Shown in pieces: positions 1 to 44,264 of a DNA stretch of 44,264 nucleotides. Each line of letters starts with the position of its first letter. The first letter of the stretch is position 1. A program made the translations under genes and the position numbers. The notes beneath the pieces were generated by a model, which was not told the DNA's origin, ran no database searches, and worked only from the letters and a program-made list of their open reading frames with translations. Source of the DNA: Crocinitomicaceae bacterium (GTDB taxonomy: Bacteria; Bacteroidota; Bacteroidia; Flavobacteriales_D; Crocinitomicaceae); assembly GCA_021740745.1 (NCBI GenBank), contig JAIOZF010000018.1, forward strand, positions 1-44,264, read 5' to 3'.

Positions 1-204
1 ATGGATTTAGATTTCTTTATTATTCGTTTGGATTTGGGGTTACCGTTGACAAATCCAGCACTTCCAGATGGTGCGCGATGGATCTTCCAACCGAGAGATG
101 CTTATATCGAAGAGGGAATCGCTGAGTTTGGAACATTATACGAACAATATTTGCCGAGACCTTTTATCCCACAATTCCACTTCGGAATTGGTTATCCATT
201 CTAA
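1..204 (+). CDS. C-terminal end of a BamA/D15-type outer-membrane barrel protein (partial)
   Basis: The frame is open from the left edge and ends at 204, so only the last 67 residues or so are present; the ATG at base 1 is probably internal. The fragment alternates polar and aromatic residues and closes with FHFGIGYPF, ending in a C-terminal phenylalanine. That is the terminal beta-strand signature of Omp85/BamA-family barrels. The stretch RLDLGLPLTNPAL also matches the penultimate strands of such proteins in Bacteroidota. The likely role is outer-membrane protein insertion or a related TamA-like function, but BamA and its paralogues cannot be separated from this piece. It converges on the helicase gene with only 3 bases between the stop codons. 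Confidence 0.7.
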   Translation: MDLDFFIIRLDLGLPLTNPALPDGARWIFQPRDAYIEEGIAEFGTLYEQYLPRPFIPQFHFGIGYPF

Positions 205-207
205 AGT

Positions 208-2496
208 TTATTCTTCTAAGATTGTCAAATTGGCGAATCTTAGTAAAACAGTTTTGGCACCATGATGTGGGAAAAATATGGTTGCTTTTTTATCAGCACC
301 ATCTCCTTCCAGTTTTGTCACTTTCCCTTTACCGAATCGATCATGATTGACAATGTAACCAACTTTTAAGTTTTCATTCGAACCAGTTGACTTACTTGCA
401 CCACTTGCTTGTTGCATTGGTTTGAAAGAAGGAGGTGGGGTAGGACTTGAAAATGATTTGTTCAATCCACCTGTATGCGGCTGATCAAAAGTTGAGCGAC
501 CACTTAAAGATCTTCCACCTCCGCGCTGAGGTGATTCAAATTCTAAATACGACTGTTCAATCTCATCAATGAATCGACTAGGTTCTGAAGTCACGAGTTG
601 ACCCCAATTAAATCGAGATGATGCATAAGACAATGTGCAACTATTCATTGCTCGTGTCAATGCAACGTAAAATAAGCGGCGCTCTTCTTCCAATTCAGTG
701 CGTGAATGCAAAGCCATTTGGGATGGGAAAAGATTTTCTTCTAAGCCAACTAAAAACACGTGAGGGAATTCTAATCCTTTACTTGAGTGGATAGTCATCA
801 TGGTGACATGATTTTTCTCTTCATTCTCGCTTGTTAAATCGGCATCCGTTAACAAGGCAACATCGATCATGAATTCAGCTAATGACTTATCACTATCTTC
901 CTCCTTTGAAATCGTAAATTCCTTGATACCAGCCAATAATTCTTCTATGTTTTGGTATCGCTCAACTTCTTCTGGACCTTTATCTTTTTCACCGTGTAAT
1001 TCGCGCAAAATACCGGAAGATTTAGCAATTGTTTGCGCCAAATCGTAAGCATTCAATTTATCCAATTGAGCACTAAAGCTATTAATCATGGTGATGAATT
1101 CGTACAGTTTTGCTTTCGTTCCAGCATTCAATGCAACTGGATACTGATTCATGTTTGAAATCACATCCCACATGCTTACACCATATGTGTTGGCAGCAAT
1201 TATCATGTTCTCAATTGAAGTTTTTCCTATTCCACGTTTTGGGTAATTGATAACACGTTTCAAGGCTTCTTCATCGCGCGGATTGGTAGTTAAACGAAAA
1301 TAGGATAACAAATCCTTAATTTCTTTCCGCTGGTAGAATGAAACTCCACCATAAATTTTATAAGGGATGTTTAACTTCCGCAAGGCCTCCTCAAAAGAAC
1401 GTGATTGCTTATTCGTTCGATAAAGAATTGCAAAGTCATTGTAAGTTGGAATACCACCTTGTTTTAAATCAAAAATTTTACTGGAAATTACACGGCCTTC
1501 TTCGTTATCAGTCAAGGTGCGCACTACACGTAATTTCGAACCAACAACATTATCGGTCCAAACGCTTTTTTTAATTTGATCTTGATTTCGGGCAATCACG
1601 CTATTTGCAGCTTCAACAATGTTTTTTGTACTGCGGTAATTTTGCTCCAGTTTGAATAATTTGAAGTCAGGATAATCCTTTCTAAAGTTCAAAATATTCT
1701 GAATGTTTGCCCCTCGGAAAGAATAGATACTTTGCGCATCATCTCCAACGACACAAAGATTTTCATATACCGCTGCTAATTTCTTTACGATTAAATACTG
1801 AGCGTAGTTGGTATCTTGGTACTCGTCGACTAAGATATATTTGAATTTTTGTTGGTAGAAGTGAAGAACGTCCGGATAATCTCTCAGAAGAACATTCGTT
1901 TGGAACAGCAAATCATCAAAATCCATTGCCCCAGCTTTGAAACAGCGTGTTACATAGGTCTTGTAAATTTGAAAGAGCTCAGGTCTGCGCGATTGGATAT
2001 CTTCACCCATGATGTCATTGTTTTGCTCGTAAGCATCTGCTGAAATCAAGTTGTTTTTTGCCGAAGAAATTCTACTTAACACCATTCCTGGTTTATAGAT
2101 CTTGTCATCGAGATTCAATTCTTTGATAATATCTTTCAATAAACTTTTTGAATCTTGCGTATCGTAAATCGTGAAGTTTGTTGGATATCCTAATCTATCT
2201 GCATTGAAACGAAGAATGCGTGAAAAAACCGAGTGAAAAGTTCCCATCGTGATGTTTTTTGCTTCACCTGGACCGACAATTTTGCCGATTCGTTCCGTCA
2301 TTTCTTTTGCAGCCTTATTCGTAAATGTCAAGGCAAGAATATTAAACGGATCGACACCGTTTTCCATCATAAAAGCAATACGAAAAGTGAGCACACGAGT
2401 TTTTCCTGAACCAGCACCAGCTATGACCATAGTTGGACCTTCAATTGATTCGGCAGCTTCGCGCTGACTTGGATTTAGCTCGTCAAGATAACTCAT
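208..2496 (-). CDS. uvrD: UvrD/PcrA-type superfamily 1 DNA helicase
   Basis: A 762-residue ATP-dependent 3'-5' helicase. The N-terminus LNPSQREAAES is the Q-motif and GAGSGKT (about residues 27-33) is Walker A. LVDEYQDTN is motif II, VGDDAQSIYSFRGA motif III and QNYRST motif IV. TIHSSKGLEFPHVFLVGLEE is motif V and VALTRA motif VI. The C-terminal region (about 660-762) has a low-complexity linker and a VNHDRFGKGKV element typical of PcrA/UvrD tails, which contact RNA polymerase or UvrB in characterised homologues. It would act in nucleotide excision and mismatch repair and in clearing replication conflicts. Length is close to the family norm. It appears monocistronic; the leader side (2497-2600) shows no clear promoter. 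Confidence 0.95.
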   Translation of the reverse strand: MSYLDELNPSQREAAESIEGPTMVIAGAGSGKTRVLTFRIAFMMENGVDPFNILALTFTNKAAKEMTERIGKIVGPGEAKNITMGTFHSVFSRILRFNADRLGYPTNFTIYDTQDSKSLLKDIIKELNLDDKIYKPGMVLSRISSAKNNLISADAYEQNNDIMGEDIQSRRPELFQIYKTYVTRCFKAGAMDFDDLLFQTNVLLRDYPDVLHFYQQKFKYILVDEYQDTNYAQYLIVKKLAAVYENLCVVGDDAQSIYSFRGANIQNILNFRKDYPDFKLFKLEQNYRSTKNIVEAANSVIARNQDQIKKSVWTDNVVGSKLRVVRTLTDNEEGRVISSKIFDLKQGGIPTYNDFAILYRTNKQSRSFEEALRKLNIPYKIYGGVSFYQRKEIKDLLSYFRLTTNPRDEEALKRVINYPKRGIGKTSIENMIIAANTYGVSMWDVISNMNQYPVALNAGTKAKLYEFITMINSFSAQLDKLNAYDLAQTIAKSSGILRELHGEKDKGPEEVERYQNIEELLAGIKEFTISKEEDSDKSLAEFMIDVALLTDADLTSENEEKNHVTMMTIHSSKGLEFPHVFLVGLEENLFPSQMALHSRTELEEERRLFYVALTRAMNSCTLSYASSRFNWGQLVTSEPSRFIDEIEQSYLEFESPQRGGGRSLSGRSTFDQPHTGGLNKSFSSPTPPPSFKPMQQASGASKSTGSNENLKVGYIVNHDRFGKGKVTKLEGDGADKKATIFFPHHGAKTVLLRFANLTILEE

Positions 2497-2649
2497 GTAT
2501 GGGGAAATTGGTTGTTATTTCTGGTGAATCAGGTGATTCCATCATCAATAGTTCAAAGATAGTAAATCTCTTACGATTTTGTATTGCACTTTTTTGAACA
2601 ATTCAACAGTGAAAATTGATTGATTTTAGAATTCCTGCAGGATAATTAT

Positions 2650-2657
2650 TACTTTTG
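2650..2657 (+). promoter_or_regulatory. Bacteroidota -7 promoter element for fba
   Basis: TACTTTTG matches the TAnnTTTG consensus and lies 22 bases before the aldolase ATG at 2680. No convincing TTTG sits 19-21 bases upstream, so the -33 part is weak. The position rules out the longer reading frame that opens at 2620, because that start would precede the transcript. Confidence 0.55.
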
Positions 2658-2679
2658 CGACTTGATAAACAAAGAGATT

Positions 2680-3747
2680 ATGAGTCATTCAATTAAACCT
2701 GGAGTTGCTACAGGTGATGAAGTTCAAAAAATATTTAAATACGCTAAGGAGAAAGGTTTTGCTCTACCGGCAGTAAATGTTACAGGTTCTAGCACTGTTA
2801 ATGCTGTTATGGAAACTGCAGCGAAATTGAATGCCCCAGTGATTATCCAATTTTCGAATGGTGGTGCTCATTACAATGCGGGAAAAGGTTTGTCAAATGC
2901 AAACGAACGTGCGGCGATAGCTGGAGGAATAGCTGGAGCTAAACATATTCATCAATTGGCTGAATTGTATGGTGCTACGGTTATTTTACATACAGATCAT
3001 TGTGCGAAAAACTTATTACCTTGGATTGATGGCTTGTTAGATGCAAGTGAACAATTTTTCAAGGAAACGGGAAAGCCTTTGTATAGCTCACACATGATTG
3101 ACTTATCAGAAGAACCAATTGAAGAGAATATTGAAATTTGCAAAGAATACCTAACTCGAATGAGTAAAATGGGTATGACCTTGGAAATTGAATTGGGAAT
3201 AACAGGCGGAGAAGAAGATGGTGTAGATAATACAGATGTTGATTCTTCTAAATTATATACTCAACCTGCTGAAGTAGCTTATGCTTATGAAGAGTTGTTA
3301 AAAGTTTCAGATAAATTTACGATTGCTGCTGCCTTTGGAAATGTGCATGGTGTTTACAAACCAGGCAATGTGAAATTGACTCCGAAAATCTTGAAAAATT
3401 CTCAGGAGTACGTTCAACAGAAATTCAATACAGATCATAATCCTGTTGATTTTGTTTTTCACGGTGGATCAGGTTCAACCTTGGAAGAAATTCGCGAGGC
3501 AATCAGCTACGGTGTAATCAAAATGAACATTGATACAGATTTGCAATTTGCTTTTACAGAAGGTGTTCGTGATTATATGGTTGAAAAGATTGATTACTTA
3601 AAAACTCAAATTGGAAATCCAGAAGGAAGCGACAAACCGAATAAGAAATATTACGATCCACGTAAGTGGCTTAGAGAAGGTGAATTGACTTTTGTGAAAC
3701 GTTTAGAGCAAGCATTTGCAGACTTAAACAACGTTAATACACTATAA
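2680..3747 (+). CDS. fbaA: Class II fructose-1,6-bisphosphate aldolase
   Basis: A 355-residue zinc-dependent aldolase that interconverts fructose 1,6-bisphosphate with glyceraldehyde 3-phosphate and dihydroxyacetone phosphate in glycolysis and gluconeogenesis. Diagnostic segments are HTDHCAKN (catalytic Asp and first zinc His), VHGVYKPGN (zinc His), VFHGGSGST (zinc His and phosphate loop) and the NIDTD motif near the C-terminus. The length fits the E. coli FbaA type (class IIA). I chose ATG 2680 because the upstream extension of 20 residues is not family-like and a -7 promoter element lies inside it. accD follows 55 bases downstream on the same strand with no terminator between, so the two are probably co-transcribed. 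Confidence 0.95.
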   Translation: MSHSIKPGVATGDEVQKIFKYAKEKGFALPAVNVTGSSTVNAVMETAAKLNAPVIIQFSNGGAHYNAGKGLSNANERAAIAGGIAGAKHIHQLAELYGATVILHTDHCAKNLLPWIDGLLDASEQFFKETGKPLYSSHMIDLSEEPIEENIEICKEYLTRMSKMGMTLEIELGITGGEEDGVDNTDVDSSKLYTQPAEVAYAYEELLKVSDKFTIAAAFGNVHGVYKPGNVKLTPKILKNSQEYVQQKFNTDHNPVDFVFHGGSGSTLEEIREAISYGVIKMNIDTDLQFAFTEGVRDYMVEKIDYLKTQIGNPEGSDKPNKKYYDPRKWLREGELTFVKRLEQAFADLNNVNTL

Positions 3748-3802
3748 TTAAAAACACATTCGAGATTTGAAATAGTCAAATCATCAAATAAAATAGATAG
3801 AA

Positions 3803-4648
3803 ATGAGCTGGTTTACAAGAAAAAAAGAAGGGATTACAACAACGACACAAGACAAAAAAGAAACTCCTGAAGGTCTTTGGTCGAAATGTTCAAATTGTAA
3901 GACGCTTTTCACTGCTGAAGATTTAGCAAAGAATGCATACGTATGTGATCGTTGTTCAAACCATGAAAGAATTGGATCGGAAGAGTACTTTGAAATTATC
4001 TTCGATGATGCTAAGTATACGGAATTGGATGAAAAATTAAGTTCTGGTGACCCTTTAAATTTCGAAGACACCAAGAAGTATACAGATCGCGTTAAAGCTT
4101 CTCAAAAAGCAACTGAATTGTATGATGCAATTAGAACAGCGAAAGGAAAAGTAGAAGGACATGATTTCGTTGTTGCAGCAATGGATTTCTCTTTTATTGG
4201 TGGATCAATGGGATCTGTAATGGGGGAGAAGATTGCACGTGCAATTGATGAAGCGATTAAATTAAAGGCGCCGTTTATGATTGTTTCCAAATCAGGTGGT
4301 GCGCGTATGATGGAAGCTGGATTCTCCTTGATGCAGATGGCAAAAGTTTCTGGAAAACTAGGTCAATTGTCAGAACATAAATTACCATATATTTCTTTGC
4401 TAACAGATCCAACAACTGGTGGTGTTACAGCTTCTTTTGCGATGTTAGGGGATATTAACATAGCAGAACCAGAAGCATTGATTGCTTTTGCTGGACCTCG
4501 TGTTGTGAAAGAAACAATAGGTCGTGATTTGCCAGAAGGATTCCAAACATCTGAATTTGTATTGGAACATGGTTTCTTAGATTACATTGTTGATAGAACA
4601 AAATTGCGCGAAACTCTTGCTCTTTCATTGAAATTGTTTCGTTCTTAA
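3803..4648 (+). CDS. accD: Acetyl-CoA carboxylase carboxyltransferase subunit beta
   Basis: A 281-residue cytoplasmic subunit that, with AccA, moves the carboxyl group from biotin-BCCP to acetyl-CoA to give malonyl-CoA, the first step of fatty-acid synthesis. The N-terminal zinc ribbon is visible as WSKCSNC (about residue 30) and CDRCSNHER (about 49). The crotonase-like core contains the SKSGGARMMEAG oxyanion loop and the TTGGVTASFA and FAGPRVVKETI segments. Length and motif order are normal. The gene ends just before a strong hairpin terminator shared with the convergent doxX gene. Confidence 0.96.
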   Translation: MSWFTRKKEGITTTTQDKKETPEGLWSKCSNCKTLFTAEDLAKNAYVCDRCSNHERIGSEEYFEIIFDDAKYTELDEKLSSGDPLNFEDTKKYTDRVKASQKATELYDAIRTAKGKVEGHDFVVAAMDFSFIGGSMGSVMGEKIARAIDEAIKLKAPFMIVSKSGGARMMEAGFSLMQMAKVSGKLGQLSEHKLPYISLLTDPTTGGVTASFAMLGDINIAEPEALIAFAGPRVVKETIGRDLPEGFQTSEFVLEHGFLDYIVDRTKLRETLALSLKLFRS

Positions 4649-4656
4649 CAGGGTTA

Positions 4657-4699
4657 GAAACAAAAAAAGAGCATTCATTGAATGCTCTTTTTTTGTTTC
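4657..4699. terminator. Bidirectional intrinsic terminator between accD and doxX
   Basis: A perfect 20-bp stem (4657-4676 paired with 4680-4699) with the loop ATT. The core is GAGCATTC/GAATGCTC, extended by an A-tract on one side and a T-tract on the other. It can end accD on the plus strand and doxX on the minus strand. Confidence 0.9.
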
Positions 4700-4720
4700 A
4701 GGAACTTAATTCCAAATTTC

Positions 4721-5125
4721 TCAGTCCCATTTACTCTTTGTAGAAACTGCATATTTTCCTGCACCAGATAAAATAAGTGTTATTGATCCAAACAAAAACA
4801 ATCCTTGATGGTCAATTGCCCATCCACCATGTGAGTTCAAACTGAAAATATCATTACTGTGTGCTAATAAAATTGCGACAATCATCGTAAATGCCAAAAG
4901 AATAGCTGCGATTTTCGTTCGATACCCTATGATAATCATCAAGGGTGCGATGACCTCTCCCACAATTACACCGTAACTTATAAAATAAGGTAAGCCTTTT
5001 TCAGTGAGCATTAAACCAATATCATTAACTCCATTGTAAAGTTTAAAAAGTCCGTAAAGTAACATCATTATTCCAAAACTTACTCTTAAAAGGAGCAAGG
5101 CTGAGTTAATTTTTGATTGTTTCAT
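4721..5125 (-). CDS. DoxX family inner-membrane protein
   Basis: A 134-residue protein with four hydrophobic segments (about residues 9-28, 45-65, 70-88 and 108-125), typical of DoxX/SURF4-like small membrane proteins. The segment LRVSFGIMMLLYGLFKL near the N-terminus and the GEVIAPLMIIIG helix are characteristic. DoxX proteins are linked to quinone and thiol redox or thiosulfate oxidation in some species, but the molecular role of this subgroup is unsettled. It starts 10 bases after the pirin stop, so pirin and DoxX form an operon. This pairing suggests a shared redox or stress role (inference). Confidence 0.85.
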   Translation of the reverse strand: MKQSKINSALLLLRVSFGIMMLLYGLFKLYNGVNDIGLMLTEKGLPYFISYGVIVGEVIAPLMIIIGYRTKIAAILLAFTMIVAILLAHSNDIFSLNSHGGWAIDHQGLFLFGSITLILSGAGKYAVSTKSKWD

Positions 5126-5135
5126 TGTTATTTTT

Positions 5136-6275
5136 TTATCCTTTTATTTCTTCTCTTCCATCTGAATGACGAGCAAAACGTCCCAATTTACGGTCATGAA
5201 CATAATCGTACTTTGGCCATGGCCATCCACCAAATTGAGTGCGGTGATAATCATCAAATGCTTGTTGAATTTCAAGTTTTGTATTCATAACGAAAGGACC
5301 GTGTTGAACAACTGGTTCATCTATTGGTCGACCTTGTAACACGAGAATTTTTGAAGATTCAGCGCCATTTTTGAAGGTGATATTTTCTGTTTCAACAACT
5401 TCAGCAGAATGATAATGTGGTATAATTTCATTATCAATAGCTAAATTATTTCCTTCATAGTAGAAAATAGTGCGATTAATTCCTGCTAAGGTCGCTGGAA
5501 GTGTCCACTCAGCATTTGGCTCTAATTGTATGTTGTAAATAGCAACATCATTATTTGCATCAGCCGCCCAAGAATTTGGTGGTGCTGCCGAAGCGCTGTG
5601 ATTTCCTAATTTCCCAACCAACACTTCTACATTGGTTTCATTTCCGTTTTTATCGGTATCCGTATATTTTGGAACTTCTTCAGCCCAAATCATTTTAAAA
5701 TGTGGTTCAACCATTTTACTTTTCTTCGGAAGGTTCAACCAAATTTGAAATAACTCCATTGGGTTTTCCTCATCCTCTTTTAAAAGTGGGAACATTTCTG
5801 AATGCTGAACACCTTTCCCAGCAGTCATCCATTGAACATCACCGTTTCCATATCTTCCCGCAGCTCCAGTTGAATCGGCATGATCAACAAGTCCTGTTCG
5901 AACGACTGTAATCGTTTCAAATCCTCTATGTGGATGACCTGGAAAGCCCGGAACAGTCGTTCCATGATACATTCTAAAACCATCTTTTACAATGAAGTCT
6001 TGCCCCATGTGACGACCTTCCAGAGAGGTAGTTGGACCCATTTGAGCATTTCCTTTCGGAAAAAAGTCTTCATGATGTACACAAAACAGAAATGGATCAG
6101 ACGTTTCCCATTGAAAACCTAAGGCTTTGATTTTTTTAATCTTTTTAGTTGCTTCCATTTTCGTTTCTTTAGATAAAGAATTTTTCGACATACCTAGAAG
6201 TGGCAGTGCAGCTAAAGATGAAAGTCCCAATGTTACTGTTCCTAAAAAGCTTCTTCGTTCGATTTTCTTTTTCAT
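5136..6275 (-). CDS. Pirin family protein with a Tat signal peptide
   Basis: A 379-residue bicupin. The pirin iron ligands are visible as GHPHRGFET (two His) and GKGVQHSEM (His and Glu) in the N-terminal cupin. The C-terminal cupin contains HYHSAEVVE and GRPIDEPVVQHGPFVMN. E. coli YhhW, a relative, has quercetin 2,3-dioxygenase activity. The first 35 residues read KKKIERRSFLG followed by a hydrophobic stretch, a twin-arginine (Tat) export signal, so this copy is predicted to be folded with its metal and then exported. Many pirins are cytoplasmic and lack this. The gene leads an operon with doxX. The substrate cannot be read from the sequence. Confidence 0.88.
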   Translation of the reverse strand: MKKKIERRSFLGTVTLGLSSLAALPLLGMSKNSLSKETKMEATKKIKKIKALGFQWETSDPFLFCVHHEDFFPKGNAQMGPTTSLEGRHMGQDFIVKDGFRMYHGTTVPGFPGHPHRGFETITVVRTGLVDHADSTGAAGRYGNGDVQWMTAGKGVQHSEMFPLLKEDEENPMELFQIWLNLPKKSKMVEPHFKMIWAEEVPKYTDTDKNGNETNVEVLVGKLGNHSASAAPPNSWAADANNDVAIYNIQLEPNAEWTLPATLAGINRTIFYYEGNNLAIDNEIIPHYHSAEVVETENITFKNGAESSKILVLQGRPIDEPVVQHGPFVMNTKLEIQQAFDDYHRTQFGGWPWPKYDYVHDRKLGRFARHSDGREEIKG

Positions 6276-6347
6276 AAAATGAAGTTTACATCAAAAATAA
6301 GATCTTTCACGTAAAAAGATTCTTGATATATGTTAAGAAAGTATTTG

Positions 6348-6992
6348 CTATTTCAATTCAATCAATGCTGCTTTTGTGCCGATTGTGCGTGTAATATAAT
6401 CTTTTTCAGCTTTGGGACTGCGAGCAGGGGAGTATTCACGACCGTAAAAGATGATTTGTAAATGTAATTTGTTCCATAGTTCTCGAGGGAAATATTTTTT
6501 AGCATCATTTTCGGTTGCAACAACATTCTTTCCTGATGTCATTCCCCAACGTGTGAGCAAGCGATGAATATGTGTGTCAACAGGAAACGCAGGAACATCA
6601 AAAGCTTGTGCCATAACCACAGAAGCCGTTTTACGTCCAACACCCGGCAGTTCTTCTAAAAGCGCCATATCTGCAGGGACTTCACCTTGGTACTTGTTTA
6701 TAAGGATATGCGATAAATCGTAAATTGCTTGTGATTTTCTAGGCGATAATCCACATGGACGAATAATTGCCCTGATTTCCTCCACCTGGAGCGTAATCAT
6801 ATCGAAGGGATTGTTTGCTTTTGCAAATAAATGAGGTGTAATTTTATTCACGCGCTCATCGGTGCATTGAGCCGAAAGCAAAACAGAAATCAACAAAGTA
6901 AATGCGTCTGAGTGATCCAGCGGAACGGGTGTCTCTGGATACAATTTTTCTAATTCTTCAATTATATAATTAGCCTTTTCTTTTTTCGTCAT
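6348..6992 (-). CDS. nth: Endonuclease III family DNA glycosylase/AP lyase, lacking the iron-sulfur cysteines
   Basis: A 214-residue base-excision repair enzyme for oxidised pyrimidines. The helix-hairpin-helix is LPGVGRKTASV with the catalytic Lys121, and the catalytic Asp139 is in FPVDTHIHR. The start LLISVLLSAQCTD is typical. In E. coli Nth four cysteines near the C-terminus hold a [4Fe-4S] cluster. Here the corresponding tail (YGREYSPARSPK to the end) contains no cysteine at all, and the only two cysteines (43 and 80) lie elsewhere, so the protein cannot bind that cluster. It begins 43 bases after the stop of the RRM gene, with a terminator hairpin between them. Confidence 0.93.
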   Translation of the reverse strand: MTKKEKANYIIEELEKLYPETPVPLDHSDAFTLLISVLLSAQCTDERVNKITPHLFAKANNPFDMITLQVEEIRAIIRPCGLSPRKSQAIYDLSHILINKYQGEVPADMALLEELPGVGRKTASVVMAQAFDVPAFPVDTHIHRLLTRWGMTSGKNVVATENDAKKYFPRELWNKLHLQIIFYGREYSPARSPKAEKDYITRTIGTKAALIELK

Positions 6993-7007
6993 CGTCTTTG
7001 TATAAAA

Positions 7008-7029
7008 AAAGCAACCTTTTGGTTGCTTT
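7008..7029 (-). terminator. Intrinsic terminator after the RRM gene
   Basis: AAAGCAACC (7008-7016) and GGTTGCTTT (7021-7029) form a 9-bp stem with a 4-base loop. On the minus strand it is followed by a run of T. It lies 6 bases after the RRM gene stop and 16 bases before the nth start. Confidence 0.85.
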
Positions 7030-7034
7030 CAATA

Positions 7035-7691
7035 TTAATCTTCATCTTCGTCAATTTCTTCATCGTCTTCGTATGATTCATCGAGATTTCCTTTCCAATC
7101 AGATTCATCTTCTTCATCATCAAAATTAAAAAGACTTGCTGATTCTGGATCAAAATCATCGTCGTCGTCATCCATAAAACGATTCGATTTTCCACTTTTT
7201 TTGTAAGGAGAAAGTTTCGTTTTTTTATTGCGATCATCCGTATCAAAATCCTTCGTTTTCTTGTCCTTACCAATCACCTTTTTACGAGGTTCTGGTTTTA
7301 ATGGATCAATTGTGGGAATTGGTTGAAACGGAGGAGTTTCGTCATTAAAATCTCTTCTTGGAGCGGGAGAACTCGTTTCTCTTGGTCTAAAAGGTTCTCT
7401 TGGTTGATCTGTTCGAGGAGTATTTTCTCTTGGACCACGATTATCTGGGCGTTGTTCTGCTTCTTTTACCGCAATTTGACGTCCGTTCATTTGACTTCCA
7501 TCTAAAGAACGAATAGCCTCTGTTGCTTCGGCTTTATCAGCCATTTCAACAAAACCAAAACCTCTGGATTTTCCTGTTTCTCTATCTGTAGCAACAGTTG
7601 CTTTTAAAACAGTTCCGTATTCTTGGAATGCGGATTTAAGTTGTTCACTCGTGACGCCAAAATCAAGTTTGGCTACAAAAATACTAGTCAT
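7035..7691 (-). CDS. RRM-domain RNA-binding protein with acidic tail
   Basis: A 218-residue protein. Residues 1-80 form one RNA recognition motif: IFVAKL is RNP2 and KSRGFGFVEM is RNP1, with the aromatic residues needed for RNA stacking. Residues 80-130 are rich in Arg, Pro and Gln. Residues 130-218 change from Lys-rich to a strongly acidic Asp/Glu-rich tail ending in a run of acidic residues. Small RRM proteins are common in Bacteroidota and cyanobacteria. They are thought to act as general RNA chaperones or post-transcriptional regulators, partly standing in where Hfq is absent. The acidic tail is long and probably disordered; it could mimic nucleic acid and tune binding (inference). Confidence 0.9.
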   Translation of the reverse strand: MTSIFVAKLDFGVTSEQLKSAFQEYGTVLKATVATDRETGKSRGFGFVEMADKAEATEAIRSLDGSQMNGRQIAVKEAEQRPDNRGPRENTPRTDQPREPFRPRETSSPAPRRDFNDETPPFQPIPTIDPLKPEPRKKVIGKDKKTKDFDTDDRNKKTKLSPYKKSGKSNRFMDDDDDDFDPESASLFNFDDEEDESDWKGNLDESYEDDEEIDEDED

Positions 7692-7798
7692 ACAAGTAAT
7701 TCGTAGAAAAAATTTATTGTTAATACTCTAAAATCGAATCGAAAATAGAACTTTTTTCTTACAAATACGCTTGTGAGTGCTATTTTTAGGAAAAAAAG

Positions 7799-8458
7799 AT
7801 GAAGGCACTCATTTTAGGAAGTTCAGGTTTGGTAGGAGGAGAGCTCTTGAACTTTTTGATATATGATAATCGATTTGATGAAATTCACTTAATAAATCGC
7901 CGGAAAAGCGGTGTTTTGAATGAGAAGGTTAAAGAGCATCTTATTGACTTTGAATTATTTGATGATTTTGATTTGCCACTTATTGATGTTTTGTATATCG
8001 CTTTTGGTACCACCTTAAAAACGGCAGGTTCGAAACAAAATCAGTGGAAAATTGACGTTGACATTCCAACGAAGGTCATGGAATTTGCCAAAGGAAAAGG
8101 ATTGGAAAGTTGTGTTTTAATTTCTTCTTTAGGAGTAAGTAAGAAATCCATGTTTTTTTATTCGCGCATGAAAGCGCAATTAGATGAGAATGCGATGCAT
8201 TGTGGATTTAATAAATTAATTATCATTAAACCGTCTGTTTTGGATGGGAATCGAAAAGAAGAACGATTTGGTGAAAAGTTTTCAATTCAAATCGGAAATT
8301 TATTAGGTAAAACAGGATTGATTGATGCTTATCGTCCTGTCAAGGCAAACAATGTAGCAGCTACTATGATTCAAAGTTCAATAGAATCGACTGAGAAGCA
8401 AACAGAAATTGTTTCAAAGGATATTCCCTCTTGGGCTAAAAGATATTTTTCTAACTAG
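7799..8458 (+). CDS. Atypical short-chain dehydrogenase/NAD(P)H-binding protein, HTATIP2-like
   Basis: A 219-residue Rossmann protein. The dinucleotide-binding loop LGSSGLVGGELL is at residues 6-17. ISSLGVSKKSMFFYSRMKAQLD matches the SS...Y...K active-site arrangement of atypical SDRs related to TIP30/HTATIP2, and the IIKPSVLDGNR segment is typical of that group. The substrate is unknown. It stands alone on the plus strand, facing mscL across a shared terminator. Confidence 0.82.
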   Translation: MKALILGSSGLVGGELLNFLIYDNRFDEIHLINRRKSGVLNEKVKEHLIDFELFDDFDLPLIDVLYIAFGTTLKTAGSKQNQWKIDVDIPTKVMEFAKGKGLESCVLISSLGVSKKSMFFYSRMKAQLDENAMHCGFNKLIIIKPSVLDGNRKEERFGEKFSIQIGNLLGKTGLIDAYRPVKANNVAATMIQSSIESTEKQTEIVSKDIPSWAKRYFSN

Positions 8459-8468
8459 AAGGAATAAA

Positions 8469-8492
8469 AAAAGGAGCTATTGAGCTCCTTTT
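8469..8492. terminator. Bidirectional terminator between the SDR gene and mscL
   Basis: AAAAGGAGCT (8469-8478) and AGCTCCTTTT (8483-8492) form a perfect 10-bp stem with the loop ATTG. It is flanked by an A-tract on the left and T-rich sequence on the right, and serves both convergent genes. Confidence 0.88.
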
Positions 8493-8502
8493 CTTTTGTT
8501 TA

Positions 8503-8877
8503 TTATTTTTTCAATAAATCTCTGATTTCCATCAATAATTCTTGATCCATAGTTGGAGCAGGAGGAGTCGCCGGTGTTTCTTCTGTTTTCTTCTTTGAAG
8601 CTTTGTTCATTGCCTTGATAAGCAAGAAAATTACAACTGCAATTACTAAAAAGTTAATTACTGATGCTAGGAATTTTCCATACGCCGCTCCATTCCATTT
8701 TAATTCTTCAAGATTTTTCAATCCCAATGAGTCAATAACAGGGTTTAATAAAAGAGGTGTAATAATGTCGTTGATTAAAGATCCTACGATTGTGCCAAAT
8801 GCACCACCGATAATTACGGCAACTGCTAGATCAACAACGTTCCCGCGCATTACAAACGCTTTAAATTCTTTTAACAT
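8503..8877 (-). CDS. mscL: Large-conductance mechanosensitive channel MscL
   Basis: A 124-residue inner-membrane protein that opens at high membrane tension and releases solutes during osmotic downshock. The N-terminal amphipathic helix FKAFVMRGNVVDLAVAVIIGGAFG leads into TM1, the usual pore-lining helix. TM2 is FLASVINFLVIAVVIFLLIKA, followed by a Lys-rich and Pro-rich linker and the C-terminal helical bundle (QELLMEIRDLL). The length is slightly below the usual 130-150. It lies 36 bases downstream of recR and is probably co-transcribed with it. Confidence 0.96.
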   Translation of the reverse strand: MLKEFKAFVMRGNVVDLAVAVIIGGAFGTIVGSLINDIITPLLLNPVIDSLGLKNLEELKWNGAAYGKFLASVINFLVIAVVIFLLIKAMNKASKKKTEETPATPPAPTMDQELLMEIRDLLKK

Positions 8878-8913
8878 GTTAAATTGGTTTAGTTTGATTA
8901 CGAAAATAATGAA

Positions 8914-9522
8914 TTAATCATTAGAATATACTTGTCGATGGAGGAGCGAACGACTCAAGGTCATTTCATCAGCATATTGTAATTCTGTTCCTACAGAAAC
9001 ACCACGAGAAAGGGTTGTAATTAAAACAGGAGTGTCCTTTATTTTTTTGAACAAATAAAAACTGGTAGTATCACCTTCCATTGTTGGACTCAAGGCAAAA
9101 ATAATCTCCTTTAATTTTCCTGTTTGAACTTTTTCAACGAGGGAATTGATGTTAAGATCGGATGGACCTATTCCTTCCATTGGAGAAACTACTCCTCCTA
9201 GAACATGGTAAACTCCTTTGAATGATTGCACTGCCTCAATTGCCAACACATCACGAATATCTTCAACGACACAAACGATACTGTGATCACGATTCGGATC
9301 CAAACAAATACTGCATACTTCGTGATCGGATATATTGCCGCAGCTTGTACATTTTTTGACATGTTTCTTCATGTCTGTTAGTGACTCTGAAAATTGAAGA
9401 ATCTCTTCTGGTGTGCGGTTTAATAAATGAAGTACCAAACGAAGCGCTGTTCTTTTGCCAATCCCCGGAAGGGAACCAATTTGTTCAACAGCATTTTCCA
9501 GGTGTTTGGATGGTATTTTCAT
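8914..9522 (-). CDS. recR: Recombination mediator RecR
   Basis: A 202-residue protein of normal length. It has the N-terminal helix-hairpin-helix (LPGIGKRTALRL), a zinc finger (CTSCG...CSIC, about residues 58-73), a TOPRIM domain starting at VCVVEDIRDVLAIE, and the C-terminal Walker-B-like GVSVGTELQYADEMTL. RecR works with RecO (and RecF) to load RecA on SSB-coated single-stranded DNA. It is the first gene of a recR-mscL unit and is divergent from smpB. Confidence 0.96.
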   Translation of the reverse strand: MKIPSKHLENAVEQIGSLPGIGKRTALRLVLHLLNRTPEEILQFSESLTDMKKHVKKCTSCGNISDHEVCSICLDPNRDHSIVCVVEDIRDVLAIEAVQSFKGVYHVLGGVVSPMEGIGPSDLNINSLVEKVQTGKLKEIIFALSPTMEGDTTSFYLFKKIKDTPVLITTLSRGVSVGTELQYADEMTLSRSLLHRQVYSND

Positions 9523-9620
9523 GATGTAAAAATACGCGTTCTACTGAAACGTTTGGTGTAAAACAATGAACTGTTTTGAACATAGCACTGTTATTCTATG
9601 GATAAAAAGCAATTGTTTCG

Positions 9621-9628
9621 TAACTTTG
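9621..9628 (+). promoter_or_regulatory. Bacteroidota -7 promoter element for smpB
   Basis: TAACTTTG matches TAnnTTTG and ends 28 bases before the smpB ATG. No TTTG at the proper distance upstream is evident, so the -33 element is missing or divergent. Confidence 0.5.
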
Positions 9629-9656
9629 AAAATATCAAATAAATGAACTTCCAGTA

Positions 9657-10109
9657 ATGGCAAAAAACGAAATCAATATACGGAACAAAAAAGCAAAATT
9701 TGAATACCATTTGCTGGATACGTATACTGCTGGAATGCAATTATCTGGAACTGAAATTAAAAGTATTCGCAACGGAAAAGCGAGTATTTTAGAAGCCTAC
9801 TGTATTTTTGATAAAGGTGAAGTATGGATTCGTAACATGCATGTAACCGAATACGAAAATGGTTCTTTTTACAATCACCGTCCACGTTCAGATCGAAAGT
9901 TGCTTTTGAACAAAAAGGAAATCAATGCGATAGAGAAATTTTTACTAGTAAAAGGAAATACATTAATTCCTTTACGATTGTATTTTTCCGATAAAGGATG
10001 GGCGAAATTAGATATCGCTTGTGCGCAAGGTAAAAAGTTATACGATAAACGTCACGATTTAAAAGAAAAAGACGATCGTCGCGAAATGGATCGTGCCATG
10101 AAACGATAA
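9657..10109 (+). CDS. smpB: tmRNA-binding protein SmpB
   Basis: A 150-residue cytoplasmic protein that carries tmRNA into stalled ribosomes for trans-translation. Family segments are NKKAKFEYHLLDTYTAGMQLSGTEIKS at the start, the YENGSFYNHRPRSDRKLLL loop, and the basic C-terminal tail KKLYDKRHDLKEKD that inserts in the empty mRNA channel. Full length, and flanked by its own -7 promoter element. It converges on the J-domain gene with 3 bases between the stops. Confidence 0.97.
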   Translation: MAKNEINIRNKKAKFEYHLLDTYTAGMQLSGTEIKSIRNGKASILEAYCIFDKGEVWIRNMHVTEYENGSFYNHRPRSDRKLLLNKKEINAIEKFLLVKGNTLIPLRLYFSDKGWAKLDIACAQGKKLYDKRHDLKEKDDRREMDRAMKR

Positions 10110-10112
10110 ATT

Positions 10113-10955
10113 CTATAGGAATCCGAAAGTTAACAAATGTGCCCAATGATCATTGGTCAATAAAAACAAAAGGATTACAATTCCCGAAAGGTACAAACTC
10201 AAATACCATAAAATAGTGAATATGATTGTTCTTCTTTTATACCATAGGGTAAAAAGTGGAATAAGAAAAATTCCCATCGCTATAAACCGAGCGTCATAAA
10301 AAGTATAATAAACTGGATAATATTCATATTCCACCTTTTGAATGGAAATAATATTTACTGGATCATGAAAGATGAATGAACGTTCAATATATATTTCTGG
10401 ATACGCAGCATAAAGTGCATAATTGATATTGTCAATCCACAATTCGTGACCATTAATCGTTTTGACAAGTGAAATTGAAGTATTTCTTCCCCCGGAATAA
10501 ACATCACGTGCGTATGCTTCCACTCGGTCTTTTTCGTAGTGACGAGGCAAGAAAATATCTAAAAGGATGAGCGATGCAATTGCTATCCCAATGATTGCAT
10601 TGAGTTTAATCAGTCGCCATTTTTTACCTTTTATTAAACTTTGATAGAACCGTTCGTTTTCTATTTGTTCCTTGCGCAGTTGTTCTTTGTATCTCTCTTT
10701 GGCTGTTTTTATGCGTTCCTCGTGGGAGTTTTGTTTGCTTCGTTGGACCGTTTTCGATGTAGATGCAGGTGCTTTTTTACGTCCCAGGATTATTTCGTAT
10801 GCTTCATTTATTTGAATGAATTTAGCATTTGCTTCAGCACTTGGATTTTTATCCGGATGGTAGTGCATGGCTAACAAGCGATACTTTTTTCGTACCTCTT
10901 GAAGCGTAGCATTTTCATTTAATCCAAGAAGATTATAGTATTTCCTTAAATGCAT
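10113..10955 (-). CDS. Membrane-anchored J-domain protein
   Basis: A 280-residue protein. Residues 1-65 form a J domain with the essential HPD tripeptide at 33-35 (HYHPDKN), which stimulates the ATPase of DnaK. There is no Gly/Phe linker and no zinc finger, so it is not DnaJ itself but a type III J protein. Residues 75-105 are a charged, probably coiled-coil segment. Hydrophobic segments follow at about 112-135, 220-238 and 243-268, placing the J domain at the cytoplasmic face of the inner membrane. Its start overlaps the end of menE by 23 bases, so translation is likely coupled. A specific client is not evident; recruiting DnaK to a membrane site is the inference. Confidence 0.85.
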   Translation of the reverse strand: MHLRKYYNLLGLNENATLQEVRKKYRLLAMHYHPDKNPSAEANAKFIQINEAYEIILGRKKAPASTSKTVQRSKQNSHEERIKTAKERYKEQLRKEQIENERFYQSLIKGKKWRLIKLNAIIGIAIASLILLDIFLPRHYEKDRVEAYARDVYSGGRNTSISLVKTINGHELWIDNINYALYAAYPEIYIERSFIFHDPVNIISIQKVEYEYYPVYYTFYDARFIAMGIFLIPLFTLWYKRRTIIFTILWYLSLYLSGIVILLFLLTNDHWAHLLTFGFL

Positions 10956-11955
10956 CTGGGTAAAGTTTCATGCTTTCTATACGGTTTATTTTTCCACTGG
11001 CTGTGCGAACGAATTCGTTAAAATAAACAACTTCTTTTGGAACTTGAAATTTGGGCAATAATTCAGCGAGAATTATTTTATTCATTCGGATTGATTCTAT
11101 TCCTTCTATCACTAAAATGACTTTTTGTCCCAGTGATTGATCTTCTACAGCGGAAACAAAAAATGGACAATCTATGAGCGTTGAGATGACTTTCTCCACT
11201 TCTTCAGGGACGATTTTCTTACCTCCTGAATTGATAATGAAATCGGTTCTACCTTTCCAGCTAAATTGAGTAGGCGAGAGGAGTTCTACTGCATCTGTCG
11301 TCTCTAAATTTTCAATACCAATATCCGGTGAGTGAATAATAAGATTGTCTTGTTTTCCAAGTGAGAATGAAGTGCGTGGTAAAGCGGTATAAAATTCTTC
11401 CGATTGAAAACCAATTTTGCGCATGGCGACATGTGAGATAGTTTCCGTCATACCATACGTTTGAAAAACTGTCAGTTGTTTTTCTTTTAGTTCATTGATC
11501 AATCGATCCGAAACCGGAGCACCACCGACAATTACTGAATGAATCGATTGAAGTCGTGTTGGGTGATTGGTTAACACATGCTCAAGTTGTAAAGGGACAA
11601 TAGCCGTGAAATCAATTTTTGAGTGATAAGATGATAAACTACTGGTCGAAATTGGTCCAACAACTAATTTCAATTCTCCTAAAATACAACGTATCACCAT
11701 CATTTTTCCAGCGATCGTCTCAGTTGAAAGGCACAAGTATGCTGTATCGCCTTTTTTAAGATGTAAAAATTCAAGTGTTTTCTTCGCCGATTGTAGCATG
11801 AATTTCTTTTCAATCGCTATGGTTTTCGGCGTTCCAGTTGAGCCAGAAGAGTTGACTTTTACAATTGCATCCGTTGAATTCCATTCCTCCAAGAACACTT
11901 CGATTTCTGTGCGGCGACTTTCATCAACAAATTCGATATTTTCTAAAAATGACAT
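10933..11955 (-). CDS. menE: o-Succinylbenzoate--CoA ligase-like AMP-binding enzyme (MenE)
   Basis: About 340 residues. The acyl-adenylate P-loop is SSGSTGTPK. FQTYGMTETISH is the A5 motif, GRTDFIINSGGKKIVPEEVE the hinge and A8 region, and RTASGKINR carries the A10 lysine. The protein is shorter than typical acyl-CoA synthetases because the N-terminal part is reduced, as is usual for Bacteroidota MenE, which activates o-succinylbenzoate in menaquinone synthesis. An open frame reaches TTG 11991, but a -7-like TACTTTTA lies at 11980-11987, so ATG 11955 is preferred. Other men genes are not in the window, so the substrate rests on family resemblance. It overlaps the J-domain gene by 23 bases. 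Confidence 0.82.
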   Translation of the reverse strand: MSFLENIEFVDESRRTEIEVFLEEWNSTDAIVKVNSSGSTGTPKTIAIEKKFMLQSAKKTLEFLHLKKGDTAYLCLSTETIAGKMMVIRCILGELKLVVGPISTSSLSSYHSKIDFTAIVPLQLEHVLTNHPTRLQSIHSVIVGGAPVSDRLINELKEKQLTVFQTYGMTETISHVAMRKIGFQSEEFYTALPRTSFSLGKQDNLIIHSPDIGIENLETTDAVELLSPTQFSWKGRTDFIINSGGKKIVPEEVEKVISTLIDCPFFVSAVEDQSLGQKVILVIEGIESIRMNKIILAELLPKFQVPKEVVYFNEFVRTASGKINRIESMKLYPDAFKEIL

Positions 11956-12069
11956 GCTTTCTTGGAATGGATTTTGATATAAAAGTAACAACTTTTAAAG
12001 TAGCATTTTTTATTGCTATTTTTTTAGAAGGTAAAAAGTCTTATTTTAGAACCAACAAAACAAACAAAG

Positions 12070-12504
12070 ATGAAAAAGATAATCGGGGTAGCATTGATTG
12101 CACTTGTTGCAATGGCGTTTACACTTCCAAAAGGAGAAACTAAGAAACAAGATGCAGTTGGAATTAAATTCAAAGGTATTTCATTAGAAAAAGCTAAGAA
12201 AATGGCATTGGATAATGATCAATTGATTTTTATTGATGCGTATACGTCATGGTGTGGACCTTGTAAAAAGATGTCAGCCACAACATTTAAAGATGAAGCG
12301 GTTGCAGAGTTATTTAATGAGCAGTTTATCAATCTAAAAATTGATTGTGAGAAAGATGTTGATGGTCCTGAGATTTCTCGTCTCTATTCAATCAGAGCTT
12401 ATCCAACATTGCTAGTAATCAACAGTGAAGGAAAACTAATTAAGCAACACGTTGGATTCATGACAGCAGATCAATTAATTGCATTTGCGAATTCAATAGA
12501 ATAA
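12070..12504 (+). CDS. Exported thioredoxin-like protein
   Basis: A 144-residue protein with an N-terminal signal peptide (KKIIGVALIALVAMAFTLP). The thioredoxin fold carries the active site SWCGPCKKM (about residues 61-69) and the cis-proline in IRAYPTLLV. The CGPC motif is that of a reducing thioredoxin rather than a DsbA-like oxidase. In the periplasm it probably reduces or transfers electrons to envelope thiols, as do the TlpA/thioredoxin-fold proteins common in Bacteroidota. It is a single-gene unit ending in a hairpin terminator. Confidence 0.88.
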   Translation: MKKIIGVALIALVAMAFTLPKGETKKQDAVGIKFKGISLEKAKKMALDNDQLIFIDAYTSWCGPCKKMSATTFKDEAVAELFNEQFINLKIDCEKDVDGPEISRLYSIRAYPTLLVINSEGKLIKQHVGFMTADQLIAFANSIE

Positions 12505-12523
12505 AATCTTCAAGATGAATAGA

Positions 12524-12550
12524 AGTCGATCCAAGTGGTCGGCTTTTTTT
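12524..12550 (+). terminator. Intrinsic terminator after the thioredoxin gene
   Basis: AGTCGATC (12524-12531) pairs with GGTCGGCT (12537-12544) using G-U pairs. The loop is CAAGT, and the hairpin is followed directly by a T-run to 12550. Confidence 0.8.
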
Positions 12551-12576
12551 ATGCCTTATAATTGCTTTTTAATTTT

Positions 12577-12603
12577 ACCACTGAGTCACAGATGGCACTG
12601 AGG
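12577..12603. repeat. CACTGAG-type short repeat
   Basis: Two copies of CACTGAG (12579-12585 and 12596-12602), with a central CACAGA between, preceded by ACC. The pattern resembles dispersed ACCAC(T/A)GAGGCACAGAGG-type elements found between genes in many bacterial genomes. Only one copy is in this window. Confidence 0.45.
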
Positions 12604-12760
12604 TGATATAGTAAGCAAGAGACGAAAAGTTTGACTTGTTAAAAAACAGATCTGTCTGTAGTAGCTTTTTCTCCGATGTACACTCACATTGGGATATTAA
12701 ATCATCTGATTATTTCTATGTGCACACCTTTCTCCGTGGTAAGATTTTAGACTTCACAAA

Positions 12761-12791
12761 AAAAGCCGCCCTACATTGTAGAGCGGCTTTT
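12761..12791 (-). terminator. Intrinsic terminator after rpsA
   Basis: GCCGC (12765-12769) pairs with GCGGC (12783-12787). The inner pairs CTAC/GTAG extend it after one mismatch, with a 3-base loop, and A-tract/T-tract flanks surround it. On the minus strand it begins about 20 bases after the rpsA stop. Confidence 0.85.
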
Positions 12792-12811
12792 CGTATGTTT
12801 AGAATCCGGAA

Positions 12812-14614
12812 TTATTTTCCTTTCTCCATTTTTTCTTTCAATGCAGATAAAGCATCTAAGTCACCTAACGTAGATTTCTCTGTGTTTTGGTTGATTGCTT
12901 TAACAGCTTGTGAAGTTGATGAACCACCACCACTTGCAGCTTTCTTACCACCTTTAGCAGCAGTTGATGCAGTTGGCTTGTCTTCACCTTCTTCGAATAA
13001 ACGTGTATGAGAAACAACGATTTTCTTAGAATCTTTGTTGAATTCAATCACTTTAAAGTCAAGTGTTTCCTCCACTTTCGCGTTAGAACCGTCTTCTTTT
13101 CTTAAGTGTTTAGCAGGACAAATTCCTTCTACACCGTAAGGTAAAGAAACGATACCAGACTTATCTTTCATATCGATGATAGTTCCTTGGTGTACAGAAC
13201 CTTCTCCGAAGATAGTTTCAAATACATCCCATGGATTCTCTTCTAATTGCTTGTGACCTAAAGAGATTCTTCTGTTTTCTCTGTCGATTTCTAATACAAC
13301 CACTTCCATTTCGTCTCCTACTTTGCAAAATTCTGATGGGTGCTTGATTTTCTTTTGCCAAGAAAGGTCAGAAATATGAATCAATCCGTCAACACCTTCT
13401 TCTAATTCAACGAATACACCGAAGTTAGTGAAGTTACGAACTTTCGCTTTGTGCTTAGAAGCAACTGAATATTTGTTTTCGATATCATTCCATGGATCTG
13501 GCATAGATTGTTTGATACCTAAAGACATTTTACGCTCTTCACGATCCAATGTTAAGATAACAGCCTCAACTGTATCTCCTACATTCATGAAGTCTTGAGC
13601 AGAACGTAAATGTTGTGACCAGCTCATTTCAGAAACGTGAATTAAACCTTCAACTCCTGGAGCGATTTCGATGAATGCACCGTAGTCAGCCATAACAACA
13701 ACTTTTCCAGAAACTTTATCACCAACTTTCAAGTCAGTATTTAAAGCATCCCATGGATGTGGTTGTAATTGCTTAAGACCAAGAGCGATTCTTTTCTTAT
13801 CATCATCAAAGTCAAGGATAACAACGTTTAATTTCTGATCCAATTCAACGATTTCTTCTGGGTGGTTAACACGACCCCAAGATAAATCTGTAATGTGAAT
13901 CAAACCATCAACACCACCTAAGTCGATGAATACACCGTAAGATGTGATGTTTTTAACAGTTCCTTCCAATACTTGACCTTTTTCAAGACCAGAGATAATT
14001 TGTTTCTTTTGTTCTTCCAATTCCGCTTCAATAAGCGCTTTGTGAGATACAACAACGTTTCTAAATTCTTGGTTGATTTTAACAACTTTGAATTCCATGT
14101 TTTTACCAACGTAGATATCGTAATCACGGATAGGCTTAACATCGATTTGAGATCCTGGCAAGAAAGCCTCGATTCCAAAAACATCAACGATTAATCCACC
14201 TTTCGTACGACACTTAACGAATCCAGTGATAACTTCACCAGTACGTAATACGTCATTCACATGAATCCATGCTTTGTGCATACGTGCTGTCTTGTGAGAA
14301 ACGATCAATTGACCTGATTTGTCTTCTTGACACTCAACATAAACATCAACAGTATCACCAGCTTTTAATTCTGGATTGTAACGAAATTCTGAAGCAGCAA
14401 CAACACCTTCTGACTTGTAGCCAATGTTGATGATAACTTCTTTTTTGTTGATTGAAATAACAGTTCCTTCGATTACTTCTTTCTCAGTAATTGAGTTTAA
14501 TGTTACTTCGTACTTGTCTGATAACTCAGAACGTTGGATTAGTGTGTACCCGTCTAATGCGAGTCCATCCCAATCAAAATCTGCAATTCCTTGCGTTTGT
14601 TTAGTGTTTGCCAT
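12812..14614 (-). CDS. rpsA: 30S ribosomal protein S1
   Basis: A 600-residue protein with six S1 (OB-fold) repeats. Recurring signatures are GYKSEGVVAASEF, VDGLIHITDLSW, VEGLIHVSEMSW and VDGLIHISDLSW, each ending in (R)ISLG(H/L)KQL-type strands. S1 binds mRNA and delivers it to the 30S subunit. In Bacteroidota, where most mRNAs lack Shine-Dalgarno sequences, S1 is thought to matter especially for initiation. The last 60 residues are a low-complexity Ala/Gly/Ser/Lys tail, then a short helix. It has its own promoter element at 14711-14718 and a leader of about 90 bases with two hairpins, which suggests autogenous control as known for E. coli rpsA. Confidence 0.97.
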   Translation of the reverse strand: MANTKQTQGIADFDWDGLALDGYTLIQRSELSDKYEVTLNSITEKEVIEGTVISINKKEVIINIGYKSEGVVAASEFRYNPELKAGDTVDVYVECQEDKSGQLIVSHKTARMHKAWIHVNDVLRTGEVITGFVKCRTKGGLIVDVFGIEAFLPGSQIDVKPIRDYDIYVGKNMEFKVVKINQEFRNVVVSHKALIEAELEEQKKQIISGLEKGQVLEGTVKNITSYGVFIDLGGVDGLIHITDLSWGRVNHPEEIVELDQKLNVVILDFDDDKKRIALGLKQLQPHPWDALNTDLKVGDKVSGKVVVMADYGAFIEIAPGVEGLIHVSEMSWSQHLRSAQDFMNVGDTVEAVILTLDREERKMSLGIKQSMPDPWNDIENKYSVASKHKAKVRNFTNFGVFVELEEGVDGLIHISDLSWQKKIKHPSEFCKVGDEMEVVVLEIDRENRRISLGHKQLEENPWDVFETIFGEGSVHQGTIIDMKDKSGIVSLPYGVEGICPAKHLRKEDGSNAKVEETLDFKVIEFNKDSKKIVVSHTRLFEEGEDKPTASTAAKGGKKAASGGGSSTSQAVKAINQNTEKSTLGDLDALSALKEKMEKGK

Positions 14615-14633
14615 GTGGCTTTTTAAACTTGTA

Positions 14634-14695
14634 TTTCGAGCGTCCCAAACACCCGAAAGTGATGATTACTTGCTGTCCTTAGTTGGGATAACAGC
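14634..14695 (-). promoter_or_regulatory. Structured 5' leader of rpsA with two hairpins and complementary loops
   Basis: In the minus-strand RNA the first hairpin pairs GCUGU (template 14691-14695) with ACAGC (14672-14676) around a 14-base loop that contains CCCAA. The second pairs UUUCGGGUGU (14649-14658) with ACGCUCGAAA (14634-14643), ten pairs including G-U pairs, around the loop UUGGG (14644-14648). The two loops are complementary (CCCAA with UUGGG, six pairs if the closing A is included), so a kissing interaction is possible. It lies between the rpsA promoter element and its start codon, the place expected for a ribosomal-protein leader. Confidence 0.6.
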
Positions 14696-14710
14696 TTTAT
14701 TTTAAGGGTG

Positions 14711-14718
14711 CAAAGATA
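14711..14718 (-). promoter_or_regulatory. Bacteroidota -7 promoter element for rpsA
   Basis: On the minus strand this reads TATCTTTG, matching TAnnTTTG, 96 bases before the rpsA ATG. The -33 TTTG is not evident at the usual spacing. Confidence 0.6.
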
Positions 14719-14842
14719 CTTATAAATTCGGAATTTGGAATTGAGAAGTAAAAAAAAATAGTAGAAATGTTGATTTCAATTATTAATTGAGTCAAACAAC
14801 GGTTTTTATCAGGTTAAAAACCTCTAAATCAACAAGGTTAAC

Positions 14843-14872
14843 TAAAAAAAAAGTCCACCTTTTGGGTGGACT
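14843..14872 (-). terminator. Intrinsic terminator after the small exported protein gene
   Basis: AGTCCACC (14852-14859) pairs with GGTGGACT (14865-14872), loop TTTTG. It is followed on the minus strand by a run of T corresponding to 14843-14852. It lies about 20 bases after the stop at 14892. Confidence 0.9.
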
Positions 14873-14891
14873 CTTACTAGAATAGAATTTA

Positions 14892-15290
14892 CTATTCTGA
14901 TTTCATTGGACGTTCAACTTGTTTAATCACTTTTCTTTTTTCTTTCTGAGCTTTTTGCATCTCATCGTACTTTGCTAATTGATCTGCTGTCAACACAGTG
15001 CTATATTGTTTTCTTCTCGAATTGTTGTTCGTTCTGATTGATTCTCTTTTTACTTCTTCCGTCATTGTTGTGTTTGTGCGAATTGCCTCGTTCTTTGTAA
15101 CAATACCTTCATTAATCGATGCAATTTTTTCTTTCTGTTCGGCGGTTAGATTTAATTCTGTTGCCATTCGTTCTGTTTGTTTTGCTGCTCGCTCTTCAGC
15201 TGTCATTTTTGGTTTAGTTTCTTGACCAATTGCTGTGATTGAAGCAAATACGATAAAAATTCCTGCAATTATACTTTTCATATGTTTCAT
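14892..15290 (-). CDS. Exported small helical protein, Spy/CpxP-like in organisation
   Basis: A 132-residue protein with a signal peptide (MKSIIAGIFIVFASITAIGQ; the Met at residue 4 is an alternative start at 15281). The mature part is highly charged and helical, with the repeated theme LNLTAEQKEKIASIN and VLTADQLAKYDEMQ. The LTxxQ pattern resembles LTxxQ-motif Spy/CpxP periplasmic chaperones. Similar small proteins are frequent and mostly uncharacterised in Bacteroidota. A periplasmic chaperone-like role is an inference from this organisation. Its upstream end faces the divergent LRR lipoprotein gene. Confidence 0.72.
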   Translation of the reverse strand: MKHMKSIIAGIFIVFASITAIGQETKPKMTAEERAAKQTERMATELNLTAEQKEKIASINEGIVTKNEAIRTNTTMTEEVKRESIRTNNNSRRKQYSTVLTADQLAKYDEMQKAQKEKRKVIKQVERPMKSE

Positions 15291-15431
15291 TTTTTTTTTA
15301 TTTTAATGATGTGCGCTTCTTCCAAAATTGGTGCCAAGACGTTTGATTCTTCACTTGGCAACGAAGATGGTACCAAAAGGTGAATTTTATAATAAAAGTT
15401 GAGTTTTCCAATTAATTTGTACTTTTCTACA

Positions 15432-16148
15432 ATGCGAACTCTATTGTTTCTTTTTATCGGTATCATTTTATCATCTTGTGGAGCTGTTTCACCAATGGCA
15501 AGTGATGTGAAATTGGATTTAAGTCGCAATGGATTAACACAAATTCCAGCTGAGGTTTTTGAAAATAAAGAATTGAAAGTGTTAAAGCTTTTTGGCAATC
15601 AACTCGATTCCATTTCAAGTCGAATAGGGGAGCTGGTCAATTTGGAAGAATTGTACATCGGAAAAAATAACTTAACAACACTACCAAAGGAAATTGGTCA
15701 ATTGAAGAACTTGAAAATACTTTCACTTCAATACAATGAGATCGATTCTTTACCAAATGAAATAGGTGGCTTAGAGAATTTAGAAACCTTATGGTTGGAT
15801 CAAAACCGTTTGATTTCCTTGCCTGATTCTATTGGTAAACTGAAAAAACTTAAAGTTTTACAGGTCCGTTTCAACCGTTTAGAGACCTTACCTGCTGGAT
15901 TAGGTGAGTGCGAGATGTTGAGTTTACTTTATTTGAATCGCAATAATTTAACTGCCTTGCCAAAAGAAATGGGGAACTTAAAACAATTACGGGAGATTTA
16001 TTTAGCTGGTTCAGGTGCTTTGAATCAAATCCCCGAATCGTTTTGTGATTTACGTTATTTGGAAATACTTGAAATAAGTCAATCTACCGTGTTGCCAGCT
16101 TGCCTTCTTGTCTTAAAAGCCAATCGATTGCAGATTATTGAGCATTGA
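15432..16148 (+). CDS. Leucine-rich repeat lipoprotein
   Basis: About 238 residues. The start at 15432 gives a clean lipoprotein signal (RTLLFLFIGIILSSCG) with the lipid-accepting Cys; the longer frame from 15399 adds 11 residues that would spoil it. After the signal come about eight 23-residue leucine-rich repeats of the form L.xL.L..N.L..LP..I..L.nL. They are regular to about residue 200, and the protein ends in a short cap. It is probably anchored in the outer membrane, where LRRs usually mediate binding to proteins or glycans. The partner is unknown. The 3' end overlaps the convergent CPBP gene by 14 bases. Confidence 0.85.
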   Translation: MRTLLFLFIGIILSSCGAVSPMASDVKLDLSRNGLTQIPAEVFENKELKVLKLFGNQLDSISSRIGELVNLEELYIGKNNLTTLPKEIGQLKNLKILSLQYNEIDSLPNEIGGLENLETLWLDQNRLISLPDSIGKLKKLKVLQVRFNRLETLPAGLGECEMLSLLYLNRNNLTALPKEMGNLKQLREIYLAGSGALNQIPESFCDLRYLEILEISQSTVLPACLLVLKANRLQIIEH

Positions 16149-16704
16149 GTTTTTTATTGTCATGAATCATACTCATGAACAAAACGACATCATAGGCAAA
16201 ATGAGCTGCAATAGAAAACCAAAGTCCAAAATGCTCAAATCCCCAAGAAATTAAAAGAATAAATGGCAGAACAACCATTCCATACAGAGACATTTTTGGC
16301 TTTTTGATACTAAAATACCCATGAATTGCGACAAAAAAGATGGAACTGAACCAAACACCAAAATACGTTTGCATTCCTGAACGAAAGAGCAATTCTTCAC
16401 CAATACCTGCGCAAAGTGAAAGAAATAAAGCATCGCCAACGTTTATGTTTAGATCTTGAACTATTTGGTCAATTTTCAAAGGGATCGTATCAAAAATGGG
16501 CGCTTTCAAAACGATTGCGGCCAAAAAAGCGTATAAAAAACCAAATTCAAGTCCATATAAGATTGGAATTAGTTTGATTTCGCTTAACTGCAAAAACTCA
16601 ATTAGTTGGACATTACTTATGTAATAAACTGCAAGGAATGCTGGTATAGGAAAGACGAGTAAGGTTACAAGTCCCAAAAGATATAAAGTGTGTTTTCTCA
16701 CCAT
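16135..16704 (-). CDS. CPBP family intramembrane glutamic endopeptidase
   Basis: A 189-residue membrane protein of about five to six transmembrane helices. The CPBP/Abi motifs are present: EELLFRSGM with two glutamates and an arginine (about residues 104-112), a histidine in FVAIHGYF, and HFAYDVVLF near the C-terminus. Relatives include the CAAX prenyl protease Rce1 and bacterial Abi proteins linked to bacteriocin self-immunity. A specific substrate is not evident and no bacteriocin genes are nearby. Confidence 0.85.
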   Translation of the reverse strand: MVRKHTLYLLGLVTLLVFPIPAFLAVYYISNVQLIEFLQLSEIKLIPILYGLEFGFLYAFLAAIVLKAPIFDTIPLKIDQIVQDLNINVGDALFLSLCAGIGEELLFRSGMQTYFGVWFSSIFFVAIHGYFSIKKPKMSLYGMVVLPFILLISWGFEHFGLWFSIAAHFAYDVVLFMSMIHDNKKLNAQ

Positions 16705-16825
16705 TTCTAGTTGAACTCAAAATTAATCAATTCGGTCGAGGGAGAATCACGGAATCTATTTCGTTAAAAGATTTTAAAATGAAAACGGATATATTCATTT
16801 AATCGACCTTCTCTTGATATTCAAT

Positions 16826-16833
16826 TACTTTTG
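16826..16833 (+). promoter_or_regulatory. Orphan Bacteroidota -7 promoter element
   Basis: TACTTTTG matches TAnnTTTG on the plus strand, in the gap between the CPBP and amn genes, both of which lie on the minus strand. It sits 15 bases before an ATG (16849), the same spacing as for the XRE, recQ and ilvE promoters of this window. No good -33 element is visible. Confidence 0.4.
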
Positions 16834-16848
16834 TGAAAAAAAACAAAA

Positions 16849-16935
16849 ATGACAGAAGATGTTATAGAATGGATTAAGCAATTCTATCAATCAACTGAAG
16901 CGAAGATGCTTCACCGTATTACCGTTATTGATTAG
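16849..16935 (+). CDS. Possible 28-residue small ORF or gene remnant
   Basis: The ATG at 16849 opens a 28-codon frame that starts MTEDVIEWIKQFYQSTEAK and stops with TAG at 16933-16935. Codons 15-28 run antisense to the last codons of amn. The N-terminal half looks like an ordinary amphipathic helical protein start and follows a -7 promoter element at a typical distance. It could be a true small protein, the start of a gene cut off when the amn end was joined here, or chance. I do not recognise it. Confidence 0.25.
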   Translation: MTEDVIEWIKQFYQSTEAKMLHRITVID

Positions 16936-17664
16936 TTGCTTCAATGATTCAATTCCAATTTGTAGGTGACTATCAACATAGACAGATGTAACAACTGTGT
17001 CGCTTTTATCTGTTTTCACACCTTCAGGAACCATTGGTTGATCAGAAACCAATAACAATGCTCCAGTTGGAATATGGTTCGCAAAGCCAACGGTGAAAAT
17101 CGTTGCCGTTTCCATGTCAATTGCCATTGCACGAACTTTTTGAAGATATGATTTGAATTCTTCGTCATGTTCCCAAACGCGGCGATTGGTAGTGTAAACC
17201 GTTCCAGTCCAATAATCTTTATTAAGGTCACGAATTGTGGTAGAAATGGCTTTTTGAAGAGCGAATGCTGGTAAAGCAGGAACCTCAGCAGGGAAATAAT
17301 CATTACTTGTCCCTTCACCGCGAATTGCAGCAATTGGTAGCACTAAATCTCCCACTTCATTTTTCTTTTTTAATCCACCACATTTGCCTAAAAACAACAC
17401 TGCTTTAGGTTTGATAGCTGATAAAAGGTCCATACAGGTTGCTGCGGAAGCGCTCCCCATTCCAAAATTAATAATCGTTATTCCATCAGCTGTTGCGCAT
17501 TGCATTGGCTTGCCTTTTCCGACAACGTCGACATTGTGCATCTCTGCAAATTTTTCGACGTAATTGTGGAAATTGCACAAAAGAATGTACTCTCCAAATT
17601 TATCTAAATCTTGTCCTGTATATCTCGGTAACCAATTGTCAACTATTTCTTTTTTTGTTTTCAT
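16891..17664 (-). CDS. amn: AMP nucleosidase
   Basis: About 257 residues, the short Bacteroidota-type enzyme that hydrolyses AMP to adenine and ribose 5-phosphate. It belongs to the purine nucleoside phosphorylase/MTAN fold. INFGMGSASAATCMDLL is the glycine-rich phosphate/ribose loop, FLGKCGGLKKKNEVGDLVLP follows it, VRAMAIDMETATIFTVGF carries the ribose-binding Met-Glu, and LLLVSDQPM contains the catalytic Asp. The start at 17664 lies one base after the stop of the DUF1684 gene, so the longer frame from 17718 is not used. It is the last gene of the DUF1015-yggS-DUF1684-amn operon. A 7-bp hairpin (16864-16887) just downstream is a weak terminator candidate. Confidence 0.88.
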   Translation of the reverse strand: MKTKKEIVDNWLPRYTGQDLDKFGEYILLCNFHNYVEKFAEMHNVDVVGKGKPMQCATADGITIINFGMGSASAATCMDLLSAIKPKAVLFLGKCGGLKKKNEVGDLVLPIAAIRGEGTSNDYFPAEVPALPAFALQKAISTTIRDLNKDYWTGTVYTTNRRVWEHDEEFKSYLQKVRAMAIDMETATIFTVGFANHIPTGALLLVSDQPMVPEGVKTDKSDTVVTSVYVDSHLQIGIESLKQLINNGNTVKHLRFS

Positions 17665-17665
17665 T

Positions 17666-18274
17666 TTAATGGTCTTTATGATATCCAACGGGAACTTTTT
17701 CTCCTGCTGGAATGGCAATTTTTAATGTGTTTTCTTCCGGAGGAATAGGGCAGGAATAGCGAATCGAATAGGCGCAATAAGGATTGTAGGCTTTATTGAA
17801 ATCGATTCGTAAAGTTTTACCTTTCGGTATTTCAGTGTCGATGTAGCGTCCACCACCATAACTTTCGGTCTGACAAGTAGCGTCACGAAAAGGAATAAAC
17901 AAGTAATTTTTGAATTCTTTCTTTTTTTTTAATTCACAATTTTGATAGACTGTTAAACGATAAGTTGAATCATTCAATTTAAAATCAATGTATCCAAAAC
18001 GTCTGTAAATTGGGGTTCTATCAGTTGATGTTGGCATCTCAAATCGTTTTCCTTTCCTTTTTGTGAAAGAAGTTTGAATGCGATATAATGTATCGATTTC
18101 ATAGTAGCTTAATCCCTCAAAATGATCAATTTCTTCTTGGGTTAATACTTTGCTTGTTGGATCGATTAACTCAGCATAATGCTTGACGCGATTTTCACGA
18201 ATAGTATCTTCATAGCTCTGCGCCGAAACACAGTTTATCAGAAGGATAAAAAAAAATAAAATCAATTTTCTCAT
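17666..18274 (-). CDS. DUF1684 family exported protein
   Basis: A 202-residue protein with a signal peptide (RKLILFFFILLINCVSAQ). The DUF1684 core is seen in YGGGRYIDTEIPKG, FNKAYNPYCAY and CPIPPEENTLKIAIPAGE, the conserved C-terminal block of the family. Biochemical function is unknown. It overlaps the yggS stop by 4 bases (ATGA) and abuts the amn start, so it is translated within an operon. The presence of an exported unknown between two cytoplasmic enzymes is unexplained. Confidence 0.85.
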   Translation of the reverse strand: MRKLILFFFILLINCVSAQSYEDTIRENRVKHYAELIDPTSKVLTQEEIDHFEGLSYYEIDTLYRIQTSFTKRKGKRFEMPTSTDRTPIYRRFGYIDFKLNDSTYRLTVYQNCELKKKKEFKNYLFIPFRDATCQTESYGGGRYIDTEIPKGKTLRIDFNKAYNPYCAYSIRYSCPIPPEENTLKIAIPAGEKVPVGYHKDH

Positions 18275-18930
18275 CGCGCACCAAAGATTGAACTTCCTAC
18301 TCGAACCATGGTGCTTCCTTCTTCAATTGCTAACAAATAATCACCGCTCATTCCCATTGATATTTCTTTAAAACAATCTTCTTTTGAAAAGAATTTGTTC
18401 TTCAAGTTAGTGAAAATTTTCTTTAATGACTGAAATTCATTTCGCACGGATTCATTGTCTTCCGTAAAAGAAGCCATTCCCATTACACCAACGATGCGAA
18501 CATTCTTCATTAATTTGAATTCATTTGACAAGACTAATTCAGATGCTTCGTTTTCCGATAATCCGAATTTTGTTTCTTCTTGCGCGATATGAAATTGAAG
18601 CAAACAATCAATCACACGATTGTTTTTTAGCGCCTGTTTATTGATTTCTTGTAAAAGTTTAAAGCTATCAACTGAATGAATTAGTGCTACAAAAGGTGCA
18701 AGGTATTTTACTTTGTTTGTTTGTAAATGTCCGATGAGGTGCCATTGAATGTCTTTCGGCATTACATCATACTTCTCGCACATTTCTTGGACCTTATTTT
18801 CTCCAAAAACGCGTTGTCCCGCATTATAAACTTCCATCAATGCTACCACCGGTTTTGTTTTTGAAACGGCAACCAATGTGACATGAGAAGGAATAGATGC
18901 TTGAATATTTCTTAAATTTTCGCTGATCAT
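18271..18930 (-). CDS. yggS: YggS/PROSC family PLP-binding protein
   Basis: A 219-residue single-domain fold-type III PLP protein. The PLP lysine lies in LVAVSKTKP near residue 24. Other signatures are VFGENKVQEM, IQWHLIGHLQTNKVKYL, the phosphate-binding SMGMSGDYLLAIEEGSTMVRVGSSIFG, and FGLSENEA. YggS proteins control free PLP levels and indirectly amino-acid metabolism; no enzymatic reaction is firmly known. Both its ends overlap neighbours by 4 bases (ATGA), with DUF1015 upstream and DUF1684 downstream. Confidence 0.94.
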   Translation of the reverse strand: MISENLRNIQASIPSHVTLVAVSKTKPVVALMEVYNAGQRVFGENKVQEMCEKYDVMPKDIQWHLIGHLQTNKVKYLAPFVALIHSVDSFKLLQEINKQALKNNRVIDCLLQFHIAQEETKFGLSENEASELVLSNEFKLMKNVRIVGVMGMASFTEDNESVRNEFQSLKKIFTNLKNKFFSKEDCFKEISMGMSGDYLLAIEEGSTMVRVGSSIFGAR

Positions 18931-20162
18931 TCGTTGATGTTATAAATCGTTAATCCACTGCGCATTTTTGGTTCTACCCAAGTAGATTTAGGTGGCATAA
19001 TCATCTGGTTATCTGCCACTTTTTTAACTTGTTCGATTGAAGCGGGAAATAACACAAATCCAACCTTGAATTTTCCCTTGATAATTTTCTCTTCGAACGT
19101 TGAAATAGATTCAGCACCACTGATGAATTCGATATTTTCATCCGTTTTCAAGTCATTAATACCCAAAATTGGTGTAAGAACTGATTGTGTTAAAATTTCC
19201 GCATCCAAACAACGCACGGGATGTGACTCGTCAATGATATCAGGTTTACAATCCAATTGATACCATTTTCCTTCAAGACACATGGTCATTTGATGCTCAT
19301 GAGCTGGTTTTTCCGCTTTTGATAAAGGTACAATTTTAAAAGATTTCCTTAAGTGATTCAAAAATTCATCACCAGTGAGTTTATTTAACGTTTTAACCAA
19401 ACGATTAAATTCTAAGATTTTCAATCGCGTTTCATCAATAAAGAAAGCCAAGAAAAAATCCTCATTTGGAAATTGCGATGTTCCTTTTGACTGACGATGC
19501 TTTTTTAGTCCAGCTGACGATGCTGATCGGTGATGTCCATCGGCGATGTATGTTGCAGGTAGCAATTCAAACGCATTTATGATTGAAAGTGAGTCTTGTT
19601 CAGATAATACCCACACTTCGTGTTTGATTCGATCAGTTGTCGTGAATTCGTATTCTGGTCGTGCGCTTGTGCAATGAATCAATAATTCATCAATTCGTTG
19701 TTCATGAGGGTAGGATAGAAGCACTGGTTCCGCATTGTAACCGACAATATCCAAGTAATTCGTAAACATTGCTTCACGAGAAGTCAAGGTAGCTTCGTGT
19801 TTTTTAATCAGATCATTCTCATATTCTTCTACACATGCTCCAGCTACGATTCCGGTGAACTCGTGACCATTTTTTGTTTGACGATAAATGTAAATGTGCG
19901 CTTGGGAATCTTTGATTAGAATTCCTTCATCAATAAATTCTTTGTATTTATCCATTACCAACTCAAAACGTTCCTTTGAATTAGGTTTTGTTTTCTTCTC
20001 ACTATTAAATTCTGGATTAATAATACGCAAGAAAGTGTAGGGATTATCCTCCAGTTTTGCTTTGAGCACATTCTTTTTATACGAATAATAAGGTCTTGTT
20101 GCAACCAAATGTACTTTGTCGCGAACCGGTCGTAATGCTTTGAAAGGAGCTATTTTAGTCAT
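18927..20162 (-). CDS. DUF1015 family protein, downstream of the serine biosynthesis genes
   Basis: A 411-residue cytoplasmic protein whose start (IAPFKALRPVRDKVHLVATRPYY) and IADGHHRSAS motif (D208-R212) are hallmarks of DUF1015. The reaction is unknown. The DGHHR motif recalls ParB/sulfiredoxin-fold proteins, a fold that includes free-serine kinases (SerK, SbnI); this resemblance is by motif only. The gene follows serC-serA on the same strand, after a terminator hairpin, and leads the operon with yggS. No phosphoserine phosphatase is in the window, so a role in serine or PLP-dependent metabolism is suggested by context, not shown. Confidence 0.88.
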   Translation of the reverse strand: MTKIAPFKALRPVRDKVHLVATRPYYSYKKNVLKAKLEDNPYTFLRIINPEFNSEKKTKPNSKERFELVMDKYKEFIDEGILIKDSQAHIYIYRQTKNGHEFTGIVAGACVEEYENDLIKKHEATLTSREAMFTNYLDIVGYNAEPVLLSYPHEQRIDELLIHCTSARPEYEFTTTDRIKHEVWVLSEQDSLSIINAFELLPATYIADGHHRSASSAGLKKHRQSKGTSQFPNEDFFLAFFIDETRLKILEFNRLVKTLNKLTGDEFLNHLRKSFKIVPLSKAEKPAHEHQMTMCLEGKWYQLDCKPDIIDESHPVRCLDAEILTQSVLTPILGINDLKTDENIEFISGAESISTFEEKIIKGKFKVGFVLFPASIEQVKKVADNQMIMPPKSTWVEPKMRSGLTIYNINE

Positions 20163-20192
20163 ATTGATGTAAAATCAAATTTACTGGTTTGT

Positions 20193-20231
20193 AAAAATGC
20201 AGGTATGGACATTGCCGATACCTGCATTTTT
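20193..20231 (-). terminator. Intrinsic terminator after serA
   Basis: A perfect 14-bp stem (20193-20206 with 20218-20231), AAAAATGCAGGTAT/ATACCTGCATTTTT, with an 11-base loop. On the minus strand it ends in a T-run. It lies about 20 bases after the serA stop and about 30 before the DUF1015 start, separating the two units or attenuating read-through. Confidence 0.88.
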
Positions 20232-20250
20232 CAAATAAACGGAATATATT

Positions 20251-21213
20251 TTAATTCGTGGTAGCGAATTGACCGATAATTAAACTTGCCAATTCTTCAC
20301 CAATTCTATCTTGTGCTTCTAGCGTTGCAGCTCCGACATGTGGAGTGCATGCAATATTTGGGTGATTCAATAAGTCAGTGCGCGGATTTGGTTCATTTTC
20401 AAACACATCCAATGCAACTGAAGCCACTTGTCCAGAAGCTAAAGCGTCCAACAAATCAGTTTCATTGATGACACCTCCACGTGCTGCGTTTACAAGGCGA
20501 ACACCTTTTTTCATTAGAGCGAATTCCTTTTGTGTAATAACTGCACTTCCGTCCGCTTGTTTTGGAACATGAAGTGAAATATAATCCAATTTACCAATTA
20601 CGTCGTTTAGTGATGAATTCGGTGTAATTGTCACCTTTGCAGAATGACCATTTCCAATTGGAATTTGAATATCCACTGAATTTGTCATGAATTGATCAAT
20701 TGCGATGACATCCATTCCACATCCTAATGCATAAGATGCTAAACTTTGTCCGATACGACCAAATCCTACGATTCCCAATGTTTTTCCACGAAGTTCAACT
20801 CCTTTAGCATATTTCTTTTTCAAGGCTGAAAAGTCACCTGTTTCCATATGTTTATATGAATCGTGTAATGATCTTGAAATTGCAAACATGTGTCCCATCA
20901 CCAATTCAGCTACTGATTGTGAAGAGGAAGCTGGCGTATTGATTACTGTAATACCCTTTTCACGAGCGTAAGCAACATCAATATTGTCCATTCCAACACC
21001 ACCGCGACCAATTAATTTTACATTGGGGCATGCATCAATAACTTCTTTACGCACAGTTGTTGCACTTCGCACTAAAATCATCTCAATTCCTTGAGCATTT
21101 ACTTCTTTTGCTAAATCTTCTTGAGCAACTTTTTCAGTAATTACTGTAAAACCAGCTTTTTCTAAAAGTGATTTTCCTAATTCGGAAATACCATCATTTG
21201 CTAATATTTTCAT
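20251..21213 (-). CDS. serA: D-3-phosphoglycerate dehydrogenase (short, without ACT domain)
   Basis: A 320-residue D-2-hydroxyacid dehydrogenase. IGRGGVGMDNIDV precedes the NAD-binding loop LGIVGFGRIGQSLA (about 148-161). NAARGGVI holds the substrate arginine, and CTPHVGAATLEAQ holds the catalytic His. It ends soon after the core, so the C-terminal ACT domain that gives serine feedback inhibition in E. coli SerA is absent. It oxidises 3-phosphoglycerate as the first step of serine synthesis, and its pairing with serC makes this assignment firm. A hairpin of REP type lies between serC and this gene. Confidence 0.93.
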   Translation of the reverse strand: MKILANDGISELGKSLLEKAGFTVITEKVAQEDLAKEVNAQGIEMILVRSATTVRKEVIDACPNVKLIGRGGVGMDNIDVAYAREKGITVINTPASSSQSVAELVMGHMFAISRSLHDSYKHMETGDFSALKKKYAKGVELRGKTLGIVGFGRIGQSLASYALGCGMDVIAIDQFMTNSVDIQIPIGNGHSAKVTITPNSSLNDVIGKLDYISLHVPKQADGSAVITQKEFALMKKGVRLVNAARGGVINETDLLDALASGQVASVALDVFENEPNPRTDLLNHPNIACTPHVGAATLEAQDRIGEELASLIIGQFATTN

Positions 21214-21228
21214 GCCTTGTTAAATTCG

Positions 21229-21265
21229 GAATTCGGCCCTTGAACCAGCTCAGGGACCAGAATTC
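21229..21265. repeat. REP-like hairpin between serC and serA
   Basis: On the minus strand GAATTC-T-GGTCCCTGAG faces TTCAAGGGCC-GAATTC across the loop CTGG. The stem is about 16 pairs with one bulge, one mismatch and two G-U pairs. There is no T-tract, so it is not a standard terminator. The core CCTGAGCT(G/T)GT...AAGG also occurs at 28600-28619, suggesting a dispersed family. Confidence 0.65.
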
Positions 21266-21279
21266 GTGTTTTTATAATC

Positions 21280-22347
21280 TTATCCGTTTTTGCGTGTAAA
21301 CTCTTTCATTACATCAACTAACACTTGTACGCTTTCCAATGGTAATGCATTGTACATTGACGCTCTATATCCACCAGTTGAACGGTGACCAGGTAGACCA
21401 ACAATTCCAGCTTCTTTCCACATTTTATCAAATGCTTCTTGATGTGCTTCGTTTTCCAATAAGAACGTAATATTCATTTTTGAACGGTCTTCAACTGCAA
21501 CTGGTCCTTTGAATAATGGATTTGCATCAATTTCGGAATAAAGAAGTGCTGCTTTTGCATTGTTTCTTTGTTCCATCGCTTTAACACCGCCGTTTGCTAA
21601 CAAGTTACGCAAGTTCAACATGGCAACATAGACAGAAAATACGGGAGGTGTATTTAACATTGATTCTTTTTCAACCTGTTGTTTTAAATCCAAATAAGTC
21701 GGCATAAATGGCGAAGTGGATTTTCCAAGGATTTCATCTTTAACGATGTAAAGAGTTGCTCCTGCTGGACCAAGATTTTTTTGTGCTCCTGCATAAATCA
21801 AATCGAAATCGGCAACATTGATTTCTTTGGAGAAAATATCTGAAGACATGTCACATACGAGTGGCAAATCAGTTTTCGGGAAATCATGAAATTGTGTTCC
21901 GTATATGGTATTGTTTGAAGTAAAATGAATGTAATCTGCATCAGAAGGAATTGTGTATCCTTTTGGAATGTATGAGAATTTCTTGTCTTCAGATGATGCG
22001 AATACATTTACATCAACTCCAACTTTCTTAGCTTCTTTTATTGCACCAGATGCCCAAGTTCCGGTATTGATATAACCTGCTTTCATTGTTTCGCGCATCA
22101 TGTTCAAGGCTACAATTGTAAAACCAAGAGTAGCACCACCTTGTAAGTAGGCGACTGAATAACCAGCAGGTACATTCAATGCTTTTTTAACAAGATCCAT
22201 TGCCTCATCCATCACAGCAACAAAGTCTTTATGACGGTGAGATACTTCTAGAATAGATAGACCATTAAAGTCGATAACTGCATCTGCAGCTTGTTTGAAT
22301 ACTTCTTGTGGTAAAATGCAAGGACCTGCTCCGAAATTATGTTTCAT
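21280..22347 (-). CDS. serC: Phosphoserine aminotransferase
   Basis: A 355-residue PLP enzyme that converts 3-phosphohydroxypyruvate and glutamate to phosphoserine, and probably also serves pyridoxine synthesis. Signatures are HNFGAGPCILP at the start, SHRHKDF, the PLP lysine in YAGAQKNLGPAG, TPPVFSVYVAMLNL, and GHRSTGGYRASMYNA at the C-terminus. Length is normal. It is the first gene of the serC-serA unit; 66 bases with a hairpin separate it from serA. PLP use by SerC makes the nearby yggS functionally relevant. Confidence 0.96.
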   Translation of the reverse strand: MKHNFGAGPCILPQEVFKQAADAVIDFNGLSILEVSHRHKDFVAVMDEAMDLVKKALNVPAGYSVAYLQGGATLGFTIVALNMMRETMKAGYINTGTWASGAIKEAKKVGVDVNVFASSEDKKFSYIPKGYTIPSDADYIHFTSNNTIYGTQFHDFPKTDLPLVCDMSSDIFSKEINVADFDLIYAGAQKNLGPAGATLYIVKDEILGKSTSPFMPTYLDLKQQVEKESMLNTPPVFSVYVAMLNLRNLLANGGVKAMEQRNNAKAALLYSEIDANPLFKGPVAVEDRSKMNITFLLENEAHQEAFDKMWKEAGIVGLPGHRSTGGYRASMYNALPLESVQVLVDVMKEFTRKNG

Positions 22348-22443
22348 TTTATACTTTTTTATGCGTTGTAAAATTGGGAATTAAAAGGCATTCAGTAAAA
22401 AACTTTTTTGAGAACTTATGCACTATTATCAGTTAATAGTGGA

Positions 22444-22474
22444 CAAAAAAAAAGCTGTCAATTCAGACAGCTTT
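22444..22474 (-). terminator. Intrinsic terminator after the bTHX gene
   Basis: AAAGCTGTC (22451-22459) pairs with GACAGCTTT (22466-22474), loop AATTCA. The A-run just to the left gives a T-run on the minus strand. It lies 5 bases after the stop at 22480. Confidence 0.9.
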
Positions 22475-22479
22475 ACTAT

Positions 22480-22737
22480 TTATTCTTCAGACTTTTTCGT
22501 TGTCTTCTTTACCTTAGTTGTTTTTTTCTCAGCTGCAGGTTTTTTCTCTGCCGCTACTTTCGGTGCCTTTGGGGCAGCTACTTTCTTTACAGCTGGTTTC
22601 TTTTCAGCTGCTTTTTCTTCCTTAGCTGCTTTTTTTACTGAAGGTTTTGCAACAGCAGTAGACTTTTTCTTACGTGAGTTACCAAATGAACCCATTGTAC
22701 GTTTTCCTTTTGCTGTTTTTTTATCTCCTCTTCCCAT
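22480..22737 (-). CDS. Ribosomal protein bTHX with a Lys/Ala-rich tail
   Basis: An 85-residue very basic protein. Residues 1-26 (GRGDKKTAKGKRTMGSFGN, then RKKKS) match the Thermus-type 30S protein THX, which in Thermus stabilises rRNA at the top of the 30S head and is only about 26 residues. Here a 59-residue Lys/Ala/Pro-rich tail follows, built from AKP, KKPA and KKTTK repeats, resembling histone H1-like bacterial proteins. The tail is probably disordered and binds RNA or DNA. Two long plus-strand frames over the gene are mirror images of its low complexity and are not genes. Confidence 0.82.
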   Translation of the reverse strand: MGRGDKKTAKGKRTMGSFGNSRKKKSTAVAKPSVKKAAKEEKAAEKKPAVKKVAAPKAPKVAAEKKPAAEKKTTKVKKTTKKSEE

Positions 22738-22784
22738 AATAATGACGTGTTTTAATGTTTTTTTTCAATCGCTTTGCAAATATA

Positions 22785-23483
22785 TTATTCTTTTTTAAAT
22801 AATCGTCTTCTGATTTCATCTTCAAGTGCTTGTCCACCGTTTAAAATTTTTCTGCACCATTGAAGTTTTAGCTCAATTTGTTCCTCTGGCGACAATTTCC
22901 AATTCAAATTTGACTTTTGGAGTCGTTCGCGCAACACATTTAAAGTTATTGCAACCGAAACAGAAATATTGAAACTCTCGGTAAAACCATACATTGGAAT
23001 TTTTACAAATTCATCTGCTTCTTGCATTATTTCTTCTGATATTCCGCGACGTTCTGTTCCAAAAACAAGCGCAAGTGGCTGCTTCAAATCAATATTGTTT
23101 ATTGTAACATCCTTTGTGTGAGGAGTAGTTGCAACAATTTTATATCCTTTTGATTTCAGTTTGCGAATACAATCAAGCGATGGGGTGGTACCTTGATCGA
23201 AATTAAATAGGTCAACCCAACGTCCAGCACCCAAAGCAATATCACGTTGAACCTTATATTGATTATCCTTTTCGATAACGTTTAACTCTTGAATTCCGAA
23301 ACAATCACAAGACCTTAATACTGCCGAAGCATTGTGTTCTTGAAAGACATTTTCTAAAACGACAGTTAAATAATTGGTACGTTCAGCAGCTATACGATCA
23401 AACATTTCTTGTTTGTTCGGTGTAATAATTTCGTACAATTCCTTTAGTACGGCTTTGTTTTCTTCGTTTTTCTCACTTAACAC
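22785..23483 (-). CDS. trmH: TrmH-type SPOUT 2'-O-ribose RNA methyltransferase
   Basis: A 232-residue protein. SPOUT motifs are NVFQEHNASAVLRSCDCFGI (motif 1, with the catalytic Arg), VFGTERRGISEEIM (motif 2) and FTESFNISVSVAITLNVL (motif 3), which form the knotted SAM site. The closest role is Gm18 methylation of tRNA, but SpoU paralogues that modify rRNA look alike. The start is GTG at 23483, the furthest plausible one; an internal ATG at 23402 would delete a conserved N-terminal helix. A TACTTTTA box lies only 5 bases upstream of the GTG, so the exact start is uncertain. Confidence 0.85.
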   Translation of the reverse strand: MLSEKNEENKAVLKELYEIITPNKQEMFDRIAAERTNYLTVVLENVFQEHNASAVLRSCDCFGIQELNVIEKDNQYKVQRDIALGAGRWVDLFNFDQGTTPSLDCIRKLKSKGYKIVATTPHTKDVTINNIDLKQPLALVFGTERRGISEEIMQEADEFVKIPMYGFTESFNISVSVAITLNVLRERLQKSNLNWKLSPEEQIELKLQWCRKILNGGQALEDEIRRRLFKKE

Positions 23484-23554
23484 ATTATAAAAGTAATAGA
23501 AATGTATAGACTTTACGTTTGAATCTTTGTGTATATTGCATAAATTTTTCTGCT

Positions 23555-24499
23555 ATGAGATTCGCTTTTATCGCAAGTATTCTTGGAATAAGTGCATTTG
23601 CACTCACAACTTGTTCAAACGACAAAGTTCAATTGAATACTTATAAAACGGAGCATGTTTTTGTACTGGTAATGGATGGACCGAGATATTCTGAAACATG
23701 GGGAGATCCGAGTCACACCAACATACCTAGAATGGATACAATCATGTCAAGTTTAGGAATAATCAATACTGCATTTTACAATAATGGAGAGACGAATACC
23801 ACAGCTGGGCATACTGCGCTATCAACTGGTCACTACCAATCTATTAATAATTCCGGAGGTGAATACCCAATTTTCCCTTCCATTTTTCAGTTTTACAGAA
23901 AAGTAAAAGGTTGTAATTCAAATTTAGCATGGTTGGTAACAAGCAAAGATAAGTTAGAGGTATTATCAAATACAAAAGATATATCATGGAAGGATAAGTT
24001 TTTACCATCTACTAATTGCGGTATCAGTGGGCTAGGTAGCGGTTATCGTCATGATAGTATTACCTTTCCTATTTTAATGAATGTGTTGACAACTCATCAA
24101 CCAAAGTTATTATATGTAAATTTCAGGGAGCCTGATTTTTCAGGTCATGCAGGAGATTGGACAGCATATGTCAATGGCATAAAGAGTGTTGATGAATATA
24201 TCTATCAGGTTTGGGCATTCATTCAATCAGATCCAATTTACAAAAACAAAACAACCTTATTTGTTACCAATGATCATGGAAGGCATTTGGATGGAGTTTC
24301 TGGAGGCTTCATATCCCATGGTGATGGTTGTGATGGGTGCAGACATTTAAACTTTTACGCATTTGGTCCAGATTTTAAAAGTGGTATTGAAATTAATGAG
24401 CCGAGAGAATTAATTGATATTCATGCAACAGCTTCTGAATTACTTGGTTTGCCGAAATCAGCTTCAACAGGAAAGGTAATGACTGAGTTATTTGATTAA
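23555..24499 (+). CDS. Alkaline phosphatase superfamily (phosphodiesterase-like) lipoprotein
   Basis: About 314 residues. With the start at 23555 the N-terminus is a lipoprotein-like signal ending ALTTC; the longer frame from 23519 adds 12 unlikely residues. The core has superfamily metal and nucleophile motifs: VMDGPRYSE (metal Asp), TNTTAGHTALSTGH (nucleophile Thr), DFSGHAGD (Asp and His), VTNDHGRH (Asp-His) and ISHGDGC (His). These place it with nucleotide pyrophosphatase/phosphodiesterase and phosphopentomutase-like hydrolases. The substrate is unknown. It converges on the lipoprotein gene 24508-25050 with 8 bases between. Confidence 0.8.
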   Translation: MRFAFIASILGISAFALTTCSNDKVQLNTYKTEHVFVLVMDGPRYSETWGDPSHTNIPRMDTIMSSLGIINTAFYNNGETNTTAGHTALSTGHYQSINNSGGEYPIFPSIFQFYRKVKGCNSNLAWLVTSKDKLEVLSNTKDISWKDKFLPSTNCGISGLGSGYRHDSITFPILMNVLTTHQPKLLYVNFREPDFSGHAGDWTAYVNGIKSVDEYIYQVWAFIQSDPIYKNKTTLFVTNDHGRHLDGVSGGFISHGDGCDGCRHLNFYAFGPDFKSGIEINEPRELIDIHATASELLGLPKSASTGKVMTELFD

Positions 24500-24507
24500 T
24501 GGTTCAA

Positions 24508-25050
24508 CTATTGAATCTCTAACAAGGAATCAATAGCTTCGTCAATATTTTCTTGTTTTTCAACATCATTAATTATTGTGAAATCTCCAATAATGCCAAT
24601 AATGGCCGGAAAACGTCTAACATCTTCAGGAAGAAAGTCTTTGTCGTAAAACACTTTGTTGAATCTTTTCGGCTTCAAATCATTCAAATTATTGTTATTC
24701 AAATCTTTTTTATCGCTTTGAGCTTCTAAAATTTTTCCATGTGCAGATTCTGTTGAAATGAATTTCATGTAAGCACCATTTTGTCCCTGATGAATAAAGG
24801 TTGTGGCTAGGACATTAATTGTGTCACCTGTTTCAACTGAACGCACCACGACAAGATTGTAAAAATCTATTTTGTGTTCTGGTGTTATTTTATCTGATTT
24901 TCCAATGATTTCAATTTCAGCACCATCTTGAAGAATATATGGATCCATTTTAAAACCATTAGGACTCACCATGTGTTGCTCTAAATCAATGGGTCCAACA
25001 CATGAAGTTAAGATTAAGTATAAAAGGCCAATTGAATAAGTAAATTTCAT
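24508..25050 (-). CDS. Predicted lipoprotein of unknown function
   Basis: A 180-residue protein with a lipoprotein signal (KFTYSIGLLYLILTSC). The mature part predicts mostly beta structure (for example AEIEIIGKSD and DFYNLVVVRSVETGDTINVLATTF), then a polar NNNNLNDLKPK linker and an acidic C-terminus. I do not recognise the family. It has a -7 promoter element at 25130-25137 and a long leader of about 75 bases. Confidence 0.7.
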   Translation of the reverse strand: MKFTYSIGLLYLILTSCVGPIDLEQHMVSPNGFKMDPYILQDGAEIEIIGKSDKITPEHKIDFYNLVVVRSVETGDTINVLATTFIHQGQNGAYMKFISTESAHGKILEAQSDKKDLNNNNLNDLKPKRFNKVFYDKDFLPEDVRRFPAIIGIIGDFTIINDVEKQENIDEAIDSLLEIQ

Positions 25051-25129
25051 AGGATTGATATGTTATGTAAATGATCTATTATTCCTTTAAATAATAATGT
25101 AACAATGCTTTTGATTGTAAATAGTTTGC

Positions 25130-25137
25130 CAAAGTTA
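25130..25137 (-). promoter_or_regulatory. Bacteroidota -7 promoter element for the lipoprotein gene
   Basis: On the minus strand this reads TAACTTTG. A TTTG lies 23 bases further upstream (25161-25164), slightly wider than the usual 19-20. Confidence 0.45.
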
Positions 25138-25183
25138 CAATATTTGAAGAGGGAATATTTCAAAATCAAAATTTTGGACACAA

Positions 25184-25213
25184 AAAAAGGAGAATCTTTC
25201 GATTCCCCTTTTT
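25184..25213 (-). terminator. Intrinsic terminator after the HU gene
   Basis: A 13-position stem (25184-25196 with 25201-25213) with one mismatch and the loop TTTC. A-rich sequence on the left and T-rich on the right give a T-tail on the minus strand. It lies 17 bases after the HU stop. Confidence 0.85.
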
Positions 25214-25230
25214 ATCCAATCTTAATTTGA

Positions 25231-25503
25231 TTAGTTAACTTTTGCAGAAAGCTCAGCACCAGCTTTGAAACGTACAACGTTTTTAGCAGCGATTTTGATT
25301 TCTTTTCCTGTTTGTGGGTTACGACCAGTTCTTGCAGCTCTGTTAGAAACTGAGAAAGATCCAAATCCAACTAGAGAAATTCTATCTCCACCTTTCATTG
25401 CGTTAGCTGTAGCGCTTACAAATGCATCTAATGCTTTCTTTGCATCAGCTTTAGACAATCCAGCCTCAGCTGCCATCGCGTCAATTAATTCTGCTTTGTT
25501 CAT
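25231..25503 (-). CDS. hup: HU family DNA-binding protein
   Basis: A 90-residue nucleoid protein that dimerises and bends DNA. The start NKAELIDAMAAEAGLSKADAKKAL and the DNA-arm block LVGFGSFSVSNRAARTGRNPQTGKEI are diagnostic for HU/IHF. The reading frame extends upstream to 25752, but ATG 25503 gives the exact family length and lies downstream of a good promoter. The single subunit type suggests a homodimer. Two TTATCAACA repeats lie upstream of the promoter. Confidence 0.96.
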   Translation of the reverse strand: MNKAELIDAMAAEAGLSKADAKKALDAFVSATANAMKGGDRISLVGFGSFSVSNRAARTGRNPQTGKEIKIAAKNVVRFKAGAELSAKVN

Positions 25504-25541
25504 AGTTAAGTTTTTTGAATGTTTGTAATTATTTAACGAAG

Positions 25542-25571
25542 CAAATATATCTGAATATCCACGCCACACAA
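25542..25571 (-). promoter_or_regulatory. Complete Bacteroidota promoter for hup
   Basis: On the minus strand the -33 TTG (25569-25571) and the -7 TATATTTG (25542-25549) are separated by 19 bases. Transcription should start near 25536, giving a leader of about 33 bases. Confidence 0.75.
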
Positions 25572-25594
25572 GTGTTTCAGTGAAAAAAACTACA

Positions 25595-25632
25595 ATTTTG
25601 TTGATAAAAGCACCATTTTGTTGATAAACACC
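25595..25632. repeat. Direct repeat containing two TTATCAACA boxes upstream of hup
   Basis: ATTTTGTTGATAAA occurs at 25595-25608 and 25615-25628, 20 bases apart, each followed by CACC (with two extra bases, AG, before it in the first copy). Read on the minus strand each unit contains TTATCAACA, one base away from the DnaA-box consensus TTATCCACA. It lies just upstream of the hup -33 element. Confidence 0.65.
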
Positions 25633-25831
25633 ATTGAAAAGCCCACCATTTCTGAGTTTTTCGACCAACATTCTTATTTTATCGTTTAATTTTAGCTGCT
25701 CTTCAAAGCACAAAAACAGTGAATAATTTGCTGTTTTGATGGATAATTTCACTTTTGAAGATTATTTCAATCTATTGTTTCAGGTAATAATTCAATTCTT
25801 CAAGCTGCTCAGGTATAAGACTGACTTCGTA

Positions 25832-26065
25832 TTAATGCGTGATATATTTAAATTTCACAATGTTTGCTGCAATGAGTTTTTTCATGTGTTGAGAAATTGA
25901 TCCTTCAGATAATCCTACAATTGTTTGGAGGTCTTTATTTCGCACACATGTTTTGTCAACTAGAGTTTTAACAATTGTGATTCTTGCTGGGTGTGCAAGT
26001 GCATTGGCAATTTTAGCCATTTGCATTGTTTCTTTGGAGTAGTGGGAGGTTTTTGTTGCGCCCAT
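25832..26065 (-). pseudogene. ArsR family HTH regulator cut by an in-frame stop
   Basis: The frame encodes 77 residues with a winged-helix core: NALAHPARITIVKTL (helix 1-2), NKDLQTIVGLSEGSISQHMKKL (recognition helix) and IVKFKYITH, where it stops at a TAA in the middle of the wing. Reading through the TAA in the same frame gives 19 more residues, YEVSLIPEQLEELNYYLKQ, then TAG at 25772-25774. The sum is the normal ArsR length of about 97, with the expected second wing strand and last helix. So the gene looks like a nonsense mutant, a translational read-through case or a sequencing error. No metal-binding Cys cluster (CVC) is seen, and no clear target gene adjoins. Confidence 0.72.
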
Positions 26066-26173
26066 GATTTAAGGTTGATTAGGTTAATAATTACCTTAAG
26101 TTATGAAAAAAGTACATTATAAAATTCGAATTTTTGAATTTATTTATGTTTAGAACTTTGTAAAGTTGAAAAG

Positions 26174-26227
26174 TTGTAATATTGTAAAGTTAAAAACATA
26201 AAACTTTTGAACTTTACAATATTACAA
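26174..26227. repeat. 18-bp perfect inverted repeat between the ArsR gene and fmt
   Basis: TTGTAATATTGTAAAGTT (26174-26191) and its exact complement (26210-26227) flank an 18-base AT-rich spacer. The pairing can extend inward by four A-T pairs past a one-base bulge. The phrase TTTGTAAAGTTG also occurs just left of the repeat (26157-26168). It lies 48 bases past the fmt stop and could act as a weak terminator, though no T-run follows it on the minus strand. Confidence 0.75.
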
Positions 26228-26274
26228 GGAATGTCCATTTTTACTAAGTTACAGAGGTGATTTATTTTCAGATC

Positions 26275-27234
26275 CTATTCAATAACCCAATCCTCTAATT
26301 TATTTCCAGCTAAGAATTCCTTGTAATTCATGCGGCGTTTTCCTTCCATCTGGAACTCAGTCACACAAAGATAAAAATCTGCACAAGGAAATAGAATTCC
26401 GTCAGATGAGGTTAAAAGAGCTGTTTTATCCTTTACTGTTTGCGTTGTTTTAGATGATATAAAAAGTTTAAAGCTTTTGACTTCTCCTGAAGCATTATTT
26501 GTAAGCTCTGTCCAAGCTGTTGGATAAGGGGATAAACCTCGAATGAAATTATGGACAACAGTCACGTCCTGATTCCAATTTACTTTGCAGTCTGGCTTGA
26601 ATATTTTTGGAGCATTTTTTAAAGTTGCTATAGTCATCGAATCTTGCTCAATCCCATTGGCTTCGCCAATCATTATTTTCCCAACGGTACTGACAGTCAG
26701 CTTTGTTCCTAAGGCCATTAACTTATTGTGAACCTCACCAACTGTTTCGTTTTCCTCGATGGCTATTTTCTCTTGTTCGATAACTTTACCCGTGTCAATT
26801 TCTTTCTCAATAAAAAAGGTTGTAACTCCTGTTTCTTTTTCTCCATTAATGACAGCCCAATTTATTGGTGCGGCACCGCGATAATTCGGCAGGAGAGAAG
26901 CATGTAGATTAATTGTCCCTTTTGGCGGCATGGACCAAACTATTTCCGGTAACATTCTAAACGCGACGACAACAAATAAATCTGCGTTGAGAGATTGAAG
27001 CTCATGAATAAATCCATCATCTTTTAAGTTGCTTGGTTGAAGAACGGCAATAGAATGAGAAACAGCTGCTTTTTTAACAGCGCTTTCAGAGAGTTGTTGA
27101 CCTCGACCAGCAGGTTTGTCTGGTGCGGTGATAACAGAAACGATATTAAAGTTAGCAGATACCAGTCCCTCCAAAATGCTCACGGCAAAATCAGGAGTCC
27201 CCATAAAAACAATTCTGAAATCTTTCTTTTCCAT
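26275..27234 (-). CDS. fmt: Methionyl-tRNA formyltransferase
   Basis: About 319 residues. The N-terminal formyltransferase domain shows FMGTPDFAVSILEGL, NLHASLLPNYRGAAPINWA (catalytic Asn, His and Ser) and the DTGKVI loop, followed by the C-terminal OB-like domain that grips tRNA. It formylates initiator Met-tRNA. The start at 27234 overlaps the stop of the MATE gene by one base (TAATG), implying coupling; the longer frame from 27255 is not needed. Confidence 0.96.
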   Translation of the reverse strand: MEKKDFRIVFMGTPDFAVSILEGLVSANFNIVSVITAPDKPAGRGQQLSESAVKKAAVSHSIAVLQPSNLKDDGFIHELQSLNADLFVVVAFRMLPEIVWSMPPKGTINLHASLLPNYRGAAPINWAVINGEKETGVTTFFIEKEIDTGKVIEQEKIAIEENETVGEVHNKLMALGTKLTVSTVGKIMIGEANGIEQDSMTIATLKNAPKIFKPDCKVNWNQDVTVVHNFIRGLSPYPTAWTELTNNASGEVKSFKLFISSKTTQTVKDKTALLTSSDGILFPCADFYLCVTEFQMEGKRRMNYKEFLAGNKLEDWVIE

Positions 27235-28562
27235 TAGACCACTTTTTTCTTCCAATCAAAAAACTTTAAATAGAGCATAGATAATATTCCCATAGTTCCA
27301 AAGTAGATATATTCATTGGTCCAAATCCATAGGACATCTACTTGCAAAACTTTTATGAGTAAAAAACTTGAAAGCAAATATACAATCGCACAAAGAATTT
27401 CAATCATAAAAGAAGCCATTGTGTTTCCTGATCCATTGATTGTTTGAAAGTAAACACTAAAAAATCCATACATAAAAATGGAAATTGAAATGTAACGTAA
27501 AATTTCTGCGCTTTTTTGTATGTATGCTTGTTCAGGATTGATCATTTCAATTAATTTCTCTGGATAGAAAACGGCACCATGGAAAAAGAGAAATAAAAAA
27601 ATCAAGGTTAAAAATTGAATGCGTCGTTGGATGATTTTTAAGGAATGCAAATCTCCTCGACCTATGTATTGTGAAATATATGTCTTCGTAGTTCCAGCGA
27701 ATCCCCAGATAGGCACAAATGCAAGGAAGTAGATGGAGCGAACGTTTTGTGAAACGGTTAATTCAAATTTTCCTGTCTGCTCCAGCCATGTAAAGAAGAT
27801 GGTCCAAGTTGCGAGCGCAAGAAAACCTTGAAACATGAGCGGACTGCCAATTTTAAACAATTCCTTCATTGAAGCAAGGTTAAAAGAAAAGTGTGAGAAT
27901 AGTTTATATTGTTTTCGTTCCTTGGAAAAAATTAAGAATATAACTAAAAATAACATACCAGAAAAATCAGCAAGTGTTGAGGCCCAAGCAGCGCCTTGAA
28001 GTCCCATTTCCGGGAATCCACCTTTCCCGAAAATCATCAGATAATCGAGGATAACATTTGAAGTCGCTGTGATTAATGCAGAAATTAATACGACCCATGT
28101 TTTACCATTGGCAAGAAAAAATGCATTTATGGCAAGTGAAATCATGGCGAAAAACAAAGCATAGCTTCTAATTCGAATGTATTCACCTTGCAAAAGACTA
28201 ATATCAGCGTGTTTAGAATAACTATTCAGGAAATTCGGCATAATGAATTGAAGAAACAAGAACAATGCAATGGCTAGAAAGAAGTGAGAAAAAACAGAAG
28301 TTCCGAAAACGCGACCAATTGCATCCGTATTTTTTTGACCAATTCTCCGTGCAATAATTATTTGTGCACCATCGCTCATCCCAACTAGCGCCATGAAAAA
28401 TGTGATGTAAATCAATCCGCCATTTCCAACTGCATCAAAAGCATCAGTGCTATAGCGACTAATAAATGAAGAGTCAGTAATCAATACAACCGACTGTATG
28501 AAGCTAGAGACCATTAAAGGAATCGCCATTTTTAGAATCGAACTGTATTTTAAATCTAACAC
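27234..28562 (-). CDS. MATE family multidrug/Na+ antiporter
   Basis: A 442-residue membrane protein with about twelve transmembrane helices in two related halves. Signatures are ILKMAIPLMVSSFIQSVVLITDSSFIS at the start, the GMSDGAQIIIARRIGQ loop, and FKIGSPLMFQGFLA in the second half. It probably exports cationic drugs or metabolites using Na+ or H+. The start codon is GTG at 28562; an in-frame TAG stands immediately upstream, so it cannot be longer. Its upstream region is a repeat-rich stretch (28572-28751). Confidence 0.88.
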   Translation of the reverse strand: MLDLKYSSILKMAIPLMVSSFIQSVVLITDSSFISRYSTDAFDAVGNGGLIYITFFMALVGMSDGAQIIIARRIGQKNTDAIGRVFGTSVFSHFFLAIALFLFLQFIMPNFLNSYSKHADISLLQGEYIRIRSYALFFAMISLAINAFFLANGKTWVVLISALITATSNVILDYLMIFGKGGFPEMGLQGAAWASTLADFSGMLFLVIFLIFSKERKQYKLFSHFSFNLASMKELFKIGSPLMFQGFLALATWTIFFTWLEQTGKFELTVSQNVRSIYFLAFVPIWGFAGTTKTYISQYIGRGDLHSLKIIQRRIQFLTLIFLFLFFHGAVFYPEKLIEMINPEQAYIQKSAEILRYISISIFMYGFFSVYFQTINGSGNTMASFMIEILCAIVYLLSSFLLIKVLQVDVLWIWTNEYIYFGTMGILSMLYLKFFDWKKKVV

Positions 28563-28571
28563 CTACTTTTA

Positions 28572-28636
28572 AATTATGAATTATGAATTATGAATAATGG
28601 TTCCTGAGCTTGTCGAAGGATGAATTATGAATTATG
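28572..28636. repeat. AATTATG heptamer repeats around a CCTGAGCTTGTCGAAGG element
   Basis: AATTATG occurs three times in a row (28572-28592), followed by a near copy, AATAATG. Then comes GTTCCTGAGCTTGTCGAAGG (28600-28619), then two more AATTATG copies (28623-28636). The central element is a widely dispersed intergenic motif in many bacterial genomes and is related to the serC-serA hairpin. Confidence 0.75.
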
Positions 28637-28661
28637 GTACCTTAGCTACCAAGTCTATCAT

Positions 28662-28751
28662 CTAGCTCTAACCTCTAGCTCTAACCTCTATCTCTAACCT
28701 CTATCTCTAACCTCTATCTCTATCTCTATCTCTATCCTCTATCTCTAACCT
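28662..28751. repeat. 13-bp tandem repeat with an inner 6-bp microsatellite
   Basis: The unit CTAGCTCTAACCT occurs twice (28662-28687), then CTATCTCTAACCT twice (28688-28713). A CTATCT hexamer run of three plus a 7-base variant follows (28714-28738), then one more 13-base unit (28739-28751). The array ends exactly at the CTA that is the rlmI stop codon on the minus strand. Confidence 0.9.
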
Positions 28752-29921
28752 CTAATCAACCTGAATAACCAGTCCCTTCAAATATTCACCTTCCGGATGA
28801 AAAGCATTAATTGGATGATCAGCAGGCTGATGTAATTGTTCTAAAATACGCACATTTCTGCCAGCTTCAATTGCGGCTGCGATAATAGTATTGTTGAACA
28901 AATATTTATCTACCACTTGCGAACAAGAGAAGGTAAAAATGATTCCACCCGGTTTTATTTGGCGAATGGCGTGTGCGTTCAAGCGTTTGTATCCTTGAAT
29001 TGCTTTGTGTCTTTTCTCGCGGTGTTTTGCGAAAGCTGGGGGATCCAAAATAATAATATCATAGTCTTCAGGCAAGTCTTTCATGTATTCCATTGCATCC
29101 GCAACGATCGATCCATGACGGTCTTCGAAACCATTGATTCGCACATTTTCCTCTGTTAAAACAATCGCCTTTTTAGATGAATCCAATGAATGAACGAGGG
29201 ATGCACCGTGTTTTAATGCTAATAAACTAAATCCACCTGAATAACAGAATGTGTTTAGCACCTTTTTTCCTTCAGAATATTTACCCAGCAAAAAACGATT
29301 CTCGCGCTGATCGATGAAGAAACCTGTTTTTTGACCAGTAACCCAATCAATACTTAGAGAAACCCCATGTTCTTTGGCGATATGAGGAGTTTCACACTTT
29401 CCATAAACATATGCATCAACAATATCCGCTCTTTGTGGCAGGGTATCTGAAGATTTTGAATAAACTGCTTTCAGGGATTTTCCTAATACAGCTATTAATC
29501 CGTTTGAAATATGCTCAATATTGGCGTACATACCAAGACTGTGACATTGAACCACTGCTGTTCCGTTATAAAAATCGACTACCAATCCAGGTAAAGAATC
29601 ACCTTCACCATGAACTAAACGACAGATAGAATTTTCCTTTGTGAATAATTGCATCGATTTTCGCAATTCAATTGCCCGTTTTAAAGCAGATTGAAAAAAC
29701 GCGGCATCAATTTCTACATCTTCGAAACTTAAGACACGCACAGCAATTGTGGCATGTTGGAAATGACCACGTGCTAAAAAACGACCTTTGGCATCAGTAA
29801 CAGTTACCGTTTCGCCGTCGCTTAAATCATCCGTTGAATCTGCAATTGCACCCGAGAAAATCCAAGGGTGGCGACGTAAAATCGAATCTGTTTTATGTTT
29901 GTGTATGCGAATTGTTTTCAA
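28752..29921 (-). CDS. rlmI: RlmI-like class I SAM-dependent 23S rRNA methyltransferase
   Basis: A 389-residue protein. Residues 1-70 form a PUA domain (LRRHPWIFSGAI is typical), a central EEHEE-like linker follows, and the C-terminal Rossmann methyltransferase has VLNTFCYSGGFSLLALKHGA (SAM loop), LDSSKKAIVLTEENVRING and DIIILDPPAF. GGIIFTFSCSQ supplies the catalytic Cys for m5C formation. E. coli RlmI modifies C1962. The start is TTG at 29921, with an in-frame TAA six codons upstream and no ATG until far inside the protein, so TTG is very likely real. Confidence 0.88.
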   Translation of the reverse strand: MKTIRIHKHKTDSILRRHPWIFSGAIADSTDDLSDGETVTVTDAKGRFLARGHFQHATIAVRVLSFEDVEIDAAFFQSALKRAIELRKSMQLFTKENSICRLVHGEGDSLPGLVVDFYNGTAVVQCHSLGMYANIEHISNGLIAVLGKSLKAVYSKSSDTLPQRADIVDAYVYGKCETPHIAKEHGVSLSIDWVTGQKTGFFIDQRENRFLLGKYSEGKKVLNTFCYSGGFSLLALKHGASLVHSLDSSKKAIVLTEENVRINGFEDRHGSIVADAMEYMKDLPEDYDIIILDPPAFAKHREKRHKAIQGYKRLNAHAIRQIKPGGIIFTFSCSQVVDKYLFNNTIIAAAIEAGRNVRILEQLHQPADHPINAFHPEGEYLKGLVIQVD

Positions 29922-30109
29922 AATTGTCTGAATTGGTTAGTAAAATTACAAATTCTAAGCGATGTGGGTGATTTAAAATGGATGAGTTTGTGTGAATTGT
30001 TACATAACGATTCTTCTATGAATTATGAAGATTACATTGTTAGGAAAGAAAGTTACATCTTGAATCTCAAGGGTGAATTGTAAGTAATTTTAACCTATAA
30101 ATTGAATTC

Positions 30110-30538
30110 ATGAAGTGTACTGTACATATTTATCTTTTAAATGCCTTGTATTCGCAGCGATTAGCGGATGATTTATACGAAGGAAAAGAATCTGCTGACA
30201 ATCGGAAACATCAATGGGAAGATGAATTGCGCATTACGTCTGACGTGGAAAAAATAAATGTACTTCGTGATGTGAGTTTTCCTTTGCAAGGACAAATGCC
30301 GGATGGTACTGATTTTTCGCATGATTTGACGAAGATGATGTTGTTTGAAATTGAATCAAGTGATGCGCCTAAAGCATATATCGGTGCATCAGAAAGTATT
30401 GTGAATAGGCACATTGTTGAAGAAACAGAAGGTGTTTTAACAATCAAACTCTATTTAAATGACGATGAGCCTTATGCGAATCCATATCCAGGATTGTTCG
30501 TGGCTTCTAAGGAGTTTCCAAAAGCATTGATTTTTTAA
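30110..30538 (+). CDS. Unknown protein encoded just ahead of an ABC ATPase
   Basis: A 142-residue soluble protein with no signal peptide and no motif I recognise. The middle is acidic and rich in Asp and Glu, with a moderately hydrophobic C-terminus (PYPGLFVASKEFPKALIF). Its stop overlaps the start of the ABC ATPase by one base (TAATG), so the two are translationally coupled and probably act together. The 29922-30109 gap upstream contains no complete TAnnTTTG promoter. Confidence 0.75.
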   Translation: MKCTVHIYLLNALYSQRLADDLYEGKESADNRKHQWEDELRITSDVEKINVLRDVSFPLQGQMPDGTDFSHDLTKMMLFEIESSDAPKAYIGASESIVNRHIVEETEGVLTIKLYLNDDEPYANPYPGLFVASKEFPKALIF

Positions 30539-31470
30539 TGTTAGAGGTCAGAAACATATCGCTGAATTATGGGCGGGAAGTGTTAAAGGATATTTCGCTT
30601 CAGCTGAAACAAGGAGAAATTATCAGTATAGTTGGTAAAAGTGGATCGGGGAAGACCTCTCTCTTAAAAATCATGGCTGGAAATTTAGAACCAACGAGCG
30701 GTGATGTATGGTTTGGAGGTGTGAAAGTAAAAGGACCAATTACCAAATTAATTCCTGGTCATCCTGAGGTTTGTCTGGTAAACCAAGATTTTCAACTAGA
30801 TAAATACCATACAACCGAAGAAAATATCAAAAATCCAATTCTATACTTACCAGAAAAGGAACGAAATATTTTTCTTGAAGAATTGATCGATTTATTAGAA
30901 CTAGGATCGGTTCGTAATCAACAAGCTATTTCATTATCTGGTGGAGAACAGCAACGTTTGGCAATTGCTAGAGTAATTGCAATGGAACCAAAAGTGATTT
31001 TGCTGGATGAACCTTTTTCACATTTGGATGGTTTGTTGAGGAAAAAGTTGATTAACTATTTCCTGGAGTTGAGAAGGATTCGTAAGACGAGCCTTGTACT
31101 TGTTTCGCACGATGGAACAGAAGTATTAGGACTTTCAGACCGAATCTATTCAATGAAAAATGGGGTAATAACGCGTAAAGGAAATCCACATAAATTTTAT
31201 TACAAACCAAAAAGTTTAGAGGATGCTCGCTTATTTGGACCAATGAATTCGATTCGAGTTGGTGATAAGCGTGTGTTTTTTCGTCCAGATGAATTTACCT
31301 TGGATCCCCAAGATAGACATACAACGGTTGACCTGAAGTATTTGTATTCTTCTTTTACTGGTCCAGTTTATGAGAACTTTTTTCAAACGATTCATGGAGA
31401 ACTAGTTGTACTTTTTAGTTTTAATTCTTTAGAAAATGTCACAACAATTGGAGTCGAGCACAAAAATTAG
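30538..31470 (+). CDS. ABC transporter ATP-binding protein without a nearby permease
   Basis: A 310-residue ATPase. GKSGSGKTS is Walker A (about residues 34-42), LSGGEQQRLAIAR the signature, VILLDEPFSHLD Walker B with the D-loop, and LVLVSHDGTEV the H-loop. Residues 220-310 are a C-terminal extension with beta character (NSIRVGDKRVFFRPDEFTL), resembling the TOBE-like regulatory domains of solute importers. No permease or solute-binding protein adjoins, so its partner is elsewhere or it is a stand-alone ATPase. The 3' end overlaps the YihY gene by 35 bases in another frame. Confidence 0.85.
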   Translation: MLEVRNISLNYGREVLKDISLQLKQGEIISIVGKSGSGKTSLLKIMAGNLEPTSGDVWFGGVKVKGPITKLIPGHPEVCLVNQDFQLDKYHTTEENIKNPILYLPEKERNIFLEELIDLLELGSVRNQQAISLSGGEQQRLAIARVIAMEPKVILLDEPFSHLDGLLRKKLINYFLELRRIRKTSLVLVSHDGTEVLGLSDRIYSMKNGVITRKGNPHKFYYKPKSLEDARLFGPMNSIRVGDKRVFFRPDEFTLDPQDRHTTVDLKYLYSSFTGPVYENFFQTIHGELVVLFSFNSLENVTTIGVEHKN

Positions 31471-32344
31471 GCAGTTATCGTGGCGGGAACTAGGAGATTT
31501 GTTCGTTCAAACATTTAAGGAATTTTTCGCAGTAAAAGGATTGCACCATGGTGCGGCAATGGCATATTATGCTCTTTTTGCGTTGGTTCCCTTGCTGTAT
31601 TTGGCTATTTCTGTCTTTGGACGAGTGATTGGTCAAGAGCAGATGAGTGAGATTGTTGGTGGATTACTGAGGGACAAGGTTGGGATTCAAGATGTTCAGG
31701 GAATTTTGGATTTCTTGAAGACGATGGAGGTAGATAAAGGAAATTTTATCAAAGAATTGATTGGTTTTCTGACCTTGCTTGTAATGAGTACGGCAATATT
31801 GGTTTCTATGAAGACTAGTATCAATAAATTTATGGGAATTATTCCTCAATTTACTGTGCGAAAAGAATTGTTTCATGGATTACTGTTTCGTTTGATTTCG
31901 GTAGCTCTTATTGGTTTGTTTACAATGGTTATCATTATTATTTATTTTGCTCAATCAATTGCCGTTTCTGTTGGTGATAAGTGGTTTGTGGAGATGGAAA
32001 CGGTGCATTGGGTCTATCAAAATCTTTCAAGTGATACGTTTTCAATCTTGACAAATTTTATCATTTTTACATTTGTTTTCCGCTATGTTCATGATGGTAT
32101 CGTACGTTGGAAATTCGCTTTTGCAGGTGCGATTGTCACAGCTGTATTGCTTTATTTAGGACAATTGTTAATTCATTATTACGTTATGAATTATTTCTTT
32201 GCTGCAAATGCTGGAATTGCTGGGTCACTAATGGTAATTATGATTTGGATCTTTTATTCTTCTCAAATAATATTCTTTGGTGCTAAATTCGTTGCTGTGT
32301 ATGCGCACCTAGTCAAAATTCCAATTGTTTTTCGACACAGATAG
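31436..32344 (+). CDS. YihY/BrkB family inner-membrane protein
   Basis: A 302-residue protein with about six transmembrane helices. Typical segments are HHGAAMAYYALFALVPLLYLAISVFG near the start, VLLYLGQLLIHYYVMNYF, and the conserved AGSLMVIMIWIFYSSQIIFFGAKFVAVYA at the end. The family includes Bordetella BrkB; it has been misannotated as RNase BN and its transport function is unresolved. The start overlaps the ABC ATPase end by 35 bases, which suggests co-expression. Confidence 0.9.
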   Translation: MSQQLESSTKIRQLSWRELGDLFVQTFKEFFAVKGLHHGAAMAYYALFALVPLLYLAISVFGRVIGQEQMSEIVGGLLRDKVGIQDVQGILDFLKTMEVDKGNFIKELIGFLTLLVMSTAILVSMKTSINKFMGIIPQFTVRKELFHGLLFRLISVALIGLFTMVIIIIYFAQSIAVSVGDKWFVEMETVHWVYQNLSSDTFSILTNFIIFTFVFRYVHDGIVRWKFAFAGAIVTAVLLYLGQLLIHYYVMNYFFAANAGIAGSLMVIMIWIFYSSQIIFFGAKFVAVYAHLVKIPIVFRHR

Positions 32345-32394
32345 ATCATGGTTTTTTCTCCAAATCAGCAAATTGATTAATATTCTGTCATTTA

Positions 32395-32425
32395 TTTGTT
32401 TATATTTTAAGAATTTATATCTTTG
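32395..32425 (+). promoter_or_regulatory. Complete Bacteroidota promoter for the XRE-S24 regulator
   Basis: TTTG (32395-32398), 19 bases, then TATCTTTG (32418-32425), with the ATG 15 bases further on. It is a textbook match to the phylum consensus. The AT-rich spacer could hold an operator, but no clear palindrome is seen. Confidence 0.8.
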
Positions 32426-32440
32426 AAAAAAAATCGATAG

Positions 32441-33244
32441 ATGGAAATCGGAAATAACTTAAAATTACTTCGTAAGCGATTAAAGCGTTCTCAAGAAGAA
32501 GTTGCTCAAGAACTTAATTTGACAAGATCAACTTACAGTGGATATGAGAATGGTGTGGCACAGCCAAATTTAGACGCTCTAGTGGCTTTTAGTGAATTCT
32601 ATAAGGTTTCTATTGATGAATTAGTTAAAAAGGATTTTGAGGTCTTCTCTGAAGCTGATTGGCAGCGTATTGATCAAGGTTTGTATACAGACGTGAAAGG
32701 GCAAAAGTTGCGTGTCTTAACGTCAATTGTCAATAGCGATGATGAGGAAATGATTGAATTGGTTCCTCTTAAAGCAAGCGCAGGATATGCTTCTGGTTAC
32801 GCAGATCCAGATTATTTGAAAGTTCTTCCAACGTTTTATCTCCCATTTCTTTCTAAAAACAAAAAATACCGTTCGTTTCCAATTCAAGGTGATTCGATGC
32901 CACCCGTTGTTGAAGGATCCTATGTTGTTGCAGAATATATTCAAAATTGGATGACAATTCGATCTGGATCGCCATGTATTGTGGTGACAAAAGATGAAGG
33001 GATTGTATTTAAAGTAGTTCATAACTTATTGGATACGAGTCAGTCGTTTCAGTTGTGCTCAACTAATACTTTCTATAAGCCGTATTTGGTTCATGCAAAT
33101 GATATTCTAGAAATGTGGAAATTTGTGAACTATATTTCACCTGAATTACCAGATATTCGAATGGACGATCAGCATTTAAGTAAATCAATTCAAGACCTTC
33201 AAAAAGAAGTGTTTGAGTTGAAAGAAAATATGCGCAAATCTTAA
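32441..33244 (+). CDS. XRE-family regulator with S24 (LexA/CI-like) peptidase domain
   Basis: A 267-residue protein. Residues 5-62 are an XRE helix-turn-helix (SQEEVAQELNLTRSTYSGYENG). Residues 108-235 form an S24 domain with a possible Ala114-Gly115 cleavage site in KASAGYASG. The catalytic Ser152 is in QGDSMPP, and Lys191 is in GIVFKVV. The last 30 residues form a coiled coil. This arrangement is that of phage CI repressors and LexA-like SOS regulators that self-cleave on RecA filaments. It stands alone with its own promoter, and no prophage is nearby. A chromosomal stress regulator is likely, but its targets are unknown. Confidence 0.88.
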   Translation: MEIGNNLKLLRKRLKRSQEEVAQELNLTRSTYSGYENGVAQPNLDALVAFSEFYKVSIDELVKKDFEVFSEADWQRIDQGLYTDVKGQKLRVLTSIVNSDDEEMIELVPLKASAGYASGYADPDYLKVLPTFYLPFLSKNKKYRSFPIQGDSMPPVVEGSYVVAEYIQNWMTIRSGSPCIVVTKDEGIVFKVVHNLLDTSQSFQLCSTNTFYKPYLVHANDILEMWKFVNYISPELPDIRMDDQHLSKSIQDLQKEVFELKENMRKS

Positions 33245-33265
33245 GTTGATTGAATTAAGAGGGAT

Positions 33266-35155
33266 TTATTGATGTTTCAAATCGAATTTACCGTCGTTCT
33301 CAAGAATCAACTCTGCCAATAATAATTCACGTAAAGCTTGTTTGAAAATTTCTTCCGGCACGGCTGAGTACTTTTTACAATCAGCATATGTTCTTGTTAA
33401 TTTTAAATAATCTAACAGCCTAATTTTAGTGTTTTCAAGGGCATTAGGAATCAAATCTTTTGATAGACAAACATCACACGTTCCACACGTTTCAGATTCT
33501 TGTCCGAAATAGCTTAATAATTGCACATTTCTGCATTTGTTCTCTGTCAAATAGCTCAAAGCAGCTTCAAGTTTTGTTTCTGCGAACTTTTTTCTATTTG
33601 CATAAACATCTGGAGCAATTGACAAATAATCATCAGGTAAACGCTCGTGAAGTAATGTTACAGATGGAAGTGAGGATTTCCAGGAAACTTCAATTATACC
33701 GTACTTTTCGAGTTCTTTAATCTGTTTCTCTAATTCACTTGGGTTGATTGAAAGCCGTTTGCAAAACTCATTTTCATTTACCTCGTAATATTGTTCAAAT
33801 ATACCTGAGTAACTTCTTGAAAGTAAGGTGGTTAATCCGATAAATTTTTCATGCTTTATTTGGAAATTATACAATTCTCTATTTCCAACTGTGTATTTCA
33901 TTTTTGTTGGATGAAATACTCCATCGGTGAAAGATAGGTCATTGTTCAGCTCTAAGATTTTGAAACTGTTATACGTTTCCAAGATATCGAGATTGAATGC
34001 TTCGCACAACTTTTTAATTTCAAAATTATAGGTTTCGTCTTTCCCTGATCCAATTGCAATCTTCAAAAAATTACATAAAGCGCGATAGGTCAATTTTACT
34101 TTTTCTATCGGTGGAAATTTCATTTCGAAACGTTTACGCAAATCATCTAAGTCTGCTTTTTCCCAATAAACAATGGCTTTCGAATTCTCTCCATCGCGGC
34201 CAGCTCTTCCTGCCTCTTGAAAATATGCTTCTAAGCTTGGTGGAAATTCATAATGCAACACATATCGAACATTTGGTTTGTCAATCCCCATTCCAAAGGC
34301 ATTAGTCGCCACCATTACTAATGTTTTGCCTGACATCCAGTAATTTAACATGACTTCTCGGTCTTCTTTCGACATGCCACCATGGTACACACCTACACTA
34401 ATGTGATTCGCATGTAAAATTCGCGCAATATCCTTTACACTTTTTCGGGTTTGACAATAAATAATCCCACAGTCTCCAGAATTTGATTTACAATGATTGA
34501 GAATTTTAGATAGTTTATTTTCAGATAAATAAGCTTCGTAACTTAGATTCTTTCTTTCAAATGATGCTTCGTGTAATTTCGGCTTTTTTAAGTGAAGTTG
34601 TTTGATAATGTCTTCACGAACAACTTCTGTTGCCGTTGCGGTAAGTGCAATAATTGGTACATCTGGATGAAATCTTCGCAAGGTTGCAATTTCTAAGAAG
34701 GAGGGTCTAAAGTCATGCCCCCATTCTGAGATACAATGTGCTTCATCGACAACGATAAGTCCGACGTTCATTAATTTGAAACGTTCTTGAAAGAGTTTAG
34801 AACAAATACGTTCAGGGGAAGTGTACAAAAATTCAATTCCACCAAAACGAGCATTATCAAGTGTGATGTCGATTTCACGATAGCTCATGCCACTCACAAT
34901 TGCTTTAGCTTTAATTCCCCGTTTTTCGAGATTCGAAACTTGATCCTGCATCAATGCAATTAAGGGAGAAATAACAATTGTAATTCCTTCTCGCGCTATA
35001 CCAGGTACTTGAAAACAAATCGATTTTCCGCCGCCTGTTGGAAGTAAAGCCAATACATCAAAACCATATATGGAGTCGTCTATAATGGTTTCCTGAAGTG
35101 GTCTGAATTGTTCAAATCCCCAGTATTGTTTTAATATTTCTTTACTTTTTTCCAT
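33266..35155 (-). CDS. recQ: RecQ family ATP-dependent DNA helicase
   Basis: A 629-residue 3'-5' helicase. FRPLQETIIDDSI is motif 0, LPTGGGKSICFQVPG motif I and VVDEAHCISEWGHDFRPSF motif II with the aromatic loop. ALTATATE is motif III and FGMGIDKPNVRYVLHYEFP motif V. EAGRAGRDG is motif VI. The zinc-binding region with CRN...CGTCDVCL is near residues 535-565, followed by a short winged helix. A full HRDC domain is not evident. It acts in recombination and fork repair. Its end faces the XRE regulator 21 bases away. Confidence 0.94.
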   Translation of the reverse strand: MEKSKEILKQYWGFEQFRPLQETIIDDSIYGFDVLALLPTGGGKSICFQVPGIAREGITIVISPLIALMQDQVSNLEKRGIKAKAIVSGMSYREIDITLDNARFGGIEFLYTSPERICSKLFQERFKLMNVGLIVVDEAHCISEWGHDFRPSFLEIATLRRFHPDVPIIALTATATEVVREDIIKQLHLKKPKLHEASFERKNLSYEAYLSENKLSKILNHCKSNSGDCGIIYCQTRKSVKDIARILHANHISVGVYHGGMSKEDREVMLNYWMSGKTLVMVATNAFGMGIDKPNVRYVLHYEFPPSLEAYFQEAGRAGRDGENSKAIVYWEKADLDDLRKRFEMKFPPIEKVKLTYRALCNFLKIAIGSGKDETYNFEIKKLCEAFNLDILETYNSFKILELNNDLSFTDGVFHPTKMKYTVGNRELYNFQIKHEKFIGLTTLLSRSYSGIFEQYYEVNENEFCKRLSINPSELEKQIKELEKYGIIEVSWKSSLPSVTLLHERLPDDYLSIAPDVYANRKKFAETKLEAALSYLTENKCRNVQLLSYFGQESETCGTCDVCLSKDLIPNALENTKIRLLDYLKLTRTYADCKKYSAVPEEIFKQALRELLLAELILENDGKFDLKHQ

Positions 35156-35170
35156 GTTTCAATTGCACAA

Positions 35171-35178
35171 CAAAAATA
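35171..35178 (-). promoter_or_regulatory. Bacteroidota -7 promoter element for recQ
   Basis: On the minus strand this reads TATTTTTG, 15 bases before the recQ ATG. The -33 element is unclear. Confidence 0.5.
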
Positions 35179-35211
35179 AGCAAATTAAATTCCTTTAAAC
35201 GCTACCAAAAA

Positions 35212-35243
35212 TTTGATGAATCCGTCTATTTTACTTAAATTTG
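35212..35243 (+). promoter_or_regulatory. Complete Bacteroidota promoter for ilvE
   Basis: TTTG (35212-35215), 20 bases, then TAAATTTG (35236-35243). The ilvE ATG at 35261 follows 17 bases later, so an upstream start at 35213 can be excluded. Confidence 0.8.
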
Positions 35244-35260
35244 GACTTCATTTTTACAGC

Positions 35261-36331
35261 ATGTTACAAGAAACACATAACATCAAGGTTACAAAAACAA
35301 CAAATTCTCACTTTAATCAAGTGGATTGGGAAAACTTACCATTTGGTAAAATATTTTCAGATCACATGCTGGTGATGGATTACAAGGATGGTCAATGGCA
35401 ACAACCTGAGATTTTGCCTTTCGGTAATATAAGTATACATCCAGCTACATCTGCAATTCATTACGGTCAATCGATTTTTGAAGGAATGAAAGCAAATAAG
35501 GCAGAAAATGGTGATGTATTTGTTTTCCGACCTGACATGAATGCTAAACGTTTTCAAGAGTCTTGCGAGCGTATGTGCATGCCTGTAATTCCAGAAGATT
35601 TATTCGTTGAGTTAGTGCGCAAAATGGTTGAAGTTGATAGCAATTGGATTCCAAATAAAGAAGGCTATTCATTGTACATTCGTCCATTTTTATTCGCTAC
35701 AGATGAATTCGTAGGCATTCGCCCATCAGAAACATATAAGTTTATCATTTTTACTTGTCCAGTTGGAGCGTACTATTCTGAGCCTGTAAATGTTAAAATA
35801 GAAGAGTTTTACACGAGAGCATCAATTGGTGGTGTGGGAAGAGCTAAAACTGCAGGAAACTATGGTGCATCTTTGTTTCCAGCAAAACAAGGGCAAATGA
35901 AAGGGTTTCATCAGTTGGTTTGGACCGATGGAAAAGAACATAAGTACATTGAAGAATCTGGAACAATGAATATTGTTTTTGTGATCGATGGAAAAATCAT
36001 TACACCTTCTGAAGATGCTGATACAATTTTACGTGGTGTTACGAAGCGATCTGTCGTTGAAGTAGCTCAATCATGGGGTATTCCAGTTGAAGAACGTCGT
36101 GTAAGTGTAGAAGAGATAATCACAGCTATTCGTGAAGGAAAATTACAAGATGCTTTTGGAGCTGGAACTGCAGCAACAATTGCACACATTGCAAAAATTG
36201 GATTCCGAGATGAAGTGTTTGAATTGCCTCCAATAGAAGGGCGAGAAATTTCAAATAAAATCAAGAATTTTATTGACGATATGAAATCAGGGAAGGTAGA
36301 AGATACTTTCGGTTGGTGTTACAAAGTATAA
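35261..36331 (+). CDS. ilvE: Branched-chain amino acid aminotransferase
   Basis: A 356-residue fold-type IV PLP enzyme that interconverts Val, Leu and Ile with their 2-oxo acids. The PLP lysine is in GRAKTAGNYGASL; the cofactor phosphate loop is near DADTILRGVTKRSV, and EESGTMNIVFV and FGAGTAATIAHIAKIG are family segments. The length matches the long (BCAT type II) group. The start was set by the promoter just upstream. It is a single-gene unit with its own terminator. Confidence 0.95.
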   Translation: MLQETHNIKVTKTTNSHFNQVDWENLPFGKIFSDHMLVMDYKDGQWQQPEILPFGNISIHPATSAIHYGQSIFEGMKANKAENGDVFVFRPDMNAKRFQESCERMCMPVIPEDLFVELVRKMVEVDSNWIPNKEGYSLYIRPFLFATDEFVGIRPSETYKFIIFTCPVGAYYSEPVNVKIEEFYTRASIGGVGRAKTAGNYGASLFPAKQGQMKGFHQLVWTDGKEHKYIEESGTMNIVFVIDGKIITPSEDADTILRGVTKRSVVEVAQSWGIPVEERRVSVEEIITAIREGKLQDAFGAGTAATIAHIAKIGFRDEVFELPPIEGREISNKIKNFIDDMKSGKVEDTFGWCYKV

Positions 36332-36336
36332 AAGTG

Positions 36337-36362
36337 AAAAGGCTTCTTAATTGAAGCCTTTT
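36337..36362 (+). terminator. Intrinsic terminator after ilvE
   Basis: AAAAGGCTTC (36337-36346) pairs with GAAGCCTTTT (36353-36362), loop TTAATT, followed by further T. It overlaps the -33 element of the next promoter. Confidence 0.9.
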
Positions 36363-36381
36363 TTATGGAATCTTACTTTTG
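36351..36381 (+). promoter_or_regulatory. Promoter for the exported propeller-like protein
   Basis: TTG (36351-36353), 20 bases, then TACTTTTG (36374-36381), 26 bases before the ATG at 36408. The -33 element falls inside the ilvE terminator stem. Confidence 0.65.
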
Positions 36382-36407
36382 CTGCATCTTTCCTAAAAAA
36401 AAGCCAT

Positions 36408-37796
36408 ATGCTAAAACGGATATTTTTTCTAGTTGCCTTCACGAATCTTTCTATGTTCTTGTTCGCCCAAGCGGATACGGTGTTGATTATTTTTGAATTA
36501 ACAGATAAGGAATTCAAAGAACCTTTGCAAAACGTTAACGGGACTTTTAATTACGGTACAAAAGGAAAAATTTTACGTTCTAATTCGAAAGGGCAAATCG
36601 CATTTTATTCACCTGTCAACGAAACAATTTCCTATAGTCTTAATCACCCCCTTTACGAATCGAAATCAGGAAGTAAGAAAATGGGTGCGCTGGATTTTGG
36701 TGATACACTGATGGTTCGTATTGAATTAACATCTATAAAACGACAAGATGTTAAGGAAGTGGTGGTTAAAGCGCCTGGTATTCCAGATACTGTTTACAGT
36801 TCAAAAAGATTGAGTGTTGCAGATTTTGAAGTGCAGCGTGATGGCGATTTAGTTCTTTTGGTTTATCCCAAGAATCTCAAAAAGGGAAGTGAACTCCTTC
36901 TTTACAATGGAATTGATGTCATTAACTCTTTTGCAGTGCAGGGAACGGCTGAAGAAATCATACGTGATTATCGTGGAAATGCACATGTTGTGTGTGCCGA
37001 TAACGTATATGGAATTCATGTGAATCAGGATAAGATCGGAATTGCTACAATTGAAAAACCTTATTATTTAAAGTATATCGCGCCAATTGTTGATACGAAT
37101 CACACGAAGATGTACTTCTCGAATTTCAATAAAGATTACCCCGAGTTTTCTTATTTCTCTTTCGATCAATTGGATTCGACCTATTCGAAAATTATCAATA
37201 TAAAAGATGATTTAATGATGGAACTGTATCGATCTGAATACAAATGGGCTGATATTCGAACAAAACTTTGGGCTAAAAACTTAGAATTAGAAACGGGTAT
37301 TGATGCAGAAGTTTATGTAGGGGCGAATTATTTCACGCAGTCACTCTATTACAAGGAATTGTATGCGCCTTTGTTTCATCGCAACGATAGTTTATTTGTT
37401 TTTGATTATTACGACGACAAGTTGTTTACATTCGATGCTGCGGGAAATAAACTTGATAGTGTTTCTATTTATCATCACTATAATCCGAAATCAACGGGTT
37501 GGAAAAAACAACTCTTACAAGATCAAGTAACTGGACAAGTCTATGCTGTTTATGACAAAGCTGGATTCACCTATTTGGGACGAGTAGATACAAAAACTGG
37601 TGAAATAGCTGAAAAAGTTCGCTTAGAATTCCGTTATATCGATAAAATCAGCATCCACAATAATTTCATTTATTACGTCTATCGTCCGTATGAGTCAGTT
37701 CAAAAGAAATTCTTGTACAAGGAAAGGCTACCGTATGAGTATGAAGTTGCGAAACTTCCTTACGGCAATGAAATCTCGAATGAAACGGGGAAATGA
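36408..37796 (+). CDS. Exported protein, carboxypeptidase-regulatory-like domain plus propeller-like region
   Basis: About 462 residues. The start at 36408 gives a signal peptide (LKRIFFLVAFTNLSMFLFAQ); the longer frame from 36351 lies over the promoter. Residues 25-110 look like a carboxypeptidase-regulatory/CNA-B-like beta sandwich (FELTDKEFKEPLQNVNGTF, ending in SIKRQDVKEVVVKA), common in TonB-dependent receptors and adhesins. Residues 140-450 consist of beta strands with regular Tyr-rich turns (LVLLVYPKN, DNVYGIHV, FVFDYYDDKLFTFDAAGN, TYLGRVDTKTGEI), suggesting a beta-propeller. I do not recognise a named family. It overlaps the EEP gene by 37 bases at the convergent 3' ends. Confidence 0.72.
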   Translation: MLKRIFFLVAFTNLSMFLFAQADTVLIIFELTDKEFKEPLQNVNGTFNYGTKGKILRSNSKGQIAFYSPVNETISYSLNHPLYESKSGSKKMGALDFGDTLMVRIELTSIKRQDVKEVVVKAPGIPDTVYSSKRLSVADFEVQRDGDLVLLVYPKNLKKGSELLLYNGIDVINSFAVQGTAEEIIRDYRGNAHVVCADNVYGIHVNQDKIGIATIEKPYYLKYIAPIVDTNHTKMYFSNFNKDYPEFSYFSFDQLDSTYSKIINIKDDLMMELYRSEYKWADIRTKLWAKNLELETGIDAEVYVGANYFTQSLYYKELYAPLFHRNDSLFVFDYYDDKLFTFDAAGNKLDSVSIYHHYNPKSTGWKKQLLQDQVTGQVYAVYDKAGFTYLGRVDTKTGEIAEKVRLEFRYIDKISIHNNFIYYVYRPYESVQKKFLYKERLPYEYEVAKLPYGNEISNETGK

Positions 37797-38725
37797 TCTG
37801 AATAGCCGCCCAGGTATTTCGAACCAGCATACGTTCTAAACGGAACAATTGAACCTTTGTATTCTTCCAATAAGAAATCGTACGAATGAATACAGCCTGA
37901 ATTTTGAATTACACTGAATCCTTTTTTAGAGTTGAGGCCTTTTGAAGCCAACAAGTGATCCAATACATCCCATTCGCCTTTGTAATTGTAACTACCACCA
38001 AATTCTCCCGAAATAGCTGTAATTTGAGGATTCAATTTTTCAGCAATTAACTGTGGAGCCTTATCACTCGGATAATCATTTAAATCACCCATAAAAATCA
38101 TTTTGGTTTGATCGTTTACTGTCAAAACCGAATCGATAAAAACGCGCGCTCTTGTTGCTGCAGCGATTCTGTTTGCTTCACTTTCGGCCTGACCACCGCT
38201 TCTGCTTGGCCAATGATTCACCATAGCGATAAGTGTATCTTTTTGTAAAACGAACTTAGCCCATAGAATATCTCTGGTTGCATGCGTTTCATCTGTTGGA
38301 AGCGTGAATCTCAAATAGCCCGATCGAACCAACGTGATACTTGAGCTGTCATAAGCCAATGCAACATCAATTCCTCTTGCATCAGCACTTTCATAATGAA
38401 CTAAGCCATAGTCATTGATCTTCGATGAGTTGCGCAAAACATCTCGAACAACATTAGCATTTTCTATTTCACAAAATCCAATCATCAAGGGGTTTTCCCA
38501 TTGGTCAATTACTTGATTGATATGATTCAATTTCTCATTGTATCGTTCTGAATTCCATGAATTTTTTCCAGTAGGCAAGAATTCAGCATCATCGTTCACG
38601 CCGTCAATTGTATCAAATAAATTTTCAACATTGTAAAAACCAATTTGACGAATGTTCTTTTCAGTTGCACATTGCGTGAAAAGAAGCAACAAGGCTAGCG
38701 AAGATAAATAGATTGTAATTTTCAT
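37760..38725 (-). CDS. Endonuclease/exonuclease/phosphatase (EEP) family exported protein
   Basis: A 321-residue protein with an N-terminal hydrophobic stretch ending LLFTQCATE, probably a lipoprotein signal although Gln before the Cys is unusual. The EEP fold is seen in IGFYNVENLFD (Asn metal site), GFCEIENANVVRD (Glu metal ligand), VNHWPSRSGG, FMGDLNDYPSDKA (Asp-x-Asn active site) and YSDHFPVSFEI (catalytic Asp-His). Exported EEP proteins in Bacteroidota include extracellular nucleases and phosphodiesterases. Nucleic-acid scavenging is plausible but not shown. Confidence 0.86.
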   Translation of the reverse strand: MKITIYLSSLALLLLFTQCATEKNIRQIGFYNVENLFDTIDGVNDDAEFLPTGKNSWNSERYNEKLNHINQVIDQWENPLMIGFCEIENANVVRDVLRNSSKINDYGLVHYESADARGIDVALAYDSSSITLVRSGYLRFTLPTDETHATRDILWAKFVLQKDTLIAMVNHWPSRSGGQAESEANRIAAATRARVFIDSVLTVNDQTKMIFMGDLNDYPSDKAPQLIAEKLNPQITAISGEFGGSYNYKGEWDVLDHLLASKGLNSKKGFSVIQNSGCIHSYDFLLEEYKGSIVPFRTYAGSKYLGGYSDHFPVSFEISLP

Positions 38726-38778
38726 GTGTTAAATTTACAGAAGATTTTTAGTTAAAAGGATGCAGCTAGATTAATTAT

Positions 38779-39378
38779 TTATGAATTGATAAGCCATTTT
38801 CTAGCCATTGGTCCTTCGCAAAATAAAAGATCTAATATCGATAGATTCGCAAAGAATTGATTCGAATCACTAAATACTTGAATGTACTTTTTCATTTCGA
38901 TAGGAGATACAAAATCAACCATGCGAAAATCAATTCGGTCATTGTTTGTTTCATACGATTCAGTGTGACCTAATTCTAGATTAATGTCCAGCAATTGAAG
39001 TATTTCTTGAGTAATTCGTTGGTTGTATTTCAACAGATTTGTTTCATCTTGAAATATCAACTGTTTTATTTCTTGATCATATTCTTCAAAAAATGGAGCA
39101 GAAGCATAGGCACTTTCAATAGAACGCCAGTGTATTTTTTTCCAAGGATCTGTCTCACTCAACAATACGTCCTCCATCAAAGTTTTGGAACCATTTGGAC
39201 GAATCACTGGAATCGATAATTGCTGAATACCGTTAGCACCCAAAATAGTGCATCGCGTTCTTAAAGTTTGCTTTACAAAATGTTCTTTACCTTCAATGAC
39301 GGGAGAAATTGACTTTGCCAATGCTGCGAAGTAAGCAATATTTCCGAAATACGCTGTCGGGAAGACGGCAACTGCCAT
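38779..39378 (-). CDS. WbqC family protein
   Basis: A 199-residue protein matching the WbqC family (FPTAYFGNIAYFAAL at the start, LSIPVIRPNG, DPWKKIHWRSIESAYASAPFFEEY). Family members occur in O-antigen and surface-sugar clusters and may be glycine or sugar-modifying enzymes, but the reaction is not settled. It starts directly after the lepB stop (no gap) and is the last gene of the partition-dapB-lepB cluster. Confidence 0.85.
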   Translation of the reverse strand: MAVAVFPTAYFGNIAYFAALAKSISPVIEGKEHFVKQTLRTRCTILGANGIQQLSIPVIRPNGSKTLMEDVLLSETDPWKKIHWRSIESAYASAPFFEEYDQEIKQLIFQDETNLLKYNQRITQEILQLLDINLELGHTESYETNNDRIDFRMVDFVSPIEMKKYIQVFSDSNQFFANLSILDLLFCEGPMARKWLINS

Positions 39379-41286
39379 TTACTTAATTAGTTTAAACAAA
39401 CGTTCCCAACGGATTCCAGCATATGCACTTTTTGAGAACCAAACCAATGAAGCGCGACCTACCACGTGATCTTCAGGTACAAATCCCCAAACACGCGAAT
39501 CGGCTGAATTGTAGCGATTATCTCCCATTAACCAATAGTAATTCATGGCAAATGTATACTTCGAAGTTTTCTTGCCATCAATATAAATTCCATCAGCTTT
39601 TTCAACTAGTGAGTGACCTTCATACGCACTAATAATACGACGATACCAAGCAATATTATCCTTATTAATGCTAATTGTTTGACCTTTTCGTGGAATTTGG
39701 AATTTCGTAAAATCGGTAGTCGTATTGTTGATGTACAAATCTTTCGGGAACATATTCAGGTTGTTCATGAAATCCAATGCTGTTGGTTTGTATAATTTGT
39801 TGTCAGCATATTGATCATCTATTTCCACCTCAAATAAAGCTGTTGGAAAAGCACGCTTTAGTTTGCCTTTTTCTGTTGCCGTTAAATTCATTTTGTAGGT
39901 TTGACCTCCATCTTCAGAATAATAATCAGAGCGCTCTATTTCCAATCCGAAACGTTCTTTCATAGTTGCTTGGCTTGGTAACAATATGTTACTCACATCA
40001 TAGCGTAAATTTTGTTCAGGAGCAACGTTTGCTTTTTTGCCATTTACATAGAGCACTGATTTCTTGATTTCCATCCAATCTCCCGGCAATCCAACACATC
40101 GTTTGATGTAGTTTTCTCGTTTGTCGACAGGGCGATAAACCAAACCATAATGCTCAATAATACGTCCTTCGCTATTGTCCATTGCAATTTTGTCTTCAGC
40201 TAGCATTTTACGTGCTTTTTTCTTCCAAGACTCAATTTCTTTTACAAATCCTTCTGCTTTTTGATTTAGCACGCGATAAGAAGCCTGATTATTCGCATAG
40301 TTTTGTAATGCCAGTTCATCATATTGCTGCGTAGGATTACTTTTTCGAATACTATCTGAAATTTGAAAAGCTAGATTGTTCACTTGAACATCAAATTGTT
40401 TCATGTATAAGCGTTTCGCTTCATTGATTACAATTCCGTGGTAATCATGCCCCATTAAACCATTTGGCATGCGTGGATCATAAACTGCAGTATCACCAGA
40501 TGGATAATTGAAAACCACTACATCATAGCGATTCACACCACCAAAACCTGGTAAACGAGTATAAGATCCTTTCTCCAAGGTTGTATAAGATTTAATGTTC
40601 ACCCAAGGAACAGTGTTGTGAACAAGAGGATAGGAGAGTGGAGTAACTGGAGCTTTCGGTCCATAAGCTAACTTATTAACGAACAAGAAGTCACCCACTA
40701 ACAATGTTTTTTCCATTGATCCAGTTGGGATTTGGAAAGGTTCGAAAACATACGTTCGAATGATACTAGCCGCCACCAATGCAAAAAGAATTGAGTCTCC
40801 CCATTCTTTTATTTTGGATTTTTTTCCTGGTTTTTCTCGTGAAACTAATCCCAAAGCCAAAGCGACAACGTGACCAATAACAGGTAATGTTAGGAATAAT
40901 ACTAAATGATCACCCCAAAGTCTAATTTCTGTCTCGCGCGTATTTGCCCAATTGGTTTCTGGAAGAAAATCTTGTTTTGAAGATGCAATTTTGTAAAAAA
41001 GTATGTAGGGAAAAAAGATTCCTTGAACAGTGTCAAGTAATGTGAAATATCCAAAACGTCTTATATAGCTTACGTTCAAGGCTGACCACATTACTAAATG
41101 TACTCCGGGGAACAATAATAAAATAGACCAAAAAGGTTTGTTGCACATGATTTTGAAGGCCACAAAATAGTTGTACCCAGGAATTAGCGCTTCCCATGAT
41201 TGGCGACCTGCTTGTTCAAAACTCTTCCACCACATTGAAATATACGGGTGAACTAATAGGAATAGGTAAAATAATAAAATACTCAT
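39379..41286 (-). CDS. lepB: Signal peptidase I with large inserts
   Basis: A 635-residue membrane enzyme that removes signal peptides at the periplasmic face. Catalytic Ser190 is in IPTGSMEKTLLVGDF, the general-base Lys395 in YIKRCVGLPGDW, and YWLMGDNRYNSADSRVWGFV is the box E equivalent. The N-terminus has about four to five hydrophobic segments in place of the usual two. The Ser to Lys distance is about 205 residues, against 55 in E. coli LepB, because an extra domain of about 150 residues (280-385, charged and helical) is inserted. Such long SPase I versions are typical of Bacteroidota. Its start overlaps the dapB stop (TGATG). Confidence 0.94.
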   Translation of the reverse strand: MSILLFYLFLLVHPYISMWWKSFEQAGRQSWEALIPGYNYFVAFKIMCNKPFWSILLLFPGVHLVMWSALNVSYIRRFGYFTLLDTVQGIFFPYILFYKIASSKQDFLPETNWANTRETEIRLWGDHLVLFLTLPVIGHVVALALGLVSREKPGKKSKIKEWGDSILFALVAASIIRTYVFEPFQIPTGSMEKTLLVGDFLFVNKLAYGPKAPVTPLSYPLVHNTVPWVNIKSYTTLEKGSYTRLPGFGGVNRYDVVVFNYPSGDTAVYDPRMPNGLMGHDYHGIVINEAKRLYMKQFDVQVNNLAFQISDSIRKSNPTQQYDELALQNYANNQASYRVLNQKAEGFVKEIESWKKKARKMLAEDKIAMDNSEGRIIEHYGLVYRPVDKRENYIKRCVGLPGDWMEIKKSVLYVNGKKANVAPEQNLRYDVSNILLPSQATMKERFGLEIERSDYYSEDGGQTYKMNLTATEKGKLKRAFPTALFEVEIDDQYADNKLYKPTALDFMNNLNMFPKDLYINNTTTDFTKFQIPRKGQTISINKDNIAWYRRIISAYEGHSLVEKADGIYIDGKKTSKYTFAMNYYWLMGDNRYNSADSRVWGFVPEDHVVGRASLVWFSKSAYAGIRWERLFKLIK

Positions 41287-42014
41287 CAGTTAGTTAGATT
41301 TAAAATGTCGTTCATAGTGAAAATTCCTTTTTTGCCATATAGCCATTCTGCTGCAATGACCGCTCCTAGCGCAAATCCTTTTCGATTATGTGCTTGGTGT
41401 GTCATCGAAATCGTATCAATTTCGGATGAATATGTTACGGTATGTGTACCTGGGACATCTGGTAAACGGTGAGAAGTAATTCCCAATTGACCTTCAGCTG
41501 TATGGGGCTCTTTTTCTTCGCCAAGCACCCAAGAAATATAATCTGGATTATTTTGCATTATGCCATCTGCAATCGTGATAGCAGTTCCGCTTGGTGCGTC
41601 CAATTTTTGTAGATGATGAATTTCTTCTACACATGCTGTGTAGTCAGATTTACCAGCCATTAATTGCGCCAGTCGTTTGTTGATTTCAAAGAAAATATTT
41701 ACTCCAATACTGAAATTACTTGCATGTAACAAACTTCCATTGTTTGAAGAAACCATATTTTCCACTTCAGGCAAACGTTCTTGCCATGCAGTAGTTCCAA
41801 CAACGACAGGGATTGAATGCTGCATGCAATAGTGAATGTGTTCAACCGCTAATTCAGGTTGAGTAAATTCAATCGCAACGTCAATAGGCAATTCAGCAAG
41901 TTTAGAGATAGCAAATTCTTTGTTTACTTTGGCTACAATAGTATGTCCGCGTTCAAGTGCAATTTGTTCAATTGCTTTGCCCATTTTACCGTAACCAATC
42001 AATGCTATGTTCAT
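41286..42014 (-). CDS. dapB: 4-Hydroxy-tetrahydrodipicolinate reductase
   Basis: About 242 residues. The NAD(P)-binding start MNIALIGYGKMGKAIEQIA and the catalytic EIHHLQKLDAPSGTAI motif, with its His and Lys, are clear. It reduces dihydrodipicolinate in lysine and meso-diaminopimelate synthesis, linking to peptidoglycan. ATG 42014 is the proper start; an upstream in-frame TTG at 42023 lies in the promoter. It overlaps lepB by one base. Confidence 0.95.
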   Translation of the reverse strand: MNIALIGYGKMGKAIEQIALERGHTIVAKVNKEFAISKLAELPIDVAIEFTQPELAVEHIHYCMQHSIPVVVGTTAWQERLPEVENMVSSNNGSLLHASNFSIGVNIFFEINKRLAQLMAGKSDYTACVEEIHHLQKLDAPSGTAITIADGIMQNNPDYISWVLGEEKEPHTAEGQLGITSHRLPDVPGTHTVTYSSEIDTISMTHQAHNRKGFALGAVIAAEWLYGKKGIFTMNDILNLTN

Positions 42015-42020
42015 TTCTAA

Positions 42021-42028
42021 CAAAAATA
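42021..42028 (-). promoter_or_regulatory. Possible internal promoter element ahead of dapB
   Basis: On the minus strand this reads TATTTTTG. It ends only 6 bases before the dapB ATG, so a transcript from it would be nearly leaderless. The -33 part is not clear. Confidence 0.35.
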
Positions 42029-42055
42029 AAATAATCGCAAACTTGCGAGGCGAAT

Positions 42056-42607
42056 TTAACGAAAATTAAGGGATAATAACAAACCAGGATTACGATTGTA
42101 AAGCACGGTTGGTCGAACATTCAACGTAAGATCTTTTGAAATATCAAATCGAACAAAATGCGCCTCAACTCCTGCATCAGCAATTTGAAGTAAGTAAATC
42201 GCCCCCACTGCAAGAATCGACAAGTCGCGGCGATCTAAGTGTTGATTGTACAATGTCAGCACACCAAAATCATCGTAATCAGCCCAGTCCGGATTCAAAG
42301 CGTTCCCTTCTTGACGATTCGTATATTCAGTTTTCAAGGATTTTTGAAGAAGTTGATTCTTAACCAGAAAATATCCAGTAGTTCCTAGTCCAGCATAAAT
42401 CAATGGGACTTTCCAATATGCTTTTTTCTTGCCCTTTGGCATTGCAATATGGTTGTAGACTTGACCTGATCCAGGTATGATTGCAGAAAAAATCATTGCC
42501 TTTTTTACCGAATGAACAGTATCATTAGGAATAGAAGTTGTGTCAACTTGTGCGAAGAAACAAGTAGAAAAAAAAATAAAGATGAATGAGACTTTAAAGC
42601 CTTTCAT
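42056..42607 (-). CDS. DUF5683 family exported/membrane protein
   Basis: A 183-residue protein. After a signal peptide (KGFKVSFIFIFFSTCFFAQ), the core KAMIFSAIIPGSGQVYN and WKVPLIYAGLGTTGYFL is the conserved DUF5683 membrane region, with a further hydrophobic helix at LSILAVGAIYLLQIADAGVEAH. In Bacteroidota this gene regularly stands between parB and dapB, though its function is unknown. It overlaps the parB stop by one base (TAATG). Association with the envelope or chromosome segregation is an inference from position. Confidence 0.88.
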   Translation of the reverse strand: MKGFKVSFIFIFFSTCFFAQVDTTSIPNDTVHSVKKAMIFSAIIPGSGQVYNHIAMPKGKKKAYWKVPLIYAGLGTTGYFLVKNQLLQKSLKTEYTNRQEGNALNPDWADYDDFGVLTLYNQHLDRRDLSILAVGAIYLLQIADAGVEAHFVRFDISKDLTLNVRPTVLYNRNPGLLLSLNFR

Positions 42608-43518
42608 TATTTATTCAGTAACTGAATAATGCGATTCAAGTCTACTTCAGAATTGAAGTTAACAATGATTTTACCACTTCCGCCATTTGATTTTTTAATT
42701 TCAATTTTAGCAGAAAGCTTGTCACTTAAATGTTCTTTGAATACAAATTGTTTATCCGAAATATCGGCACTTGATTTCGATTTTTCTTTTGGATTTGCTT
42801 GTGTATCGCGTGGCTCAACATATCCTTCGCGAACCAATGCTTCGGCATCACGAACAGAAAGTCCATCTTCCACTATACGAGCATAAATTGCAAGCTGCAG
42901 CGCTTCATCACCAACAGAAACCAAGGCACGTGCATGGCCCATCGAAATTACATTGTCACGAACAGCAGCTTGAATATCCGCAGGAAGTTTTAACAAACGT
43001 AAATGATTGGTAATACTTGAACGTGACTTAGCAATTTTCTGACTCAATTGATCTTGTGTCAATGAACATTCTTCAATCAATCGGGAGTATGAAAGAGCTA
43101 CTTCGATAGAATTTAAGTCCTCTCGCTGAATGTTTTCAACCAATGCCATTTCTAACATTGTTTGGTCATTTGCGACACGAATGTATGCAGGAACTTCTTT
43201 TAATCCAGCTAATTGAGAAGCACGAAAACGTCTTTCACCTGAAATTAATTGGTATTTATCACGACCTAATTTACGAACCGTTAAAGGTTGAATGATTCCG
43301 TGAATAGAAATTGATTGACTCAATTCTTCTAACGCACTTTTTTCAAAGTTCGTTCGCGGATTGAAAGGATTTGCTTCTATGCTATCAATGGATAACATAG
43401 ATACAGAACCAACCACTCCAGCATTTGAAGATTTTGAAGTAATGTCTGTTTCAGTATTTTCAAGTAAGGCACTTAAACCTTTTCCCAGTGGTGGACGCTT
43501 TTTTGTATTAGAGCTCAT
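42607..43518 (-). CDS. parB: Chromosome partition protein ParB
   Basis: A 303-residue CTP-dependent DNA clamp. The N-terminal ParB nuclease-like domain shows NPRTNFEKSALEELSQSI and GERRFRASQLAGLKEVPAYI (CTP/parS region). The helix-turn-helix is LSQKIAKSRSSITNHLRLL, and the C-terminal dimer domain follows a charged linker. The start PPLGKGLSALLE is the classical ParA-interacting tail. It overlaps parA by 11 bases. Confidence 0.96.
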   Translation of the reverse strand: MSSNTKKRPPLGKGLSALLENTETDITSKSSNAGVVGSVSMLSIDSIEANPFNPRTNFEKSALEELSQSISIHGIIQPLTVRKLGRDKYQLISGERRFRASQLAGLKEVPAYIRVANDQTMLEMALVENIQREDLNSIEVALSYSRLIEECSLTQDQLSQKIAKSRSSITNHLRLLKLPADIQAAVRDNVISMGHARALVSVGDEALQLAIYARIVEDGLSVRDAEALVREGYVEPRDTQANPKEKSKSSADISDKQFVFKEHLSDKLSAKIEIKKSNGGSGKIIVNFNSEVDLNRIIQLLNK

Positions 43519-44264
43519 CGTTAAACTGAATTATTTTATCGTCGTTGCCGATTTTTGTAGAATTGTTCTTTTGTAAAACTTCACGTGTAAAGTTAAGGTA
43601 ATTGATTGAACCCTTGCTTGCGGCATCGTGCATAACAATCGTTTCACCATAACTTGGAGCTTCACCTAATTTTGTATTTCTGTGAATGACCGTGTCAAAA
43701 ACCAATTCCTGAAAATGGGTTTTAACTTCTTCTACAACCTGATTTGCAAGTCGCAAACGCGTGTCATACATTGTCAGCAAAATGCCTTCGATTTCTAAAT
43801 TTTGATTTAATCGTCCTTGAACAATTTTAATCGTATTCAATAATTTTCCTAATCCTTCCAAAGCAAAATACTCGCATTGAACTGGAATCATAACTGAATC
43901 AGCCGCAGTTAAAGCATTTACTGTAATTAATCCCAAAGAAGGAGAACAATCAATAATGATGAAATCGTATTGATCGCGGATTTTTTCCAAGGCCATTTTC
44001 AACATGTGCTCGCGATTTGGAAGATTAATCATCTCCAATTCAGCTCCAACTAAATCAATATGGGAAGGAAGAATATCTAAATTAGGATTGCCTGTATGGA
44101 TAATTAATTCCGCTGGATTAACTTCATTAATCAAACAATCATAAATATTTCGTGTGCTTTTTGGATCTAGGCCAACACCTGATGTGGCATTCGCTTGCGG
44201 GTCAGCATCTACAATCAGTGTTTTATATTCCAACACACCTAAACAACCACCCAAATTAATGGCA
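43508..44264 (-). CDS. parA: Chromosome partition ATPase ParA (5' end cut by the window)
   Basis: The frame runs from the right edge (first full codon GCC at 44261-44263, residues A-I-N-L-G-G) to 43508. The deviant Walker A (KGGVGKTT) therefore lies just outside. Visible are LIVDADPQANATSG (Walker A' region), the FIIIDCSPSLGLITVNAL Walker B segment, VQCEYFALEGLGKLL and NTKLGEAPSYGETIV. ParA forms ATP-dependent gradients on the nucleoid that move ParB-parS complexes. It is probably the first gene of the parA-parB-DUF5683-dapB-lepB-wbqC cluster. Confidence 0.96.
   Translation of the reverse strand, partial: AINLGGCLGVLEYKTLIVDADPQANATSGVGLDPKSTRNIYDCLINEVNPAELIIHTGNPNLDILPSHIDLVGAELEMINLPNREHMLKMALEKIRDQYDFIIIDCSPSLGLITVNALTAADSVMIPVQCEYFALEGLGKLLNTIKIVQGRLNQNLEIEGILLTMYDTRLRLANQVVEEVKTHFQELVFDTVIHRNTKLGEAPSYGETIVMHDAASKGSINYLNFTREVLQKNNSTKIGNDDKIIQFNDEL

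Follow-up and report, generated by a model that had tools for sequence, protein, structure and literature searches.

In gamma-proteobacteria ribosomal protein S1 (bS1) is an autogenous repressor, free and 30S-bound bS1 competing at a start region that has no canonical Shine-Dalgarno (SD) sequence, and pseudoknots are described as high-affinity targets of the protein (PMC10931766). Those obtained by S1-SELEX carry ACA in their loops (PMC3879156; see also PMC7708055), and 30S-bound S1 melts a pseudoknot much better than isolated S1 (PMC3858243). The rpsA leader reported here resembles the gamma-proteobacterial and E. coli operator in its gene, in a structured start region without canonical SD, in its AU-rich single strands and in the proposed competition for S1; it is set apart by the published description, which names neither a loop-loop helix nor UACAA (PMC10931766). 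Related bacteria are known to carry cis-acting RNAs, found through covariation, in front of ribosomal protein genes: Eckert and Weinberg (2020) reported 20 new ribosomal protein leaders (r-leaders), several of them in Flavobacteria, and the Flavobacteria and Bacteroidia leaders of S4, S15, S16 and L13 belong to genes other than rpsA; their Table 1 lists none for S1, and the main text uses none of the terms rpsA, pseudoknot or kissing (PMC7247131). The candidate leaders of Fremin and Bhatt (2021) are likewise named for other ribosomal proteins. Feedback tuned to the SD-ignoring Bacteroidia ribosome is exemplified by the autoregulation of rpsU (bS21) in F. johnsoniae, which works through an extended SD and bS21-less ribosomes and involves no leader fold; bS1 of the same organism, when added, aided initiation on an mRNA devoid of an SD (PMC9976891). 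The pseudoknotted leaders of E. coli rpsO (S15) and tisB are bound or melted by S1 (PMC3858243, PMC7708055). They precede genes that differ from that of the leader described here. Their topology is also another one, not that of two kissing hairpins. In the purine riboswitch two hairpins are joined by loop-loop pairing; unlike it, the rpsA leader is without a closing helix and three-way junction and has no match in Rfam.

The element lies on a contig of a Crocinitomicaceae bacterium (JAIOZF010000018.1, assembly GCA_021740745.1), and the whole stretch analysed, 44,264 nt, is called the window below. Its features are, from 5' to 3' of the transcript:

14844-14872, minus strand: intrinsic terminator of the gene upstream of rpsA, hairpin AGUCCACC/GGUGGACU plus U-run, read from the sequence
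14711-14718, minus strand: putative Bacteroidota-type -7 promoter element TATCTTTG, by comparison with the TAnnTTTG consensus (PMC7366714)
14690-14695, minus strand: 5' strand of P1, GCUGUU, with pairs that covary in relatives
14683-14688, minus strand: K1, the kissing-helix strand in loop 1, UCCCAA, from sequence and scans; in relatives both sides change in 6/6 K pairs
14672-14677, minus strand: 3' strand of P1, GACAGC, from sequence and covariation
14659-14671, minus strand: A/U-rich linker joining the hairpins; its final base is a C, present in 99% of 114 leaders
14649-14658, minus strand: 5' strand of P2, UUUCGGGUGU, from sequence and covariation
14643-14648, minus strand: K2, the kissing-helix strand in loop 2, UUGGGA, from sequence and scans; A14643 is also in the innermost P2 pair
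14634-14643, minus strand: 3' strand of P2, ACGCUCGAAA, from sequence and covariation
14629-14633, minus strand: UACAA tail immediately 3' of P2, a candidate contact for S1 or the 30S subunit
14617-14619, minus strand: GCC, which may pair with GGC 14612-14610 to form a 3-bp start-codon hairpin (AU of the AUG in the loop; GCC is the 5' strand), suggestive only
12812-14614, minus strand: rpsA, ribosomal protein S1, 600 aa, six S1 domains (ORF; Pfam PF00575, E=3e-80, 6 stretches)

A first-pass annotation of this DNA had pointed to two hairpins before rpsA, with loops CCCAA and UUGGG, the second on a 10-bp stem, and to five to six pairs between the loops, a description that proves exact. In P1 (14695-14672) the outer five pairs are canonical and the sixth is U-G, and P2 (14658-14634) has 10 bp, including G-U pairs, and the loop UUGGG (14648-14644). 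The kissing helix, K, comprises 5 bp (CCCAA/UUGGG), or 6 bp (UCCCAA/UUGGGA) with the inner U-A pair of P2 opened. Both hairpins lie between the -7 box and the rpsA start codon at 14614, in a leader of about 90 nt, and the AUG stands 19 nt 3' of P2. Since the box at 14718-14711 follows the Bacteroidota -7 consensus TAnnTTTG (PMC7366714), the rpsA start site would be near 14705, a position that derives from the consensus rather than from start-site data. The annotation had considered a transcription start downstream of the first hairpin fatal to its proposal; the predicted promoter is upstream of P1. The upstream terminator suggests that rpsA forms its own transcription unit.

Two hairpins alone are unremarkable here, as the nested fold of the window leader has a z-score of -1.72 and 13 of 200 shuffles are equally good. 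When P1, P2 and K are scored jointly, the window is matched by none of 200 dinucleotide shuffles; two hairpins plus a kissing helix in this rpsA leader are confirmed to be far beyond chance. Nested folding as the sole judge was discarded: it does not single out the leader and would have led to dismissing the element. A swap test, in which own loop 2 was set against own and foreign upstream regions, gave a median rank of 0.076, with 51 of 133 leaders in the top 5%, and 10/132 for the window leader itself. Compared with the shuffle test, the swap test is the weaker one; related loops shared by many foreign leaders are the probable cause.

Eighty rpsA loci were fetched from relatives, and the leaders, as read, share a common plan in differing letters. 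Cultured relatives that carry the element include Fluviicola chungangensis (L028) and Brumimicrobium (L049, L056, L058, L063). The strands of K are CCCAG/CUGGG in L006, AAUCUUAU/AUAAGAUU in L049, AACCUUGAA/UUCAAGGUU in L031 and CCUUGU/GCAAGG in L033. As MAFFT alone misplaced P1 in some rows, a covariance model termed R1, which holds P1 and P2 only and excludes K, was seeded on alignment A4 (seed of 14) and the relatives were realigned. At E<=1 R1 gives 64 matches among 81 sources, one per source and all in the rpsA leader by coordinates, the matched loci having been fetched through rpsA. No match was obtained in 17 sources, of which L006, L012, L030, L040, L042, L048, L054, L069, L071, L073 and L079 pass the first-rule kissing scan described below, L078 fails it, L044 is a contig without the rpsA leader, and the others are L080-L083.

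In the resulting alignment A6 (64 rows) 92.0% of 1040 cells are paired and 17 of 18 pairs show changes on both sides; four measures were reached in 0/500 shuffles and one in 1/500, and the covariation score is 0.584 versus 0.146 for the best slid version. Alignment A7, reduced to 40 distinct rows, has 93.5% of 713 cells paired and both-side changes in 16 of 18 pairs, with 0/500 shuffles throughout and a score of 0.612 versus at most 0.165 when slid. All six K pairs change on both sides in A6 and A7 (76.5% and 82.4% of cells paired), and this covariation is not built in, since R1, which made the alignment, has no K. On a FastTree tree (42 S1 proteins/rows) the six K pairs need a minimum of 1, 4, 4, 2, 5 and 6 changes from one Watson-Crick pair to another, at least 22 in total. 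G-U mispairs stand to A-C mispairs as 13:1 in P1 and 16:0 in P2 (A7), a count that leans on the fit of the alignment to these stems, and K has 23 G-U, 18 A-C and 23 other mispairs, partly register shifts. Inverted repeats bound by a protein at the DNA level are unlikely, because the mispairs of P1 and P2 are G-U and not A-C; the K count decides nothing. The annotation had made its case depend on the leaders of close relatives, and in these the stems and the loop complementarity are kept, most weakly in L033 and L078. Covariation lends strong support to the kissing-loop structure, to its conservation and to its siting within the rpsA leader.

Beyond the near set, K was detected by energy and not in one alignment. 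A uniform-rule scan took leaders from TAnnTTTG to ATG, with motif use limited to the promoter box, UACAA not used, and p from 200 shuffles. At p<=0.05 it recovered all 38 usable leaders of the order's other families (24 at 0/200), 49 of 62 in the near set and 39 of 75 usable leaders from the rest of the class (16 at 0/200), the last figure not being a class-wide rate, since the 48 class regions left out may hold fewer elements. Among controls 4 of 30 passed, none at p<=0.01. For the class, 60 of 108 regions were chosen by hand, mostly those with the more similar S1, and for the order 40 of the 69 listed places that had no locus yet, also by hand; the 27 loci L116-L142 came in addition. The uniform rule dropped 52 sequences (20 outside the class, 11 class, 3 order, 18 near); none of the 20 regions from outside the class yielded a TAnnTTTG-to-ATG leader.

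A fixed 95-nt scan was positive at p<=0.05 in 72 of 74 near leaders, missing L033 (11/200) and L078 (24/200), in a set preselected as 75 of 80 loci with a candidate from a hairpin-plus-UACAA parser, which also placed the starts; an N in the sequence led to the removal of L057, L039 was put back manually from its start, and L080-L083 were left out. Its controls gave 7 of 104, about the 5% expected, with 4 at p<=0.01 and one at 0/200. Near leaders overall are positive in 72 of 78 cases. The first-rule scan (60 shuffles) gave 70/73 in the near set, likewise preselected, 31/37 in the order, 29/51 in the class and 2/11 in controls, one of the two positive controls being the rpsA leader itself. Four of its six order misses (L238, L250, L261, L265) had a miscalled start or promoter and passed the uniform rule, and 25 of 37 family codes contained at least one leader at p<=0.05. 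Farther out, K reads GUAAAGC/GCUUUAC in L117, where the purine-rich and pyrimidine-rich sides are swapped relative to the window, UCGGUA/UACCGA in L124, CCGGCA/UGCCGG in L144, AUCGGUAU/AUACCGAU in L183 and UUGAACGGG/CCCGUUCAG in L255. The element is not local to a genome or genus; it occurs throughout the order and in some of the class beyond it.

Its geometry was collected from 114 significant leaders, a set for which UACAA was a selection criterion and which holds 101 distinct K sequence pairs. K is 4-9 bp long, and 5-8 bp in 101 of the 114; the loops have medians of 9 and 10 nt, P1 of 6 bp, P2 of 8 bp and the linker of 13 nt. The distance from P2 to the AUG has a median of 19 nt (10th-90th percentile 16-21), 80% of the leaders falling at 16-21 nt. 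The base preceding P2 is C in 99%, and in 99% P2 starts with U and ends with A. The loop sequences turn over, and UACAA and the closing pairs of P2 are kept. Among 37 leaders from the order's other families 34 contain UACAA, some of the rest being shortened by a miscalled start. The best structure has UACAA immediately after P2 in 71/74 near leaders (fixed 95-nt scan) and in 35/38 of the order and 30/75 of the class (uniform rule), and in 0/104 and 0/30 controls of the two scans, respectively. UACAA alone is unspecific, with 449 RATACAA-N7-17-ATG places in the own genome versus 127 for the reversed pattern.

Further features were noted around this core. Of 120 leaders whose start reads AUGGC, 101 carry GCC no more than 12 nt before it, versus 4 of 47 others; other lineages have UUCAGA-AUG-UCUGAA or CUCAG-AUGU-CUGAG in this place. 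Compared with shuffled upstream segments, the start-codon hairpin reaches p<=0.05 in 60 of 167 rows, which are related and include some miscalled starts. That the start codon sits in a 3-bp mini-hairpin GCC-nnAU-GGC, at 14610-14619 and in relatives, is suggestive only. An extra 5' hairpin between promoter and P1 was seen by eye in L009, L020, L038, L041, L043 and L064 and is absent from the window.

Some families lack the element. The uniform-rule scan found no significant kissing pair in 36 of 75 usable class leaders, and none in the usable leaders of families f23, f33, f39, f42, f48 and f57; f15 has one of four (L121, 4/200, with a 4-bp K and without UACAA), and the f50 leaders, at 45-50 nt, are too short for it. 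By eye, L080-L083 are without the element, L081-L083 being Dysgonomonas, Mariniphaga and Draconibacterium, and L118, L120, L125, L128 and L081-L083 have short leaders without hairpins. Several of these hairpin-less leaders (L118, L120, L125, L128, L082, L083) show, by eye, a stretch like AAUGUCUAAC or AAUGUCUUAUUC soon after the promoter, which is possibly another rpsA element. An AGGAG-like stretch near the rpsA start was noticed by eye in L188, L189 and L191 (f50), L193 and L194 (f48) and L197 and L200 (f23), which have no kissing leader; initiation or control in these class members is possibly of the SD type. The f15 leaders L121, L123, L127 and L139 show, again by eye, only one hairpin where the two kissing hairpins would stand, and UGAC-nnnAU-GUCA at the start codon.

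R1 matched 44 of 299 order genomes, with one match each and all in the window's family; R1 is narrow, so the lack of hits in other families means little, and those families were tested by the kissing scan. Thirty of the 44 genome hits, the window included, were taken as loci and all precede rpsA: tblastn places rpsA directly downstream in 29, and in L104 the contig ends after the first part of this protein. Within the own genome, R1's second-best match after the rpsA leader has E=8.5. The leader displays two of the features by which r-leaders are recognised, a covariation-supported 5' UTR structure and a consistent position before an r-protein gene. The annotation could not tell whether the leader belongs to a published class; in the covariance search the window matches no Rfam 15 family. 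At the gathering threshold there were 0 matches in the window and in 60 relatives' rpsA loci (one of which, L080, is without the element), and below threshold positions 14300-15100 gave nothing convincing. No report of a kissing rpsA leader was found in the open-licence PMC literature; subscription papers and preprints could hold one.

As to function, we think it rather probable that the kissing leader is a cis-acting RNA, most likely an autogenous translational operator for S1. Bacteroidia make no use of SD pairing, and the 30S subunit must therefore reach a structured start region via its own S1. The element consists of two hairpins locked by a loop-loop helix of 5-8 bp, followed by UACAA and by the AUG about 19 nt after P2, a fold that is well supported. 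A 30S subunit carrying S1 would dock on the AU-rich linker and UACAA and melt the kissing fold; excess free S1 would occupy the same site and be unable to bring the AUG into the ribosome, so that initiation would be blocked. S1 as the ligand, repression, and competition with 30S-bound S1 are what we infer as the best account of the position before rpsA and of the affinities of E. coli S1. The fold, the adjoining UACAA and the AU-rich linker match published E. coli S1 targets, and this likeness may be transferable to the kissing leader. The families without the element count against the operator model, since those bacteria too must balance S1. More tentatively, and with some doubt on our part, the leader may be a feedback RNA for S1 that is widespread in bacteria initiating without SD pairing: the kissing fold itself would be recognised and not the loop sequence, the mRNA would read 30S-bound S1, which melts it, versus free S1, which occupies it, and the start codon may sit in a mini-hairpin.

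The same fold could act constitutively, as a standby site or enhancer in which the kissing hairpins and UACAA recruit 30S-bound S1 and raise rpsA translation with no feedback; an S1-binding 5' pseudoknot is the standby element of E. coli tisB (PMC7708055), and ACA motifs enhance translation (PMC3879156). We regard this as unlikely, given that other highly expressed genes would gain equally, whereas R1 finds the rpsA leader only in the own genome and 30 of 30 examined hits (of 44) precede rpsA; R1 is narrow, however, and similar folds with other sequences may exist. R-leaders are usually marked by just such a link to a single r-protein gene.

Somewhat more unlikely is a two-state switch in which K forms instead of P1 and P2, as a long-range nested hairpin. 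The lowest-energy nested fold of L011 is of this kind, K forming a long helix that replaces the melted P1 and P2, so that simultaneous kissing is not proven, and comparative data do not distinguish simultaneous from exclusive pairing. The nested optimum of the window, however, retains P1 and P2, and the median loops of 9 and 10 nt fit a K of mostly 5-8 bp inside the loops, where the scan required it to be.

Kissing loops occur in riboswitches, and the leader might sense a ligand other than S1, for instance a small molecule, uS2 or another r-protein. This is improbable in our estimation, even though in E. coli repression by bS1 also involves uS2 as a partner (PMC10931766): the leader is without a closing helix for the three-way junction of a purine riboswitch, its loop sequences drift without restraint (114 leaders have 101 distinct K pairs), which leaves no conserved loop pocket, and the downstream gene is rpsA and not a metabolic one. 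A closing helix P0 that would create such a junction was sought and rejected, as the own 5' segment pairs with the own tail no better than with foreign tails (median rank 0.58; 6 of 114 leaders at or under 5%). A 5' structure that merely guards the mRNA against decay is highly improbable, for although the structure begins about 10 nt from the predicted 5' end in the window and some relatives, e.g. L038 and L043, have an additional 5' hairpin (by eye), such protection needs neither a kissing helix, nor a conserved UACAA, nor a fixed distance to the AUG. Transcription attenuation was rejected as well, there being no U-run after P2 in the window leader as read.

The way in which Bacteroidota ribosomes select start sites in the absence of SD pairing, and the role of S1 there, are unsettled. 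A conserved and compact SD-less element on the mRNA of S1 would be a defined RNA for S1 binding, melting and feedback in this phylum. The leader has the look of an r-leader under an almost purely topological constraint, the loops turning over and the pairing staying, and such an element is easily missed by sequence-led or nested-structure searches; judging from the leaders compared, evolution has kept the fold while the sequence changed almost completely. If the operator model is true, no S1 operator outside gamma-proteobacteria would have been described before this one, as far as literature searches reach. The kissing-hairpin leader is probably a means of S1 regulation in many Bacteroidota.
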